A stretch of 64,000 nucleotides of DNA from Acidobacteria bacterium Mor1 (GTDB lineage Bacteria; Acidobacteriota; Polarisedimenticolia; Polarisedimenticolales; Polarisedimenticolaceae): contig CP011806.1 in NCBI GenBank assembly GCA_001664505.1, positions 3,597,385 through 3,661,384 of the forward strand, in the 5' to 3' direction. The notes beneath the pieces are model-generated. The model worked only from the letters and a program-made list of their open reading frames with translations. It searched no databases and was not told where the DNA came from. Every line of letters begins with the position of its first letter. The stretch's first letter is position 1. Below, piece by piece: positions 1 to 64,000 of the stretch. A program made the position numbers and the translations under genes.

Positions 1-1
1 C

Positions 2-691
2 TCGATGTCCAAGGTCGTCGAACTGCTCAAGACCCTGGCGAAGCTGGTGGCCTACAGCTGGGTCGCCTGGAACGCGACCCGCTCGTTCCTCGAGAACCCG
101 ACCGCGCACCTCAACGGCGCCGAGGGTGCCCTGCTGGGCATCTTCATGCTCTGCGCCAAGGTCATGCTCCACGTGGCGGTCCTCGCCGCGCTCCTCGCGA
201 TCGTCGACTACCTGTGGACCCGCTACGACTACACCAAGGGTCTGCGCATGACCAAGAAAGAGGTCAAGGACGAGCGCAAGGAACTGGAAGGGGACCCCCG
301 GGTCAAGGGCCGCATCCGCCAGCAACAGATGGCGATGTCCCGCACCCGGATGATGGCCGACGTCGCCACCGCCACGGTGGTGGTGACCAACCCGACCCAC
401 TACGCCGTGGCGCTGCGCTACGTACCCGGCGAAACCGAGGTGCCGATCGTGGTGGCCAAGGGCATGTCCAAGCTCGCTGCCCGCATCCGCGAAATCGCCA
501 CGGAGAACAACGTCCCGATCATCAGCGACCCGCCGCTGGCCCGTGCGCTCTACAAAGCGGTCGAGGTCGGAAGCGAGGTTCCCTTCGCGCTGTACAAGGC
601 AGTCGCCGAGATCCTGGCCCTGGTGCTCAAGGGCAAGGGCCGCCGCCGTGCGCCTGTCCGTCCTAATCGGGGACCTGAGGCCGGCGCATGA
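2..691 (+). CDS. flhB: Flagellar type III export switch protein FlhB (3' part)
   Basis: The frame is open to the left edge, so only about the last 229 residues are visible. FlhB is an inner-membrane part of the flagellar export gate; its cytoplasmic domain cleaves itself to switch from rod/hook to filament substrates. The visible part has the end of the membrane region, a charged linker and the conserved autocleavage motif Asn-Pro-Thr-His followed by YAVALRY (DNA near 390-420), which identifies the family. The stop overlaps the flhA start by 4 bp (ATGA), which suggests translational coupling. A methionine at position 5 is internal and should not be taken as the start. Confidence 0.95.
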   Translation, partial: SMSKVVELLKTLAKLVAYSWVAWNATRSFLENPTAHLNGAEGALLGIFMLCAKVMLHVAVLAALLAIVDYLWTRYDYTKGLRMTKKEVKDERKELEGDPRVKGRIRQQQMAMSRTRMMADVATATVVVTNPTHYAVALRYVPGETEVPIVVAKGMSKLAARIREIATENNVPIISDPPLARALYKAVEVGSEVPFALYKAVAEILALVLKGKGRRRAPVRPNRGPEAGA

Positions 692-2751
692 GTGAAGCGG
701 CGATGAAGAACCCGGCGATGAAGAATCCCTGGGCCGCAGCAGCTCGCGCCGCCCTGCCGATGGGTGTCGTCGGCCTGATCGGCGTGATGATCGTGCCGCT
801 GCCCGCCACGGCTCTCGATCTCTTGATCAGCCTCAACGTGGCCCTGAGCATGGTGGTGCTGTTGACCGCGGTCTACATCGAACGGCCGGTCAACTTCTCG
901 GTCTTCCCCTCGGCGCTGTTGCTGCTGACCATCTTCCGCCTCGGACTCAACATCGCCTCGACCCGGCGGATCCTGCTCCACGGCAACGAAGGTACCGGCG
1001 CGGCCGGTTCGGTCATCGAGGCCTTCGGCGAGTTCGTCGTCGGCGGCAACCTGGTCGTCGGCGTCGTGATCTTCCTGGTCTTGCTGGCGATCCAGTTCAT
1101 CGTCATCAACCACGGTGCCACGCGCATCAGTGAAGTCGCCGCCCGTTTCACCCTGGACGCCATGCCCGGCAAGCAGATGGCGATCGACGCCGATCTCAAC
1201 GCCGGCCTGATCGACGAGGTCGAGGCCAAGGAACGGCGCAAGGTCATCCAGGAAGAGGCGGACTTCTACGGCTCGATGGATGGTGCGGTGCGCTTCACCC
1301 AGCGAGACGCCGTAGCCTCGATCCTGATCGTCGGCATCAACATCATCGCCGGCCTGATTATCGGCATCGTCCAGTCGGGTATGGGGCTCAACGAGGCGCT
1401 GCGCACCTTCTCGACCCTGACCGTCGGCGACGGCCTGGTCACCGCCATCCCGTCCCTCCTGATCTCGGTTGCCGGCGGCCTGGTCACCACGCGAAACGAT
1501 ACCGGCGACGAACTGGGCGGCGACATCGCCGGACAGCTGTTCGCCAACCCCAAGCCGCTGACCGTCGCCTCCGCCTCGCTGGCCACCATGGCGTTGATTC
1601 CGGGGCTCCCCACGGCTGCGTTCCTCTCGCTTGCCGGCGGGCTCGGCGCCCTGGCCTTCGGCGTGCGCGCCAAGCAGAAGGAGGTCGATCCGGCCGAACC
1701 GGTGGAGGCCCTGGGCCCGCCACCGGAAGAACCGATCGAACCGCTGCTGACCGTCGATCCGTTGACCGTCGAGGTGGGCTACGACCTGGTCGAGATGGCC
1801 GGCTCCGATCGTCCCGGCGGCCTGCTGGAACGCATCCGCGGCATTCGCCGTCAGATCGCGCTGGATCAGGGCATGGTGGTTCCGCCGGTGCGGGTCCGCG
1901 ACAACCTGCGGCTGGGCTCCGACGAGTACCTGATTCTGCTGCGCGGCGCCGAGATCGGCCGGGCGCGGCTGCCTCGCGGCACCGCCATGGCCATCGACCC
2001 CGGCGACGCCCTGGACAAGATCGACGGTCAGAAGACCATCGATCCGGCCTTCGGCATCGAGGCCCAATGGATCCCCGAAGAGCAGAGCGAACACGCCCGG
2101 GGCCTGGGCTACACCGTGGTCGACCGGGTCTCGGTCATCGGCACCCATCTCTCCGAGCTGGTCCGCGGCCACGCTCCGGAACTGATGGGCCGTCAGGAAA
2201 CCCAGCACCTGCTGGACAACCTGGCCAAGACCGCGCCGAAGCTGATCGAAGAGCTCGTCCCCGAACGCTTCACCGTCGGCGACGTGCAGAAGGTATTGCA
2301 GGCGCTGCTGCGCGAGCGGGTCTCGATCCGCGACCTGCAGACGATCTGCGAGGCGATGGCCGACGGCGGCAACCCGCAAGACATGCAGACCACCGTCGCC
2401 GCCGTGCGCCGCGCCCTGGGTCGCAGCCTGGTCCGCCCGCTAATGGAGCGGGATGAACTAAAGGTCATCACCGTCTCCGGCGACATCGAGCGGCAGGTGC
2501 ATCAGCTGCTGAACCCCCAGGACGGGGCGGCGCCGCTGGATCCCCGCTTCGCCCAGACCCTGGTGCACCGCATCGCCACCGCCCTCCGCGAGGTACCCAG
2601 CGGCGGCCAGCCGGTGGTGCTCTGCGGCTCGGCGGAGTCCCGCGCGGTGCTGCGCAAGCTGAGCGAACACACCCTGGCCACCGTGCCGTTCCTCTCGGTC
2701 AACGAGATTCCCGACGGGGTGCAGGTCACCTCCGTCGGCCAGGTCCAGTGA
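688..2751 (+). CDS. flhA: Flagellar export gate protein FlhA
   Basis: The 687-residue product has the usual FlhA length. FlhA is the nonameric ring of the flagellar type III export gate. The N-terminal half holds several hydrophobic membrane segments (the first near residues 20-60) and the conserved FHIPEP-family loop with charged residues around RFTLDAMPGKQMAID. The C-terminal half is the soluble docking domain for export chaperones and substrates. It overlaps flhB by 4 bp upstream and is followed after 11 bp by flhF, so it belongs to one early flagellar operon. Confidence 0.97.
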   Translation: MSEAAMKNPAMKNPWAAAARAALPMGVVGLIGVMIVPLPATALDLLISLNVALSMVVLLTAVYIERPVNFSVFPSALLLLTIFRLGLNIASTRRILLHGNEGTGAAGSVIEAFGEFVVGGNLVVGVVIFLVLLAIQFIVINHGATRISEVAARFTLDAMPGKQMAIDADLNAGLIDEVEAKERRKVIQEEADFYGSMDGAVRFTQRDAVASILIVGINIIAGLIIGIVQSGMGLNEALRTFSTLTVGDGLVTAIPSLLISVAGGLVTTRNDTGDELGGDIAGQLFANPKPLTVASASLATMALIPGLPTAAFLSLAGGLGALAFGVRAKQKEVDPAEPVEALGPPPEEPIEPLLTVDPLTVEVGYDLVEMAGSDRPGGLLERIRGIRRQIALDQGMVVPPVRVRDNLRLGSDEYLILLRGAEIGRARLPRGTAMAIDPGDALDKIDGQKTIDPAFGIEAQWIPEEQSEHARGLGYTVVDRVSVIGTHLSELVRGHAPELMGRQETQHLLDNLAKTAPKLIEELVPERFTVGDVQKVLQALLRERVSIRDLQTICEAMADGGNPQDMQTTVAAVRRALGRSLVRPLMERDELKVITVSGDIERQVHQLLNPQDGAAPLDPRFAQTLVHRIATALREVPSGGQPVVLCGSAESRAVLRKLSEHTLATVPFLSVNEIPDGVQVTSVGQVQ

Positions 2752-2762
2752 GGTAGCGGGAC

Positions 2763-3902
2763 ATGGTGATCAAGACCTATCGCGCTCCCGACCTGGCCAT
2801 GGCGCTGGAACGTGCCCGCCGGGAGTTGGGGCCCAACGCCCTGGTGATGGCGACCCGCGAGGAGAAGGGCAGCCTGGGGATGACCGGCGTCGAGGTGACC
2901 GTCGGCGTCGAGCGTCGCCGGGAGAACGACCCCGGCGACTTGCTGCGCCGCCTGGCCCGCCAGGTCGCCGCCGAGAGCGAGCGGCGCGACGGGAGCGGCG
3001 ACGTGAACTCAGCGTCGGCGCCACAAGTTGCGCAAGCGGCTGCGGCGCAAGCTGCCGCCTATGCGCCGGCTCGAGAGGTCGCGGCCGAAGCGGCTCCTGC
3101 GGCTCCTCGCCGCAACGACATCCAGTTGACCCTCGACTCGGCGACCCAGGCGTTGATCTCCTCGGGACTCGACGCCGACCTGGCACTGCGCTTCTCCCGG
3201 ATCGCCGAGCGGGAAGCGGGCCGCCGCCCCGACGCCACGGCGCTGGCCCGGGCCACCGAGCGGGCCATGGCGGGAATCGTCCCGCTGACCGGCATCCCCT
3301 TCGACAAGCAATGCCTGATCGTGGCGGGCCCTCCCGGAGTGGGCAAGACCACCACCGCTGCCAAGTTGACCGCCCGGGCCCGGGGCGAGATCTGGTTCGC
3401 CAGCGCCGACCAGGAACGGATCGGCGCCGTCGAGCAGGCGCGTATTTTCGCCTCGACCCTCGGCGCCCGTTTCGACTCGATCCGGGACGGCGGCGATCTG
3501 AAGCGGCTGCTCGACGAGGCGCCCGACGATGTGACGGTCATCGTTGATACCCCGGGCATCTCCGCCCAGGACAACGACCGGCTGGAACAACTCGGTGAGC
3601 TGCGGGATGCCGCTCCCGACGCCTCGATGGTCGTGATGATGCCCGCCGGCATGCACCGCGATACCGCGGTGCGTACGCTGGAACGCTTCGATTCGTTCGA
3701 ACCGGACTGCGCCGCGTTCACCAAGGTCGATGACGGAGGCCGCGTCGGCGAGCTCGTCACCGCCCTTCTTCCGACCCGCATTCCCCTCTCGTTCACCACT
3801 CATGGCCACCGGGTGCCCGACGACCTCAGCGTCGCCTCGGCCCGGGGTCTCGTTTCGTTGATGTTGCGTCAGTCGCCCGCTTCCCTGGAGGCCGCTCGAT
3901 GA
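2763..3902 (+). CDS. flhF: Flagellar SRP-like GTPase FlhF
   Basis: FlhF is an SRP-family GTPase that sets flagellar position and number. The 379-residue protein has the typical N-terminal segment (MVIKTYRAPDLAMALE) and a middle basic/Ala-rich linker. Its NG domain has a clear P-loop, GPPGVGKTTTAAKL, near residue 190, and a DTPG motif near residue 261. It overlaps flhG by 4 bp. FlhF and FlhG form the polar or peritrichous patterning pair, so flagellar number is probably controlled in this organism. Confidence 0.95.
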   Translation: MVIKTYRAPDLAMALERARRELGPNALVMATREEKGSLGMTGVEVTVGVERRRENDPGDLLRRLARQVAAESERRDGSGDVNSASAPQVAQAAAAQAAAYAPAREVAAEAAPAAPRRNDIQLTLDSATQALISSGLDADLALRFSRIAEREAGRRPDATALARATERAMAGIVPLTGIPFDKQCLIVAGPPGVGKTTTAAKLTARARGEIWFASADQERIGAVEQARIFASTLGARFDSIRDGGDLKRLLDEAPDDVTVIVDTPGISAQDNDRLEQLGELRDAAPDASMVVMMPAGMHRDTAVRTLERFDSFEPDCAAFTKVDDGGRVGELVTALLPTRIPLSFTTHGHRVPDDLSVASARGLVSLMLRQSPASLEAAR

Positions 3903-4744
3903 GTACCGCCCTGAAACCTGCTTCCCAAGCTACCGGAACTTCGATCGCGATTACCGGTGGCAAGGGAGGTGTCGGCAAGAGCAACCTCACGGTCAACCTG
4001 GCCGTGGCCCTCGGACGCTGGGGGCGACGAGTGCTGTTGGTCGACGGCGATCTCGGCCTGGCCAACCTCGACGTGCTGTTGGGCCTGGTGCCCAAGCGCA
4101 ACGTCGAAGATCTGGTCCGCGGAGAGGCGACCCTCGAGGAGCTGCTGATCGACGGCCCCGACGGCGTACGCATTCTGCCCGCAGCATCGGGGGTGCCGGA
4201 TCTGTCGCGCCTCGACCAGATGGCTCGCTCGCGGCTGCTCGGCGCCCTGTCGGACACCGCATCGCTGGCCGATGACGTGCTGATCGATACCGGCGCCGGA
4301 CTCGGCGAGGCGACCCTGGCGCTCCAGCTGGCCGCCTCCCGGGTGCTGATCGTCACCACTCCCGAACCGACCTCGATGGTCGATGCCTACGCGACGCTGA
4401 AGGTGCTCTGGACCGCCGACGCGTCCAAGCCGGTCGACGTGGTGGTCAACGCCGCCGACAACGAAGAGACCGGACGCTGGGCCTACGAGCAGATCTCCCG
4501 GGCCGCCGAACACTTCCTCGGCCAGGTTCCCGGCTGGCTCGGCCCGGTGGTGCGCGACGAGAAAGTCGGCGAGGCGGTGCGCCGCCAGCAGGCGCTGCTC
4601 GAGCTGTTCCCCGGCAGCCAGGCCGGCCGTTGCTACCGCCAGATCGCCATGCAGTTGACCGCCGGTACCGACAGAGCCGCTGAAAGCTCCGATGACTTCT
4701 GGAGACGACTGATGGACCCGAGCAACAAGGAGTTGTCTCATTGA
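3899..4744 (+). CDS. flhG: Flagellar number regulator FlhG (MinD/ParA-like ATPase)
   Basis: The 281-residue protein is a MinD-like ATPase (FlhG/FleN/YlxH). It shows the deviant Walker A motif GGKGGVGKSNLTVNLA near residues 20-35, then LLVDGDLGLANLDVLLG, both typical of FlhG. It normally stimulates FlhF GTPase activity and limits flagellar number. The gene overlaps flhF by 4 bp upstream and fliA by 4 bp downstream (TTGA). The N-terminal activator-helix residues before the Walker motif are short, and their function was not judged here. Confidence 0.93.
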   Translation: MSTALKPASQATGTSIAITGGKGGVGKSNLTVNLAVALGRWGRRVLLVDGDLGLANLDVLLGLVPKRNVEDLVRGEATLEELLIDGPDGVRILPAASGVPDLSRLDQMARSRLLGALSDTASLADDVLIDTGAGLGEATLALQLAASRVLIVTTPEPTSMVDAYATLKVLWTADASKPVDVVVNAADNEETGRWAYEQISRAAEHFLGQVPGWLGPVVRDEKVGEAVRRQQALLELFPGSQAGRCYRQIAMQLTAGTDRAAESSDDFWRRLMDPSNKELSH

Positions 4745-5514
4745 GCACCCCGCAGAAACCCCTGCCCTGGACGCCCGAGGTACGCGATCCCGAATCGCGT
4801 GAGCGGGCGGACTTCGTCGAATCCCACGTCGACCTGGTGCGATTCCTGGCGGTGCGGATCTCGTCGCGGCTCCCGGCCAACGTCGACATCGACGACCTGA
4901 TCCACGACGGCATCGTGGGCTTGCTCGATGCGGCGGAGAAGTTCAATCCCGGCCGCGGCGTGCGCTTCCGCACCTACGCCGAGACCCGCATCCGCGGCGC
5001 GATCCTCGACGGCCTGCGTCAGAAGGATTGGCGGCCCCGTTCGGTGCGCATGCGCCAGCGGGACCTGGACCAGACCGTCGGATTGCTGGCGACCCTCAAC
5101 GGACGACCGGCAACCGAGGAAGAGGTGGCCAAGGCGATGGGCCTCGATCTGGCGAACTACCGCTCGCTGCTCGAAGGGCTCCACGTCGGGCCGTTGCTAT
5201 CCCTCGAGGACCTGGCCAACAGCGACCCGGTCACCACCGGGGACCGGGACATGCCCGACGCTCCCCTGGAGCAACGGGACCTGCTCGAAGCGATGGTCGA
5301 GGAGATCCAGGGGCTGCCCGAACGTGAACGCCGGATCCTCGAGCTCTACTACAACGAAGGGCTGACGATGAAGGAGATCGGCAATGCCCTCGGGGTCACC
5401 GAGTCCCGGGTCTGCCAGCTCCACTCCCAGGCCGCGTCTCGCCTACGCTCCGCGCTCTCGCCGCGGATCCACGCCACGCCGCTGCCCAAGACGGCGGCAC
5501 GAGGAGCGCGATGA
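4741..5514 (+). CDS. fliA: Flagellar RNA polymerase sigma factor FliA (sigma-28)
   Basis: The 257-residue product has the sigma-28 layout. Region 2 (around FVESHVDLVRFLAVRISSRLP and DLIHDGIVGLLDAAEKF) is followed by region 3 and by a region 4 helix-turn-helix near the C-terminus (LTMKEIGNALGVTESRVCQLHSQA). The start is TTG at 4741, overlapping the flhG stop by 4 bp; no better start lies nearby. It should transcribe the late flagellar genes. Four sequences in this window match its expected promoter, and its anti-sigma factor FlgM is encoded at 12816. Confidence 0.95.
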   Translation: MSTPQKPLPWTPEVRDPESRERADFVESHVDLVRFLAVRISSRLPANVDIDDLIHDGIVGLLDAAEKFNPGRGVRFRTYAETRIRGAILDGLRQKDWRPRSVRMRQRDLDQTVGLLATLNGRPATEEEVAKAMGLDLANYRSLLEGLHVGPLLSLEDLANSDPVTTGDRDMPDAPLEQRDLLEAMVEEIQGLPERERRILELYYNEGLTMKEIGNALGVTESRVCQLHSQAASRLRSALSPRIHATPLPKTAARGAR

Positions 5515-6686
5515 GCGAAGAACCTCTACTGCAGCCCGAAGAGGTCGCCAGCGTCCTCGGCGGTGACGAAGAGGGTTCGCCCGATCCGTCCCTGGGAGGC
5601 GGCGAACCGTCCATGGCGACCCGCTTCTCGCTGCGCCAACCGCTGACGTTGACCCCGGCCGAAGAGCAGGGTGCCCGCCAGCGCGCCGAGAAACTGGTCC
5701 AGTCGATGCAGAAGGCGCTCTGCCAGGAACTTGACGGCGAGTACGAGATCCAGATCGAGGGCTTCCAGCAGGAGCGCGCCGAGTCGGCGTTGACCCTGGT
5801 GCCGGAACCGGCCTGGTCCCTGCCCATGCATCTCGACTCCAGCGGCGGAATGCTGCTGGTGCTCAACCCGTCGCTGGCTCTGGCGCTGGTCGAGATGGCG
5901 ATGGGTGGTGTCGGCAACCCGCCGGAGAACGGCCGCGGTCCGACCCCGCTGGAGGTCCGCGTGGCCGAGCGTCTGATCGCCGGGCTCTCGAGCCGGATCA
6001 GCAAGGCCTCGGACTACAACTTCTCCAAGGGCTCCGTGGCGGTCGGAAAGATCCCGTCGGCGATCGCCGCCCCGGGAGAAATCGTCGGCGTCGCCTTGCT
6101 GCGCTTCAAGCTGTCGGAAGAGGCGGAGCGCACCAGCGTGTTGTTGCTGACGACCAACATGTTGCGGGCCCCGAAAGAGGCGGCCGGTGCCGAACAGGCG
6201 TTGGGCCCGATGAGCGGACGGGTGCAGGAACTGCCGGTGGAAACCCGGCCGGTGCTGCCCGCCGGCCAGGTCACCCTCAAGGAACTGACCTCGCTCAAAC
6301 CCGGTTCGATCCTGAAGCTCGATCGAAACGCCGATTCGGAACTCGACCTACGGGTCGCCGGCGAAACCCTGTTCCGCGGCAACCTGACCCGCGGTGAGAA
6401 GGAGCTGTCCTTCACCGTCGACTGGCGGCGGGATTGGACTCCAGAAGAAAAGCCGCAGCCACCGAAGGAAAAGGCCCAGGCCGCGAAGCAGCCCGGCAAG
6501 GGCGGCCAGGGTGGCCCCCGTGCCGCCGGCCAGGCCGGCGGCCAGGCAGGTGGCCAGGGGCGTGGCCAAGCGCGTGGCCAGGGCAACGGCAAACCCGGCG
6601 GGGCTCGCCGCAACGGTGCCGGCGCCGGCCAGGATCCCGCTTCCAAACAGCAGTCCGAAGCTGCCGTCGCAGGAGGAAAGTCGTGA
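5511..6686 (+). CDS. fliM: Flagellar motor switch protein FliM with a Gly/Gln/Ala-rich tail
   Basis: FliM forms the C-ring and binds CheY-P. The N-terminus (LLQPEEVASVLGG) resembles the EIDALL CheY-binding peptide. The middle domain has the GGVG motif near residues 125-128, and residues about 245-315 form a SpoA/FliN-like domain. Beyond about residue 320 there is an unusual low-complexity tail rich in Gly, Gln, Ala, Lys and Arg, built of degenerate GQAGG-type units. Normal FliM proteins are about 330 residues; this one is 391, the excess being that tail. The gene overlaps fliA and fliN by 4 bp each. Confidence 0.85.
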   Translation: MSEEPLLQPEEVASVLGGDEEGSPDPSLGGGEPSMATRFSLRQPLTLTPAEEQGARQRAEKLVQSMQKALCQELDGEYEIQIEGFQQERAESALTLVPEPAWSLPMHLDSSGGMLLVLNPSLALALVEMAMGGVGNPPENGRGPTPLEVRVAERLIAGLSSRISKASDYNFSKGSVAVGKIPSAIAAPGEIVGVALLRFKLSEEAERTSVLLLTTNMLRAPKEAAGAEQALGPMSGRVQELPVETRPVLPAGQVTLKELTSLKPGSILKLDRNADSELDLRVAGETLFRGNLTRGEKELSFTVDWRRDWTPEEKPQPPKEKAQAAKQPGKGGQGGPRAAGQAGGQAGGQGRGQARGQGNGKPGGARRNGAGAGQDPASKQQSEAAVAGGKS

Positions 6687-7063
6687 GCGAAACCATTGAC
6701 CGCGAAGCGTTGCTCGAGCTCGAGTTCCCCGTCGAGGTCTGGTTGGCCTCGGAAAAGATCCCGCTGGAGCGTTTGCTGCGGCTGGAGCCCGGCGGCGTGC
6801 TGCGCCTGAACAAGGACCCCGACGGACCGGTGGACCTGGTGGTCAACGGTTCGGTGGTGGCCAGCGGAGAGCTGGTCGTCGTCGACGGCTCCTTCGGGTT
6901 CCGTATCGGATCGACCGAGGAAGAGACCATCGCCGGCCTGGAGAGCGAGGCAGCCGCCGAGGCGGTCGCCGCAGCCGACGGCACGGAAGGTGAAGCCGCC
7001 GCCGAAGAGACCGGCGAAACGGCGGAAGCAACCGAGACCCCCGCCGAGGAGGAATCCGAATGA
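6683..7063 (+). CDS. fliN: Flagellar motor switch protein FliN (SpoA domain)
   Basis: The start is GTG at 6683, which overlaps the fliM stop (GTGA) and follows a strong AGGAGG at 6671; the frame remains open further upstream, but that part lies inside fliM. The 126-residue product has a FliN core (LEFPVEVWLASEKIPLERLL, then LRLNKDPDGPVDLVVNG) and an acidic Ala/Glu-rich tail of about 45 residues. FliN completes the lower C-ring with FliM. The acidic tail is the opposite in charge to the basic FliM tail, so the two could contact each other; that is inference. Confidence 0.85.
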   Translation: MSETIDREALLELEFPVEVWLASEKIPLERLLRLEPGGVLRLNKDPDGPVDLVVNGSVVASGELVVVDGSFGFRIGSTEEETIAGLESEAAAEAVAAADGTEGEAAAEETGETAEATETPAEEESE

Positions 7064-7431
7064 TCAACCTCGAAACCCTCGATCCCGTGACCCTGTTCGC
7101 CGTCAGCGCAGCCCTCAATCTGCTGGCCGCGCTGCTCTTCGTCACGACCCGTGCCGCAGCCGCCCTCGGGCGCCGCTTCGCCGCGGCCCGGGAGACTCGG
7201 GCCCTGCGGCGGGAAGAGAAGGCTCGGCGCAAACCCCGGCGCAAGGCGGCCGCAACTGCCAGGACCGCGGCCCGCCGGACGACGGCAGCCGCCACTCCGG
7301 AGCTCGCGGTCGACGCTGCCGAAAGCGCGAACCAGGACGCGCCGGAGCTGTCTCCCAGTGAGCAACGCCTGATTGCCGATCTCGATCGCTGGCGGCGCAC
7401 CCACGTGGTGACCGACCGCGCGGAGGCCTGA
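7060..7431 (+). CDS. Small single-span membrane protein, unrecognised
   Basis: The 123-residue protein has one hydrophobic segment near the N-terminus (residues about 12-30, VTLFAVSAALNLLAALLFV), then a strongly basic Arg/Lys/Ala stretch and a short acidic end. It overlaps fliN by 4 bp, so it belongs to the flagellar operon. The layout (short N-terminus, one span, basic cytoplasmic tail) recalls FliO or other small flagellar membrane factors, but no family motif was recognised. It resembles the next gene in plan, and the two may be related. Confidence 0.7.
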   Translation: MINLETLDPVTLFAVSAALNLLAALLFVTTRAAAALGRRFAAARETRALRREEKARRKPRRKAAATARTAARRTTAAATPELAVDAAESANQDAPELSPSEQRLIADLDRWRRTHVVTDRAEA

Positions 7432-7432
7432 G

Positions 7433-7699
7433 ATGGAATTCCAGTTGAACGAAACCGCCCTGTACGTTTTGAGCGGCCTCAACCTCGCCGTCTTCCTGAT
7501 GTTCGTCGCCGACGAGTGGCTCGCCCGCAAACGAACCCGGGTGCAGAAGGCGCCGGCGGCCCGTTCATCGGCCGTGGCTCCTGCGGAAGCGCTACCCGCG
7601 GACCTGCAGGCGCTGATCGACCAGGTCGAGCGGCAAGCGGCAGGATCCAGCCGCGGCAAGCGGCAAGGACCGGCCGCCCCGACGGAGCGTACCGCCTGA
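7433..7699 (+). CDS. Small single-span membrane protein, unrecognised
   Basis: The 88-residue protein has one predicted membrane segment (residues about 10-27, YVLSGLNLAVFLMFVADEW) and a basic, Ala-rich tail ending in a predicted helix. It starts 1 bp after the preceding gene. Both small proteins share an L-N-L pattern in the span followed by positive residues, which suggests duplication. Lying between the switch genes and the rod genes, it is probably part of the flagellar base, but its function is unknown. Confidence 0.68.
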   Translation: MEFQLNETALYVLSGLNLAVFLMFVADEWLARKRTRVQKAPAARSSAVAPAEALPADLQALIDQVERQAAGSSRGKRQGPAAPTERTA

Positions 7700-7745
7700 A
7701 TCACCCCGTTGCCGCTGGCACGGAGGTTGATCTTGGAGATCAACG

Positions 7746-8459
7746 ATGAACAGCACCCTCTACACCGCCGCGTCGGGATTGATCGTCCAGAGCCGCAATC
7801 TGGAGATCGTTTCGAACAACCTGGCGAACCTGTCGACCAACGGGTTCCGCGCCCAGCGGACCTTTTCGTCGGTCTATCAGCAGCACGTGGGCAGTCCGGG
7901 CAATCGCTCGGTGGCCCTGGCCGGTGAGTGGGAGAGCCGCAACCCCGGCGCCATGCTGCCGACGGGGAATCCCCTCGACATCGCCCTCGGCCGGGACGAG
8001 CTGCTGGTGATCGAAACGCCGGCCGGCCGCCGCTACACCCGGGACGGTGCGCTGGCGGTCTCCCAGGACGGGCGGCTGGTCGACAACCGCGGCTATGCCG
8101 TGCTCGACCCCCAGGGCGTACCGATCGCGGGGCTCGGCGCCAACACCACCATCGCCGCCGGCGGCAAGGTGCTGCGTGACGGCAACGAGGTGTCGCAGCT
8201 TCAGATCGCCCGCTTCGATCCGGCGCTGCACCGCCGCGAAGGGGACAACCTGCTGACTACCGACGACCGGGACAACGACGTCGTGCCGGTCGAGGACCCC
8301 GAACTACAACCCGGCCATCTGGAACAGGCCAACACCAGCGGCGTCGAAGAGCTGGTGCGGATGATCGAGGTCCGCCGGGCCTTCGAGAGCTACCAACGGC
8401 TGATCAGCCTGACCATGAACGACGTGAACCGCAAGACCGTCAACGACATCGCGAAATAG
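7746..8459 (+). CDS. flgF: Flagellar basal-body rod protein FlgF
   Basis: FlgF is a proximal rod protein. The 237-residue product begins with the rod/hook N-terminal signature (YTAASGLIVQSRNLEIVSNNLANLSTNGFRA, shown in part) and ends with the paired C-terminal helix (MIEVRRAFESYQRLI). It precedes flgG with 31 bp between them, in the usual order. A GGAG at 7734 serves the ATG at 7746. Axial proteins of this type are exported unprocessed by the flagellar type III apparatus. Confidence 0.93.
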   Translation: MNSTLYTAASGLIVQSRNLEIVSNNLANLSTNGFRAQRTFSSVYQQHVGSPGNRSVALAGEWESRNPGAMLPTGNPLDIALGRDELLVIETPAGRRYTRDGALAVSQDGRLVDNRGYAVLDPQGVPIAGLGANTTIAAGGKVLRDGNEVSQLQIARFDPALHRREGDNLLTTDDRDNDVVPVEDPELQPGHLEQANTSGVEELVRMIEVRRAFESYQRLISLTMNDVNRKTVNDIAK

Positions 8460-8490
8460 CGAGCGGGCGAACGAACGGAGGATAGACGAG

Positions 8491-9279
8491 ATGTTGAGAG
8501 CCATGTGGAGCGCCGCGTCGGGCATGCACGCGCAGCAGCTTCAGATCGACACGATCGCCAACAACCTGGCCAACGTAAACACCAACGGCTTCAAGCGCAG
8601 CCGCGCGGAGTTCCAGGACCTGCTGTACCAGACGGTCATCGCGCCGGGTACGCAGTCCTCGGCAACGACACAGACTCCTTCGGGCATCCAGCTCGGTCTC
8701 GGTGTGCGTCCGGGCGCGGTCAAGAAACTGTTTGGCCAGGGAGACGTGGCCAAGACCGACAACCCGCTGGACGTGATGGTCGAGGGCCAGGGCTTCTTCA
8801 AGGTCCTGCTGCCCGACGGCAACACCGCGTACACCCGGGACGGGGCCTTTGCCACCGACGCCAACGGCCAGCTGGTCAACTCCCAGGGTTACCAGGTCGA
8901 CCCGGCGATCACGATTCCCCCCGATGCCACGACGATCCGCATCGGTCTCGACGGCACCGTCAGCGTGACCCAGCCGGGACAGCAGGCGGCGACCCAGGTC
9001 GGCCAGATGGAGTTGGCCAACTTCCCCAACCCGTCAGGCCTGATCAGCCAGGGCAACAACTTGTACCTGGCCACCGAAGCTTCGGGCAACGCCGTCGACG
9101 GCACGCCGGGGCTGGACGGACTCGGAGCGCTGAGCCAGGGCTTCCTGGAAGTCTCCAACGTCAGCATCGTCAACGAGCTGGTGAACATGATCACCGCTCA
9201 GCGCGCCTACGAGCTCAACACCCGCTCGATCAAGGCCGGCGACGAAATGCTGCAACAGCTCAACAACATCATCCGGTAA
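8491..9279 (+). CDS. flgG: Flagellar distal rod protein FlgG
   Basis: The 262-residue length is typical of FlgG. The N-terminus (MLRAMWSAASGMHAQQLQ) and the NNLANVNTNGFK signature, together with the C-terminal VNELVNMITAQRAYELN helix, identify the distal rod protein. A good ribosome-binding site (GGAGGA) lies at 8477-8482. It sits between flgF and flgA in a rod/ring gene block. Confidence 0.96.
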   Translation: MLRAMWSAASGMHAQQLQIDTIANNLANVNTNGFKRSRAEFQDLLYQTVIAPGTQSSATTQTPSGIQLGLGVRPGAVKKLFGQGDVAKTDNPLDVMVEGQGFFKVLLPDGNTAYTRDGAFATDANGQLVNSQGYQVDPAITIPPDATTIRIGLDGTVSVTQPGQQAATQVGQMELANFPNPSGLISQGNNLYLATEASGNAVDGTPGLDGLGALSQGFLEVSNVSIVNELVNMITAQRAYELNTRSIKAGDEMLQQLNNIIR

Positions 9280-9289
9280 GGGGACGGCA

Positions 9290-10030
9290 ATGAAACATCG
9301 ATGGCTTCTCCCGTTGCTCCTGTTGCTTGCCGGCTCCGCGGCTCTCGCCGGCGAACCCTGTCTGGTGCACCTGGACGGTTCGGCTCCCCTGGGCGAGGCG
9401 CTGGAGCGCTGCGCCCTCGAGGCCGCCGAACGGCAGGTCGAGGCGCCGGACCGCTTCGAATCTCTCTCCTACCGCTTCGGCGGCGCCGACTCGGTCAAGG
9501 GCTCGATCCTGCGGGTCACCGTGGCCGCGGCCGACGGACCGAATCAGGCCGGCATCGTGCAGCTGACCCTGCGTCTCGAAGGGGACACCATCGGTCAGGC
9601 CCGGGCCAGCGTGCGCGGCACCGTCAACGGTCCGGCGCTGGTGCCGGTACGCCATCTGCAGCGCAGCCGGCCGATCGATCCCGACGCCCTGGAGATGCGT
9701 GACCTGGATCTGACCCGGCTCGCCGAGGAGCCGCTGCGTTCTACCGAAGGCCTGGCCGAGTGGGTTCCGTTGCGGACCCTGAGCGCCGGCCGCCCGCTGA
9801 CCCCGTCGCTCCTGGCGCCCCGGCCGCTGGTGCGCAAGGGAGACGTGGTCGCGCTTCAGGTGCAGCGTGGTTCGCTCACGGTCAGCGCCCAGGGCCTGGC
9901 CTTCGCCGACGGCAGCGCCGGTCAGACGATCCCGGTGGAGAACACCGGAAACGGTGCGCGGCTGCTGGCCCAGGTGCAGACCGACGGCAGCCTGCAGGTG
10001 GTGCGTGGACCCCAGCGGAGCCGCCGATGA
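9290..10030 (+). CDS. flgA: Flagellar P-ring assembly chaperone FlgA
   Basis: The product has a signal peptide (MKHRWLLPLLLLLAGSAALA) and a C-terminal SAF-type domain (from about residue 120: VPVRHLQRSRPIDPDALEM, then VRKGDVVALQVQRGSLTVS). FlgA is a periplasmic chaperone for FlgI. Its position directly before flgH-flgI, with a 4-bp overlap into flgH, fits. The N-terminal half is divergent, which is usual for this family. Confidence 0.88.
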   Translation: MKHRWLLPLLLLLAGSAALAGEPCLVHLDGSAPLGEALERCALEAAERQVEAPDRFESLSYRFGGADSVKGSILRVTVAAADGPNQAGIVQLTLRLEGDTIGQARASVRGTVNGPALVPVRHLQRSRPIDPDALEMRDLDLTRLAEEPLRSTEGLAEWVPLRTLSAGRPLTPSLLAPRPLVRKGDVVALQVQRGSLTVSAQGLAFADGSAGQTIPVENTGNGARLLAQVQTDGSLQVVRGPQRSRR

Positions 10031-10710
10031 AACGCATCCTGACCCTGACGCTGCTCGTCGCCCTCTGCTCCGGCTGCGGCGTGATGAAGCGCAAGATGAC
10101 TCTCGGCCCCTCGGTCGAGAAGGATCTGCAGAACCTGGAATCCCAACTGGACGTGCTGCCGCCGTTCCCCATGCCCGCCCGGGCGTCGGGTTCGCTCTGG
10201 ACCGATGCCGGCCCCGGCGCCGCGCTGGTTCGGGATACCCGGGCCTACCGGGTCAACGACCTGGTGACGATCTCGGTGCAGGAGAGTTCGACGGGTACCA
10301 ACGCGGCCAACACCGCCCTCGACCGCTCGTCGAACCTGGGCATCGGCGCCCAGACCGGACAGATCAACATCTCGTCGCTGATCAACGGCACCTCGACCAA
10401 CACCTTCGACGGCGACGGCACCACCAGCCGCAGCAACACGCTGACCGGCTTCGTCACCGCGCGGGTGATGCAGGTGCTGCCCAACGGCGACCTGATTCTC
10501 GCCGGGCAGAAGACGGTGATGATCAACCACGAGCGCCAGATGATGACCCTGGTCGGCAGCATCCGCCCGGTGGATATCGATGCCCAGAACCAGGTCTCCT
10601 CTTCGCTGGTCGGCAACTTGACCGTGCGCCTCTGGGGGCGCGGCGAGATCGACGCCAGCGTGCGTCAGGGTTGGTTCTCGCGAATGGTCAACCGCATCTG
10701 GCCCTTCTGA
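10027..10710 (+). CDS. flgH: Flagellar L-ring lipoprotein FlgH
   Basis: The start is ATG at 10027, overlapping the flgA stop; the frame is open further upstream, but that is flgA in another frame. The 227-residue protein has a lipobox (LCSGC) after a short signal. The FlgH body includes YRVNDLVTISVQESSTGTNAANT and GNLTVRLWGRGEID. FlgH forms the outer-membrane L-ring, which is direct evidence that the organism is diderm. flgI follows after 16 bp. Confidence 0.95.
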   Translation: MKRILTLTLLVALCSGCGVMKRKMTLGPSVEKDLQNLESQLDVLPPFPMPARASGSLWTDAGPGAALVRDTRAYRVNDLVTISVQESSTGTNAANTALDRSSNLGIGAQTGQINISSLINGTSTNTFDGDGTTSRSNTLTGFVTARVMQVLPNGDLILAGQKTVMINHERQMMTLVGSIRPVDIDAQNQVSSSLVGNLTVRLWGRGEIDASVRQGWFSRMVNRIWPF

Positions 10711-10726
10711 TCCCGAGGAAGCGACG

Positions 10727-11848
10727 ATGAACTCCAATCTCCGACCCATCGCCTGGATCCCGCTGCTGGCCCTGTTGCTGGCGGTGGCGGCCACGCCTCT
10801 GGGCGCGGCGCCACGGGTGCGGGTCAAGGACCTGACCGCCGTCGAAGGCGTGCGCTCCAACCCGTTGATCGGATACGGGCTGGTGGTCGGGCTGCAGGGA
10901 ACCGGTGACGGAACCCAGGCCGCGTTCACCATTCAGAGTCTGGCCAACGTGCTGCGCCGCAGCGGTATTCAGGTGCCGCAGAACGCGATCCGCGTGCGCA
11001 ACGTCGCGGCGGTGATGGTCACCGCCGAACTCCCCCCCTTCGCCCGCTCGGGGCAACAGCTCGACGTGCAGGTCGCCTCGATGGGCGACGCCAAGAGCCT
11101 TCAGGGGGGCACCCTGCTGATGACCCCTCTGGCCGGCCCCGACGGCCAGATCTACGCCGTGGCCCAGGGAGGCGTCTCGATCGGCGGCGCATTCCTCGGC
11201 GGCGGCGGCGGCAACTCGGTTCAGCGCAACCATCCGACCGCCGGACGGGTTCCGTCGGGCGCCACCGTCGAACGGGAGGTCCCGCTGGATCTGGCGGGAC
11301 GGGATTCGCTGCGCTTGCTGCTCAACCAGGCGGACTTCCTGACCGCCGCCCGGGTCGCGGAAGCGGTCAACAGCGGGTTCGGCATGGAGATCGCGCGAGC
11401 CGAGGATCCGGTCAGCGTGCGCATCTCGCCGCCGGAACCGTTCCACGGCGACCTCGTCGGATTGCTCGCGCGGGTTCAGGCCTTCGAGGTGAGACCGGAC
11501 GTCGAGGCGCGGGTGGTGATCAACGAACGCACCGGCACCGTGGTCATGGGTGCCGAAGTGCGCGTCTCCAAGATCGCCGTAGCTCACGGCAACCTGACCG
11601 TGGAGATCCAGACCGATCTGCAGCCGAGTCAACCGGCGCCGCTGTCCGGCGGCGAAACTGTGGTGCTTCCGCAACAGGACGTGATCCTGACCGAGGAGAG
11701 CAAGGTGATCCAACTGGCCGACGGTGTGTCGGTCGGTGAAGTGGTCGAAGCGCTGAACATGCTCGGCGTCTCGGCCCGGGACATGATCGCGATCTTCCAG
11801 TCGATGCACGCGGCGGGTGCGCTCCACGCCAAGGTGGTGGTCCTGTGA
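10727..11848 (+). CDS. flgI: Flagellar P-ring protein FlgI
   Basis: FlgI forms the periplasmic ring around the rod. The 373-residue product has a signal peptide ending near PLGAAP and the conserved opening RVKDLTAVEGVRSNPLIGYG. It also carries GLQGTGDGTQAAFTIQSLANVL and the C-terminal LNMLGVSARDMIAIFQSMHAAGAL. It overlaps flgJ by 4 bp (GTGA). Confidence 0.97.
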   Translation: MNSNLRPIAWIPLLALLLAVAATPLGAAPRVRVKDLTAVEGVRSNPLIGYGLVVGLQGTGDGTQAAFTIQSLANVLRRSGIQVPQNAIRVRNVAAVMVTAELPPFARSGQQLDVQVASMGDAKSLQGGTLLMTPLAGPDGQIYAVAQGGVSIGGAFLGGGGGNSVQRNHPTAGRVPSGATVEREVPLDLAGRDSLRLLLNQADFLTAARVAEAVNSGFGMEIARAEDPVSVRISPPEPFHGDLVGLLARVQAFEVRPDVEARVVINERTGTVVMGAEVRVSKIAVAHGNLTVEIQTDLQPSQPAPLSGGETVVLPQQDVILTEESKVIQLADGVSVGEVVEALNMLGVSARDMIAIFQSMHAAGALHAKVVVL

Positions 11849-12813
11849 CGACGCTGGATCCGAACCTGATCGGCGGTCTGCACGTCGAGGCGACGCAGGG
11901 GGATGACCCTGCGGCGTTGCGCCGTTCCGCCGAGGCCTTCGAGTCGATGTTGCTCCAGACGATGCTGCGCGAGATGCGCGAGGCTCAACTGGAGAACGGC
12001 TTCTTCGGACAGAGCGCCGGCGCATCGATCTACGAGGGCATGTTCGAGACCAGCCTCTCGGAAGACCTGTCCAAGGGTTCCCCCCTCGGAATCGCCGATG
12101 CGCTGATGAAGGAGTGGCAGCGGGGACCGAAGGGAGAGGCAGCCCCCGCACCGGCGGAACTCGACGGCAAGATCCGCAAGCTGCGGGCCGGCCGACAGTA
12201 CGGCGCGGTGCTGGAAGCGAGCCGCGGCTCGGGAGCAGGGGTGGCCGCACCTCCGGCGGGCCCGGCGGCGAAGCCTGTGGCGAAACCGGTGGCCGCCGTG
12301 GCCCAGCCGGTCCGCTCCCCTGATGTTCACCGGCATGAGGTTCACCGGCATGATGCTCATCGGCATCACGTCCATCGGCACGACGGCGTCTCTTCGGACT
12401 TCGGTTGGCGCAAGGACCCGATCGACGGCACCCGGCGCTTCCATGCCGGCGTCGATCTTCCGGCGCCCACCGGCACCCCTGTGGTCAGCGTCGCCCCCGG
12501 CCGGGTCGTCGAAGCCGGCGAGGTCTCGGGCTACGGGCTCCAGGTCACCGTCGAGCACGCCGACGGCTGGACCTCACGCTATGCCCATCTCTCTTCTATA
12601 GAGGTGGCCCCTGGAGACCGGATTCCCAGGGGTGCCCATCTGGGCCAGGTCGGGAGCACCGGCCGTAGCACCGGTCCCCATCTTCACTTCGAAACCGCCC
12701 GTTTCGGCGAACCCGTGGATCCCGCAAAAGCCGCCCCGGGGCCGATCAGGCCTCAAGTCCTGGCCCCCCCTGCCGATAAATCTGGTGAACATAGGGCCCT
12801 TAGGGGGAATTGA
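11845..12813 (+). CDS. flgJ: FlgJ-type rod-capping protein fused to an M23 peptidase, with a His-rich linker
   Basis: The N-terminal ~100 residues match the FlgJ rod-binding domain (LRRSAEAFESMLLQTMLREMREAQLE). In enterobacterial FlgJ the C-terminus is a glucosaminidase. Here it is instead a LytM/M23 zinc peptidase: HAGVD near residue 200 supplies the first His/Asp ligands, and HLHFE near residue 277 supplies the third. The protein would cut peptide cross-links so the rod can cross the wall. Residues about 159-179 form a tandem His-rich repeat (VHRHEVHRHDAHRHHVHRHD), encoded by a 15-bp DNA repeat at 12324-12383. The start is GTG at 11845. A sigma-28-like promoter for flgM lies inside its 3' end. 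Confidence 0.88.
   Translation: MTTLDPNLIGGLHVEATQGDDPAALRRSAEAFESMLLQTMLREMREAQLENGFFGQSAGASIYEGMFETSLSEDLSKGSPLGIADALMKEWQRGPKGEAAPAPAELDGKIRKLRAGRQYGAVLEASRGSGAGVAAPPAGPAAKPVAKPVAAVAQPVRSPDVHRHEVHRHDAHRHHVHRHDGVSSDFGWRKDPIDGTRRFHAGVDLPAPTGTPVVSVAPGRVVEAGEVSGYGLQVTVEHADGWTSRYAHLSSIEVAPGDRIPRGAHLGQVGSTGRSTGPHLHFETARFGEPVDPAKAAPGPIRPQVLAPPADKSGEHRALRGN
12753..12779 (+). promoter_or_regulatory. Sigma-28 (FliA) promoter for flgM operon
   Basis: TCAA at 12753-12756, then exactly 15 bp, then GCCGATAA at 12772-12779. This matches the flagellar sigma-28 pattern TAAA-N15-GCCGATAA. It lies in the last codons of flgJ, 36 bp before the flgM ATG, so flgM-flgN-flgK-flgL-fliW can be raised late by FliA independently of the upstream operon. 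Confidence 0.8.
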
Positions 12814-12815
12814 CC

Positions 12816-13109
12816 ATGGGTATCGATAGAATTGACGGAATTAATGCTTCTAACCGGCCGACGGAGAACCCCTCCAAGGTCCGGTCGGAGCCCAGTGGCA
12901 AGCAGCCCGGCCGCCCCGGCGACCAGGTCGAACTCTCGGCGGAAGCCCGCCAGATCGCGACCCTGACCGGAGCCGCCAAGGACTTGCCCGAAGTCCGCGC
13001 CGAGAAGGTCAAGGCGATCCAGAAGTCCCTGGCCGACGGTACCTACAAGGTCGATTCGCGCCAGCTGGCGCAGAAGGTCCTGGAGTTCGAACGTGGTCTC
13101 GACTTCTGA
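12816..13109 (+). CDS. flgM: Anti-sigma-28 factor FlgM
   Basis: The 97-residue product has the FlgM pattern: a disordered polar N-terminus, then QVELSAEARQIATL and a C-terminal sigma-binding stretch ending VDSRQLAQKVLEFE. FlgM holds FliA inactive until it is exported through the finished hook-basal body. ATG at 12816 is chosen because AGGGGG at 12802-12807 lies 8 bp upstream; a TTG at 12810 overlapping the flgJ stop is an alternative. It is preceded by a FliA-type promoter, giving the usual negative feedback. Confidence 0.93.
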   Translation: MGIDRIDGINASNRPTENPSKVRSEPSGKQPGRPGDQVELSAEARQIATLTGAAKDLPEVRAEKVKAIQKSLADGTYKVDSRQLAQKVLEFERGLDF

Positions 13110-13566
13110 TTCCCATCGACTGGAGGTCTCCGGCACCAGCCCGCGGGCCGACCTGCTCGATGAGTTCCGCCAGCGACTGCACGAGGCGATGAGCCTGACT
13201 GACACGGTCCGCGCGTCCCTCCTCGCCGGCGACGAAGCGTCGATCCTGGAAGCCACCGCCCGGCTGCGCACCGTGGCCGCCGAGTACAAGGTGCTCTCCG
13301 AGGAGTACTCGAGGCTCGACCGCGCCGCGGAACAGGGTCCTCACGAAGACCCCGACAACCTGGAGCGCGCCCGCGCGGAACTCGAGCAGGTAGCGACCGA
13401 GGCGGTCCGCGCCGGCGCCATCGCCGGCGGACTGCTGGAACGCATGGTGCGGATGAGCCGCGCCCTGATCGAAGCCGTCTCGGTAGAAGCCGGAACCGGA
13501 TACCTGCCGACGGGCCGGCCGGCCCACGGCGATCTAGGCGCGACCAGCCTGAGGGAGCGGGCATGA
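13093..13566 (+). CDS. flgN: FlgN-like export chaperone for FlgK/FlgL
   Basis: The 157-residue, mostly helical protein lies between flgM and flgK and overlaps both (17 bp and 4 bp). FlgN proteins are poorly conserved cytosolic chaperones that deliver the hook-filament junction proteins to the export gate. The heptad-like helical content (LLDEFRQRLHEAMSLTDTVRASL and LERARAELEQVATEAV) and the position support the call. The start is GTG at 13093, served by GGAG at 13082. The sequence alone would not give the name without the context. Confidence 0.75.
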   Translation: MVSTSDSHRLEVSGTSPRADLLDEFRQRLHEAMSLTDTVRASLLAGDEASILEATARLRTVAAEYKVLSEEYSRLDRAAEQGPHEDPDNLERARAELEQVATEAVRAGAIAGGLLERMVRMSRALIEAVSVEAGTGYLPTGRPAHGDLGATSLRERA

Positions 13567-14951
13567 GCTTCCTGTTCGGATACTACGACCTGGGTCTGCG
13601 GACCCTCAACGCCGCCCGCATCGGCCTGCAGGTCGCCGGCGACAACATCTCCAACGCGTCGACCCCCGGTTTCGCCCGGCGCCGCGTCGACTTTGCGCCG
13701 GGACCGCCGATCAAGATCGACGGTGCCTATCTCGACCAGGGTGTGACCATCGCCCAGGTGATCCGCGTCGAAGACCGCCTGGGCCAGCGCGCGCTGGAAC
13801 GGGAGATCGGACAGCTCGGCTTCAACCGGGAGCGGCTGGATCAGCTCGGACAGATCGAGAGCATGTTCGGCGACCTGAGCAGCCAGGACATCCTCGGCGC
13901 CTACTCGGATTTCAGCCAGGCGTTCAACGAACTGGCCGGCGACGCCGACTCGGAACCGCTGCGTCAGGGTGCCGTGCAGGCGGCGACCGCCCTGGCCAAC
14001 CGCATCCGCGGTACCTATCAGCGCATCGAAGGCCAGGAACGCACGATCAACGAGACCATCGGCGCGACCATCGGCCGGGTCAACCTGCTGGCCGACCAAC
14101 TGGGCAAGCTCAACCTGGAGATCAAGACTCAGGAGAGTGACGGCAGTACCGCCGCACCCGCCCGGGACGCGCGTCAACGCATCATCGAAGAGCTCACCGA
14201 GTTGACCGGCGGCAACGCCGTCGAGAGCGACTCCGGGCAATTGACCTACAGCCTCCCCGGCGGGCCGACCCTGGTGACCGGCAACGATTCGTTGCCGCTG
14301 GTGGCGACCCGCGACGGATCGGGCAACTACCAGCTCTCGTCGTCGGCCAACCAGCAGGCGCTGACCTCCACCTTCCGCGGGGGCAAGCTGGGCGGGTTGC
14401 TCAGCGTGCGGGACGAGACCATCCCGGGATTGAAGTCCTCGCTGGATACCCTGGCCCAGGACCTCAACGACCGGACCAACGCGTTGACCACCTCGGCGTT
14501 CGATGCCCAGGGCAACCCCGGCGTCGGCCTGTTCACGATTCCGCCCGGCAGCACCTCGGCGGCACAGGGATTGACCGTCAACCCCGATGTGCTGAACGAC
14601 CTCGACCTGCTGGCGGTGGCCCGGGTCGCGGGCGCGTCCGACGGCGACATCGCCATCGAGATCTCGCGGCTGCAGGAACAGGGTTCCGCCGCCCTCGGCA
14701 ATCTGTCGGCGGCGAGCTTCATCACCCAGACCCAGAGCAACCTGGGCAACGAGATCACCGTCGCCGACGTCGAGTCGTCGGTGTCCAGCGATCTGGTCCA
14801 GGAACTCACCGCCCGGCGAGACGCGGTGTCCGGTGTTTCCCTCGACGAGGAAGCGATCGAACTGACCAAGCATCAGCGGGCCTACGAGGCCGCCAGCCAG
14901 TTCATCGCGATCCTCAACGAGATCACCGAAATCACCGTCAACCTCGTCTGA
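13563..14951 (+). CDS. flgK: Flagellar hook-associated protein 1 FlgK
   Basis: The 462-residue product carries the axial-protein N-terminus (LNAARIGLQVAGDNISNASTPGFARR) and the C-terminal VSLDEEAIELTKHQRAYEAASQFI motif of FlgK. It forms the first part of the hook-filament junction. It is at the short end of the FlgK range, which points to a reduced surface domain. It overlaps flgN by 4 bp and is followed by flgL. Confidence 0.95.
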   Translation: MSFLFGYYDLGLRTLNAARIGLQVAGDNISNASTPGFARRRVDFAPGPPIKIDGAYLDQGVTIAQVIRVEDRLGQRALEREIGQLGFNRERLDQLGQIESMFGDLSSQDILGAYSDFSQAFNELAGDADSEPLRQGAVQAATALANRIRGTYQRIEGQERTINETIGATIGRVNLLADQLGKLNLEIKTQESDGSTAAPARDARQRIIEELTELTGGNAVESDSGQLTYSLPGGPTLVTGNDSLPLVATRDGSGNYQLSSSANQQALTSTFRGGKLGGLLSVRDETIPGLKSSLDTLAQDLNDRTNALTTSAFDAQGNPGVGLFTIPPGSTSAAQGLTVNPDVLNDLDLLAVARVAGASDGDIAIEISRLQEQGSAALGNLSAASFITQTQSNLGNEITVADVESSVSSDLVQELTARRDAVSGVSLDEEAIELTKHQRAYEAASQFIAILNEITEITVNLV

Positions 14952-14968
14952 TCGTCCAGGAGCTTCCC

Positions 14969-15841
14969 GTGAGAGTCAGCGACGCATCCTTGACCCAGCG
15001 GTTCCTCACCGAGTTCAGCGCCCGGCGTTCCGACATGGACACGCTGTTGCGGCAACTCGCCTCGGGGAAGCGGGTCACCCGTCCCTCGGACGATCCCGCG
15101 GCGGCGCGCGAGGCCCTGGCCAATCGCGGCATCGGGGCGAGACTCCAGGGGCTGATGGAATCCTCCCGGCGCGCGGCCTCTGATCTGGGCAGCATCGACG
15201 CAACGTTGAGCAAGGTGCTCGACGTGATGATCGAGGCGCGAGACACCGGCTTCGCCGCGCCTCAGGCCAACGACGAGGCCAACGACATCCGTGCGATCGA
15301 GGTGCGCTCGCTGCGCGAGACGCTGCTCAACTTCGCCAACACCTTCCAGCGCGGCCGCTTCGTCTTCTCCGGTTCGGCCACCTCGGTGAACCCCTTCGAC
15401 GCCGCCGGCGTCTACTCGGGCAACAGCGAAGAGGTCCGGACGGCCATCGACTTCAACCAAGACGTCGGAATCACCCTGGCCGGAGACAGCGTCTTCCAGG
15501 GCTCCGGCGGCGACATGTTCCAGCAGCTCGAGGATCTGGCGGTGGCCCTCGAGAACAACGATACGGCAGCGATCACCGCCACCCTGCCCCAGCTCGATGA
15601 GGCGATTCGCCATCTGGGAACCATCCGCACCGACGTCGGCAACCGGATCCGCCGCGCCGAAATCGCGCTGGATCGCCATGACGACGAGTTGGTGCGGGTC
15701 GCCGAGCGAATCAGTCAACTCGAAGACATCGACATCGAAGAAGTCGCCGCCGGTCTATCGGTGACCGAGGCGCGGATTGCCGGCTTGTCGGCCACTCTCC
15801 AGCGCATCGTCGGACGCTCACTCTTCGACGTCATCGGATAG
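14969..15841 (+). CDS. flgL: Flagellar hook-associated protein 3 FlgL
   Basis: The 290-residue protein has a flagellin-like N-terminal helix (VSDASLTQRFLTEFSARRSDMDTLLRQLASGKRV, quoted in part here) and a C-terminal partner helix. The order flgK-flgL-fliW supports the assignment. The start is GTG at 14969, with AGG at 14958-14960 upstream. Its length is typical of FlgL. Confidence 0.92.
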   Translation: MRVSDASLTQRFLTEFSARRSDMDTLLRQLASGKRVTRPSDDPAAAREALANRGIGARLQGLMESSRRAASDLGSIDATLSKVLDVMIEARDTGFAAPQANDEANDIRAIEVRSLRETLLNFANTFQRGRFVFSGSATSVNPFDAAGVYSGNSEEVRTAIDFNQDVGITLAGDSVFQGSGGDMFQQLEDLAVALENNDTAAITATLPQLDEAIRHLGTIRTDVGNRIRRAEIALDRHDDELVRVAERISQLEDIDIEEVAAGLSVTEARIAGLSATLQRIVGRSLFDVIG

Positions 15842-15846
15842 CAACC

Positions 15847-16296
15847 ATGGAAACCGCGACTCAACCCCAGGTCAATGCTCCCGCCGCGACGGAGAACGTC
15901 GCCCAGGAGATCCTCTTCCGCGAAGGGATCATCGGCGTCCCCAAGGCTCAGCGCTTTCTGCTGCTGGAACGGGAAGGCCACGTCGCCCGGGTCCTGAAGT
16001 GCCTCGACATCAAGGGCTTTGCCCTCCCGGTCGTCGATCCGCTGCTCTTCGATCCGGACTACAAGCCGACCCTGGGCAAACGCTTCGCCCGGGTGATCGA
16101 ACTGGAAGCCGACGATCCGGTGGTGCTGCTCGCCGTGGCCACCCTGGAACCGGGCGGCCCGATGGCCAACCTGCGCGCTCCGCTGGTGATCAACGCCCGC
16201 AACCGGCGAGCGATGCAGGTGATTCTCGAATCGCGCAGCTTCCCGCTGCGTGCCCCGATGGTGGTGCAGTCTCCCGAGGTGGAGCCCGCCGACTAA
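15847..16296 (+). CDS. fliW: Flagellar assembly factor FliW
   Basis: The 149-residue protein matches the FliW family. FLLLEREGHVARVLKCLDIKGFALPVVDPLLF is present as adjoining segments, followed by VVLLAVATLEPGG and a region ending NLRAPLVINARNRRAMQVIL. FliW binds and inhibits CsrA and is itself sequestered by flagellin, so it links flagellin level to translation. csrA follows after 45 bp. Confidence 0.93.
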   Translation: METATQPQVNAPAATENVAQEILFREGIIGVPKAQRFLLLEREGHVARVLKCLDIKGFALPVVDPLLFDPDYKPTLGKRFARVIELEADDPVVLLAVATLEPGGPMANLRAPLVINARNRRAMQVILESRSFPLRAPMVVQSPEVEPAD

Positions 16297-16298
16297 TC

Positions 16299-16338
16299 TC
16301 CGCCGCGGAGCGGCGGACAGCATGGGACAGGAGGTCCC
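16299..16338 (+). promoter_or_regulatory. Tandem GGA-loop hairpins in the csrA leader
   Basis: Two perfect hairpins stand between fliW and csrA. The first is TCCGCCG/CGGCGGA with loop CGGAG (16299-16317). The second is GGGAC/GTCCC with loop AGGAG (16324-16338), and that loop is the csrA ribosome-binding site. GGA in a hairpin loop is the known CsrA recognition element, and the two loops are about 23 nt apart. The arrangement predicts that CsrA represses its own translation. Confidence 0.6.
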
Positions 16339-16341
16339 CCG

Positions 16342-16638
16342 ATGTTGATCCTCACTCGAAAGGCCGGCGAGAGCATCGTCGTCGGCAACTCCATCCGCAT
16401 TACCGTGGTCGAACTGTCCCAGGGCGTGGTCCGGCTGGGTTTCGAAGCGCCCAGCGACGTCTCGATCTACCGGGACGAGATCTTCCGTGAGATCGCTGCG
16501 GCCAACCAGGCGGCCCTGGGCGGCCCTGTCGACGACGATTCGGCAGACCCGGATCTCAGCAAACCGGCGCCTTCCCGCAAGAAGCGTCCGGGACGCCAGG
16601 GTCGATCGAATCGACCGGGTCGCAAGAAGCCCGAATAG
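16342..16638 (+). CDS. csrA: Carbon storage/translation regulator CsrA
   Basis: The N-terminal ~60 residues are a standard CsrA RNA-binding fold (MLILTRKAGESIVVGNSI, then VVRLGFEAPSDVSIYRDEI). CsrA binds GGA motifs in mRNA leaders and controls flagellin translation. This copy is 98 residues, longer than the usual 60-75. The extra tail is disordered and very basic at the end (RKKRPGRQGRSNRPGRKK). The tail may add RNA affinity or a contact for FliW; that is inference. Confidence 0.95.
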   Translation: MLILTRKAGESIVVGNSIRITVVELSQGVVRLGFEAPSDVSIYRDEIFREIAAANQAALGGPVDDDSADPDLSKPAPSRKKRPGRQGRSNRPGRKKPE

Positions 16639-16668
16639 CGGACGAGGGCTGCGGTGACTCCCTGGCGC

Positions 16669-16953
16669 TCAGCGGCGCACGAATCGCAGGAAGACCCGGT
16701 ACTCGCCGGTCTCGATGCCCCGCGGCAAGGTGCCGGCGTCGGGCACCATCATCACCAGGACCCTGCCTGCCGGCGGATCCGGCTGGCGCTTGGCCCCGCG
16801 GCGTTCTTCCACCCTGGCGGGCGGGCCACCGGTCTGGCGGCGGGGCATGCGGATCGCGAGCAAGCGCGCTTCCACCCCGCCGGTACGCGAGATCTGTTTG
16901 TCCGCCTGCCCGGTAGCGGCCGTGGGCGCGGCGGTTCCGATGCGGATGTCCAT
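16669..16953 (-). CDS. Uncharacterised 94-aa protein, probable late flagellar gene
   Basis: The gene is encoded opposite to its neighbours, between csrA and motA. Start ATG at 16953 is preceded by GAGGT six bases upstream. Codons end almost uniformly in G or C, as in real genes here. A match to the sigma-28 promoter lies 27 bp upstream of the start on the same strand. The protein begins MDIRIGTAAPTAA, is basic and Pro-rich in the middle, and ends GEYRVFLRFVRR. No signal peptide or membrane span is visible and no family was recognised. Promoter and position suggest a motility role. Confidence 0.6.
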   Translation of the reverse strand: MDIRIGTAAPTAATGQADKQISRTGGVEARLLAIRMPRRQTGGPPARVEERRGAKRQPDPPAGRVLVMMVPDAGTLPRGIETGEYRVFLRFVRR

Positions 16954-16979
16954 AGCTTTACCTCGTGGATTCAAGAACG

Positions 16980-17006
16980 TTATCGGCAGGATTTTGCCGC
17001 TCTTGA
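16980..17006 (-). promoter_or_regulatory. Sigma-28 promoter for the divergent 94-aa gene
   Basis: Read on the minus strand: TCAA (17006-17003), 15 bp, then GCCGATAA (16987-16980). This is a full match to the FliA -10 element at the right spacing. It stands back to back with the motA promoter, only 5 bp separating the two -35 elements. Confidence 0.75.
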
Positions 17007-17011
17007 ATCCC

Positions 17012-17038
17012 TAAACCCCGGCGCTTTCCTGCCGATAG
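17012..17038 (+). promoter_or_regulatory. Sigma-28 promoter for motA-motB-fliL
   Basis: TAAA at 17012-17015, 15 bp, GCCGATAG at 17031-17038. The expected transcript starts near 17046 and reaches the motA ATG at 17093. Motor stator genes are classic late flagellar genes, so the match is functionally sensible. Confidence 0.85.
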
Positions 17039-17092
17039 GGGCATCGGGAGCGGGGTGTATGCCGTTTCCCTCTTGTGGCCGGGAAGGGAGAT

Positions 17093-17869
17093 ATGGATCT
17101 AGCAACCGTAATCGGCTTGGTCTTGGGCGTGGGCCTGCTGCTGTTCGCGATCCTGCTCGGGGGATCGCTGGTGCTGTTCATCGATCCGATGTCGATGATC
17201 ATCGTCCTCGGCGGCACCATCGCGGCGACCATCATCCGCAACCCGCTCAACGAGCTGGGTGGCGTGATCAAGATCCTCCAGAAGACGTTTACCCACAAGC
17301 TGGAGTCCCCTTCCGAGATCATCGCCCAGGTGGTCGACATGTCCCGCAAAGCGCGGAAGGAGAGCCTGCTCTCCCTGGAGAAGGTCAAGATCGACGACGC
17401 GTTCCTGGCCAAGGGGGTCAACCTCTGCGTCGACGGTCTCGAGCCGGCGCAGATCCGCGGCATCATGGAGACCGACATCGGCGCCACGACCAAGCGCCAC
17501 AAGCAGGGCCAGACCGTGATTGAGAACGTCGGCGGCGCGGCTCCGGCATTCGGCATGATCGGAACCCTGATCGGCCTGGTGCAGATGCTCTCCAACATGT
17601 CCGATCCCCAGTCGATCGGTCCCGCCATGGCGGTCTGCATTCTGACCACCCTCTACGGGGCAATCGTGCAGAACCTGATCGCCAACCCGTTGGCCGACAA
17701 GCTGAAGCTGCGTAGCGCCCAGGAGATCGCCAACATGGTCGTTTGCCTCGAAGGGGTGCTGGGTATCGTGCAAGGAGAGCACCCGGCGTCGATCGAGGAA
17801 CGCCTCAAGGCCTTCCTGCCGCCCAAGCTCCGCGACGCGGAGAAGAAGGAAGAGAAGGCGGCGGCGTAG
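17093..17869 (+). CDS. motA: Flagellar stator protein MotA
   Basis: The 258-residue protein has four hydrophobic segments (about residues 4-22, 30-50, 150-170 and 180-200). Its cytoplasmic loop includes KARKESLLSLEKVKIDDAFL, as in MotA/PomA. MotA is the five-copy ring of the ion-driven stator. ATG at 17093 is preferred, with GGGAAGG at 17081-17087; a GTG at 17075 in the same frame is less likely. It is followed by motB and fliL. Confidence 0.93.
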   Translation: MDLATVIGLVLGVGLLLFAILLGGSLVLFIDPMSMIIVLGGTIAATIIRNPLNELGGVIKILQKTFTHKLESPSEIIAQVVDMSRKARKESLLSLEKVKIDDAFLAKGVNLCVDGLEPAQIRGIMETDIGATTKRHKQGQTVIENVGGAAPAFGMIGTLIGLVQMLSNMSDPQSIGPAMAVCILTTLYGAIVQNLIANPLADKLKLRSAQEIANMVVCLEGVLGIVQGEHPASIEERLKAFLPPKLRDAEKKEEKAAA

Positions 17870-17887
17870 GCCCGGCCGGAGGACGCG

Positions 17888-18634
17888 ATGAAAGAAGAAT
17901 GCGAAGAGTGTAAACCGGGCGCACCCGAATGGATGGTGACCTTCGGCGACATGATGTCGCTGCTGCTGGCCTTCTTTGTGCTGCTGCTGTCGTTCTCGTC
18001 GATGGAGCTGGCCAAGTTCAAGGTCGTGGCCGGGTCGATGCGCGACGCCTTCGGTATCAGCAACGACTCGGCGATGAGCTCCGTCGAGATCGGCAGCGAA
18101 TCGCCGATGAAGAAGTCGGTGGAGCCCACTGCGGGCACCAACACCCTGATGGTGCTGCAGCAGATGCGCCAGGCCATCGAGAAATCGAACATGGACGACG
18201 CCGGCAACGTCAGCGTCGACGACCGCGGGGTCGTGCTGCAGCTCGACGGCGACGCCCTGTTCAAGACCGGCAAGGCGGAGCTACAGGAAAAGGCTCTGGT
18301 GCTGCTGGCCGAGGTGGCCAAGGTCGCCAAGTCCCAGGCGGGGAAGATGGAGGTCGAGGGGCACACCGACAACGTGCCGATTCGCAGCTCCCAGTTCCCC
18401 AGCAACTGGGAGCTTTCCAGCGCCCGCGCCGGCGCCGCGGCCCGCCATCTGGTCGACAACGGCCTGGCCACCACCCGGATCAAGGCCATCGGCTACGCCG
18501 ATACCCGTCCTCTGGAATCCAATGACACGCCCGAAGGCCGGGCCAAGAACCGCCGCATCGAGATCCTGTTCGTCGGGCCGACCGACGGAGACGAAGAGCC
18601 CGACGAAAGACGGACCGTCCTGTCCGACGGTTGA
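17888..18634 (+). CDS. motB: Flagellar stator protein MotB
   Basis: The protein has one N-terminal membrane segment containing the ion-binding aspartate (WMVTFGDMMSLLLAFFVLLL, near residue 23) and a C-terminal OmpA-like peptidoglycan-binding domain (VEGHTDNVPI, then WELSSARAGAAARHL). It anchors the stator to the wall. The 248-residue length is typical. It starts 18 bp after motA. The sequence does not settle whether it uses protons or sodium. Confidence 0.95.
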   Translation: MKEECEECKPGAPEWMVTFGDMMSLLLAFFVLLLSFSSMELAKFKVVAGSMRDAFGISNDSAMSSVEIGSESPMKKSVEPTAGTNTLMVLQQMRQAIEKSNMDDAGNVSVDDRGVVLQLDGDALFKTGKAELQEKALVLLAEVAKVAKSQAGKMEVEGHTDNVPIRSSQFPSNWELSSARAGAAARHLVDNGLATTRIKAIGYADTRPLESNDTPEGRAKNRRIEILFVGPTDGDEEPDERRTVLSDG

Positions 18635-18655
18635 TGGGCAGGTTGAGGTGACGAA

Positions 18656-19132
18656 ATGAACAAGAAGAAACTGATCATCATCATCGCGGCCGTCGTGGTC
18701 GTCCTGGGCGGCGGCGGCGCCGCGGCCTTCTTCGCCATGAGCGGCGGCGAAGAGGAAGAGCCGGTAGAGGTGGTGGAAGTCGAAGAGCCGCCGGGACTGA
18801 TGGAGCTCGATCCCTTCGTGGTCAACGTGACCGAGGGCAAGAAGGGGCGGATCGCCAAGCTCAACATCAGCCTGACCATCACCCCGGCCGAGGCGGTGAC
18901 CACCCTTTCCGAGGACAGCCTGCTGTTGGCGCGGATGCGCGATCGGACGCTGACGCTCCTTACCGCCAAGGCCTACGACGAGCTGGTCACTCCGCTGGGT
19001 AAGGAGAGCCTGCGCCGGGAGCTCAAGGCGCGGCTGGGTCCGCTGGTCGAAGCGGCGGTCGACACCGAAGCCAAGGAGCCGGTGGTCCCCGAGATCAAGG
19101 ACGTCCTGTTCTCCGAGTTCATGGTCCAGTAG
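18656..19132 (+). CDS. fliL: Flagellar basal-body-associated protein FliL
   Basis: The 158-residue protein has a short basic N-terminus, one membrane span (IIIIAAVVVVLGGGGAAAFF), an acidic linker and a periplasmic domain (LMELDPFVVNVTEGKKGRIAK) that ends in the conserved C-terminal VLFSEFMVQ. FliL forms a ring around the stator and supports torque. It closes the motA-motB-fliL operon and faces a convergent operon across a hairpin. Confidence 0.92.
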   Translation: MNKKKLIIIIAAVVVVLGGGGAAAFFAMSGGEEEEPVEVVEVEEPPGLMELDPFVVNVTEGKKGRIAKLNISLTITPAEAVTTLSEDSLLLARMRDRTLTLLTAKAYDELVTPLGKESLRRELKARLGPLVEAAVDTEAKEPVVPEIKDVLFSEFMVQ

Positions 19133-19140
19133 ATCCAGAT

Positions 19141-19173
19141 GGCCCGGCGGTGCCGCTCAGGTGCTGCCGGGCC
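19141..19173. terminator. GC-rich hairpin between convergent operons
   Basis: GGCCCGGC (19141-19148) pairs perfectly with GCCGGGCC (19166-19173), 8 bp after the fliL stop. No U-run follows on either side, so it may work as a bidirectional or Rho-assisted terminator for fliL and the opposing response-regulator gene. The bases up to 19235 hold only C/G-rich repeats of the CCGGTCCGGCCC kind. Confidence 0.45.
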
Positions 19174-19239
19174 CCGTCCGGTCCGGCCCGGCCCGCCCGG
19201 TCCGGCCCCTCCCGTCGAGCCGCTACCGGTCGAGCACGG

Positions 19240-19908
19240 TCACTGCCCCCGGCTATCCGAGACGCGGTCGCTCTGTTCGGGATAGTGCTCCTGGAGACAT
19301 TCCCCGCAGAGCGAATGGCTGAACATCACATCCGAATGGTTGGAGATGTAGCTCTCGAGCTTGTGCCAGGTATCCGAATCGTCGCGGATACTCTTGCAGT
19401 GCATGCAGATCGGAAGCAATCCCTGCAGCTTCTTGACGTGATCGAGAGCCTCCTGCAGCTCCCCGATCTTCCCAGCCAGCTGATTCTGTAGCTCGATGAT
19501 GCGCTGTCCCGTGTGGATGCGCGCCGCCAGCTCCTTGGTGTCGCAGGGTTTGACCATGTAGTCGTCGGCGCCGGACTCGAGGCCCAGCACCACGTCATCC
19601 TTGGCCTCCCGGCTCGTCAACATGATCACGTAGATGTAGTGGCCGAACAGGGACTGCTCTTCCCGCAGGCGGCGGCAGATCTCGATACCGTCGACCCCCG
19701 GCATCATCCAGTCGAGGATCGCGATGTGTGGAGCGTGGTCGACGATCGCGTTCCAGGCCGCCTCTCCATCCTCGGTGACCACGACCTCGTGGCCCATGCG
19801 GTCGAGCACCTTCTCGAGCAACAGTCGGGGCACGCCGCTATCGTCGGCGATCACGATGCGCAGCGGATGCTGCCCCTCGGCGCGCGGTGCCGTGCTCGGT
19901 TGCTTCAT
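19240..19908 (-). CDS. Response regulator with C-terminal Cys4 module
   Basis: The 222-residue protein starts at ATG 19908, overlapping the GTPase stop by 4 bp. The receiver domain has the acidic pair D22/D23, phospho-acceptor D66 (AILDWMMPG), T98 and K120. A coiled-coil stretch follows (about residues 133-162). The protein ends in GLLPICMHCKSIRDD and FSHSLCGECLQEHYP, giving C168, C171, C201 and C204. That tail is a recurrent module at the ends of some bacterial kinases and regulators, and the Cys pattern suggests metal binding. No DNA-binding or enzyme domain is present, so it may signal by protein contact. Confidence 0.88.
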   Translation of the reverse strand: MKQPSTAPRAEGQHPLRIVIADDSGVPRLLLEKVLDRMGHEVVVTEDGEAAWNAIVDHAPHIAILDWMMPGVDGIEICRRLREEQSLFGHYIYVIMLTSREAKDDVVLGLESGADDYMVKPCDTKELAARIHTGQRIIELQNQLAGKIGELQEALDHVKKLQGLLPICMHCKSIRDDSDTWHKLESYISNHSDVMFSHSLCGECLQEHYPEQSDRVSDSRGQ

Positions 19909-21305
19909 CGGGCGGCCGTCGCGGGTTTCTTGGCGGCGGCCGCGAGCTTGCGACGCAGCGCACGCCAGTGAAGGGACAGCCCGAAGAAGCGGGCCACCGA
20001 GTCCCAGAACTGTTGCTCGACCTCGTCGAATCCCGATTCGGCGATTCGCGCGTAGATCACGATGCTGCCGAAGGCCAGACCGTCGCAGGCCAGGGGCACC
20101 AGGTAGGCCGAGGCGAGTTGCTCCGCTCCCGGCGGCGCCGCGCCGAAGAAGACCTCGGTATCGAGATCCTCGACCAACTTGGCCTTTCCGGGCCGGCTCA
20201 TCCGGTACGCCGTGCTCCCCAGGTTCTCCGCCACAGTGGCGTTGAGGGGGTCGGCCCCCCCCGGGCAAACATCCCGCTCTTCCATCGACGTGCTCTTCGG
20301 AGCGAACAGCAGGATCGACCCGTGGGTGCGGGAGGTGTATTCCAGCAGGGTCTTGAGGGTATCCGGCGGAACCGGAGCCGCCGCCGGGTCGGTCAGCACC
20401 GGGGCGAGCCAGGCCAGGCCTTCCATCAGCCGGCCGCGCCGTTCGTTGATCGCGTGGACGCTCTTCAGGTCGTCGATGCGCTCGGCGAGCTTCATCCCGC
20501 TCTGAACCGCCTCGCGGAGCAGGCTCTCCTGATCCATGATGCGGCGGTCGCGGCCCTCCTCGGCCCACTTCTCCCGGTAGGCATCCATATCCACCCGGTG
20601 CTCGAACTGGCCGGCGGTGGGAGCGGAACTGCCGGGAATCGCCGGAGCCCGTTCCTGGGCCTGGGCCAGCGCCTGATCGACGGTCTTGTCGATGAACTCC
20701 TGGGAGAGATTCGACTTGCCCGCCTTGGCGTAGACCGCGGCGATAGCGCCCTTGAGCGCAGCACCGAAGGTCTCGATCACCCCGGCGCCACTGTTGGCGA
20801 CCGCCTCGAAGTTCGGGCGGTTGGCCAGGTTCAGTTCCTTGTTCAGGTCGACCACCCGGCGGGCGTTGGGAAGATCTCGCTTGTTCCACTGCAGGACCAC
20901 CGTGGTGGTGTTCGGATCCAGGCCGTTCTGGACCAGGTTCTCCTGCATGTTCTGCTCGGCCCAGGCGTTGTTCTTGGCCGCCTCGGGGGAGCTGTCGACC
21001 ACCAGCACCACCGCGTCCGCGCCGCCGAGCACCTGGCGACGGGTCGTCTCGTAGTGCACCTGGCCGGGCACGGTGTAGACCTTCGCCCGCACCGACAGCC
21101 CGCCGATCCGGCCGAGATCCATCGGCAGCAGATCGAAGAAGAGGGTCCGGTCGTCCTGGGTGGCGATCGACACCAGGCCCTGCTCGTCGTTGGGGTCGGT
21201 CAGCCGGTGAAGGGTCGCCAGGTTGGTCGTCTTACCGCCCATGGCGCAGCCGTAGTAGACCACCTTGAGAGTGACGACCTTGTTGGCAGCATCGATGACA
21301 GCCAC
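19905..21305 (-). CDS. MglA-type small GTPase fused to a GAF domain
   Basis: The 466-residue protein starts at GTG 21305, with AGGAAG six bases upstream. Residues 1-200 are an MglA-family GTPase: P-loop GCAMGGKT (19-26), the MglA-type TVPGQVHY (78-85) and the base-specificity motif NKRD (141-144). After a linker of about 70 residues and a short helix comes a GAF-like sensory domain (about 300-450). MglA proteins set cell polarity in gliding and twitching. Here the gene is coupled to a response regulator and preceded by a match to the flagellar sigma-28 promoter. It may therefore act in flagellar placement or chemosensory polarity. Confidence 0.87.
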   Translation of the reverse strand: MAVIDAANKVVTLKVVYYGCAMGGKTTNLATLHRLTDPNDEQGLVSIATQDDRTLFFDLLPMDLGRIGGLSVRAKVYTVPGQVHYETTRRQVLGGADAVVLVVDSSPEAAKNNAWAEQNMQENLVQNGLDPNTTTVVLQWNKRDLPNARRVVDLNKELNLANRPNFEAVANSGAGVIETFGAALKGAIAAVYAKAGKSNLSQEFIDKTVDQALAQAQERAPAIPGSSAPTAGQFEHRVDMDAYREKWAEEGRDRRIMDQESLLREAVQSGMKLAERIDDLKSVHAINERRGRLMEGLAWLAPVLTDPAAAPVPPDTLKTLLEYTSRTHGSILLFAPKSTSMEERDVCPGGADPLNATVAENLGSTAYRMSRPGKAKLVEDLDTEVFFGAAPPGAEQLASAYLVPLACDGLAFGSIVIYARIAESGFDEVEQQFWDSVARFFGLSLHWRALRRKLAAAAKKPATAAR

Positions 21306-21350
21306 GAGTTGCTTCCTGCTCTTGGGAGAAACGCCCCCCCGGGACCCTGT

Positions 21351-21377
21351 CTATCGGCAGCGCGGGGGATTTATTTA
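21351..21377 (-). promoter_or_regulatory. Sigma-28 promoter for the GTPase/response-regulator operon
   Basis: On the minus strand, TAAA (21377-21374), 15 bp, then GCCGATAG (21358-21351). This -10 element is identical to that of motA. The expected start lies about 40 bp before the GTPase start codon. It ties the operon to the late flagellar regulon. Confidence 0.8.
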
Positions 21378-21425
21378 GGGTCGGATTCTCGATTTTCGTG
21401 CTTTCTTCGCCCCCTGTTTTGTCGG

Positions 21426-21431
21426 TATACT
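21426..21431 (+). promoter_or_regulatory. Possible -10 element for the HTH-TPR regulator
   Basis: TATACT matches the housekeeping -10 box at five of six bases, preceded by GG. No convincing -35 stands 16-18 bp upstream. It is 135 bp before the regulator start and is the best candidate in this AT-richer stretch. Confidence 0.3.
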
Positions 21432-21502
21432 CAATCCAAGTGGCCGGCAGCAGGAGACGGGTTGTCATGCGGGGATCCGTATCGGACCGGGCGGCAATGT
21501 CA

Positions 21503-21518
21503 GATCGGCAAACCGATC
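21503..21518. promoter_or_regulatory. Inverted repeat upstream of HTH-TPR gene
   Basis: GATCGG-CAAA-CCGATC is a perfect 6-bp inverted repeat, 48 bp before the regulator ATG, between the candidate promoter and the gene. It could be an operator for autoregulation, or a leader hairpin. Confidence 0.35.
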
Positions 21519-21565
21519 CGCCGCCCCACGGGACCTGTGTGTGGCTGGGATAGGATCGGGCAACC

Positions 21566-22750
21566 ATGGCCGCTGACGCGAAGACAGCTTTCGGTCGTTA
21601 CCTACGGCTGGTTCGAGAGCGTAAGGGTCTCTCGCTGGAGCAGGTGCAATCCCTGTCCCGCGGCTCCGCCGAATCGATCAACAAGGGCTACCTGAGTCGC
21701 TCGGAGAACGGGCGCCAGAGCATCTCGTTCACCAAGGTCATCACGCTGTGCCGCATCTACTCCGTCCCGTCGGAAGTGTTCTTCGAGCGCATGGAGCTGG
21801 ACATGGAACTGGACCGCGTGGGCGGTCCGGACACCGAGGGAAAGAGCCTCGACGAATTGCTGGCGCTGGCTCGAGACAGCATCCAGACCGGAGCCGTCTG
21901 GAACGCGTACGCCTACCACCGCGACTCGGTGGCCCTTGCGGCACGTTACCCGGTGGTCGGGCGCTTCAACAGCGTGGATGAGCAACTGCTCGTTTGCCTC
22001 ATGTACACCTGTTCGAGTGCCATGAAGCTCGGTCGGCTGCGCTATCCGATGCACGAGTTCGAGTACATCGAAGACCGTGGCATCCTCAGTGAGAAGTTCG
22101 ACTACATCGTGGCGGATCGCATGGCCAAGGCGCTCCGAGAGCTGGGTAAGTATGAAAGCGCGAAGAACTACGCCATGCGGGCCATCGCCGGTGCGGAGCG
22201 TACCAACGCCGAGTTTCTTCACGCTGCCTACGCGAATCGTGGCCGCATCGCCTACGAGGAAGGGGATGTGGAGTCGGCGATCGATTTCTACATGAAAGCC
22301 TATCGCGCGACGACTTCGGAAAAGGACGCCCCGAGCCGCGCAATCCACCTACTGTGCCTGGGCGAGACCTACTTGATGGCCGGCCGCACAGCGGCTGCCA
22401 GAAGAGCGTCGGAAGCCGTCGAACGCATTGCCCGTGAGTTGAACAACGAACGCTCATTGGCGTTCGCCTTCATTCTCCGCGGGAACGTCGAATCGGCGGA
22501 CGAACGCCATGACGCGGCCAATCGCGCATGGCGCGCGGCTGCGGAGATCGGGAAGAGAAACAGTGACCGGCTGCTCCGGTTCAAGGCGGAGCTGTTGCTG
22601 TACGAACAAGCCCTGCAGCTCGAGCATCTCGCCCCGGCTCGCGCCATCGAACGCAGGTTGAGACGACTTGCACCGTGGGTTCCGCCGGAGCTGGAAGAAC
22701 TACATCAGTTCGAAAGGCTTGCGGCCACGCGGAGCGTCCGTCCCAACTGA
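21566..22750 (+). CDS. HTH (XRE-type) regulator with TPR-like C-terminal domain
   Basis: The 394-residue protein has an N-terminal Xre/Cro-type helix-turn-helix (residues about 8-70: FGRYLRLVRERKGLSLEQVQ, then NKGYLSRSENGRQSISFTKV). A long all-helical region follows, with TPR-like periodicity (for example KYESAKNYAMRAIAGAERTN and GDVESAIDFYMKAYRATTSE). HTH plus TPR is the plan of peptide-sensing RRNPP regulators such as PlcR and Rgg. Codon third positions are less GC-biased than in neighbouring genes. A secreted-peptide gene follows 123 bp downstream on the same strand. No ligand is known, and it could instead sense a protein partner. Confidence 0.8.
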   Translation: MAADAKTAFGRYLRLVRERKGLSLEQVQSLSRGSAESINKGYLSRSENGRQSISFTKVITLCRIYSVPSEVFFERMELDMELDRVGGPDTEGKSLDELLALARDSIQTGAVWNAYAYHRDSVALAARYPVVGRFNSVDEQLLVCLMYTCSSAMKLGRLRYPMHEFEYIEDRGILSEKFDYIVADRMAKALRELGKYESAKNYAMRAIAGAERTNAEFLHAAYANRGRIAYEEGDVESAIDFYMKAYRATTSEKDAPSRAIHLLCLGETYLMAGRTAAARRASEAVERIARELNNERSLAFAFILRGNVESADERHDAANRAWRAAAEIGKRNSDRLLRFKAELLLYEQALQLEHLAPARAIERRLRRLAPWVPPELEELHQFERLAATRSVRPN

Positions 22751-22806
22751 GTTGCGAAGCCGCAACCTACGCGGGATTTCGCTGCAACCCAACACCGCCC
22801 GACGCA

Positions 22807-22835
22807 TTGAGTGTTCGCCCGCACAGCGGTATCCG
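22807..22835 (+). promoter_or_regulatory. Weak possible promoter for the peptide gene
   Basis: TTGAGT (22807-22812), 17 bp, TATCCG (22830-22835). Spacing is ideal but both boxes are poor matches. The gap also holds a 6-bp hairpin GTTGCG/CGCAAC (22751-22766) right after the regulator stop. The peptide gene may be co-transcribed or independently driven. Confidence 0.25.
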
Positions 22836-22873
22836 TAGGGGGACCAGAAGGTCTTACTCACGGAGGAAACGCT

Positions 22874-23086
22874 ATGCGCAGAACCTTGTTGATCGCCGCC
22901 CTCGCACTCACTGCTCTCGCCGTCTCGGCTATCCCGGCCACCACTCATCGGATCGCAAGCGAGACCATCGATCCTGCTTGCGCAGAATGGAACGCCCTGC
23001 CTGCGTCGGTCAAGAAGATCGTTCCGCCGCCGCCCAACTGCAGCATCGGTGAAGACGTCGAGCCGATCGGTAGCTCCCTCCTCTAG
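22874..23086 (+). CDS. Short secreted peptide gene next to HTH-TPR regulator
   Basis: ATG at 22874 is preceded by GGAGG at 22862-22866, a strong start. The 70-residue product has a clear signal peptide (MRRTLLIAALALTALAVSA, cleavage likely near residue 19). The mature part is about 50 residues, with two cysteines (residues 36 and 56), a PPPP run and a hydrophobic end (GSSLL). No family was recognised. Size, export signal and position after an HTH-TPR regulator fit a pro-peptide of a cell-cell signalling pair; a small structural or effector peptide is the alternative. Confidence 0.65.
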   Translation: MRRTLLIAALALTALAVSAIPATTHRIASETIDPACAEWNALPASVKKIVPPPPNCSIGEDVEPIGSSLL

Positions 23087-23103
23087 CAATCGCGAAAATG
23101 AAA

Positions 23104-23127
23104 AGGGCCTCGCTTCTGCGAGGCCCT
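23104..23127. terminator. Bidirectional intrinsic terminator
   Basis: AGGGCCTCG (23104-23112) pairs with CGAGGCCCT (23119-23127) across a 6-base loop. On the minus strand the stem is followed by TTTTCATTTT, a good U-tract, so it ends the thiol-protein transcript. On the plus strand it can stop the peptide-gene transcript. Confidence 0.8.
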
Positions 23128-23152
23128 CAACGAACTCGATAGCTGAAACGGG

Positions 23153-24205
23153 CTACTGCTTGTCGGCGCGCTCGATCTCTTCGCGGATCAGGTCGCCGAT
23201 GTCCTTGGGCAGGGCGCCGAGGAACATCCGGCCGTTGATGAAAAAGGTCGGGGTGCCGGTGACGCCGACGGCAGCGCCGTCTTCCAGGCCGGCCTTGACC
23301 GCGTCACGGTGCCGGTCGGAATCGTGGCAGGCGGTGAAGGCGGTCATGTCGAGGCCGACCGCCTCGGCACGGCGCATCAGATCGTCCCGCTCGAGAGAGC
23401 CGTCCTCGGTCAGCAGGTGCCGGTGGTACTCCCAGTACTTGTTCTGGTCGCCGGCACAGCGTGCCGCGCGTGCCGCGCCTTCGGCTTCGTTGTGGAAGTC
23501 CAGCGGGAAATCGCGGTAGACCAACCGCACGTCGTCGGGGAACTCGGCGAGCAACTTGTCCAGGGAGGGCTGGGCCCGCTTGCAGTAGGGGCACTGGTAG
23601 TCGGAGAACTCGACGATGGTCACCGCTGCGTCGTCGGGACCCAGGGAGGGCTCGTAGCCCGGCACGCGCACGTCGATGCGCGGCGGCTCGAGCATGATGT
23701 TGAGATCGGCCTTGGCCATGATCTCGCGCACGAACTCGTCCCGGCGCTCTTCGATCAGCTGGTTGCCCACCTGGATCTTGGCCATGCGCTCGGCCTCGGC
23801 CCCCTCCTTGCCCTTGAGCAGGGGGTCCCGGTCGCCGTACTTGCGCAGGTACATCTCGACCTGCTCGGCCGAGGGCGCCGGAGCCTTGTCCTCGACCTCG
23901 GCCACCATCAGCTCGGCCAGGTTCATCTTGCGCCTGGCCGCCTCGGCGTCGAGGAGCTTTTCCAACACCAGGGTGTTGAGCGCCTCGTTGCGCAGGTCGA
24001 ACTTCTGTTGACGCAGCTTCATCAGGTCCCCGGCGATCAGCTTGTCGATCTCCTCGAGGCTGATCGGCTGGTCGCCGAGGTAGGCCACGACCTCCGGTTC
24101 GTCGGCGGCGGCTTCCTGGGCGGCGCCGTGGTGATCGGCGGCGGCCAGGCTCACGCTCAGCACGGTGGCCAACAGCAAGAGGGTGAGCTTGCGGCTTGCG
24201 TTCAT
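23153..24205 (-). CDS. Exported SurA-like/DsbA-like thiol oxidoreductase
   Basis: The 350-residue protein starts at ATG 24205 (GGAG upstream); an upstream extension of the frame has no signal-like start. It has a signal peptide (residues 1-23). A helical region resembling the SurA/PpiC N-domain follows (about 35-170: VVAYLGDQPISLEEIDKLIAG). The C-terminal DsbA-like thioredoxin fold has active site CPYC (C205, C208), cis-Pro at 319 (GTPTFFING) and a second cysteine pair (C250, C293). It probably makes or shuffles disulfides in periplasmic proteins, with the N-domain as a chaperone arm. Confidence 0.85.
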   Translation of the reverse strand: MNASRKLTLLLLATVLSVSLAAADHHGAAQEAAADEPEVVAYLGDQPISLEEIDKLIAGDLMKLRQQKFDLRNEALNTLVLEKLLDAEAARRKMNLAELMVAEVEDKAPAPSAEQVEMYLRKYGDRDPLLKGKEGAEAERMAKIQVGNQLIEERRDEFVREIMAKADLNIMLEPPRIDVRVPGYEPSLGPDDAAVTIVEFSDYQCPYCKRAQPSLDKLLAEFPDDVRLVYRDFPLDFHNEAEGAARAARCAGDQNKYWEYHRHLLTEDGSLERDDLMRRAEAVGLDMTAFTACHDSDRHRDAVKAGLEDGAAVGVTGTPTFFINGRMFLGALPKDIGDLIREEIERADKQ

Positions 24206-24373
24206 GCCTGTCTCCAGCAACGGCCGGACCGTCAGGCGTCGAGCCGTGGAACTTGTTGTCGCGAAGGAAGTTGGGTCGAAAACCGAATATACACGGAGGT
24301 CTGGGGCCCTGCCATCGGAGGAATTCCCCTGGAAAACAGGGAAATCGTCCCCGGCCGAGGACATCCCCGGTCG

Positions 24374-24403
24374 GTGAAAGCCCGTCCGGCTGCTTGCTAT
24401 CAT
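24374..24403 (+). promoter_or_regulatory. Possible sigma-70 promoter for trmFO
   Basis: GTGAAA (24374-24379), 18 bp, TATCAT (24398-24403). The -10 matches five of six bases. The transcript would start about 25 bp before the trmFO ATG. Confidence 0.4.
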
Positions 24404-24435
24404 CGCTTCACGGCCACGGGGCCGGAGGAGCAACC

Positions 24436-25776
24436 ATGGGCAAACAGGTCACGGTCGTCGGCGGAGGCCTCGCCGGCAGCGAAGCCGCGTGGCAGATCGC
24501 ACGCCGCGGCGTCGATGTGCGCCTGTACGAGATGCGTCCCGAGCGCCCGACTCCGGTGCACCGCTCCGGCGGTCTGGCGGAGCTGGTCTGCTCCAACTCC
24601 TTCAAGTCTCTGGAGCTGGCCAACGCCCACGGCCTGTTGAAGGAAGAAGCCCGGCGACTGGGCTCGATGATCCTGGCCGCGGCCCAGCAGTCCCGGGTTC
24701 CCGGCGGCGCGGCCCTGGCGGTCGACCGGGTGGTCTTCTCTGAGCGGGTGACCGCGACCCTGGAGAACGACCCGCGGATCACGGTCATCCGCGAGGAAGT
24801 TCCGGAGATCCCCGACGACGAGTTGGTGGTGATCGCCGTGGGCCCACTGGTTTCCGACGCGCTGGCCGCCTCCATCGGCCGCTTCACCGGCAGCGACTAT
24901 CTCTACTTCTATGACGCCATCGCCCCGGTCATCGAGGCGGACAGCATCGACCGTTCGATCGTGTTCGCCCAGTCACGCTACGGCAAGGGGGGCGGCGACG
25001 ACTACCTCAATTGCCCCTTCGATGAGGCGACCTACGTCCGTTTCGTCGAGGCGTTGCTGGCCGGCGAGAAGGCCCCCCTTCACGATGTGGACAACACCCC
25101 CTTTTTCGAGGGTTGCCTGCCGATCGAGGAGATGGCCCGCCGCGGACTGGACACCCTGCGCTTCGGCCCGATGAAACCGGTGGGCCTGACCGATCCCCGT
25201 ACCGATAGCGAAGCCCACGCCATCGTGCAGCTGCGGCAGGACAACCTGGCGGCGGAGCACTTCTCGATGGTCGGGTTCCAGACCCAGATGCGCTGGCCGG
25301 AACAGAAGCGGATCTTCCGCACGATTCCGGGGTTGGAGAACGCCGAGTTCGTCCGGCTCGGCCAGATCCACCGCAACTGCTACATCAACGCGCCGTCGGT
25401 GCTGCGCCCCAGCCTTCAGACCCGCACCCGGCCGGGGCTGTTCTTCGCCGGACAGATCTCCGGCGTCGAGGGCTACACCGAATCGGCGGCCACAGGGTTG
25501 TTCGCCGGGATCAACGCGGCCCGGCTGGCGTTGGGGCAGGAGCCGCTGGAGCTGCCGGCCAACACCATGCTCGGTGCCCTGTGCAGCTACATCTCCAACG
25601 CCGACCCCGCCGGTTACCAGCCGACCAACGCCGCATTCGGCCTGGTGCCTCACGTCCCGGTCAAGAAGCGCGGCCGCAAGGAACGGCGCCTGGCTCGATC
25701 GGCCAAGGCCCTCGAGGTGCTGGACGACTGGATCGAACAGCATGGCGAGGGCGCCACGGTGGAACTCCCGGCGTGA
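24436..25776 (+). CDS. trmFO: Folate/FAD-dependent tRNA (uracil-54-C5) methyltransferase TrmFO
   Basis: TrmFO makes ribothymidine at tRNA position 54 with methylenetetrahydrofolate and FAD. ATG at 24436 has GGAGGAG just upstream; the frame runs further back without a good start. The 446-residue product opens with the FAD-binding VTVVGGGLAGSEAAWQIA and has the TrmFO signatures ELVCSNSFKSLELANAHGLLK and AGQISGVEGYTESAATGLFA. It overlaps xerC by 4 bp, a gene pair seen in many bacteria. Confidence 0.96.
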   Translation: MGKQVTVVGGGLAGSEAAWQIARRGVDVRLYEMRPERPTPVHRSGGLAELVCSNSFKSLELANAHGLLKEEARRLGSMILAAAQQSRVPGGAALAVDRVVFSERVTATLENDPRITVIREEVPEIPDDELVVIAVGPLVSDALAASIGRFTGSDYLYFYDAIAPVIEADSIDRSIVFAQSRYGKGGGDDYLNCPFDEATYVRFVEALLAGEKAPLHDVDNTPFFEGCLPIEEMARRGLDTLRFGPMKPVGLTDPRTDSEAHAIVQLRQDNLAAEHFSMVGFQTQMRWPEQKRIFRTIPGLENAEFVRLGQIHRNCYINAPSVLRPSLQTRTRPGLFFAGQISGVEGYTESAATGLFAGINAARLALGQEPLELPANTMLGALCSYISNADPAGYQPTNAAFGLVPHVPVKKRGRKERRLARSAKALEVLDDWIEQHGEGATVELPA

Positions 25777-26723
25777 GCGCCAACGGCCCCTTCTACCAGG
25801 CGGTCGATAACTTCCTCGCGATCCTGCGCGACGTGCGCCGGCTCTCGCCGGAAACCGTCCGCGCCTACCGAAGTGACCTCTTGCAGTTCGGCGAGTTCCT
25901 CGAAACCGAACATCTGGGCGGGCCGGCTCCGGGGCCGGACAAGATCGACTCCCTGGCCGTACGTGGCTTCGTCGCCTTTCTGACCAACAAGGGGCTGGGC
26001 AAGACCTCGGTGGCCCGCAAGCTCTCGGCGGTGCGTTCGTTCCTGCGCCAGTGGGTGCGGGACGGCCACATGGAGGCGAGCCCCGCCGACGCGGTCCCCA
26101 GTCCGAAGCAACCCAAACACCTGCCGCGGGACCTGACCGTCGATCAGATGTTCCACCTGCTGGAGCAGATCGAAGAGGACGACCGGGCCGGCATTCGCGA
26201 CCGGGCGATCCTCGAACTGCTCTACGGCGGCGGGCTGCGGGTCGGCGAACTGGTCGGGCTGGACCTGGGAGACCTGGATCTCGGTAGCGGCATGGTGCGG
26301 GTGTTGGGCAAGGGGGGCAAGGAGCGCATGGTGCCCTTCGGTTCGAAGGCGGGTGCCGCGCTCAAGCGCTGGCTGCAATCCTCGACGATCCTGCGCGAGA
26401 AGAGCCGCGACTACGACGCGCTGTTCCTCAACTTCCGCGATAACAACCGGCTGACCGCCCGCAGCGTGCGGCGCATCCTGGATCGGCGTTTGCGTGAAGC
26501 GGCCATCGCCCAGAAGGCATCGCCTCACGCCCTGCGCCACTCCTTCGCCACCCATCTGCTCGGTGCCGGCGCCGACCTGCGTGCGATCCAGGAGCTGCTG
26601 GGACACGCCTCGCTATCCACGACCCAGCGCTACACCCACGTCAGCGGTGAAGCGATGATCCGGACCTACGACGAAGCTCACCCGCGAGCGCGGCGCAAGA
26701 GTGCCGCCCGCAAGGAGGATTGA
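25773..26723 (+). CDS. xerC: Tyrosine recombinase XerC
   Basis: The start is GTG at 25773, within the trmFO stop. The 316-residue product has an N-terminal SAM-like DNA-binding domain (FLAILRDVRRLSPETVRAYRSDL) and a catalytic domain with Arg in GGGLRVGELVGL, Lys in LGKGGKERMVPFG, HALRHSFATHLL, and LGHASLSTTQRYTHV with the nucleophile Tyr. It should resolve chromosome dimers at dif with XerD. No phage context is present, which favours a housekeeping Xer over an integrase. Confidence 0.92.
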   Translation: MSANGPFYQAVDNFLAILRDVRRLSPETVRAYRSDLLQFGEFLETEHLGGPAPGPDKIDSLAVRGFVAFLTNKGLGKTSVARKLSAVRSFLRQWVRDGHMEASPADAVPSPKQPKHLPRDLTVDQMFHLLEQIEEDDRAGIRDRAILELLYGGGLRVGELVGLDLGDLDLGSGMVRVLGKGGKERMVPFGSKAGAALKRWLQSSTILREKSRDYDALFLNFRDNNRLTARSVRRILDRRLREAAIAQKASPHALRHSFATHLLGAGADLRAIQELLGHASLSTTQRYTHVSGEAMIRTYDEAHPRARRKSAARKED

Positions 26724-26730
26724 TCCGACC

Positions 26731-27510
26731 ATGCCGACCCTGGAACAGGTAGCCATCGACGCGGCCCTTCGCGCGGGAGCGCTGCTCGGCAAGCGCTTCC
26801 GCACCGACCTCAACGTGCAGCAAAAGGGGGTCCACGATTTCGTTACCGAGGTCGACCGCGAAGCGGAGAAGCTGGTGCTGGATACGATCCGGAGCGCCTT
26901 CCCCGATCACCAGATCATGGCGGAAGAGAGTTCGCCCGACACCACCGGCCTGGCCGACGGTCACCGCTGGATCGTCGACCCGCTGGACGGCACCACCAAC
27001 TTCATCCACGGCGTGCCCACCTTCGCCGTCTCGGTCGCGGTGGAAGACCCCGATGGACTGGCCGCAGGTGCGATCTACGATCCGGTGCACAAGGAACTGT
27101 TTCACGCGGCCCGGGGTCGCGGCGCGTATCTCGACGGCAAGCCGATCAAGGTCAGCGGAACCACCGACATGGATGCGAGCCTGATTGCCACGGGGTTCCC
27201 GTTTCGCAGCCTGGTCCGGCTCGAGCGCTACCTGAGCGCCTTCGAACAGTTCCTGCGACAGACCGCCGGCGTCCGTCGCGCGGGCGCCGCGGCCATCGAC
27301 CTGGCCTACACGGCGTGCGGACGCTACGACGGTTTCTGGGAATTCGGATTGAGCCCCTGGGACCTGGCTGCCGGAGTGCTGCTGGTGCAGGAAGCCGGCG
27401 GTATGGTGACCGACTTCGGCGGGGGCGTGGACTATCTGGGAGGGGACGTGGTCGCGGCGAGCCCGGCAATCCACGAGCGAATGCTCGACATTACCCGGCC
27501 CGTCGCCTAG
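26731..27510 (+). CDS. suhB: Inositol monophosphatase family protein (SuhB-like)
   Basis: The 259-residue product has the IMPase metal-binding motifs: EES near residue 69, WIVDPLDGTTNFIHGVPTF, and the C-terminal GLSPWDLAAGVLLVQEAGG. It dephosphorylates inositol phosphates or related sugar phosphates, and SuhB homologues can also act in rRNA transcription. ATG at 26731 is chosen. AGGAGG at 26713 is 12 bp away, which is long; a GTG at 26701 in xerC is the alternative. It follows xerC by 7 bp, so it is probably co-transcribed. Confidence 0.9.
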   Translation: MPTLEQVAIDAALRAGALLGKRFRTDLNVQQKGVHDFVTEVDREAEKLVLDTIRSAFPDHQIMAEESSPDTTGLADGHRWIVDPLDGTTNFIHGVPTFAVSVAVEDPDGLAAGAIYDPVHKELFHAARGRGAYLDGKPIKVSGTTDMDASLIATGFPFRSLVRLERYLSAFEQFLRQTAGVRRAGAAAIDLAYTACGRYDGFWEFGLSPWDLAAGVLLVQEAGGMVTDFGGGVDYLGGDVVAASPAIHERMLDITRPVA

Positions 27511-27532
27511 CTCGTACTACCCGGAACCGACG

Positions 27533-27895
27533 CTACTCGGACTCTTCCTCGGCCTTGTACATGTACTTGATCGAGTGCTTGAAGATGAGCAGGTTGGGTT
27601 CGCCTTCCCGGTTCACCTTGAGGCAACTTCGGTCGTACCACTCGATGTTGCCCCGCAGCTGTTCCCCGTTATCCAGAACAACGACCATGTCGGTCTCGTT
27701 GTTCATCTGCTTGAGGTAGTAGAACGCCTCAGCAGCGGTGCCGTCGGGAGGCGCGACGCGACGACGCGGCCCCTGGTTGGTCTGGTTCCGTTCCCGCGGT
27801 GCGCTGCCGGAGGGCGCGGGCTGCCGGGCAGACTTCTCACGCATCTGCGCGAGATTGGGTCTTACGAGCCTTCTGTTCATAGTAGGTTGATCCAT
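27533..27895 (-). CDS. Hfq-like Sm-fold RNA-binding protein with N-terminal extension
   Basis: Residues about 55-117 resemble Hfq: a short helix (EAFYYLKQMNNE), then beta strands VVVLDNGEQLRGNIEWYDRSCLKV, and an Sm2-like FKHSIKYMYK (105-114) matching the YKHAIS motif of Hfq. The ~50-residue N-terminus is basic, Pro/Gln/Arg-rich and probably disordered; classical Hfq lacks it. It may serve sRNA or mRNA regulation. The start is ATG 27895 (GAGAGGG upstream); ATG 27880 is an alternative. Its own leader is about 200 bp long. Confidence 0.72.
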   Translation of the reverse strand: MDQPTMNRRLVRPNLAQMREKSARQPAPSGSAPRERNQTNQGPRRRVAPPDGTAAEAFYYLKQMNNETDMVVVLDNGEQLRGNIEWYDRSCLKVNREGEPNLLIFKHSIKYMYKAEEESE

Positions 27896-28099
27896 TTCCC
27901 TCTCGGGTCCTGTCGCCTCATCAAGGTGGACGTCGATGAGACGTTTTTCGTATCAGGCTCTGGGGGAGCCAGTCGATCTTTTCGCTAGGGTTGGTTCGCG
28001 CGATCAACCTTGGCGGTGGGTGAACGGCGCGGATTCTAACAGTGCTCTAACGTCGGCTGCAACCTTGCGGTTGACGCTCAGCGCACTTTCCCCGGCATG
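27896..28099 (-). promoter_or_regulatory. Leader/promoter region of the Hfq-like gene
   Basis: No gene is seen here. On the minus strand a TAGAAT box lies at about 28042-28037 with a weak TTGCAG 18 bp upstream. The leader between it and the gene contains CTCATC/GATGAG, able to form a 6-bp hairpin about 30 bp before the start. A further GC hairpin, CCCGGC/GCCGGG, at 28091-28108 spans the stop codon of the next gene and may end its transcript. Confidence 0.35.
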
Positions 28100-29083
28100 C
28101 TAGCCGGGTAGCCAACCCTCGTACTTCTTGGCCACGCTCCAGTCCGCCTCATCCCTGGCCTTGGTGAGGAATTCCCGGAGCAATTCTCCGTATTTCTGAT
28201 TCTCCATCTGGCTACGCAATGCTTCGCGAACCTCATCCAGGCTTCGCATACGCGCCTCGGCCCGCTCCTCGATTTTGACCATGTGAAAACCGTAGGGCAT
28301 TTCGAGGATCGAGCTGACGCTGCCGACCGCGTCGTGGAAAACCACTGCGGACAGCGCCTCGGAGAGCTCGTCTTGCTTCATCGGGCCGAGCTTGCCGCCG
28401 TCTTCGGCGGTGCCGGCCTCGGAGTGTTCCCGAGCCAGCGCTTCGAAGTCGGCACCCTCAGCGGTCGCCTTGGCGCGCAGATCTTCCATTTCCGTTCGCC
28501 GCTGTTCCTTCTCGCTACCTTCGGCCAGCAGCACGATCTCGCGGAAGGTCACCTCGGCGGGGACCTCGAACATCGCCGGGTTCTCGGCGTAGAAGGTCTC
28601 CATCTCCTGGTCGGAAATCGAGACCCGGCTGCGCACCTCGATGCGCAAGATTTCCTCGGGTGCGTAGCGCGCGACCAGGAAGCGCTTGAGGTCTTCGACG
28701 GTCAGGCCCTGCTGCGACAGGGCGTTTTCCAGGGCTTCGTCGGTTTCCAGACCTTGCTGCTTGCGGAAGGAATCCAGGTAAGAAGATCCCACCTGGTCCA
28801 GGTCGAACATGCGCTCGGCTCTGCGTAGAAGAATCTTGTTGTCAATCATACGCAGAAGCAGCGCCTTACGTTCGGCGGCGATCACCTTGTCGAGCTCTTC
28901 GCCGGTGAAGCGGCTGTAGAGCTCCTGGGTCAGCGCGGCTTCTTCCTGGCGGTATTCGGAGAGGGTGATGATGTCCCCCTCGACTCGCGCGACGATCTCT
29001 TCAAGGACCTCTGCTCGAGCCGGGAATACGCACAGGGACGCGACAATCAGGCAACCAACGAAGAGGTTGCGAACTCGCTGCAT
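28100..29083 (-). CDS. SurA-like periplasmic chaperone/peptidyl-prolyl isomerase
   Basis: The 327-residue protein starts at ATG 29083 and has a signal peptide (MQRVRNLFVGCLIVASLCVFPARA, quoted across its parts). A SurA N-domain follows (VEGDIITLSEYRQEEAAL), then one parvulin domain (VTFREIVLLAEGSEKEQRR, DFEALAREHSEAGTAEDGGKLG, MPYGFHMVKIEERAEA). It should help fold outer-membrane proteins. E. coli SurA has two parvulin domains; this one has one. An exported homologue is encoded just upstream. Confidence 0.9.
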   Translation of the reverse strand: MQRVRNLFVGCLIVASLCVFPARAEVLEEIVARVEGDIITLSEYRQEEAALTQELYSRFTGEELDKVIAAERKALLLRMIDNKILLRRAERMFDLDQVGSSYLDSFRKQQGLETDEALENALSQQGLTVEDLKRFLVARYAPEEILRIEVRSRVSISDQEMETFYAENPAMFEVPAEVTFREIVLLAEGSEKEQRRTEMEDLRAKATAEGADFEALAREHSEAGTAEDGGKLGPMKQDELSEALSAVVFHDAVGSVSSILEMPYGFHMVKIEERAEARMRSLDEVREALRSQMENQKYGELLREFLTKARDEADWSVAKKYEGWLPG

Positions 29084-29236
29084 GGGATGAGTTGCCTCCA
29101 ACAACGGACGGGAGCCCCTCGGGCCAATGGCCTTAGTCTAGTGTGCTTTGCCAGTCACGGCTAGCTTCAATTGTTAGGACTACCAAAACAGCGAAAGCGC
29201 TACGTTATTCCCACGACGCCGGAATGACAGGAAGAC

Positions 29237-30160
29237 TCAGACAACCTCGCGGTAGCGGAACGGCAGGTTCTCCGTGTAGATGCGCACGTGTTCGCCTGCG
29301 CGCAGGAGTTCGATCAGGTCCTGCATCCGGCTTGCACGTTGCTCGCGAATCAACTGCTCCCGAGCGCGGGAGCGGAGAGTCTCGGGATCGTCGGCGGGAT
29401 CCCGGCGGGAATCCAGATTGAACAGATAAACGTTGCCGTGCAGGTCGATCGGCTTGCTCGTCTGTCCGATGCGCAGCCGCTCCAGTTCCTTGCGAAGCGG
29501 TTCCGGCTGTTGGTCGATGGGCGTCTCGACCGGAATGCCCTGCCCCGGCGTGGTCCCGTAGGCCACCACCGCTTCGTTGAAGGTGATGCTGCGCCGCTTG
29601 AGCCGCTGGTAGGCGCGCTCGGCTTGCTCCATCGACTCCAGCATCAACGCACGCAGAACCACCTGCGGTTGCGGCGTCAGCTCCTCGCGGTGCTCGTCGA
29701 GGTACGCGTCGATCTCCGCGACGCTGGGTTCTTCCTGCTGACGCAAGAACCACTCGCTGAACTTCTGGGTGACCAATGTCTGGTGGACCAGCCTGTCCGC
29801 AACCTTGCGCGCCTCGGGATCGGTGCCGTCGGTCTGTTCCAGCGCCGCGCGGTAGGTCGCGACCTCCTCGTCGCTGACGGTTACCCCCGAACGCTCCGCC
29901 TCGGCCAGCAGCAGCTGTTCTTCGACGAAGCGGTCGAACAGCCGGCTGCGAATCTCCTCCCGTTCATCCAACGACATGGGAGCGCTCCCGTCGTCGAGCA
30001 GGTTAACCGAGAGGTAGGCCTGGAGGTCGACGTGGCGCAGAGTACGTTCGCCGATCACGGCGATCACGTCCGCTTCCGGTTTGCCGCCGCCGCAAGCGGC
30101 GCACAGCAGGATGACCGGCAAGGCCAGCAGCAAGATGAGCGGCAACGCCGTTCGCTTCAT
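29237..30160 (-). CDS. PrsA/SurA-like lipoprotein chaperone
   Basis: The 307-residue product starts at ATG 30160 with a lipobox (LLCAAC). It has a SurA/PrsA-type N-domain (VIAVIGERTLRHVDLQAYLSV, FVEEQLLLAEAERSGVTVS) and a degenerate parvulin-like domain (VVLRALMLESMEQAERAYQRL). It is probably a membrane-anchored periplasmic chaperone whose isomerase site may be weak. It is transcribed after mfd with an 80-bp gap. Together with the next gene it forms a chaperone pair. Confidence 0.8.
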   Translation of the reverse strand: MKRTALPLILLLALPVILLCAACGGGKPEADVIAVIGERTLRHVDLQAYLSVNLLDDGSAPMSLDEREEIRSRLFDRFVEEQLLLAEAERSGVTVSDEEVATYRAALEQTDGTDPEARKVADRLVHQTLVTQKFSEWFLRQQEEPSVAEIDAYLDEHREELTPQPQVVLRALMLESMEQAERAYQRLKRRSITFNEAVVAYGTTPGQGIPVETPIDQQPEPLRKELERLRIGQTSKPIDLHGNVYLFNLDSRRDPADDPETLRSRAREQLIREQRASRMQDLIELLRAGEHVRIYTENLPFRYREVV

Positions 30161-30239
30161 GCATCTATCATCTTGTGTGCCGCGACGGCGGTCAAGCAAC
30201 GACGCGCTCGTGATGCTCGAACCGCGCTGGCGAAGTGGG

Positions 30240-33752
<3,513 letters not shown>

Positions 33753-33796
33753 GAGGGATTGTTAGCAGGGGTGGGGGTCGGAAACCAGTGTTTCGA

Positions 33797-34183
33797 TCAG
33801 GCGGGCAGGACGGTGACCGCGTAGGCATCGAAGCTCTTGTCGTGGGTCACCAGGGTGAAGTCGTCGCCGGCCTGAGCGACGAGCATGCGATCGAACGGAT
33901 CCCGGTGGTGCCAGGGAAGGCCTCGGACCCGAAGCGCATCCGTGGGACGGATGTCCAACCAGCCGAAACCGGTCTGCTCGATGGCGGCGGGTAGCCACGT
34001 CTCGGCGGGACCCGGGAGCTCGATCTTGTTCAGGGACTGCTTTATCGCGATCTCCCAGGCGGACACCGCGCTAACCAAAACGGCGTTCTGTGGCGAGACC
34101 AACGCGGCGGTCGCCAACGGAGAGAGCCGTTCCGGCTCGGCCAGGGCCCAGAGCAGCACGTGGGTGTCGAGGAGAAGCCTCAC
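33797..34183 (-). CDS. PIN-domain toxin (VapC-like)
   Basis: The 128-residue protein has the PIN acidic residues: LLLDTHVLLWAL (D6), SAVSAWEIAIK (E44), HRDPFDRMLVAQA (D95, D99) and THDKSFD (D115). VapC-type toxins are RNases. It overlaps the antitoxin gene by 4 bp, in antitoxin-toxin order, which is the standard operon. Confidence 0.9.
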   Translation of the reverse strand: MRLLLDTHVLLWALAEPERLSPLATAALVSPQNAVLVSAVSAWEIAIKQSLNKIELPGPAETWLPAAIEQTGFGWLDIRPTDALRVRGLPWHHRDPFDRMLVAQAGDDFTLVTHDKSFDAYAVTVLPA

Positions 34184-34416
34184 TCCTCTTCACCCCCGAA
34201 GGCACGGCGCTGGTCTTCGGGGAGTTCGTCGAACTCGGGCGCGATCTCGACCTGGCCGGCGAAGAGGCCGAGCCGCCTCGGGGGCGCCGGATCGCGGAAG
34301 GGGACCAGCCGAGCGACCGGTTTGCCCGCTCGGGCGATCACCACCTCTTCCCCCGCGTCGACCCGTTCCAGGAGCCGGGAGAGCTGCGTTTTCGCCTCGT
34401 GGATGTTCACCTGCAT
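34180..34416 (-). CDS. Phd/YefM-type antitoxin
   Basis: The 78-residue protein opens MQVNIHEAKTQLSRLLERV and continues with EEVVIARAGKPVARLVP, the Phd/YefM DNA-binding fold. The acidic C-terminus (EFDELPEDQRRAFGGEEE) probably wraps the PIN toxin. Antitoxins of this type repress their own operon through a palindrome, and a good candidate lies just upstream. Confidence 0.9.
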   Translation of the reverse strand: MQVNIHEAKTQLSRLLERVDAGEEVVIARAGKPVARLVPFRDPAPPRRLGLFAGQVEIAPEFDELPEDQRRAFGGEEE

Positions 34417-34436
34417 GCCTCAACAATACGACTAAG

Positions 34437-34446
34437 CTTAGCTAAG
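34437..34446. promoter_or_regulatory. Palindromic operator of the toxin-antitoxin operon
   Basis: CTTAGCTAAG is a perfect 10-bp palindrome, flanked by more AAGCTT/AAGT symmetry, 21 bp before the antitoxin start. The stretch is AT-rich against a GC-rich background, as expected of a promoter-operator bound by a Phd-type antitoxin. Confidence 0.5.
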
Positions 34447-34564
34447 TCAAGTTGAATCCAGGCAGCTCTCGGCACTGCGGGAGCGATCCGAGGGCGTCAT
34501 GGGCGGTGGAAGCGGCCGTCGCGGCGGAAAGCCGGTTATGAATCGGGAACCGAAGGGACCGACA

Positions 34565-35314
34565 CTACTCCGGGTTATACAACCCCTGCCGATACCGCCA
34601 CCGGACCCGCGCCACGTCCTTCAACATGTTCAGCGGGTCCCCGATCAAACTCACCTTCGAGCCTTCGGCGTTGCGCCAGACCACCGGCACATCCCGCACC
34701 TCGAGGCCGTAGCGCATGGCGAGGAAGATCAGCTCGACGTCGAAGGCGAAGCGGTCGACCACCATCTTCTTGAAGATCGGCTCGACCCGTTCACGGTCCA
34801 TCAGCTTGAAGCCGCATTGGGTGTCGTTGAACGGGAGGCCGGTGCCGAGCTTGATCACCTTGTTGAAGGTCTTGCCCATCAGCTGGCGCAGCGGGCTCTG
34901 GCGCACCTCGACCTGGGACTCTTCCATCGCGCGGGAGCCGATCACCAGGTCGACATCCTGATCCCGGGCAAGCTCGGCCAGCTTCCTGTATTCCTCGATA
35001 GGAGTCGAAAGATCGGCGTCGGTCATCAGGACCCAGCGGCCCCGGGCCTCGAGCACACCGTGGCGCACCGCATAGCCCTTGCCCTTGTTGCCGGGGTTGC
35101 GCAGTACGGCACCCTCGATGCCGTCCAACAACTTCTCGGCCAGCGCAGCGGTGTCGTCCCGGGAGCCGTCGTCGACGACCAGGATCTCCGCGTCCTTACC
35201 CTCGGTGTCGAGAAAGGAACGGATGCGCTCCAGAGTGGCGCCTAGCCGTTCCTGCTCGTTGTAGGCCGGTATGACGACGGACAGGAACGGCCGCCGGCCC
35301 AGGTCACGCCGCAC
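34565..35314 (-). CDS. GT2 glycosyltransferase, polyprenyl-phosphate glucosyl/mannosyltransferase type
   Basis: The 249-residue protein has the GT-A signatures LSVVIPAYNEQERLGATL, EILVVDDGSRDDT and VLMTDADLSTPIEEY (DAD, metal binding). It also carries NDTQCGFKLMDRE and FAFDVELIF, which are typical of ALG5/DPM1-like enzymes that load a sugar on a polyprenyl phosphate. No membrane anchor is seen. The start is GTG 35314, 7 bp after the binding-protein gene. Confidence 0.88.
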   Translation of the reverse strand: MRRDLGRRPFLSVVIPAYNEQERLGATLERIRSFLDTEGKDAEILVVDDGSRDDTAALAEKLLDGIEGAVLRNPGNKGKGYAVRHGVLEARGRWVLMTDADLSTPIEEYRKLAELARDQDVDLVIGSRAMEESQVEVRQSPLRQLMGKTFNKVIKLGTGLPFNDTQCGFKLMDRERVEPIFKKMVVDRFAFDVELIFLAMRYGLEVRDVPVVWRNAEGSKVSLIGDPLNMLKDVARVRWRYRQGLYNPE

Positions 35315-35321
35315 GCCTCGC

Positions 35322-36485
35322 TCAGAGCTGGGGCACGCTCAAGAACCCGCCATCCTCGACGAAGCCCTTGTAGGGAATCGACTGGCCATCCTTGATGATG
35401 AACAAACGCGGGATCTGGTTCACGTCGCCGTTGCGGTCGAAGATCGACTTGCCCGACACCGCCTCGAACTCGTTCATGCGGTTCATCGCCGAGCGCACCG
35501 CCGGACCGTTGCCGGTTCCGGATTCGCCGATGGCGTGGGCCATGATTTTCATCGCGTCGTAGGCGTGGGCCGCGTAGGTGTCCGGGGCCGAACCGAAGCG
35601 CGAACGGTAAGCCTCGACGAAGGCCTTGACCTGGGGCTCGTCGGATTCCGGATCGAACGGGGGTTGCGGGTAGACAAGGAGCTCCGCGGCCTCGCCGGCC
35701 CAGCGGGGGATCTCCTCGGTGACCGCCGAGGTGCTCATCAGCACCGCCTCGACGCCCGCTTCATCCAGCGCCGACAACAGTTCGTTGAGCTGCTTGGAGT
35801 AGGCGATCAGGTAGATGCCCTGAGGATTGAGTTCCTTGGCCTGGTCGACCAGACCGCGGAGTTCCTCGGCGCTGGCGCCGTCCTCGAACTCGAAGGTGCC
35901 GACCACCTTGCGGTACGAATCCTCGAAGCGTTCGGTGAACACGTTCTTGAGCGCGACGCCCCAGCTGCTCTTGACCGAGAAGACCACCACCTGTTCAACG
36001 GTGGCGTCCCGGGCAAACTGGGCCATCGACGTGCCCTCGGTGATGTCCGAGGGGAAGTTGCGGAAGATCCAGTCACCCGCCTGGCTCAGCTCGGGAGCCG
36101 ACGCCGTGGGGGAGAGCAGGATCACCTCGGCCTCTTCGCAGACCGGAGCCATGGCCAGGGCCACGTCGGAGAGCAGGCCGCCGATGATCATGTCGACCCC
36201 GTCGGTCTCGATCAGTTCCTTGGTCACGTTGACCGCGACGTCCGGCTTGCTCTCGTCGTTCTTGTAGATGACGGTGACGGTCTTGCCCGCCGGCGGTTCG
36301 GCGTTGATCTCGTCCAGGGCGAGGTCGATGGCGTTGCGCACCTTCTCGCCGTAGACCTTGCCGGCGCCGTCGTCGGAGACGACGACACCCACCGAGACTT
36401 CCGACGAGCAGCCGACGAAGGCCGCCATCAGAACGGCGAGGACCGTCAGGAGCAGAGACTTACGGAAGGGGTGGGGGGTTCTCAT
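35322..36485 (-). CDS. ABC-type (LivJ-like) substrate-binding lipoprotein
   Basis: The 387-residue protein starts at ATG 36485 (GAGGAG 7 bp upstream). It has a signal with a lipobox (AAFVGCSS) and a type 1 periplasmic-binding fold (VGVVVSDDGAGKVYGEKVRN, DGVDMIIGGLLSDVALAMAP, AAHAYDAMKIMAHAI). Such proteins bind branched amino acids, amides or other small ligands. No permease or ATPase genes are next to it, so either the transporter is elsewhere or the protein serves sensing. Confidence 0.85.
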   Translation of the reverse strand: MRTPHPFRKSLLLTVLAVLMAAFVGCSSEVSVGVVVSDDGAGKVYGEKVRNAIDLALDEINAEPPAGKTVTVIYKNDESKPDVAVNVTKELIETDGVDMIIGGLLSDVALAMAPVCEEAEVILLSPTASAPELSQAGDWIFRNFPSDITEGTSMAQFARDATVEQVVVFSVKSSWGVALKNVFTERFEDSYRKVVGTFEFEDGASAEELRGLVDQAKELNPQGIYLIAYSKQLNELLSALDEAGVEAVLMSTSAVTEEIPRWAGEAAELLVYPQPPFDPESDEPQVKAFVEAYRSRFGSAPDTYAAHAYDAMKIMAHAIGESGTGNGPAVRSAMNRMNEFEAVSGKSIFDRNGDVNQIPRLFIIKDGQSIPYKGFVEDGGFLSVPQL

Positions 36486-36557
36486 GGTCCGTCTCCTCGA
36501 GCACGCCACCCCGAGCCCGCGGGGCCGCTCGATGACGTCGCGTTGGGAGCTCCCCGA

Positions 36558-36572
36558 CGGGCCGGCGGCCCG
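36558..36572 (-). terminator. Hairpin after atpC
   Basis: CGGGCC/GGCCCG with a 3-base loop begins 3 bp after the atpC stop on the minus strand. It lacks a U-run, so it is only a candidate terminator for the atp operon. Confidence 0.35.
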
Positions 36573-36574
36573 AG

Positions 36575-36988
36575 CTAGAAGGGAGACTTCCCGATCTTCG
36601 ACTTCACGTCCAGGCGCGCCACTGCGCGGATCAGACGGATCCGCAACTCTTCGAGCTCATCGCCGCTGGCCGAATCCATGGCCTTCTCGGCGTGGTCTTT
36701 CGACCGCTGCGCCCGATCGGAGTCGATCTCCTCGGCACGCTCGGACGTTTCCGCCAAGATGTTAACCCGATTCTTGGCAATCTCCACGAAGCCGCCGGAA
36801 GCGGCCAGATAGTGGAACTGCCCGCCCTGCTTGTAGGCGACGATGCCGGTCTCGAGACTGGTGAGCAGCGGCGCGTGGCCGGGCAGCACACCGAGGTAGC
36901 CTTCCTCGCCGGGAAGGATTACCTCGTCGACGGTCTCGAGCAGCACGCGGCGCTCGGGCGTTACGACTTCGAGTTCAAGGGTTGCCAT
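36575..36988 (-). CDS. atpC: F1 ATP synthase epsilon subunit
   Basis: The 137-residue product has the epsilon beta-sandwich (LELEVVTPERRVLLETVDEV, LPGEEGYLGVLPGHAPLLTSL, GGFVEIAKNRVNILAE) and a C-terminal helical pair. It couples rotation and inhibits ATP hydrolysis. It ends the atpHAGDC operon, 23 bp after atpD. Confidence 0.95.
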   Translation of the reverse strand: MATLELEVVTPERRVLLETVDEVILPGEEGYLGVLPGHAPLLTSLETGIVAYKQGGQFHYLAASGGFVEIAKNRVNILAETSERAEEIDSDRAQRSKDHAEKAMDSASGDELEELRIRLIRAVARLDVKSKIGKSPF

Positions 36989-37011
36989 CGCGTCTCGCTT
37001 AGGCCGCTAAC

Positions 37012-38490
<1,479 letters not shown>

Positions 38491-39354
38491 CTAGCCCAGC
38501 GCCTGTGCGCCCGAAACGACTTCGATGATCTCGGTAGTAATCGCGGCCTGGCGAGCGCGGTTCATCGTCAAGGTCAACGATTCGATCAGCTCGCCGGCGT
38601 TGTTGGTCGCCGCATCCATGGCGGTCATGCGCGCCGCGTGTTCGGCGGCGACCGATTCGAGCAGTGCACGGAAGATCAGGATCTGCACGTGCTTCGGCAG
38701 CAGCGTCTTGAACAGCGCCGCCGGACTCGGCTCGTAGATGTACTCCTCGCTGGGTCCGTCTTCTTCACCGGCGAGGTCGTCGGACGCGATCGGCAGCAGC
38801 TGCTGCACGACCGGGTTCTGGGTCGACGCGGATTTGAACTCGTTGTACGCCACGTAGATCTTGTCGACGTCGCCGTCCAGGAACCGCTTCATCATGTCCT
38901 GGGAGATCTCGGCGGCCAGCGCAAAGTCGACGTTGCGCATCACGTTGAGCCACTCGCCGCGGATGTGGAAGCCGCGACGCTTGAAGTGCTCATGCCCCTT
39001 GCGACCCACACAGCTGATGGTCAGCTCGTTCTGGTTCTGCTCGGCAGCGAAGTTCGACGCCTGGCGCAGGATGTTCGTGTTGAACGCCCCGCAAAGGCCG
39101 CGGTCGCCGCTGACGACGATCAGTTCGACCCGATCCCCCTCGGCACGCTTGAGCAGCGGATGATCCTCGGGAGTCGCCCGCGACGCGAGGGACTGCAGGA
39201 CCTTTTCCATCTGCTGGGCGTAGGGCCGCGCGGCGAGCATGCGGTCCTGGGCTCGGCGCAACTTGGCGGCGCTGACCATCTTCATGGCCTTGGTCAGCTG
39301 CATCGTGTTCTTGACCGAACGGATGCGCCGCTTGATGTCTCTGGCTTTGGACAC
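38491..39354 (-). CDS. atpG: F1 ATP synthase gamma subunit
   Basis: The 287-residue central-stalk subunit is identified by its N-terminal helix (KARDIKRRIRSVKNTMQLTKAMKMV), the SGDRGLCGAFNTN motif and the C-terminal helix (MTAMDAATNNAGELIESLTL). It lies between atpA and atpD. Confidence 0.97.
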   Translation of the reverse strand: MSKARDIKRRIRSVKNTMQLTKAMKMVSAAKLRRAQDRMLAARPYAQQMEKVLQSLASRATPEDHPLLKRAEGDRVELIVVSGDRGLCGAFNTNILRQASNFAAEQNQNELTISCVGRKGHEHFKRRGFHIRGEWLNVMRNVDFALAAEISQDMMKRFLDGDVDKIYVAYNEFKSASTQNPVVQQLLPIASDDLAGEEDGPSEEYIYEPSPAALFKTLLPKHVQILIFRALLESVAAEHAARMTAMDAATNNAGELIESLTLTMNRARQAAITTEIIEVVSGAQALG

Positions 39355-39380
39355 CGGAGGTTCCCTCTATAAGTCCCGGA

Positions 39381-40940
<1,560 letters not shown>

Positions 40941-40942
40941 GC

Positions 40943-41485
40943 CTACTCCTCGGACATCTGACGACGCAGCGATTCGAGCTGGGTGCGCAGACTGCCGTCG
41001 TAAATCGTGGATCCCACTCGCGTGACCGCTCCGCCGATGAGCTCGGGCTCGATCGAGCACTGGAGGCGCACACGCTTGGAAGTCATTTTCTCGAGGGCCG
41101 ACTGGGCCCGCTGTTTCATTTCGTCGGACATGGGAACCGCCGTGGTGATCTCGGCGGCGACGACGCCCATGCTCTCCTCATAGATCTCGTGGTACGCCTG
41201 ACCGATCGACGGGAGCACCTCGGCGCGGCCCTGCTCGATCACCAGATGCAGGAAGCGCTCGGTCTCCGGGGGCATGGCGTGACGCTCGGCGATGGAGCTC
41301 AGGAGCTTCTTGCGATCGTCGCGGGCGACCGCGGGATCGAGCAGGAAGTCGCGCAGCTCCGGGGACTGACGGATGGACTCGCCGAGCGCGTTGAGGAAGG
41401 CGTCGACCTTCTCGCGGGCGGCCGGGTCCTGCAGGGCATCGAACATCGCACGCGCATAGCGCGACGCGAGCTTACGATCTTTCAC
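40943..41485 (-). CDS. atpH: F1 ATP synthase delta subunit
   Basis: The 180-residue stator subunit has the delta/OSCP pattern ([38 protein letters not shown], and a C-terminal [21 protein letters not shown]). It is the first gene of this operon; atpB, atpE and atpF are not present in the window, so the Fo genes must lie elsewhere. Confidence 0.95.
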
Positions 41486-41610
41486 GTGGCTCAGTCCTTA
41501 TCCGATGACTCGGTCGCTCGTTTGGAGGCCTTTTCGTGCGTTGCGGCCGGGGCCGCGGTGCGCACGTTCAGCGTGTCAATTGCTGAGGAGATCGTCCTGA
41601 AAGAAGGCGG

Positions 41611-41640
41611 AAAGTAGCACAGCGTTCTTTAGAGTGTCAA
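41611..41640 (-). promoter_or_regulatory. Sigma-70 promoter for the atp operon
   Basis: On the minus strand, TTGACA (41640-41635) is a perfect -35 box; 18 bp on is TACTTT (41616-41611). The predicted leader to atpH is about 120 bp. A second TTGACA downstream has no good -10. Confidence 0.6.
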
Positions 41641-41887
41641 ACACGCTGAGGGGCCCTCAGGAGCCGTTTGAACGGCCTCCGCGAGGGTTGTCTGCCGACG
41701 CGTTTCGGTGGCCCAACCGGTAGGGGTGGGAACCGCTGAACAGGGGGTACAGGGGTGACCCTGGTCGCGCCCCGGAGGGGCTCGGAACAAGGCTTGATCG
41801 CGCTCGAACCAGTGGGTTCGCGAAGCGCGGCCGGTGGCCCGCACCGCCGTCGGGAGCTCTCGTTGGATCTCGCCGACCAGGGTCGGC
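41641..41887. other. Non-coding gap between atp operon and palindrome cluster
   Basis: No credible gene is seen. Short frames here cross unconserved, low-complexity sequence and the downstream palindromes. The stretch begins with a small inverted repeat around GAGGGGCCCTC at 41649-41659 and otherwise shows nothing recognisable. Confidence 0.5.
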
Positions 41888-42033
41888 GCCGACAGAATTG
41901 TCGGCCAGAAGCCTTCCGCCGACATGTTTGTCGGCACCCTCGAGAAACGTTGCAGGAGAAGGCTTTTTCGAAGGGCACCCGGCCGGCCGACAATCTTGTC
42001 GGCCAGAGGCTTTTCGCCGACCATTTTGTCGGC
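41888..42033. repeat. Cluster of four 18-bp palindromes (GCCGACA-N4-TGTCGGC)
   Basis: Copies lie at 41888-41905, 41918-41935, 41986-42003 and 42016-42033. Arms are GCCGACA/TGTCGGC with AT-rich 4-base centres (GAAT, TGTT, ATCT, ATTT); the last copy has one mismatch. Each pair is exactly 30 bp apart start to start, with similar 12-bp spacers (CAGAAGCCTTCC and CAGAGGCTTTTC), so a 48-bp module is duplicated. The cluster sits 9 bp beyond the parB stop. It could be protein-binding sites or REP/BIME-like structures. Confidence 0.85.
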
Positions 42034-42042
42034 GGCCTCCCG

Positions 42043-42999
42043 CTAGCTGCTGACGCGAACCTTCATCAGCGCGTCGAAGATCCGCTGCATCTCCTCCTGG
42101 GAGTAGGCGTGGAGTTCGATGCGGCCGGCGCCCTTGGCGTTCTGCACGATCTTGACCTTGGTGCCGAGGGAGCGCTGGAGCTCCTCCTCGGCGGCGACCA
42201 CGTTGGGGTCGCGACCGGCAGGGGTCTCGATCTTCTCGGTGGAGCTACCGTCGGTCTCCGACATGCGTGAGACCAGCTTCTCCACCTGGCGCACCGACAG
42301 CCCTTGCTTGACCACCTGGTCGGCCAGCTCCGCCTGCTGCCCCGGACGGGGTACGCCGAGGAGCGCCCGGGCGTGACCCATGGAGAGCTCCCCCTGCCGG
42401 ACCCGGCGCTGCACCGTGCGCGGCAGCGCCAGCAGCCGCAGGCTGTTGGCCACCGTCGAGCGCTGCTTGCCGACCCGCTTGGCGATCTCGGCCTGGGTCA
42501 GCCCGAAGTCCTGCATCAGCGTCTGGTAGCCCAGCGCCTCTTCGATCGGGTTGAGTTCTTCCCGCTGGATGTTCTCTACCAGGGCGACCTCGAGCAGTCG
42601 GTCGTCGGGGACCTCCTTGATCACCACCGGGATGCGCATCAGCTCGGCGAGCTGGGCGGCGCGCCAACGACGCTCGCCGGCGATCAACTCGAAGCGACCG
42701 TCGGCCACCGGGCGCACCACCACCGGCTGCAGGACACCGTCCCGCTTGATCGAGTCGGCGAGGTTCTGCAGCGCCTCGTCGTCGAAGTCCTGCCGGGGCT
42801 GGCGGCGGTTGGGCCGGATCAGATCCAGATCGATCTCACGAAGCCCCGGCGCCGATGCCGGCGCTTCTTCAGCAGCGGCGGGCGCAGCGGTGGCGGTAGC
42901 CGTGGCGGCCTCCGCCGGCGCTTTCTTGGTTTTCGGGGTTTTGGGCGGCGCTTCCGGGATCAGGCTACGAAGCCCTTTGCCCAAAGCTTTCCTCTTCAT
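42043..42999 (-). CDS. parB: Chromosome-partitioning protein ParB
   Basis: The 318-residue protein starts at ATG 42999 (AAGGAG upstream), overlapping parA by 35 bp. It has the N-terminal KALGKGLRSLIP ParA-stimulating segment, a disordered Ala/Pro linker, then the ParB/Spo0J core. The core includes the CTPase box GERRWRAAQLAELM, ENIQREELNPIEEA and the helix-turn-helix LTQAEIAKRVGKQRSTVANSLRLL. It loads at parS, three copies of which lie just upstream of parA. Confidence 0.97.
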   Translation of the reverse strand: MKRKALGKGLRSLIPEAPPKTPKTKKAPAEAATATATAAPAAAEEAPASAPGLREIDLDLIRPNRRQPRQDFDDEALQNLADSIKRDGVLQPVVVRPVADGRFELIAGERRWRAAQLAELMRIPVVIKEVPDDRLLEVALVENIQREELNPIEEALGYQTLMQDFGLTQAEIAKRVGKQRSTVANSLRLLALPRTVQRRVRQGELSMGHARALLGVPRPGQQAELADQVVKQGLSVRQVEKLVSRMSETDGSSTEKIETPAGRDPNVVAAEEELQRSLGTKVKIVQNAKGAGRIELHAYSQEEMQRIFDALMKVRVSS

Positions 43000-43756
43000 G
43001 ATCGAGAATCTCCTTGGCCAACTTGAGGTAGGCCTCCGCTCCCTTGGAGCGGATGTCGTACAGGAAGATCGCCTTCCCATGGCTCGGTGCTTCACCCAGC
43101 CGGACGTTGCGGGGGATCACCGTCTCGTAGACCTGCTCGCCGAAGACCTCACGGACCTCGGCGACAACCTGGCGGGCCAGGGAGGTCCGGTCGTCATACA
43201 TGGTCAGCAGGATGCCGGCGATCTCGAGCTCCGGGTTCAGCGCTTCCCGGACCTGACGCACCGTCTCCATCAGCTGGGTGATGCCTTCCAGGGCCAGGTA
43301 CTCGCACTGGACCGGGATCAGGATCGCGTCGGCGGAAGCCAGGGCGTTGACCGTCAGCAGTCCGAGAGAGGGGGGACAGTCGATGAAGACATGGTCGAAC
43401 TGCTCCCGTACCGGATCCAGCATCGCCTTCAGCCGGTACTCCCGGGACTCCATGTCGACCATCTCGACTTCGGCGCCGATCAGGTCGTTGTCCGCCGGGA
43501 GGACCTTGAGGTGGGGGAGTTCCTCCACCGTCTTCACGATCCCCTGGTAGGTCGCGTCGCCGCATAGGGCGTCGTAGACGGTCTCCCGCTCGGGGTCCTT
43601 CTCGAAGCCCAGGGCCCGGGTGGAGTTGGCCTGGGGATCGAAATCCACCAGCAGGGTCGACTTCTCTGCGATGGCGAGAGCCGCGGCGACGTTTACCGCC
43701 GTCGTGGTCTTCCCGACACCGCCCTTCTGGTTCACAACGGCGATGATTCGGCCCAA
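42965..43756 (-). CDS. parA: Chromosome-partitioning ATPase ParA
   Basis: The 263-residue protein has the deviant Walker A NQKGGVGKTTTAVNVAAALA, LLVDFDPQANSTRALG and the FIDCPPSLGLLTVNAL motif. It moves ParB-parS complexes and so segregates the origin region. Its promoter must lie in the parS-containing stretch upstream, so ParB spreading could repress it. Confidence 0.97.
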   Translation of the reverse strand: MGRIIAVVNQKGGVGKTTTAVNVAAALAIAEKSTLLVDFDPQANSTRALGFEKDPERETVYDALCGDATYQGIVKTVEELPHLKVLPADNDLIGAEVEMVDMESREYRLKAMLDPVREQFDHVFIDCPPSLGLLTVNALASADAILIPVQCEYLALEGITQLMETVRQVREALNPELEIAGILLTMYDDRTSLARQVVAEVREVFGEQVYETVIPRNVRLGEAPSHGKAIFLYDIRSKGAEAYLKLAKEILDHEEESFGQRAS

Positions 43757-43819
43757 AACGGACGCTCCGTGGCTCGGGTTTCGAATGGATTGGGAACGGG
43801 CGCCACTCTACCACAGGCC

Positions 43820-43833
43820 GTTCCACGTGGAAC
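43820..43833. promoter_or_regulatory. parS centromere site 1
   Basis: GTTCCACGTGGAAC is the core of the bacterial parS consensus, a perfect palindrome. It lies 64 bp upstream of the parA start, in a probable promoter position. Confidence 0.93.
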
Positions 43834-43899
43834 ATCGACTGGAGCCGGGTTTGGCCACCGCTTGCCCCCGGGGCCCGGCTGCCAGTCGCCAGGGTCTTG

Positions 43900-43913
43900 G
43901 TTCCACGTGGAAC
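43900..43913. promoter_or_regulatory. parS centromere site 2
   Basis: This copy is an identical 14-bp palindrome, GTTCCACGTGGAAC, 80 bp after site 1. It is flanked by G and A, close to the full 16-mer. Confidence 0.93.
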
Positions 43914-43972
43914 ACCCCAACCGGCCGGCCGTCACCGGTCCACCCCCGCACCCCGCAGCTCACCCCCAGGCT

Positions 43973-43986
43973 GTTCCACGTGGAAC
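43973..43986. promoter_or_regulatory. parS centromere site 3
   Basis: This is the third identical core, 73 bp after site 2. The 317-bp gap 43757-44073 otherwise holds C/G-rich sequence without a gene. Confidence 0.93.
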
Positions 43987-44073
43987 CCCGATTCCCGCAC
44001 TTTGCCGTGGACATGGCTCCGCCATGCCGTATAGAGGCGATTACGATCCTGAAATGCGCCTGGAGTCCGCCTC

Positions 44074-44574
44074 ATGAAGCTTCGCACCCTGCTCGCACTA
44101 CTCGCCTGCTCCCTGATCATCTCGGCACCCGGTTGCCGCGTCGCCACCATCGATCCGGTGAGCTGCCCCTCGGAACTCCGTGAAGTCGGGGTCGCCCCCG
44201 CCGAGATGGCCTGGACCGATACCGCCGAGGCCCCGGCGTGGACCGATCAGGCCGATCCGCCCCTGTGGACCAATCAGGCGGATGCCACCCCCTGGACCGA
44301 TCAGCCCGGCGCAGCCCCCCAGTGGAGCCCGGCGTCGCCGTTCAACCCGGAGCCGCCCCAGGACCGCTTCGCCGAGGGGATGCCCCAGTGGAGCACCCTG
44401 GTCCCCGAGGTCCTCTGGACCGATGAGGCGCCTGTGGTCCCGTGGAGCACGGAGATCCCCGATGTCGGTTGGACCGACGCTGCCGACGGATTCGTCTGGA
44501 GCAGCGAGATGCCTGTGGTCGGCTGGACCGACCAGGCGGACGAGACCCCCTGGTCTCCGGACTGCGCCCGATAA
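44074..44574 (+). CDS. Lipoprotein of tandem Trp nonapeptide repeats
   Basis: The 166-residue protein has a signal with a lipobox-like APGC (Cys 21). It then has about twelve copies of a nine-residue unit, W(T/S)(D/N/T)-x-A-(D/E)-x-x-(P/x), for example AWTDQADPP and GWTDQADET. Tryptophans recur every nine residues, except for one 22-residue break in the middle. The protein is acidic. No family was recognised. It may form a regular beta or polyproline-like surface structure. It faces away from parA. Confidence 0.7.
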   Translation: MKLRTLLALLACSLIISAPGCRVATIDPVSCPSELREVGVAPAEMAWTDTAEAPAWTDQADPPLWTNQADATPWTDQPGAAPQWSPASPFNPEPPQDRFAEGMPQWSTLVPEVLWTDEAPVVPWSTEIPDVGWTDAADGFVWSSEMPVVGWTDQADETPWSPDCAR

Positions 44575-44622
44575 CGAAATCGTCACCGGTCGGCCGCAAC
44601 CGAGGCGCAAAGGGAGCCACTC

Positions 44623-44677
44623 GATGACGCTTTCGTCATCGCGCCTGAGGCGCCCCAGGGCTAACCCTTTTATTTTG
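44623..44677 (+). terminator. Candidate hairpins after the Trp-repeat gene
   Basis: GATGACG/CGTCATC (44623-44640) is a perfect 7-bp hairpin. AGGG/CCCT at 44657-44668 is followed by TTTATTTTG, a U-rich tract. The second is a weak intrinsic terminator; both lie after the 44574 stop. Confidence 0.4.
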
Positions 44678-44731
44678 TTGGATTTAGAGGATGCGCGGCG
44701 ACCGGCAGAACAGGCCGGCCGCCGCTTCTAA
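44624..44731 (+). CDS. Possible 35-aa small ORF
   Basis: ATG at 44624 is preceded by AAAGGGAG at 7 bases. The peptide (MTLSSSRLRRPRANPFILLD at its start) has no signal or known motif. It crosses the candidate terminator hairpins, which argues against it. Confidence 0.2.
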   Translation: MTLSSSRLRRPRANPFILLDLEDARRPAEQAGRRF

Positions 44732-44740
44732 CTCACTGAC

Positions 44741-45295
44741 CTAGTTGAGTTTACGGGACTTCCAGTACCGCGTGCCCGCGATATCCGCCTGGAGCATCAG
44801 CCCCGCTTCGGTGATCTGGAACACCGCCAGACCGTTCTCGAAGGTGGTCGCGGCGTTGGCCCCCGCCCGCCCGGCGACGGCGTTGGCCTGGGCATCGGCC
44901 TGCCAGCCGTTGTCGATGAAGTCCTCGAAGGTCTCCCGGTCCTGGAACAGGAAGATCACCTGGTACTTCTGGCCCCCCAACCCGACGTTGAGGCCGGCGG
45001 TTCCCATCCGCATGTAAGTCCGGGAACCGTTGGCGCGATCAACCGCGACTCCGGAACCACCCCCACCGCTGATGAACAACGACAGCTTGAGGTTGTCGAA
45101 AACCGCGTAGCCGGCGGCCTTGTCGTAGAGCCGCTGGGCCTTGTCGTTCTTGGCGAACAACACGTTCAACGCCTCGGTCGCCGCGGAGTCAATCTTGGCC
45201 TGCCGCTCTTCCTTCTTCTTGCCGGCGAGAGCGACGGGAACGAGAGAGAGACAGACGAGCAACACGATCGAACGATGCCAGGTACGCACGCGCAT
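44741..45295 (-). CDS. Ysc84-like (DUF500-type) exported lipid-binding protein
   Basis: The 184-residue product has a signal peptide (ending VALAG). The Ysc84/SYLF-type body includes AKNDKAQRLYDKAAGYAVFDNL, GGGGSGVAVDRANGSRTYMRMG, GLNVGLGGQKYQVIFLFQ and GRAGANAATTFENGLAVFQITEAGLML. The family binds phosphoinositides in eukaryotes; bacterial members are exported and poorly understood. AAGGAGG serves the ATG. A 6-bp inverted repeat GATCCC/GGGATC lies at 45315-45329 in its leader. Confidence 0.82.
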   Translation of the reverse strand: MRVRTWHRSIVLLVCLSLVPVALAGKKKEERQAKIDSAATEALNVLFAKNDKAQRLYDKAAGYAVFDNLKLSLFISGGGGSGVAVDRANGSRTYMRMGTAGLNVGLGGQKYQVIFLFQDRETFEDFIDNGWQADAQANAVAGRAGANAATTFENGLAVFQITEAGLMLQADIAGTRYWKSRKLN

Positions 45296-45496
45296 GGTGC
45301 CTCCTTTTCGGCGATCCCATCGGGATCACTCCCCTCGACTTCGACTATATGCCGAGACCGCAGGAATCGCTCATCCGGTTCCGCGGTCCTCCTGACCGCC
45401 GGCATCGGGTTTTCTGCGTTGTGTCGGCAGGCCGCGCCGGAGTAGATTCAGGGCACAGGCTTACTGTTCATCCGAGTGCCGAGGAGGAGGGGTCCT

Positions 45497-46420
45497 TTGA
45501 AACGCGGCACCCGCATGGCGGGGAGCCGTGTACCCCTGGCGCGGAACCCTGTCGACCGCATGCTCTGGCTCGTCGGTGACGATGCCGCGGACGCGTCTGC
45601 CTTGAAGGTGCGCGTCATCGCGCGGCTGTTGCTGATCGGTGCCGCCGTCGAGAACACCGAGGCGTTGCGCGCCTGGGCCTCCCAACCTCAATACGCCCTG
45701 CACGTCGGCCTCTGCGCGCTGTTCTGGATTGCCGCCGTCGCCGGTTGGTTCGAGCGCTACACACGCTACGCGGCGGTCGTCGCGGCGGCGGGGATGGTCG
45801 CCCATCACATCTCCGCGTTTCCCCTTAACGCCAACCACCATTACCTGTTGTTGCTCTGTCTGGCGCTGGTGGCCTTCTTCGATCATCGCTCCGACGAAGA
45901 GCGCAGCCTGCTGCTGGCCGGCCTCAAGTGGATCGCGCTGATCGGACTGTTCTACGCCGGCATCCAGAAGGTGCTCTGGGGCTACTACTTCCGCGGCGAG
46001 TTCCTGGCCTACGCCATCGCTCAGAACGAACGCTTCTCGAGCTTCTTCTCCTGGCTGATTCCCGCCGACGAACTGCAGCGACTCCGCGCGATCAAGCCAG
46101 GCGAGGGCGCCGGGCCCTACCGAGTCGACTCCCCGCTATTCATGGCGATGTCGAACCTCTCGTATCTCGGCGAGCTGATCCTGCCGCCGCTGCTGCTCTT
46201 CGCCCGGACCCGCACCTTCGCCGTCGCCGCGCTGCTGGTCTACGTCTTCGCCATCGAGGCGGGGGCGCGAGAGCTGTTCTTCGGTTTGATGATCGTCGGC
46301 CTGATCCTGCTGTTCGCACCGGCGAACTGGTTGCGCCGCAGCTTTCCGCTGTTCATCGCCGGCTACGTCTACCTGACCCTGCTCGCCCTTGGTTGGGTTC
46401 CCCGCTGGTACTTCACATGA
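45497..46420 (+). CDS. HTTM-like multi-span membrane protein
   Basis: The start TTG at 45497 is favoured by GAGGAGGAGG just upstream (45481-45490); ATG at 45515 is the alternative. The protein (307 residues from TTG) has about eight hydrophobic segments. Hydrophilic parts include HHISAFPLNANHHYLLLLCL and FYAGIQKVLWGYYFRGEFLA, which recall HTTM (vitamin-K carboxylase-like) or DoxX-type proteins. It overlaps the next gene by 4 bp. No enzymatic residues could be assigned with confidence. Confidence 0.7.
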   Translation: MKRGTRMAGSRVPLARNPVDRMLWLVGDDAADASALKVRVIARLLLIGAAVENTEALRAWASQPQYALHVGLCALFWIAAVAGWFERYTRYAAVVAAAGMVAHHISAFPLNANHHYLLLLCLALVAFFDHRSDEERSLLLAGLKWIALIGLFYAGIQKVLWGYYFRGEFLAYAIAQNERFSSFFSWLIPADELQRLRAIKPGEGAGPYRVDSPLFMAMSNLSYLGELILPPLLLFARTRTFAVAALLVYVFAIEAGARELFFGLMIVGLILLFAPANWLRRSFPLFIAGYVYLTLLALGWVPRWYFT

Positions 46421-46863
46421 GTCTCGGATTCAAGAAACACGCGGTGGTCGTGCTGCTGGTCCTGTTCGCCGCCTGGCCGGCGACTCACCACGTGTTGGCC
46501 CAGCGCTATCAATTCGACCCCTGGCGCTTCTTCGGCTGGGCGATGTACTCGACCCCCGATCCCAAGGTCGAGATCTACGCCGCCGAGGTCTACGGCGAGA
46601 AGGCGCGGCCGATCGATCTGGCCAACTCACCGGCGCTTCAGGAGACGAAGGACTTCGCCCACCGCCGATCGATCCTGGGCAAATGGGCGCCCCCTCATGA
46701 TCTGGCCGAGTCGCTGATGCAGCACTACCCCGACTCCGAGGGGATGATGATCCAGATCCGCCGGCTGGTCCTCGACCCTGAAACGGCGACGATCAAACCC
46801 CAGGACACGGTCTACCGCTTCGACCGCGGCTCCCGGGAGCCCCGCTTCGTCAAGGTGCACTGA
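46417..46863 (+). CDS. Small protein with N-terminal membrane anchor, partner of the HTTM-like protein
   Basis: The 148-residue protein begins at ATG 46417 inside the previous stop codon. It has one N-terminal span (VVVLLVLFAAWPATHHVLAQ) and a soluble domain (YQFDPWRFFGWAMYSTPDPKVEIY). HTTM-type genes are often followed by such a small protein containing an FFGWAMY-like motif. Function is unknown; the 4-bp overlap suggests the two form a complex. Confidence 0.72.
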   Translation: MSLGFKKHAVVVLLVLFAAWPATHHVLAQRYQFDPWRFFGWAMYSTPDPKVEIYAAEVYGEKARPIDLANSPALQETKDFAHRRSILGKWAPPHDLAESLMQHYPDSEGMMIQIRRLVLDPETATIKPQDTVYRFDRGSREPRFVKVH

Positions 46864-46886
46864 CCCTTCCCCTCCTTCGGGCTCGC

Positions 46887-46956
46887 TCCCTTCGACTCGC
46901 TTCGCTCGCTCAGGGCAGGCAGGGCAGGCAGGGCTGGCAGGGCAGGCAGGGCTGGC
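46887..46956. repeat. CTTCGACTCGC...GCTCAGGG element plus 9-bp tandem repeat
   Basis: A short dispersed-repeat-like element (CTCCCTTCGACTCGC followed by TTCGCTCGCTCAGGG) runs straight into five copies of AGGGC(A/T)GGC at 46912-46956. A related element occurs at 61319-61357. The region lies between two plus-strand genes and encodes nothing convincing. Confidence 0.7.
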
Positions 46957-47033
46957 GCTGGGGGGAGTCTCGTTTCCTCGCAACGGGAATCGCTGGACGG
47001 GCGTGTACACTCCGCGGCAAGGAGGGATGGTCG

Positions 47034-48953
47034 ATGCGTTTCCTGATTCCGGTGTTGATCTCTGTCTGCGTGGTCTCCCCGGCGTCCGCCGCGGTGACCC
47101 TGGACGCTCCCACGAGCGTGGCTGCCGGCGCCCCGTTCGAGATTCGCTTCAGCGGTAGCGAGAACGGGCGGGACTTCATCACCATCGTCGCGCCGGATCT
47201 GCCCGAGGGGAAGTACGCCGCATACCAGTACGCCCGAGACAAGGGTGTGATCGAGATGATGGCTCCCGACGAACCGGGCACCTATGAACTGCGCTACCTG
47301 GGCGCCGACAACGGCTTTCCGACGCTGGCCCGCTCCCCCCTTGAGGTCACGCCGGTAACGGCGACGATCAAGACCACCGAGACTTCTGCTGCCGGGTCAC
47401 CGCTGATCGTCGAGTGGACCGGCCCGGACCACCCCCGGGACTTCATCACCGTGGTGAAGGCGGGGACCCCCGAGAGAAAGTACGGGCCCTACAAGTACAC
47501 CAAGCGGGGCAACCCCACGGAGCTCCAGACGCCAGAGGAGCCGGGGGAGTACGAGGTCCGCTATCTCACCGGCCAGAAGTACTACACCCTGGCCAGCGCC
47601 ACCTTCACCGTCCAGGGCACCTCGGCCGAGGTCACGGTGCCGGACACCGTCGGCGCCGGCGACGCCTTCGAGGTGAACTGGCAGGGACCGGACAACGAAC
47701 GGGATTGGATCGCCCTGGCCAACGTCGGCTCCAAGCCCGGCGAGTACCGGATGTACCGCTACACCCACAAGGGCAACCCGGCGAAGCTGCGGGCGCCCGA
47801 CGAGCCGGGAACCTACGAAGTTCGCTACATGACCGCGGGCTACAGCATGCTGGCCTCGACGCAGATCAAGGTGGGCGACATCAGCGCCTCGCTCACGGGC
47901 CCCGAAGAGGTGGTGGGCGGCGAACCCTTCCAGGTGGGCTGGGACGGACCGAACCGGGCTCAGGACTACATCGAGGTGATCAAGAAGGACGACCCCGAGG
48001 AGCGCTACACCGACTACGCCTACACCGAGCGAGGCAACCCGGTCGAACTGCACGCGGCGCTGGTCCCCGGCGACTACGAGCTGCGCTATCGCACCGGCCA
48101 GTCGGGGCGCATCCTGGCGACCCGGGCGATCCGCTTCGCGCCGCCCAAGTCTCAGCCCGGCGAACTGCTGGTCCAGGCCTCCGAGCACTTCGACCGGGTC
48201 CCCGACGACGGCGCGGTGGAGATCATCCTCGACGCCTCGGGCAGCATGCTGAAGAAGCAGGGGAACAAGCGCCGAATCGAGATCGCCCGGGAGGTTCTGC
48301 TGGATCTGACCGGTGAGACGATCCCCGCAAACACCCCCTTCGCCATGCGGGTCTTCGGCCACAAGGAGAAGGACTCCTGCCGCACCGATCTGGAGATCCC
48401 GCTGTCTCCCCTCGACGTGTCGGCAGCCCAGGGCAAGATCCGTGGCGTCCAGGCGATGAACCTGGCCAAGACGCCGATCGCCGACTCCCTGGCCCAGGTG
48501 GGAAGCGACCTGGCCGGGGTGACCGGTCCCAAACTGATCGTGCTGATCACCGACGGCGAGGAGACCTGCGGCGGCGATCCCGCGGCGGCCATCGAGGCGC
48601 TCAAAGCCGCAGGCATCGACGTGCGGGTCAACATCGTCGGCTTCGCCATCGAGGATGACGCGCTGAAGAACGCCTTCCGCTACTGGGCGGAGCTGGGAGG
48701 CGGCGACTACCACGATGCCGACGGTGCCGAGGCGTTGGGCGACTCGCTGCGCCGGGCGCTCCAGACCCCCTTCGACGTGTTGGACAACCAAGGCAAGGTG
48801 GTGGCCCAGGGCCAGGCGGGTGGCCCCGCCATCGAACTGCTGCCGGGGAGCTACCGGGTGCGCACCCGCGAGAAGGCCTTCCTGGAGGTTCCGGTCCAGA
48901 TCGAAGCGGGTGGACGCGAGGTCCTGACCCTGGAGCCGCAGCCAGGGGGCTAG
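47034..48953 (+). CDS. Exported protein with four Ig-like repeats and a VWA domain
   Basis: The 639-residue protein has a signal peptide (ending ASAA) and four repeats of about 85-95 residues (residues about 20-375). Each repeat has a (D/Q)-(F/W/Y)-I-x-V/L core, a Y-x-Y stretch and an ending like PDEPGTYEVRYM, a beta-sandwich pattern. A von Willebrand A domain follows with MIDAS sequence DASGSM near residue 400 and ITDGEETC. A short beta domain ends the protein. It is probably periplasmic or surface-exposed, binding metal-dependent partners. The function is unknown. Confidence 0.8.
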   Translation: MRFLIPVLISVCVVSPASAAVTLDAPTSVAAGAPFEIRFSGSENGRDFITIVAPDLPEGKYAAYQYARDKGVIEMMAPDEPGTYELRYLGADNGFPTLARSPLEVTPVTATIKTTETSAAGSPLIVEWTGPDHPRDFITVVKAGTPERKYGPYKYTKRGNPTELQTPEEPGEYEVRYLTGQKYYTLASATFTVQGTSAEVTVPDTVGAGDAFEVNWQGPDNERDWIALANVGSKPGEYRMYRYTHKGNPAKLRAPDEPGTYEVRYMTAGYSMLASTQIKVGDISASLTGPEEVVGGEPFQVGWDGPNRAQDYIEVIKKDDPEERYTDYAYTERGNPVELHAALVPGDYELRYRTGQSGRILATRAIRFAPPKSQPGELLVQASEHFDRVPDDGAVEIILDASGSMLKKQGNKRRIEIAREVLLDLTGETIPANTPFAMRVFGHKEKDSCRTDLEIPLSPLDVSAAQGKIRGVQAMNLAKTPIADSLAQVGSDLAGVTGPKLIVLITDGEETCGGDPAAAIEALKAAGIDVRVNIVGFAIEDDALKNAFRYWAELGGGDYHDADGAEALGDSLRRALQTPFDVLDNQGKVVAQGQAGGPAIELLPGSYRVRTREKAFLEVPVQIEAGGREVLTLEPQPGG

Positions 48954-49186
48954 CCTCCCTGCGGCGGGGTGCGCCCTTGCCTTCTCGTGCGGCTTGAGGC
49001 AGGATCGCGGGACGGCGGCCGATCCGGCGCCGAACTCCCGTCGATCCTCCGCCCGGGGTCGCCCGAGGGAGCAAAGGAGGGGTCTCCCTTCCGGATCAGG
49101 CTTCCAGATCAGGCCATATCGACCCTTTTGCTGTCGCGGGGTCTTCGTGGGCGGATGGAGATCTCTGCGCCGACGAAAGGATCGAG

Positions 49187-50506
49187 ATGACCAAGCAGCG
49201 AGATCTCAAGAAGCTTGTTCGCGAGCGGATGAAACGCACCGGCGAACGCTACGCCACCGCCCGGGCCCACATCGTTCAGGCCCGCTCCCACGACGATCCC
49301 CAACCCACAGGCGTGCACCCGGGCTACGGTCCCTGCGGCGGGCTGCAAACCGAGACCGGCGCGTTGACCAACGTGCTGCGCCACGCCGGCGTGCGGGATC
49401 GTGACGGGAAGCCGTTGGACGAGACCACAGTCTTCGGCCTCTGCGGCGGCATCGGCTTCCTCTATGGAGTGTTCGAGTACAAGGGGCACCCGCCGACGAT
49501 GACGGTAGTGGCCCGGCAGAGTTCGATGCCCGACGTGTTCGTCGCGGCGGGGATCGAGCGCATCGTCCCCGGCGCCGAGACCATCGAGACCTCGGCCCCG
49601 GCCAAGGCGCGGCGGGAGTTGGACCGGCTGCTCGACGCGGGGCAAAGCGTGCTCTGCACCGTCGACGCCGCGGCGCTGCCCTACTACGGCCTGCCCGCGA
49701 ACCTGGTCGGCATGGGTCCCCAGGTGGTCGCGGCCATCGGTCGAGACGGCAACGATCATGTCTGGCTCGACGACCGGGGCACCGCGCCGATCCGGCTCAG
49801 CAACGAGGCCTTCGCCGCCGCCCGGGCGGGCTACCGCAAGGGCAAGCACCGCATGACGGTGATCCCCGAGGCGATCGAGGTCGATCGCAAGCAGCTGATG
49901 CTCGACGCCCTTCGTGCCGCCGTCGACGACTACGACACACCTCCGGCCAAGCCCTTCGCCTCCAACGTCGGCACGCCGGGGCTGCGCAAGTGGGCGCGGC
50001 TGTTGGCCGATGAGAAGGACGCCAAGGGTTGGCGCAAGGTCTTCGCCGAGGCCGAGCACGCCTACGTCGGACTGCACCGCGCCTACGACTGCACCCAGCA
50101 CGAGTACACCGCGCCGGCGGGGAGCAGGCCGCTGTTCGCCGCCTTCCTCGACGAGGCTGCGGCGACGACCGGCTTGCCCGGGCTGACCGACATCGCCGGG
50201 GAGTTCCGGCGGATCGGTGAGGTCTGGGAGAAGTTGGGACGCACCATCGCCGACTGCGGCGACTCCGCGGTGGAGCGGGGCTGCGGTCTCAGCGACCGGC
50301 GGGCAGAGCTCCTCGACGAGCAGGGCGCCGACGCCACCGAGGAGATGGCCACGCTGTGGGCCGAACGCCGGGATCTGGCGGCGAGCTGCAAGCTAGCCCC
50401 CGCCGGAGCCGCGGCGATCTACGCGGAGCTGGCCCCGATGGTCTCGGAGATCGCCGAGTCGGAGCGGTCCGCCCTGGACCGCCTGGGACAGCTATTGCCT
50501 GAGTAG
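49187..50506 (+). CDS. BtrH-like (N-terminal) acyltransferase/peptidase-like protein
   Basis: The 439-residue cytosolic protein contains GPCGGLQTETGALTNVLRHAGV and FGLCGGIGFLYGVFEYKG near residues 45-100. These resemble the BtrH N-terminal domain, a cysteine-peptidase-like fold that moves acyl groups from carrier proteins. The later half is helical. No carrier-protein or biosynthetic genes adjoin it, so the substrate is unknown. It is followed by a strong hairpin and the convergent rsmG. Confidence 0.68.
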   Translation: MTKQRDLKKLVRERMKRTGERYATARAHIVQARSHDDPQPTGVHPGYGPCGGLQTETGALTNVLRHAGVRDRDGKPLDETTVFGLCGGIGFLYGVFEYKGHPPTMTVVARQSSMPDVFVAAGIERIVPGAETIETSAPAKARRELDRLLDAGQSVLCTVDAAALPYYGLPANLVGMGPQVVAAIGRDGNDHVWLDDRGTAPIRLSNEAFAAARAGYRKGKHRMTVIPEAIEVDRKQLMLDALRAAVDDYDTPPAKPFASNVGTPGLRKWARLLADEKDAKGWRKVFAEAEHAYVGLHRAYDCTQHEYTAPAGSRPLFAAFLDEAAATTGLPGLTDIAGEFRRIGEVWEKLGRTIADCGDSAVERGCGLSDRRAELLDEQGADATEEMATLWAERRDLAASCKLAPAGAAAIYAELAPMVSEIAESERSALDRLGQLLPE

Positions 50507-50514
50507 GGATCGAT

Positions 50515-50543
50515 CCGGCCCACGGCTTCCGGTCGTGGGCCGG
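50515..50543. terminator. Strong hairpin between convergent genes
   Basis: CCGGCCCACG (50515-50524) pairs perfectly with CGTGGGCCGG (50534-50543) across a 9-base loop. It lies 8 bp after the BtrH-like stop and 31 bp before the rsmG stop, so it can serve both strands. Confidence 0.6.
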
Positions 50544-50574
50544 TCGCGGACTCGCCGGGATCCGGAATCGCTAG

Positions 50575-51243
50575 TTATGACTCCGCTCGGGCGAAGGCCC
50601 AGATCCAGGAGCGGTCCCGATCGGGGATCGAATGCTTGCCTGTCAGGCGCAGGGTCTTCTTCCAGGCGCTGCGCCCGGCGACCTGCTCGACCTCTTCCCC
50701 GGCCCAGAGCAAGATCCGGCCGTGTTCCGGTTCGAGGCAGCGGGCCAGCTTGGGCAACAGCCGCGGCCAGCCGCCGACGGCTCGGATGGTCAGCACCCGT
50801 ACCGACCCCTCGGGAGCCAGCGGCTCCAGGTCGGCGGCCCGCTGGACCTGACGCTCGAGGATCTCGTAGCGGGGCAGCCCGTCGATGGTGCGCAGCTCTC
50901 GCAGGAAGTACGCCTTGCGGGCGGACGCCTCGACCAGCACCGGCCTCAGACCGGTCGCCGCCGCGAAGGGCAGCGCCGGATAGCCGTTCCCGGTGCCGAG
51001 GTCGACCATCAGCTTCTCCTCACCGTCGGCGGGAGGCTCGAATAGGCTGGTCCCCTCGAAGCCCTCGCCGAGGTGCCGTGCCACGAAGTCGTCGGGCTCG
51101 GTGATCGAGGTCAGGTGCAGCACCGGGTTGTGCTCCAGCACGGCCCGCATGTGGGAGGCCAGTGCGCCGGCGGTGCGCTGATCGAGTTCCAGGCCGCACG
51201 CCGCAGCGCGCCCCTGGATTGCTGTCTCGAGAGGTTGGGTCAC
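50575..51243 (-). CDS. rsmG: 16S rRNA (guanine-527-N7) methyltransferase RsmG
   Basis: The start GTG at 51243 gives 222 residues, the expected size; upstream codons are not conserved-looking. The SAM-binding core is MVDLGTGNGYPALPFAAATG and VEASARKAYFLREL, and NPVLHLTSITEPDDFVARHL is the RsmG/GidB signature. It is usually beside mnmG; here the trp operon and two accessory genes separate them. Confidence 0.93.
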   Translation of the reverse strand: MTQPLETAIQGRAAACGLELDQRTAGALASHMRAVLEHNPVLHLTSITEPDDFVARHLGEGFEGTSLFEPPADGEEKLMVDLGTGNGYPALPFAAATGLRPVLVEASARKAYFLRELRTIDGLPRYEILERQVQRAADLEPLAPEGSVRVLTIRAVGGWPRLLPKLARCLEPEHGRILLWAGEEVEQVAGRSAWKKTLRLTGKHSIPDRDRSWIWAFARAES

Positions 51244-51324
51244 GCCCCAATGGTAGCGTAGAGTTCCCGGAGAGAGGCCCCAACCCAAGATTCCGTTCAA
51301 CTTCTCGTCCCTGCGGAACAAACC

Positions 51325-51900
51325 ATGATCGCCCCGTCCAAGAATAGAAATGGCATACACCGTCGATGGGGCCGATGGGTTCTGGTGGCCATATGCGCCT
51401 TGCCAGCGACTTCATGTTTCAACTTCTGGGACAGCGCTCCGCCCAATGAGTACGTGCTCCACTGCGGGTACTCGGGCTGGTTCTGCGTCGAGGTCGATAA
51501 CCCGAAGGGCGTTTCAGCGCCTCGGGCTGGACGCGGATTCCGGCTCGAAATACCTGAATCCGGACTACTCACTCTCAATCACGGGTTTGAAGGCAAGCAC
51601 TCGATTCTTGAGCGGGAGACCTTCTATTGCAGCGATGATCGGCAGCGCGTGGAATACCCGCTGGATCTCGACGATGAGAAGGATGGCGTTGCCATCCGCA
51701 GGTTTGGTTTCACCTCTCTTACACAGCACGACCCCCCGTCAACCAACGGGAACGAACGAAAGTTCATCTGCTTCTTTGTCGGAACACAGGAGCAGTTGGA
51801 AGCTGATGCCGGTGCGGGACCAGAACGAATTTTTCAGAATGTGAGCCCTGGCCTCGAAGCAGATGAGCCGGGTCGAGCCGGGAAAAGGACATGGCAGTAA
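51325..51900 (+). CDS. Probable lipoprotein, DUF6843-like
   Basis: The 191-residue protein has a basic N-terminus, a hydrophobic stretch ending LPATSCFNF (possible lipobox Cys) and a beta-rich body with CGYSGWFCVEVDNPKG. That segment resembles small exported proteins annotated as DUF6843; the match is by eye. Codon choice is clearly less GC-rich than in neighbours. It overlaps the next gene by 10 bp, so the pair was probably acquired together. Confidence 0.6.
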   Translation: MIAPSKNRNGIHRRWGRWVLVAICALPATSCFNFWDSAPPNEYVLHCGYSGWFCVEVDNPKGVSAPRAGRGFRLEIPESGLLTLNHGFEGKHSILERETFYCSDDRQRVEYPLDLDDEKDGVAIRRFGFTSLTQHDPPSTNGNERKFICFFVGTQEQLEADAGAGPERIFQNVSPGLEADEPGRAGKRTWQ

Positions 51901-52304
51901 TCAAATGCTCGGTGGGCCTGTTTGGCGCCACTCTCGATATCTCCAGGGTCACAAGGGAGATCGAGGTCATCCCGACTTCGACCTGGAGGGTTGGAGACAC
52001 GATCGGCGCATCGGGTCGACGACGCTCGGACTCCGCCTGGAAGTTCGCCATCGAGAAGCAGGGCGTGACCGCTGTCGCACCTGTGCTTGAAGCGCTGCTC
52101 GAAGTCTTGGAACCGAGATTCGCTGCCTTTCTTGACGTGATTCGATCCCAGCAGGCTGAGGTGGAGTTCGCGTGCGTGGTCTATGTCGACGATGATCTGG
52201 TACCAGCACTCCAGATCCCGAACTCTGCGCTGCAACGCATGGCTCAATGCGGAGCAGATCTAGACATCGATCTGTATCCAAACCCCTTCGAACCGGAAAG
52301 CTAA
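51891..52304 (+). CDS. DUF4279-like small protein
   Basis: The 137-residue protein shows the pattern of DUF4279 proteins: a short beta start (FGATLDISRVTREIEVIPTS), W(R/K)xGD, a conserved SAWKFAIEK, then a helix and a final beta region. The family is often found in accessory loci, sometimes as an immunity-like protein. It is cytosolic by appearance. With the preceding lipoprotein it forms a two-gene insertion next to the trp operon. Confidence 0.65.
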   Translation: MAVIKCSVGLFGATLDISRVTREIEVIPTSTWRVGDTIGASGRRRSDSAWKFAIEKQGVTAVAPVLEALLEVLEPRFAAFLDVIRSQQAEVEFACVVYVDDDLVPALQIPNSALQRMAQCGADLDIDLYPNPFEPES

Positions 52305-52330
52305 CCCTTCAGATCTTCACCACCTGAGCG

Positions 52331-54484
52331 CTACCCGCGCAGCTCCCGCACCCGTTCTGCCGGATCCTCCCCCCGGTCGATCGCCTCGATCAAGGCGCTT
52401 CCGACCACCACGCCGTCGGCGTGCTTGCCGATGTCCCGCACCTGCTGCGACTGGCGGATGCCGAAGCCGGCCAGCACTGGAACATGCGAGGCCTCGCTGA
52501 CCGCGGAGAGATAGCGCACCAGGTCGTCGGGTAGCGCCACGTCCCGGCCGGTGATGCCGGTCACGGTCACCGCGTAGACGAAGCCGCGACTTTCGGCGCA
52601 GATCTTCCGCATCCGCTCCGGCGGCGTCGCCGGGGTGACCAACTGCACCAGCGCCACCCCTTCCTGCTCGAAGGGCACCCGCAGGATGTCGCACTCCTCG
52701 AGGGGTAGATCAGGCACGACGAAGCCGTCGACTCCCGCGGCCCTTGCATCGGCGGCCAGGCGCTCGGGGCCGTAGGCCAGCAGGGGATTGAGGTAGCTCA
52801 TCAACACGATCGGCGTGGCCTCGCTGCGCGACGCCGTATGCGCACGCACTGCGTCGAGGATGCCCTCGAGGGTGATGCCCCCTTCCAGCGCGATCCGCGA
52901 CGAACGTTGGATCGTCAGGCCGTCGGCCATCGGATCGCTGAAGGGCACGCCGATCTCGACGGCGTCGGCCGCACGGGCGACCTCGTCGAGCAGCGCCGCG
53001 AAGCGTTGCCGGTCGGGGTAGCCGCCGGTGAGATAAGCGCAGATGGTCGGCGCGCCTTCGGCGGTCAACGCCTTTTCCAGCGCGGCGCCCGGCTCGCCCT
53101 GCCCGGCGGCGTCATGCGCGGCGGCGGCGTTGCCGCTACCGGCAGCCGCACCGCGGTCCGCCCCGCCCTTTGCGTCACCAGAAGCTCCGGCCGGACCCTC
53201 TCCCGCCCAGGTGACGTCGACGGCCAGAGCCGCATCATCAGCGGGGACCGAGGCGTCGCCGAGCATCGGCACCAGCTTTTCCAGCACCGGCATGTCCTTG
53301 TCCCCTCGCCCGGACAGGCCGACGAGGATCCGCGAGCCGGGGTGTTGCCGCGCCCACAGCGCCGCGCCGGCCACGGCGTGGGAAGACTCGATAGCCGGCA
53401 GGATGCCCTCGTCCCGGCAACAGCGATCGAGCGCCGCCAACGCCTGGCGGTCGTCGACGCTGGCGTAGCGCACCCGGCCGATCGAACGCAGGAACGCATG
53501 CTCGGGGCCGACGCCGGGATAGTCCAGCCCCGGCGCGCAGGAGTGGGTCCCCTGCACCTGGCCGTCGTCGTTCTGCAGCAACAGCGACAGGCTGCCATGA
53601 AGCACCCCGTCGCCGCCGTCGCGCAGGGTTGCCGAATGCTGTCCGGAAGGATCACCGCCGGCCTCGATGCCGAGCAGGGTCACGTCCCGATCGCCGAGGA
53701 ACGGATGGAACAAACCGATGGCGTTGGAGCCGCCGCCGACACAGGCGATCACCACGTCGGGCAATCCGCCACGCTCGAGCATCTGCTCCCTCGCCTCGCG
53801 GCCGATCACCGCCTGCAGCTCACGCACCAGCCACGGGTAGGGGTGCGGCCCCACCGCCGACCCGAGCAGGTAGTAGGTGCCGCCGGGATCGCTGACCCAA
53901 TCGCGCAACGCCTCGTCGATGGCCGAACGCAATGTGCGGTCGCCGCTTTCCACGGCGACCACCTCGGCGCCCAGGCGCCGCATGCGATCGACGTTGGGGG
54001 ATTGCCGTTCGACATCCAGGGCGCCCATGTAAACCCGGCAGGGGAGTCCGACCCGGGCGCAGGCGGCAGCGCTGGCCACGCCGTGCTGTCCGGCGCCGGT
54101 CTCGGCGATGATCCGCTTCGCTCCGGCGCGCTTGGCGATCAGCGCCTGCCCCAGGGCGTTGTTGATCTTGTGGGCTCCGGTGTGAGCCAGGTCTTCACGC
54201 TTGAGCCAGATCTCCGCACCGAACTGTTCGCTGAGTCCGCGGGCCAGGGTCAGCGCCGTGGGGCGCCCGATGAAATCCCGCATCTCCCGATGGAGTTCGG
54301 CGACGAAATCATCGTCGGCCAGCAGTGCCCTGCTGTCCTGCTCCAACTTGTCCAACGCCGGCACCAGGGTCTCGGGCACGTAGCGCCCGCCGTAGAGGCC
54401 GAAGCGTCCCCGGGCATCGGGAAGCTCACCGGCAAGCAACTTCGCCAGGGCCGCTTCGTCAGCGGCGCGTGTTGTTGTACTCAT
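52331..54484 (-). CDS. trpBA: Tryptophan synthase beta-alpha fusion TrpBA
   Basis: One 717-residue frame holds both subunits. TrpB (residues about 1-415) has the PLP lysine K106 (HTGAHKINN) and phosphate loop GGGSNAIG. A Gly/Ala-rich linker (about 416-465) contains no ATG or GTG in frame. TrpA (about 470-717) has TICAYLTGGYPD, catalytic Glu in VEIGVPFSDPMADG and the barrel end VPVLAGFGIRQSQQVR. A TTG at the start of TrpA is the only possible internal start and would cut its first helix. The enzyme makes tryptophan from indole-glycerol phosphate and serine. It overlaps trpF by 4 bp and ends the operon. Confidence 0.9.
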   Translation of the reverse strand: MSTTTRAADEAALAKLLAGELPDARGRFGLYGGRYVPETLVPALDKLEQDSRALLADDDFVAELHREMRDFIGRPTALTLARGLSEQFGAEIWLKREDLAHTGAHKINNALGQALIAKRAGAKRIIAETGAGQHGVASAAACARVGLPCRVYMGALDVERQSPNVDRMRRLGAEVVAVESGDRTLRSAIDEALRDWVSDPGGTYYLLGSAVGPHPYPWLVRELQAVIGREAREQMLERGGLPDVVIACVGGGSNAIGLFHPFLGDRDVTLLGIEAGGDPSGQHSATLRDGGDGVLHGSLSLLLQNDDGQVQGTHSCAPGLDYPGVGPEHAFLRSIGRVRYASVDDRQALAALDRCCRDEGILPAIESSHAVAGAALWARQHPGSRILVGLSGRGDKDMPVLEKLVPMLGDASVPADDAALAVDVTWAGEGPAGASGDAKGGADRGAAAGSGNAAAAHDAAGQGEPGAALEKALTAEGAPTICAYLTGGYPDRQRFAALLDEVARAADAVEIGVPFSDPMADGLTIQRSSRIALEGGITLEGILDAVRAHTASRSEATPIVLMSYLNPLLAYGPERLAADARAAGVDGFVVPDLPLEECDILRVPFEQEGVALVQLVTPATPPERMRKICAESRGFVYAVTVTGITGRDVALPDDLVRYLSAVSEASHVPVLAGFGIRQSQQVRDIGKHADGVVVGSALIEAIDRGEDPAERVRELRG

Positions 54485-55119
54485 TCGCCTACCTCTTCCA
54501 GTCGTAGCTCGGTGGCGCGGACGGCGGCGACGAAGGCCTGGATCCGCGCGTTGTCCTTGACCCCGCGGCTCGATTCGACGCCGCTGCTGACGTCGACGGC
54601 GCAGGGGCGCACCCGGCGGATCGCCTGGGCTACGTTGTCGGGGTCGAGACCGCCGGCCAGCACCAGGTGGGGGAAACGCTGGGCCAAACGGCCCGCGCGT
54701 TCCCAGTCCGCCTGTGCTCCCTGCCCCGAGAGCGCGCTCTCGAACAACAGGTGGTTGATCTGTTGGTTGATCTCGTAGCCGGTCAGCGACTCGTCGAACT
54801 GAGGCGAGTCGTGGAACACCGGCAGCAGCCGCGCACCGAGGCCGGAACAGTCGGCCATCGACTCGGCGTCGAGCTGCACGATGTCGGCGGGGAAGCACTC
54901 GAGCACCTGGGCCACCTCGTCACGGGAAGGCCGCCGGAACACCGCGACCGAGGTGACGAAGGGGGGCAGCTCCCGAGCAAGCTCCGCCGCCCGGTCGGGC
55001 GCGATGTCTCTCGGAGACCCCTCGGCAAAGACGAAGCCGATCGCGTCGGCGCCGGCTTCGACCGCCGCGTCCCGCGCGGACTCGCTGGTGATCCCGCAGA
55101 TCTTGATGTTCACGTGCAT
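54481..55119 (-). CDS. trpF: Phosphoribosylanthranilate isomerase TrpF
   Basis: The 212-residue barrel has the catalytic Cys in VNIKICGITSESARDAA, the catalytic Asp in IVQLDAESM, and VLAGGLDPDNVAQAI plus VDVSSGVESSRGVKD for phosphate binding. The start is ATG 55119, 2 bp after trpC; a GTG at 55113 is also possible. It overlaps trpBA by 4 bp. Confidence 0.95.
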   Translation of the reverse strand: MHVNIKICGITSESARDAAVEAGADAIGFVFAEGSPRDIAPDRAAELARELPPFVTSVAVFRRPSRDEVAQVLECFPADIVQLDAESMADCSGLGARLLPVFHDSPQFDESLTGYEINQQINHLLFESALSGQGAQADWERAGRLAQRFPHLVLAGGLDPDNVAQAIRRVRPCAVDVSSGVESSRGVKDNARIQAFVAAVRATELRLEEVGE

Positions 55120-55120
55120 C

Positions 55121-55966
55121 TCAGACCTCCGCCTGGCGGATTGCACGAGCGCCCCGCAGCATCGCCGCGACGCCGGCTTCGGGATCGGAATGCTTCATCA
55201 AAACCGAACCGACGAGGGCAGCCCGGTACCCGCGACGCGCCATGCGGGCGACCCCTTGCTCGTCGAGACCGCTCTCGGCGACCTGGGTGAATTCGGCGGG
55301 GAGTCTGGGGAACAGTCGCTCGAGCCGCTGGTCGTCGATCTCCAGAGTGCGCAGGTTGCGCGCGTTGACTCCGAGCAGACAGCGACGCCGCAGGTTCGGG
55401 TCGAGACTCTCCAGGGCTCGCACCGATTGTTCGATGTCCGCCTCGTCGAAGGCCTCGAGCAAGACGAACATGCCCTGTTCCAACGCCGTGGCGATCATCT
55501 CGTCCAGGGCGTCGCCCAGCATCCGCGCGATGACCAGTACGCCACCGGCGCCGAACAGCCGGCCCTCGAGCACCTGATAGGGGTCGACGAGGAAATCCTT
55601 ACGCATCACCGGCACGTCGACGACCCCTGCCGCCGAGGCGAGGTAGCCGAGGGAACCGTCGAAGCGGTCCGGTTCGGTCAGCACCGAGATGGCGCACGCG
55701 CCACCCCGGGCGTAGGCCGCCGCCTGTTGCTCGGTGCGCTTGACCATGTCGAAGGCGCTTACGTCCTGTTCGACCAGGGAACCCACGGCCGGTGATCGGG
55801 GTTTAATCTCGGCGATCAGATCGAAGCCGCTCTCGTGCAGCCGCAAGCGGGGGGGCGCCGGACGATCGGCCAGGCGGCGGCGCAGCTCTTCGTAGGAGAG
55901 CCGCGCCCGGGCGCGCTCGAGACGTTCCCGGCTGCCGGCAGCCATGGCGTCGAGGAAGTCGCTCAC
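55121..55966 (-). CDS. trpC: Indole-3-glycerol-phosphate synthase TrpC
   Basis: The 281-residue barrel has LIAEIKPRSPAVGSL, VLTEPDRFDGSLGYL, PVMRKDFLVDPYQV, LLGVNARNLRTLEID and VAESGLDEQG, all hallmark loops. It closes the indole ring. The start GTG 55966 overlaps the trpD stop. It is a separate gene here, not fused to trpF as in E. coli. Confidence 0.97.
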   Translation of the reverse strand: MSDFLDAMAAGSRERLERARARLSYEELRRRLADRPAPPRLRLHESGFDLIAEIKPRSPAVGSLVEQDVSAFDMVKRTEQQAAAYARGGACAISVLTEPDRFDGSLGYLASAAGVVDVPVMRKDFLVDPYQVLEGRLFGAGGVLVIARMLGDALDEMIATALEQGMFVLLEAFDEADIEQSVRALESLDPNLRRRCLLGVNARNLRTLEIDDQRLERLFPRLPAEFTQVAESGLDEQGVARMARRGYRAALVGSVLMKHSDPEAGVAAMLRGARAIRQAEV

Positions 55967-57029
55967 GCCGCACCTCCCGCGGAAGCGTGAAGTTCCCGGG
56001 AGCAGGCCGCACTCTCTTGCAGCAGCCTTGCCGCGGCGCCCTGATCGATCGCCGCGTTCGCCCGGGCGACACCGTCGGCAACGCCGGCGACCTCGCCGGT
56101 GAGCTGCAGCGCCAGCGCGACGTTGAGCACCAGGGCATCCCGATGGGCACCCTGCTCCCCGTGGAACACCCGGCGCATGGCGTCGGCGTTCTCGGCGGCA
56201 TCGCCGCCGTGCAGATCTTCGGCGCTACAGCGGGCGAACCCGAAGTCCGCCGGATCCTCCCGGCGTTCCTCGACCTGCCCGGGACGTACGTCGAACATCA
56301 CGTAGGGACCGATCGGTGTGGCCTCGTCCCAACCGGGATCCCCGTGGATCACGAAGGCGCGCTCCAACTCCATGCCGGCCAGGGTGTCCGCCATCAAGCG
56401 CGCCGCCTCGAGACTGTAGGCGCCGGTCAACAAGAACGGCGGGCGCGCAGGGTTGACCAGCGGCCCGAGCATGTTGAACACGGTGCGGGTCTTGAGCGCC
56501 CGGCGCACCGGCACCAACGCCTTCATCGCAGGATGGTAGTGAGGAGCCATGAGAAAGGAAAACCCCGAACGGCCCAGGCATGTTCCCGCCGCCGCAGGTT
56601 CCAGGTCCAGACGAAAGCCCAGAGTCTCCAACACGTCGGCGGATCCGGACTTGCTCGAGACCGAGCGGTTGCCGTGCTTCAGCACCGGGACACCGCAGGC
56701 CGCGGCGAGCAGCGCCGAACCGGTGGAGATGTTGACGCTGTGGGATCCGTCGCCGCCGGTGCCGACCACGTCGAGCACCCGCAGGGCCGGGTCGATCTCC
56801 GGCCGCCGGGCCCGCTCCAGCATCGCCTCGGCGAAACCGCGCACTTCCTCGGCGTGCTCCCCCTTGGCCTTGAGCGCCAGCAACAGCTCTCCGGCCGCAT
56901 CGCCCGCGATTTCCTCGTCGGCCAGCGCGTGGAGCAAACGGTGCGCTTCGTCGTAGGCCAGGTGCTCCCCGGCTTCGAGGCGGGCGAGCAGCTTCGCCGC
57001 GAAGGTGCCGCGAGTGCTTTCGTCGCCGC

Positions 57030-57033
<4 letters not shown>
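55963..57033 (-). CDS. trpD: Anthranilate phosphoribosyltransferase TrpD
   Basis: The 356-residue protein has VVGTGGDGSHSVNIST for PRPP, KHGNRSVSSKSGSADVLETLG, and TVFNMLGPLVNPARP. It joins anthranilate to PRPP. The start is GTG 57033, overlapping trpG by 4 bp. In some bacteria it is fused to trpG; here it is separate. Confidence 0.96.
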
Positions 57034-57616
<583 letters not shown>

Positions 57617-57620
<4 letters not shown>

Positions 57621-59059
57621 AGCCCCTCCTCCGCCAACTCCAGGGCAGCCCGCAGCGCCGCGGATTTGGACAACACCTCACGATGTTCATTCTCGGGGAC
57701 GCTGTCCAGCACGACCCCCGCGCCGGCCTGGTAGGCGTAGCGCCCGCCGGAGAAGGTCAGGGTGCGGATGGCGATGGCCTGATCCATGGTCGGACGGCCG
57801 TCGTTGCCGGGATGGCCGAAATAGCCCACCGTTCCGGCGTAAACACCCCGAGCCGCCGGTTCGAGCTCGGCGATCAGCTCGGCAGCCCGGCGCTTGGGCG
57901 CGCCGACGACGGTGCCGGCGGGGAAGGACGCGGCGAACAGGTCGAAGGCGTCCCGGTCGGGCAGCAGCTTGCCCCGCACGCCGCTGACGATGTGCATGAC
58001 GTGGCTGTAGCGCTCGATGGCCCGGTAGGGCCGGACGTGAACACTCCCCGACTCGGCGACGATCCCCAGGTCGTTGCGGGCCAGGTCGACCAGCATCACG
58101 TGCTCCGCCGACTCCTTGGGATCGGCCAGCAGTTCACGTTCGTGGCGCAGGTCCTCTTCTTCGGTGGCACCCCGGGGACGGGTGCCGGCGATCGGCCGCA
58201 ACTCCGCGTCCCGCCCCTGGAGCCGCACCAGCGGTTCGGGGGACGAACCGGCGACCTGCAGATCGTTGAAATCCAGGTAGTACATGTAGGGGGAGGGATT
58301 GATCAGCCGCAGCGCCCGGTACACGGTGAAGGGGTCGAGATCGCATTCACCCTCGTAGCGCAGGGCCAGCACCAGCTGGTAGACGTCGCCGGAGCGAATG
58401 TGTTCCTGAACCCGCTCGACGCCGGCGCGGAACTCATCGGGTTCCAGGCTGCCCACCGGCGGCGCGAAGCGGCCGCCACCCTCGGTGGCCACCGACCCTC
58501 CCTGGAGCAGGCGCCGAACTTCGCGGACCAGGATCCGGCGTTCGGATTCGTCGCCGTCGTGAAGCAATGCGACCCGGCGGCTGGCGTGATCGAAGACCAA
58601 CAGCGACTCGGTGGAGCCGTAGACCGCCTCGGGAGCGCCTCCACGGTCCAGGGGGGGCAACGACTGGAAGCGGCGCACCAGGTCGAACCCGGCAACACCG
58701 ACCAGGCCGCCGGCGAAGGGCAGGTCCGGCACCGCAGGGTTCAGCCGGGGCGCCCGGTCCAGTGCCTCGCGCAGAGCGGCGCAGAAGCCCTCCCGCCCCG
58801 GAGCCAGCGGGCGCTCCTGACCGTCGAAGCGCACCACGTCGCCCGCCAGGCTGACCCGGCGCATGGCGCCGAAGCCGAGGAAGGAATAGCGGCCGAGGCG
58901 GCCCGCCTCGACGGACTCCAGCAGGTAGCGGGGCCGCAATGGACGCAGCTTGAGCCAGGCCGAGACCGGGGTATCCAGGTCGGCGAAGATCTCGAAGGGG
59001 CCGCTGCGGTGCGGAGGTGCTCCCCCGAGACGGCGCTTTTCTTTCGATTTGTCGGTCAT
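57617..59059 (-). CDS. trpE: Anthranilate synthase component I TrpE
   Basis: The 480-residue protein carries the chorismate-binding region (YQLVLALRYEGECD, SPEPLVRLQGRDAELRPIAGTRPRG, VMLVDLARNDLGIV, FPAGTVVGAPKRRAAELI). An N-terminal LLES motif is present, the tryptophan feedback-binding element of TrpE. It is therefore expected to be inhibited by tryptophan, in addition to the attenuation of its transcript. GAGGGAG precedes the ATG. It heads the trp operon. Confidence 0.97.
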
Positions 59060-59181
59060 CGCTCCCTCACGGTTCCGCCCATTCCATCGGCACGGACCCG
59101 CACATTGTGAACCTTGCGTCCTCTGTCTGCGCCTCGAGAACCGTGCGCCTCGGCCTCTGGAGTTCGGGAGCTCGGGACATG

Positions 59182-59215
59182 AAAAAAGCCCACCCCCGGT
59201 TTCTCGGAGGTGGGC
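59182..59215 (-). terminator. trp attenuator terminator
   Basis: On the minus strand GCCCACC (59215-59209), a 14-base loop and GGTGGGC (59194-59188) form the stem, followed by six U (59187-59182). The 5' arm extended, CCACCUCC (59213-59206), can instead pair with GGAGGUGG (59259-59252) at the end of the leader peptide, giving the alternative antiterminator. Confidence 0.9.
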
Positions 59216-59259
59216 TCGGGTTTCTCGGCATCGAAACTCGCGGCTAGAAGGCCACCTCC
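59206..59259 (-). promoter_or_regulatory. trp antiterminator region
   Basis: Perfect 8-bp pairing is available between GGAGGTGG (59259-59252) and CCACCTCC (59213-59206). It includes the last codons of the leader peptide, so a ribosome stalled at the Trp codons (59282-59271) would leave it free and prevent termination. Confidence 0.8.
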
Positions 59260-59336
59260 GTCGGGATGCACCAGCGCCACCAGCCCTGATACTGGGCCGC
59301 GGCGGAGGTCACGGGATGGATATGGCTAGCGCGCAT
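59244..59336 (-). CDS. trpL: trp operon leader peptide TrpL
   Basis: A 30-codon frame, ATG 59336 to TAG 59244, encodes a peptide with three tryptophans in four residues (QGWWRWC, residues 17-23). It lies between a sigma-70 promoter and the attenuator, so it is the sensing peptide. No Shine-Dalgarno is visible. The predicted transcript start is only a few bases before the ATG, so it is probably translated from a leaderless or near-leaderless RNA. Confidence 0.85.
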   Translation of the reverse strand: MRASHIHPVTSAAAQYQGWWRWCIPTEVAF

Positions 59337-59345
59337 CACATGTGT

Positions 59346-59374
59346 AGCGTACGCCGCAGCTGACCGAGCGTCAA
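59346..59374 (-). promoter_or_regulatory. trp operon promoter
   Basis: On the minus strand TTGACG (59374-59369), 17 bp, TACGCT (59351-59346). The -35 matches five of six and the -10 four of six, at ideal spacing. It lies in the short gap after the mnmG stop, so trp is transcribed independently of mnmG. Confidence 0.7.
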
Positions 59375-59395
59375 CCGCGCCCTCCAAATGACGCA

Positions 59396-61303
59396 CTAGG
59401 TGCCGGCGTTCTGCCGGCGGTGCCGCTCAATGTGAGTCGCGAGCAACGACAGCGCCGCCGGAGTCATCCCGTCGATACGGGAAGCCCGGCCCAGATCGGC
59501 AGGGCGCACCCGGTCCAGCTTCTCGACGATCTCGGCGGATAGTCCCGGCAAACCGGTGAAGGTCATCCCTGAGGGGATCTTGATCGCCTCGGCCCGTTCC
59601 AGCTTCTCAACCAACTTGCGTTGGCGCGCCAGGTAGCCGGCGTAGCGCACCGTCTCGGTCACCACACGCAGGTCGGTGGGGCCAAGCGCCGCAAGAGGCG
59701 GACTCAGTTCCGCCAACCGCACCGGATCCATCTCCGGGCGGCGCAGCAGGTCGGCGGTGGACGCGGGAGACTCCAGGCGAATGCCACGGGCGTCGAAAGC
59801 CGTGCGTGTCTCGGCGTCCGGCTTGAAGCGTTCGACGGCGAGTTCGGCGATGGTCCCGTCCAATCGCTTCCAACGCTCCGCCGAGGCCGCAGCACGATCC
59901 GCATCGAGCAAACCGATGCGGGCGCCGTGCGGGGAGAGCCGCCGGGTGGCGGTATCGATCCCCAGCAGCAGCCGGAACTCCGCCCGGGAGGTGAACATCC
60001 GGTAGGGTTCCGAGGTGCCCCGGGTCACCAGGTCGTCGATCAGCACGCCGAGATAGGCTTCTTCGCGGCCGAGCACCAGCGGTTCCTCGCCGCGCACCGC
60101 AAGGGCCGCGTTGATCCCGGCCATCAGGCCCAGGCCCGCGGCTTCTTCGTAGCCGGTGGTGCCGTTGATCTGTCCGGCCAGATACAGACCGGCGACCCGC
60201 TTGGTCTCGAGGGTCGGCGTCAGCTCGGTGGGATCGACGTAGTCGTACTCCACCGCGTAGCCCGGCCGCACGATCTCACAGTCCTCGAGCCCCTTGACCG
60301 CACGCACCATCTGCAACTGCACGTCGGCGGGAAGCGACGTGGAGAAGCCGTTGAGGTAGATCAGATCGGAGTTCAAACCCTCGGGTTCGATGTAGAGGGT
60401 GTGTTCGTTGCGGTCGGAAAAGCGGTAGACCTTGTCTTCAAGGGACGGGCAGTAGCGCGGGCCGCGGACGTTGATCTTGCCGGTGAACATCGGCGACTTG
60501 TCCAGGTTGGCCATCACCAACGCGTGGACGTCCGGGTTGGTGTAGGCCACGTGGCAGTCGACCTGGGGCAGCTTGATCTCCCGGGTCACATCGGAAAAGA
60601 ACGTCGGCGTTTCGTCGGCGGGGTGCACCTCGAAACGGGAGACGTCGACGGTGTTCTTGTCGAGCCGGGGGGGCGTACCGGTCTTGAAGCGTTCCAGCCG
60701 GAAGCCGAGATCGCGCAGGGCGTCGGAAAGATTGTTCGCCGGCTTCTCGCCGACCCGTCCGCCGGGAGTCGCCTCGAGCCCCATGTGCATCAGGCCGCGC
60801 AGGAAGGTGCCGGTGGTCATCACCACGCGCGAGGCGATCAGCGTGCGCCCGTCCCCGAGCTTCACGCCGGTGATCCGGCCGGCGCCGGGGTTGTCGTCGA
60901 CGAGTAGGTCGGCGGCTTCCCCTTCGATCAAGGTCAGGTTCGCCTCGTCGCGAATCTGTGCCTGCATCGCGGCGGGATAGAGGTCCTTGTCCTGCTGGGC
61001 CCGGGGACCGCGCACCGCGGGGCCGCGGCTCTGGTTGAGTAGCTTGAAGTGAATGCCGCAGGCGTCGGCCTGGATCCCCATTTCGCCGCCCAGGGCATCG
61101 AGCTCCCGCACCAGGTGGCCCTTGGCCAGTCCACCGATGGCCGGGTTGCAGGAGAGCCGGGCGACGGCGTCCGCCTTGAGGGTGACCATCGCCGTGGCAC
61201 AGCCCATCCGCGCAGCGGCAAGCGCCGCCTCGCAACCGGCGTGGCCGCCGCCGATCACCACCACATCAAAGGTGGTCGGCGTATCTGGAGATGAGTCGCT
61301 CAT
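59396..61303 (-). CDS. mnmG: tRNA uridine-34 carboxymethylaminomethyl synthesis protein MnmG
   Basis: The 635-residue protein has the FAD-binding [20 protein letters not shown], the GidA signatures [20 protein letters not shown] and [20 protein letters not shown], and a helical C-terminus. With MnmE it modifies the wobble uridine of several tRNAs. mnmE lies just upstream on the same strand, 178 bp away across repeat elements. Confidence 0.97.
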
Positions 61304-61318
61304 ACGATGCCTTGCCTG

Positions 61319-61357
61319 CCCTGAGCCCTGTCGAAGGGCCCTGAGCCTGCCGAAGGG
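61319..61357. repeat. Paired CCCTGAGC...CGAAGGG repeat elements
   Basis: CCCTGAGCCCTGTCGAAGGG (61319-61338) is followed immediately by CCCTGAGCCTGCCGAAGGG (61339-61357). This belongs to a type of short dispersed imperfect palindrome common in intergenic DNA of several phyla. A related sequence occurs at 46887-46914. It lies in the mnmE-mnmG gap, which otherwise holds nothing recognised. Confidence 0.75.
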
Positions 61358-61481
61358 TCGGGGGTCGAAAGGCCCGTGCGGGCCAAACGCAGGAGTAGCA
61401 GGAGTTTACGTCCAGCGCATCAGCGCGGCAGGACCCGTCCACCCTCATGCGAAAACAAGGCGAACACAGAACCTGTTCGCG

Positions 61482-62900
61482 CTACTTCCCGATGCAAAAA
61501 GTGCTGAAGATCCGGCCCAACAGGTCCTCGGTGCCGAACTCGCCGGTGATCTCACCGAGGGCCGCCACGGCGGTGCGCACGTCCTCCAGGGCGACCTCCT
61601 CGGTCAGCCCGCCCCGCAGCGCATCCCCCGCCGACTTCAGACTCGCCGCGCAGCGGGTCAGGGCATCGGCGTGGCGGGCGTCGGTCAGCAGCGGGTCCTC
61701 CAGCACCGGGCCCTCGTGGAGCAGTCCGAGCAGCTCCCGGCGCAGCCGGTCGAGCCCCTCGCCGCTCAGCGCCGAGACCCGGACCGTGGTCAGCGCGGTG
61801 GCGGGCATGCGCAGCTTGGGCGGCAGATCGCACTTGTTGACGGCGACCAGCGTGCGGCCGACGCCGGAGACCGACGCTTCGGCCAACGCCTGCTCCTCGT
61901 CCTCTTCAATCGACCGCGCGTTGTCGAGCACCAGCAGGCTGATGTCCGCCTCGGCCCGGGCAGCCTCGGCCCGCCGCACCCCTTCCTGTTCGATCGGGTC
62001 GGCGGTCTTCCGCAAACCGGCGGTGTCGACCAGCCGCAGGGGAATGCCGTCGAGGTCGATCACCTCTTCCAGGGTGTCCCGGGTGGTGCCCGGCGTGTCG
62101 GTCACGATCGCCCGTTCCCGGGTCAGCAGTCGGTTGAACAACGACGACTTGCCGGCGTTGGGTTTGCCCACGATGGCCAGGGTCGCGCCCTCGCGTACCA
62201 ACCGCCCGCCGCGATACTGAGCGAGCAGACCGGCGCAGCCGTCGGCGACCCGGTCGATCCCGGTCTGGAGTTGCGCCACGGTCAGGTGGGTCTCGCTCTC
62301 GTCGACGAACTCGACGGCGGCTTCACCACGCGCGATCAGGTCCTCGAGCTCTTCGCGCAGCGGAGCCAACGCCCGGGAGAGCGCACCCTCGGCCTGGGCG
62401 AAGGCGACCCGGGCCTGGGCCTTGGTCTGGGCGTCGATCAGATCGCGCACCCCTTCGGCCGAGGCGAGATCGAGCCGGCCGTTGCGCAGCGCGCGATAGG
62501 TGAATTCTCCGGGGCCGGCCGCGCGAGCGCCGAACTCCAGCGCCGCGGCGACCAGTTCTCCGAGCACTGCAGGGCTGCCGTGAGCCCAGAGTTCGACGGT
62601 GGACTCACCGGTGAACGAGCGACCCCGATCGAAGCGAATCAGATAGCCGTGGTCGATCTCTTCACCGGTGCGGCCGAGAAAGCGGCCGAACTGGGCGTGG
62701 CCGGCGACGAAACGCTCCTCGAGCTGTTCCCGCATCTCGGGGGCCGCCGAGGCGATCGCGGTGGGCCGCCGGGCCCGGGCGGGAGTGAAGAGGCTGCGGG
62801 CGATGGTCTCGGCGTCGAGACCGCTCAGGCGCACACAGCCGACGCCGCCCCTGCCGGGAGGGGTCGCCACCGCCACGATGGTCTCGGCGGGATCGTGCAT
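61482..62900 (-). CDS. mnmE: tRNA modification GTPase MnmE
   Basis: The 472-residue protein has an N-terminal folate-binding domain (TIVAVATPPGRGGVGCVRLSG), helical arms and a G domain (GKPNAGKSSLFNRLLTRERA, VTDTPGTTRDT, VNKCDL). It ends in the catalytic motif FCIGK. It partners MnmG. Confidence 0.97.
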   Translation of the reverse strand: MHDPAETIVAVATPPGRGGVGCVRLSGLDAETIARSLFTPARARRPTAIASAAPEMREQLEERFVAGHAQFGRFLGRTGEEIDHGYLIRFDRGRSFTGESTVELWAHGSPAVLGELVAAALEFGARAAGPGEFTYRALRNGRLDLASAEGVRDLIDAQTKAQARVAFAQAEGALSRALAPLREELEDLIARGEAAVEFVDESETHLTVAQLQTGIDRVADGCAGLLAQYRGGRLVREGATLAIVGKPNAGKSSLFNRLLTRERAIVTDTPGTTRDTLEEVIDLDGIPLRLVDTAGLRKTADPIEQEGVRRAEAARAEADISLLVLDNARSIEEDEEQALAEASVSGVGRTLVAVNKCDLPPKLRMPATALTTVRVSALSGEGLDRLRRELLGLLHEGPVLEDPLLTDARHADALTRCAASLKSAGDALRGGLTEEVALEDVRTAVAALGEITGEFGTEDLLGRIFSTFCIGK

Positions 62901-62950
62901 GGTCGGCTCGCGCTACGGCGTCGCGGCCGCAGCTTCATGAGGAGTACGGG

Positions 62951-64000
62951 CTAGCGGGAGGGGCGATCCTCTTCGGCCCCGTCCTCGAAGTCATCGTCGT
63001 AGTCGTCGCCGCCGTCAGAGTCGCTGTCCGAATGGCCGTCGGCGGAATCGGCGCGCAGGTCACCGTTGTCCCCACCGTCGAGGTCATCGCCCAGATCGTC
63101 CCTGGCCTCGACCCCCTCGCCGTTTCCGTCAAAGCCGTCGCCGTCGACCTCGTCGTCGAACTGGGGCCGGGTGCGGGGCATATCCTCACGGGTCGAGGTC
63201 AGCAGTTGATCGTGCTCCGGCGGCGCTGCGTCATCGCGCCGAGTCTCGCGATCACGGGCGCGATCACCGTCCCGTTCGCCGCGACGGCGGCGAGAGCGGC
63301 GGGGCATCACCTTGATGCGCTTGTGGAAGCCGTCCCCTTCGCTGCGGGTGGTGACCCCTCTCATCGGGCGAATGGTCATGTGCACCAGGCGGCGCTCGTA
63401 GGGATTCATCGCGTCGAGCCGCACCGCCTTGCCCTCGTCGATCACCCGGCGGGCGACCTCCTCGGCCATGGCGATGATCTCCTCGTCGCGAGCCTCGTCA
63501 TCCCCTTCACCGTCGCCGTCCCGCACCACTAGGATGCGGCCGCTGTCGGGCCAGGTGCGACGGGCCATGCGGTTCAACACAAACTGCACTGAGCGCACGA
63601 ACTCGCCGTCACCGTCGCGCAGGGATTCGAGATCCTCTCCCGACAGCACCAGCCGTGAACCGGCCGACTTGCGGTACTCACCCTGCACGTCCAACTCGAG
63701 TTCCATCAGGCCGAACATCTTCTGCAGGGTGCCTTCCAGGTCGTCCATGAATTCCGGACGCTCATCGGGTTCGCCCAGCGGTTCGGGACGGGGACGACGG
63801 CGGGACCGGTCGCCCCGGTCGCGACGACGGCGACCCTCGCCGGAACCTTCCCGGCGGCCTCCGCGCTCTTCGCCGGAACCACGGCGGCCACGGCCGCGGC
63901 GACCACGGCCGCGACGGCGACGCTCTCCACGACCCCCGCGCCGGGATTCACCGTCGGCGCCGTCGTCGTCCCGGGGTTCCTCGCCCGCTTCGGAGGCGGC
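62951..64000 (-). CDS. khpB: KhpB/Jag-like KH-R3H RNA-binding protein (5' end outside window)
   Basis: The frame is open to the right edge, so about 349 C-terminal residues are visible; methionine 63748 is internal. Visible from the edge are an acidic start, a long Arg/Gly-rich stretch (RRGGRGERRRRGRG and similar), a KH-like domain (SAGSRLVLSGEDLESLRDGD, GEFVRSVQFVLNRMARRTW), an R3H domain (NPYERRLVHMTIRPMRGVTTRSEGDGFHKRI, in part), a basic patch, and a 70-residue Asp/Glu/Gly-rich tail. KhpB binds RNA and affects growth and division in Gram-positive bacteria. Its position before mnmE near the origin is standard. Confidence 0.85.
   Translation of the reverse strand, partial: AASEAGEEPRDDDGADGESRRGGRGERRRRGRGRRGRGRRGSGEERGGRREGSGEGRRRRDRGDRSRRRPRPEPLGEPDERPEFMDDLEGTLQKMFGLMELELDVQGEYRKSAGSRLVLSGEDLESLRDGDGEFVRSVQFVLNRMARRTWPDSGRILVVRDGDGEGDDEARDEEIIAMAEEVARRVIDEGKAVRLDAMNPYERRLVHMTIRPMRGVTTRSEGDGFHKRIKVMPRRSRRRRGERDGDRARDRETRRDDAAPPEHDQLLTSTREDMPRTRPQFDDEVDGDGFDGNGEGVEARDDLGDDLDGGDNGDLRADSADGHSDSDSDGGDDYDDDFEDGAEEDRPSR

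Follow-up and report, generated by a model that had tools for sequence, protein, structure and literature searches.

A GAF-fused MglA-type GTPase as a predicted member of the late flagellar regulon in some Acidobacteriota

MglA-type GTPases are known regulators of surface motility. What, then, is a gene for such a GTPase doing within a cluster of flagellar genes, behind what resembles a flagellar promoter? The stretch of DNA analyzed here ("the window," 64,000 nucleotides) belongs to a complete genome of 5.985 Mb (G000) and comprises most of one large flagellar cluster, which spans 55 kb in that genome and runs flhB-flhA-flhF-flhG-fliA, then fliM- and fliN-like genes, followed by flgF-G-A-H-I-J-M-N-K-L, fliW, csrA, and motA-motB-fliL. 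Convergent with motA-motB-fliL lies an operon of the GTPase gene, which we call mglA-GAF, and a receiver gene. The genes that matter to the argument are the following.

4741..5514, plus strand: fliA, flagellar sigma-28 factor (Sigma70_r2 and r4 domains), between flhG and the fliM-like gene
12816..13109, plus strand: flgM, anti-sigma-28 factor (FlgM, E 2.2e-17)
16669..16953, minus strand: gene of 94 aa, function unassigned, divergent from motA and kept in the class
17075..17869, plus strand: motA (MotA_ExbB, E 4.4e-27)
17888..18634, plus strand: motB (OmpA, E 2.3e-20; MotB_plug, E 4.1e-19)
18656..19132, plus strand: fliL, convergent with the receiver gene (FliL, E 2.5e-17)
19240..19908, minus strand: receiver (response-regulator) protein with a Cys4 tail, 222 aa (receiver domain, E 7e-25)
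19905..21305, minus strand: mglA-GAF, an MglA-type GTPase with a helical linker and a GAF domain, 466 aa, GTG start (open reading frame, motifs, structure matches, domain search)

The original prediction recognized MglA hallmarks and a GAF domain in the GTPase, and both hold. Residues 4–191 align without shift to Myxococcus and Thermus MglA (5ymx, 6h17, 6hjh, and 3t12; E 1e-42 to 1e-45), the best matches among solved structures. The P-loop GxxxxGKT (residues 19–26), R53, TVPGQ (G3, 78–82), and NKRD (G4, 141–144) are all present, with the arginine finger R53 adjoining the G2 threonine T54, and the catalytic residues of the G domain, R53 included, are invariant in seven aligned MglA-GAF proteins. 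By this conservation, the catalytic residues are intact, and GTP binding and hydrolysis are predicted. Domain matches across the family identify the C-terminal part as a divergent GAF domain: GAF_2 is found in five of seven members, the G000 protein itself falling under the Pfam cut-off. The AlphaFold model (12 rows) is good over the G domain, while most of the GAF region has a pLDDT below 50; the model is trustworthy for the G domain only.

20733..21305, minus strand: MglA G domain, residues 1–191 (colinear with solved MglA; residues invariant in seven relatives)
19977..20357, minus strand: GAF domain, residues 317–443 (GAF_2, E 0.0055 here and 1.2e-7 best among relatives)

The link to flagella was first seen in a sigma-28-type site upstream of mglA-GAF, said to lie on the right strand and to share its -10 with motA. 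This is confirmed: TAAA-N15-GCCGATAG stands on the coding strand with its end 45 nt 5' of the start codon, and GCCGATAG occurs at both genes.

12753..12778, plus strand: sigma-28-like site of flgM, TCAAGTCC-N11-GCCGATA
16981..17006, minus strand: sigma-28-like site of the 94-aa gene, TCAAGAGC-N11-GCCGATA
17012..17038, plus strand: sigma-28-like promoter of motA, TAAACCCC-N11-GCCGATAG (pattern search)
21351..21377, minus strand: sigma-28-like promoter of mglA-GAF, TAAATAAATCCCCCGCGCTGCCGATAG = TAAATAAA-N11-GCCGATAG (outscores each of the 306 control upstream regions)

The pattern TAAA-N14-16-GCCGATA occurs twice in the window, before mglA-GAF and before motA, versus 0.00 expected from 100 shuffles, and six times in the 6-Mb G000 genome versus zero for the reversed control pattern. 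Within ~84 kb of the G000 chromosome, similar sites precede flgM, motA, the 94-aa gene, and a pilZ gene that itself precedes flagellin (GCCGATG), and flagellin has an ACCGATA variant upstream. With such sites recurring upstream of several flagellar genes, flgM and motA included, mglA-GAF looks like a gene under a late flagellar promoter, as had been proposed. The 94-aa gene, which has no Pfam match and its own sigma-28-like site, has relatives at the same place in G011, G018, and G027, as well as in G004 by eye, and resembles an undescribed late flagellar protein. An exact sigma-28-like site also stands before a receiver-HD_5 (HD-GYP-like) gene (L053 4280-5531, minus strand; G000:C1 about 1.8955 Mb), a possible further member of the regulon.

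The promoter link extends to relatives: mglA-GAF is preceded by such a site in one more genus of the family, and the same holds for several genomes that belong to a different family. In G004, sites precede flgM, flagellin, and motA (TCAACTTC-N11-GCCGATAG), and the one before mglA-GAF is weaker (TCAACTTC-N11-GTCGATGA). Three genomes of family f5 have the flgM promoter TCAAG-N14-GCCGAWRA, and G011 has TCAAGTCGCGGCCCCTCCGGCCGAGGA before mglA-GAF versus TCAAGTCGCACCCCTTCCGGCCGAAGA before flgM. A sigma-28 matrix was built from twelve flagellar sites without any mglA site, and nine mglA-GAF upstream regions were scored with it; 306 upstream regions free of pattern-chosen loci served as controls. Five of the nine (G000, G004, G011, G025, and G027) scored above every control; G018 (p 0.02), G023 (0.05), and G037 (0.05) were weak, and the matrix revealed no convincing site in G029 (0.20). 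Because the f5 mglA-GAF genes are not beside flagellar genes, a shared neighborhood does not explain their sites. That mglA-GAF belongs to the late flagellar (sigma-28) regulon is well supported by these genome comparisons and is our best-supported statement; from it, we infer that expression in the cell would depend on FliA.

The distribution of the gene points the same way. Among the 10 genomes of the window's order, FlhA is present in exactly three, the same three that carry mglA-GAF (3/3 versus 0/7). The class holds 41 genomes, 14 FlhA-positive and 20 FlhA-negative, with seven that gave no FlhA result left out, and mglA-GAF occurs in 10 of the 14 versus none of the 20 (Fisher p 7.6e-6, a value inflated by uncorrected kinship). 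One of the seven left out, G031, has an incomplete match, 33% identical. G003, from the same family as G000, has neither flagella nor the GTPase, and both cluster-flanking gene sets are kept on one contig. Co-inheritance of mglA-GAF and flagella is well supported across these genomes. Flagella can nevertheless work without mglA-GAF, because four FlhA-positive f5 genomes (G021, G033, G035, and G039) have none. The phylum-wide search at E 1e-85 was too strict for f5-like members, and for this reason restriction of the mglA-GAF form to one class is not proven.

Two further observations concern the flagellar cluster and the wider family. In G003, the genes flanking the flagellar cluster of G000 lie a few kb apart (L197 511-17228), the pattern expected if the entire cluster had either been deleted or had never been acquired. 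A flagellar link for the wider MglA family was rejected: 79 of 80 loci from named genomes showed no flagellar cluster, and L056 (its genome being G004) alone combined a full-length relative with a motAB neighborhood.

A tree of 112 MglA G domains places the ten G-GAF proteins, three from the window's order (G000, G004, and G008) and seven from family f5, which belongs to the same class, in one clade (support 99/91). Around it branch histidine kinases of ~700 aa with the order MglA-GAF-HisKA-HATPase, several with an adjacent receiver gene. Since these kinases are the nearest relatives of the clade, the flagellar form probably arose by loss of the kinase part from an MglA-GAF-histidine kinase; the branching order is likely rather than certain, because the neighboring forks carry supports of 91/82 and 99/88 together with a long-branch warning. 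G000 itself encodes such a kinase (L050 5305-7395, minus strand; G000:C1 about 1.288-1.290 Mb), and further loci are L017, L018, L019, L020, L021, L023, L026, L028, and L029. The phylum is taken to be Acidobacteriota, and in this tree the MglA of a genome assigned to the same phylum, G042, groups with Acidobacteria records.

In all three flagellated genomes of the order, which represent three genera, mglA-GAF adjoins motAB, each time in a different arrangement: convergent with motAB in G000, upstream of and co-oriented with motAB in G004, and, in G008, downstream of the sole MotB-type stator gene detected there, at a distance of 24 nt. In the G008 contig, positions 1 to about 2255 (GC 0.59) are probably misjoined to the 0.70-GC part with motA-motB-mglA-GAF, and motA is cut there; the motB-mglA-GAF part agrees in GC with its genome. 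In the f5 loci, mglA-GAF lies next to dnaJ/cbpA and not motAB.

The receiver probably has a different history. Its coupling to the GTPase by a 4-bp overlap and its Cys4 tail, both claimed from the start, are evident: the two genes are joined by ATGA, and the tail carries two CxxC pairs (C168/C171 and C201/C204).

19273..19416, minus strand: Cys4 tail, residues 165–212, CxxC-N29-CxxC, no Pfam family

The notion of the two genes as a conserved unit does not stand. The receiver's orthologues, 58% in G004 and 55% in G003, which has no flagella, each lie beside a large kinase-type protein, a hybrid histidine kinase (PAS-HisKA-HATPase-receiver-Hpt in G004), near trmFO-xerC, a pair that follows in the window as well. 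No Cys4-tailed receiver gene was found next to mglA-GAF in the f5 loci covered, in G004, or in G008. Of the motility context that the original prediction expected of the pair in other genomes, the part concerning the GTPase survives, for it adjoins motAB on its own in G004 and G008, and the part concerning the receiver falls, as it is absent there. Homologous pairs lacking a motility context, which had been named as evidence against the idea, do not apply as worded, because no homologous pair was found elsewhere. At this place in G000, there is no hybrid kinase, and mglA-GAF stands there instead. From this gene order, the receiver was probably at this place before the GTPase and came to be co-translated with it in G000.

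The Cys4 tail (LLPICxxCKxIRDD...SHxLCxEC) also ends several unrelated proteins in these genomes (L180, L182, L183, and L178) and is possibly an unnamed zinc-binding module; a literature search for the motif gave nothing. Behind the receiver orthologue of G004 come csrA and a second copy each of fliA and flhG, away from the main flagellar cluster (L196 8651-11486).

The whole is best explained, with an even chance of being right, if mglA-GAF encodes a dedicated flagellar GTPase switch that descends from a histidine kinase, is expressed by sigma-28, and acts on the stator. Loss of the kinase from an MglA-GAF-histidine kinase would have turned the output from phosphotransfer to the GTP/GDP state. 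Sigma-28 would transcribe mglA-GAF together with stator and filament genes, so that the protein would appear only late, after hook completion. A small ligand bound by the GAF domain probably controls the nucleotide state, and the GTP form would probably bind the motor of the flagellum, with the cytoplasmic portion of MotA as the likeliest site, where it would set the engagement, place, or number of stators, comparable to the action of MglA on AglR in Myxococcus. In G000, the receiver, apparently taken from another two-component system and now co-translated, may add a phosphorylation input. We prefer stator control because stator genes are the recurrent neighbors and because Myxococcus MglA binds a gliding motor homologous to MotA/MotB; by this analogy, the stator, and MotA in particular, is the putative molecular target. 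The specific claim that a Ras-like GTPase attaches to the flagellar stator and controls stator engagement according to a GAF-sensed ligand, as a flagellar counterpart of MglA-AglR, is a tentative one that we consider rather doubtful; if it is true, MglA would have been coupled to stators before gliding arose or independently of it.

Cell polarity in Myxococcus and Bdellovibrio is governed by MglA proteins (PMC4316618, PMC3983030), and with flhF and flhG in the same cluster, MglA-GAF could instead mark the pole at which the flagellum is built or maintained, together with FlhF and FlhG, in line with the polarity link of the original prediction. FlhF and FlhG are already present, however, a sigma-28 promoter would deliver the protein after placement of the basal body, and the recurrent neighbors are stator genes rather than flhFG, all of which makes a polarity determinant unlikely. 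More unlikely still is a role in coordinating swimming with a surface machine such as type IV pili, the protein being expressed with the late flagellar genes and acting on pilus motors. Such a role would fit G008, where mglA-GAF is followed by a PilB/MshE-type ATPase gene (L037 4964-6949) with its own sigma-28-like sequence of the TCAAGTTC-N11-GAGCCGATA type (TCAAGTTCTGGCTCTCCGAGCCGATA) 37 nt upstream, a site that possibly links pili to the flagellar regulon. It would also fit G004, with pilin-like genes and a PilZ gene divergently upstream of mglA-GAF, and Myxococcus, where MglA activates pili through SgmX (PMC7519303). Yet no pilus genes adjoin mglA-GAF in G000 or in the f5 loci, and a separate MglA accompanied by MglB exists in these genomes. 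Finally, the gene might be an orphan passenger without a motility role that came to lie in or near flagellar clusters by accident, its promoter match due to chance or to read-out of neighbors, as the f5 copies next to dnaJ/cbpA, the flagellated genomes that do without it, and the kinship-inflated co-occurrence test would allow, but sigma-28-like sites even away from flagellar genes, three different motAB arrangements in three genera, and intact catalytic residues render this highly improbable.

The preferred reading, a stator-acting GTPase switch, suggests from genome sequence an undescribed way of controlling swimming in some Acidobacteriota, and the GTPase-to-motor link of Myxococcus gliding may exist in swimming bacteria too. 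The literature searched contained no paper tying MglA to the flagellar regulon, FliA, or flagellar stators, which is weak evidence of novelty because most subscription papers lay outside its coverage. The finding also points to multidomain MglA forms, including the MglA-GAF-histidine kinases, that are missing from the 2014 MglA survey because of its length cut-off: the survey covered single-domain small GTPases of at most 240 aa and excluded longer proteins.

How does mglA-GAF compare with the MglA systems already known? Among the criteria for group 1 of the MglA family is an intrinsic arginine next to the G2 threonine (PMC4316618). The protein has the intrinsic arginine, TVPGQ in G3, and NKxD in G4 of this group, and its 466 aa with a GAF domain exceed the limit of 240 aa. 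It resembles group-1 MglA of Myxococcus xanthus, Thermus thermophilus, and Bdellovibrio in its colinear G domain, TVPGQ, intrinsic R53, and NKRD, but differs in its fusion to GAF, in its length (466 rather than <240 aa), in its flagellar promoter and motAB context, and in having no adjacent MglB gene. No mglB was found near mglA-GAF, the sole Robl_LC7 match in G000 lying ~1 Mb off beside another MglA. The MglA-GAF-histidine kinases of Acidobacteriota (~700 aa, frequently next to a receiver gene) share the G-GAF order and are nearest in the tree, whereas the flagellar clade stops after GAF, without HisKA and HATPase. RomR and similar proteins are, like the G000 receiver, receiver proteins tied to an MglA, in G000 through a co-translated operon (PMC4316618); the comparison covers the receiver domain, and the G000 protein has a Cys4 tail and orthologues that pair with a PAS-kinase-receiver-Hpt protein. 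A further parallel is the AglR/Q/S gliding motor of Myxococcus, whose components are MotA/MotB homologues and where, according to a review, MglA directly binds the MotA-homologous AglR (PMC9120999). In both cases, an MglA-type GTPase is associated with a proton-driven motor of the MotAB type; the link of mglA-GAF is known from genomes alone, and it concerns the true flagellar motAB.
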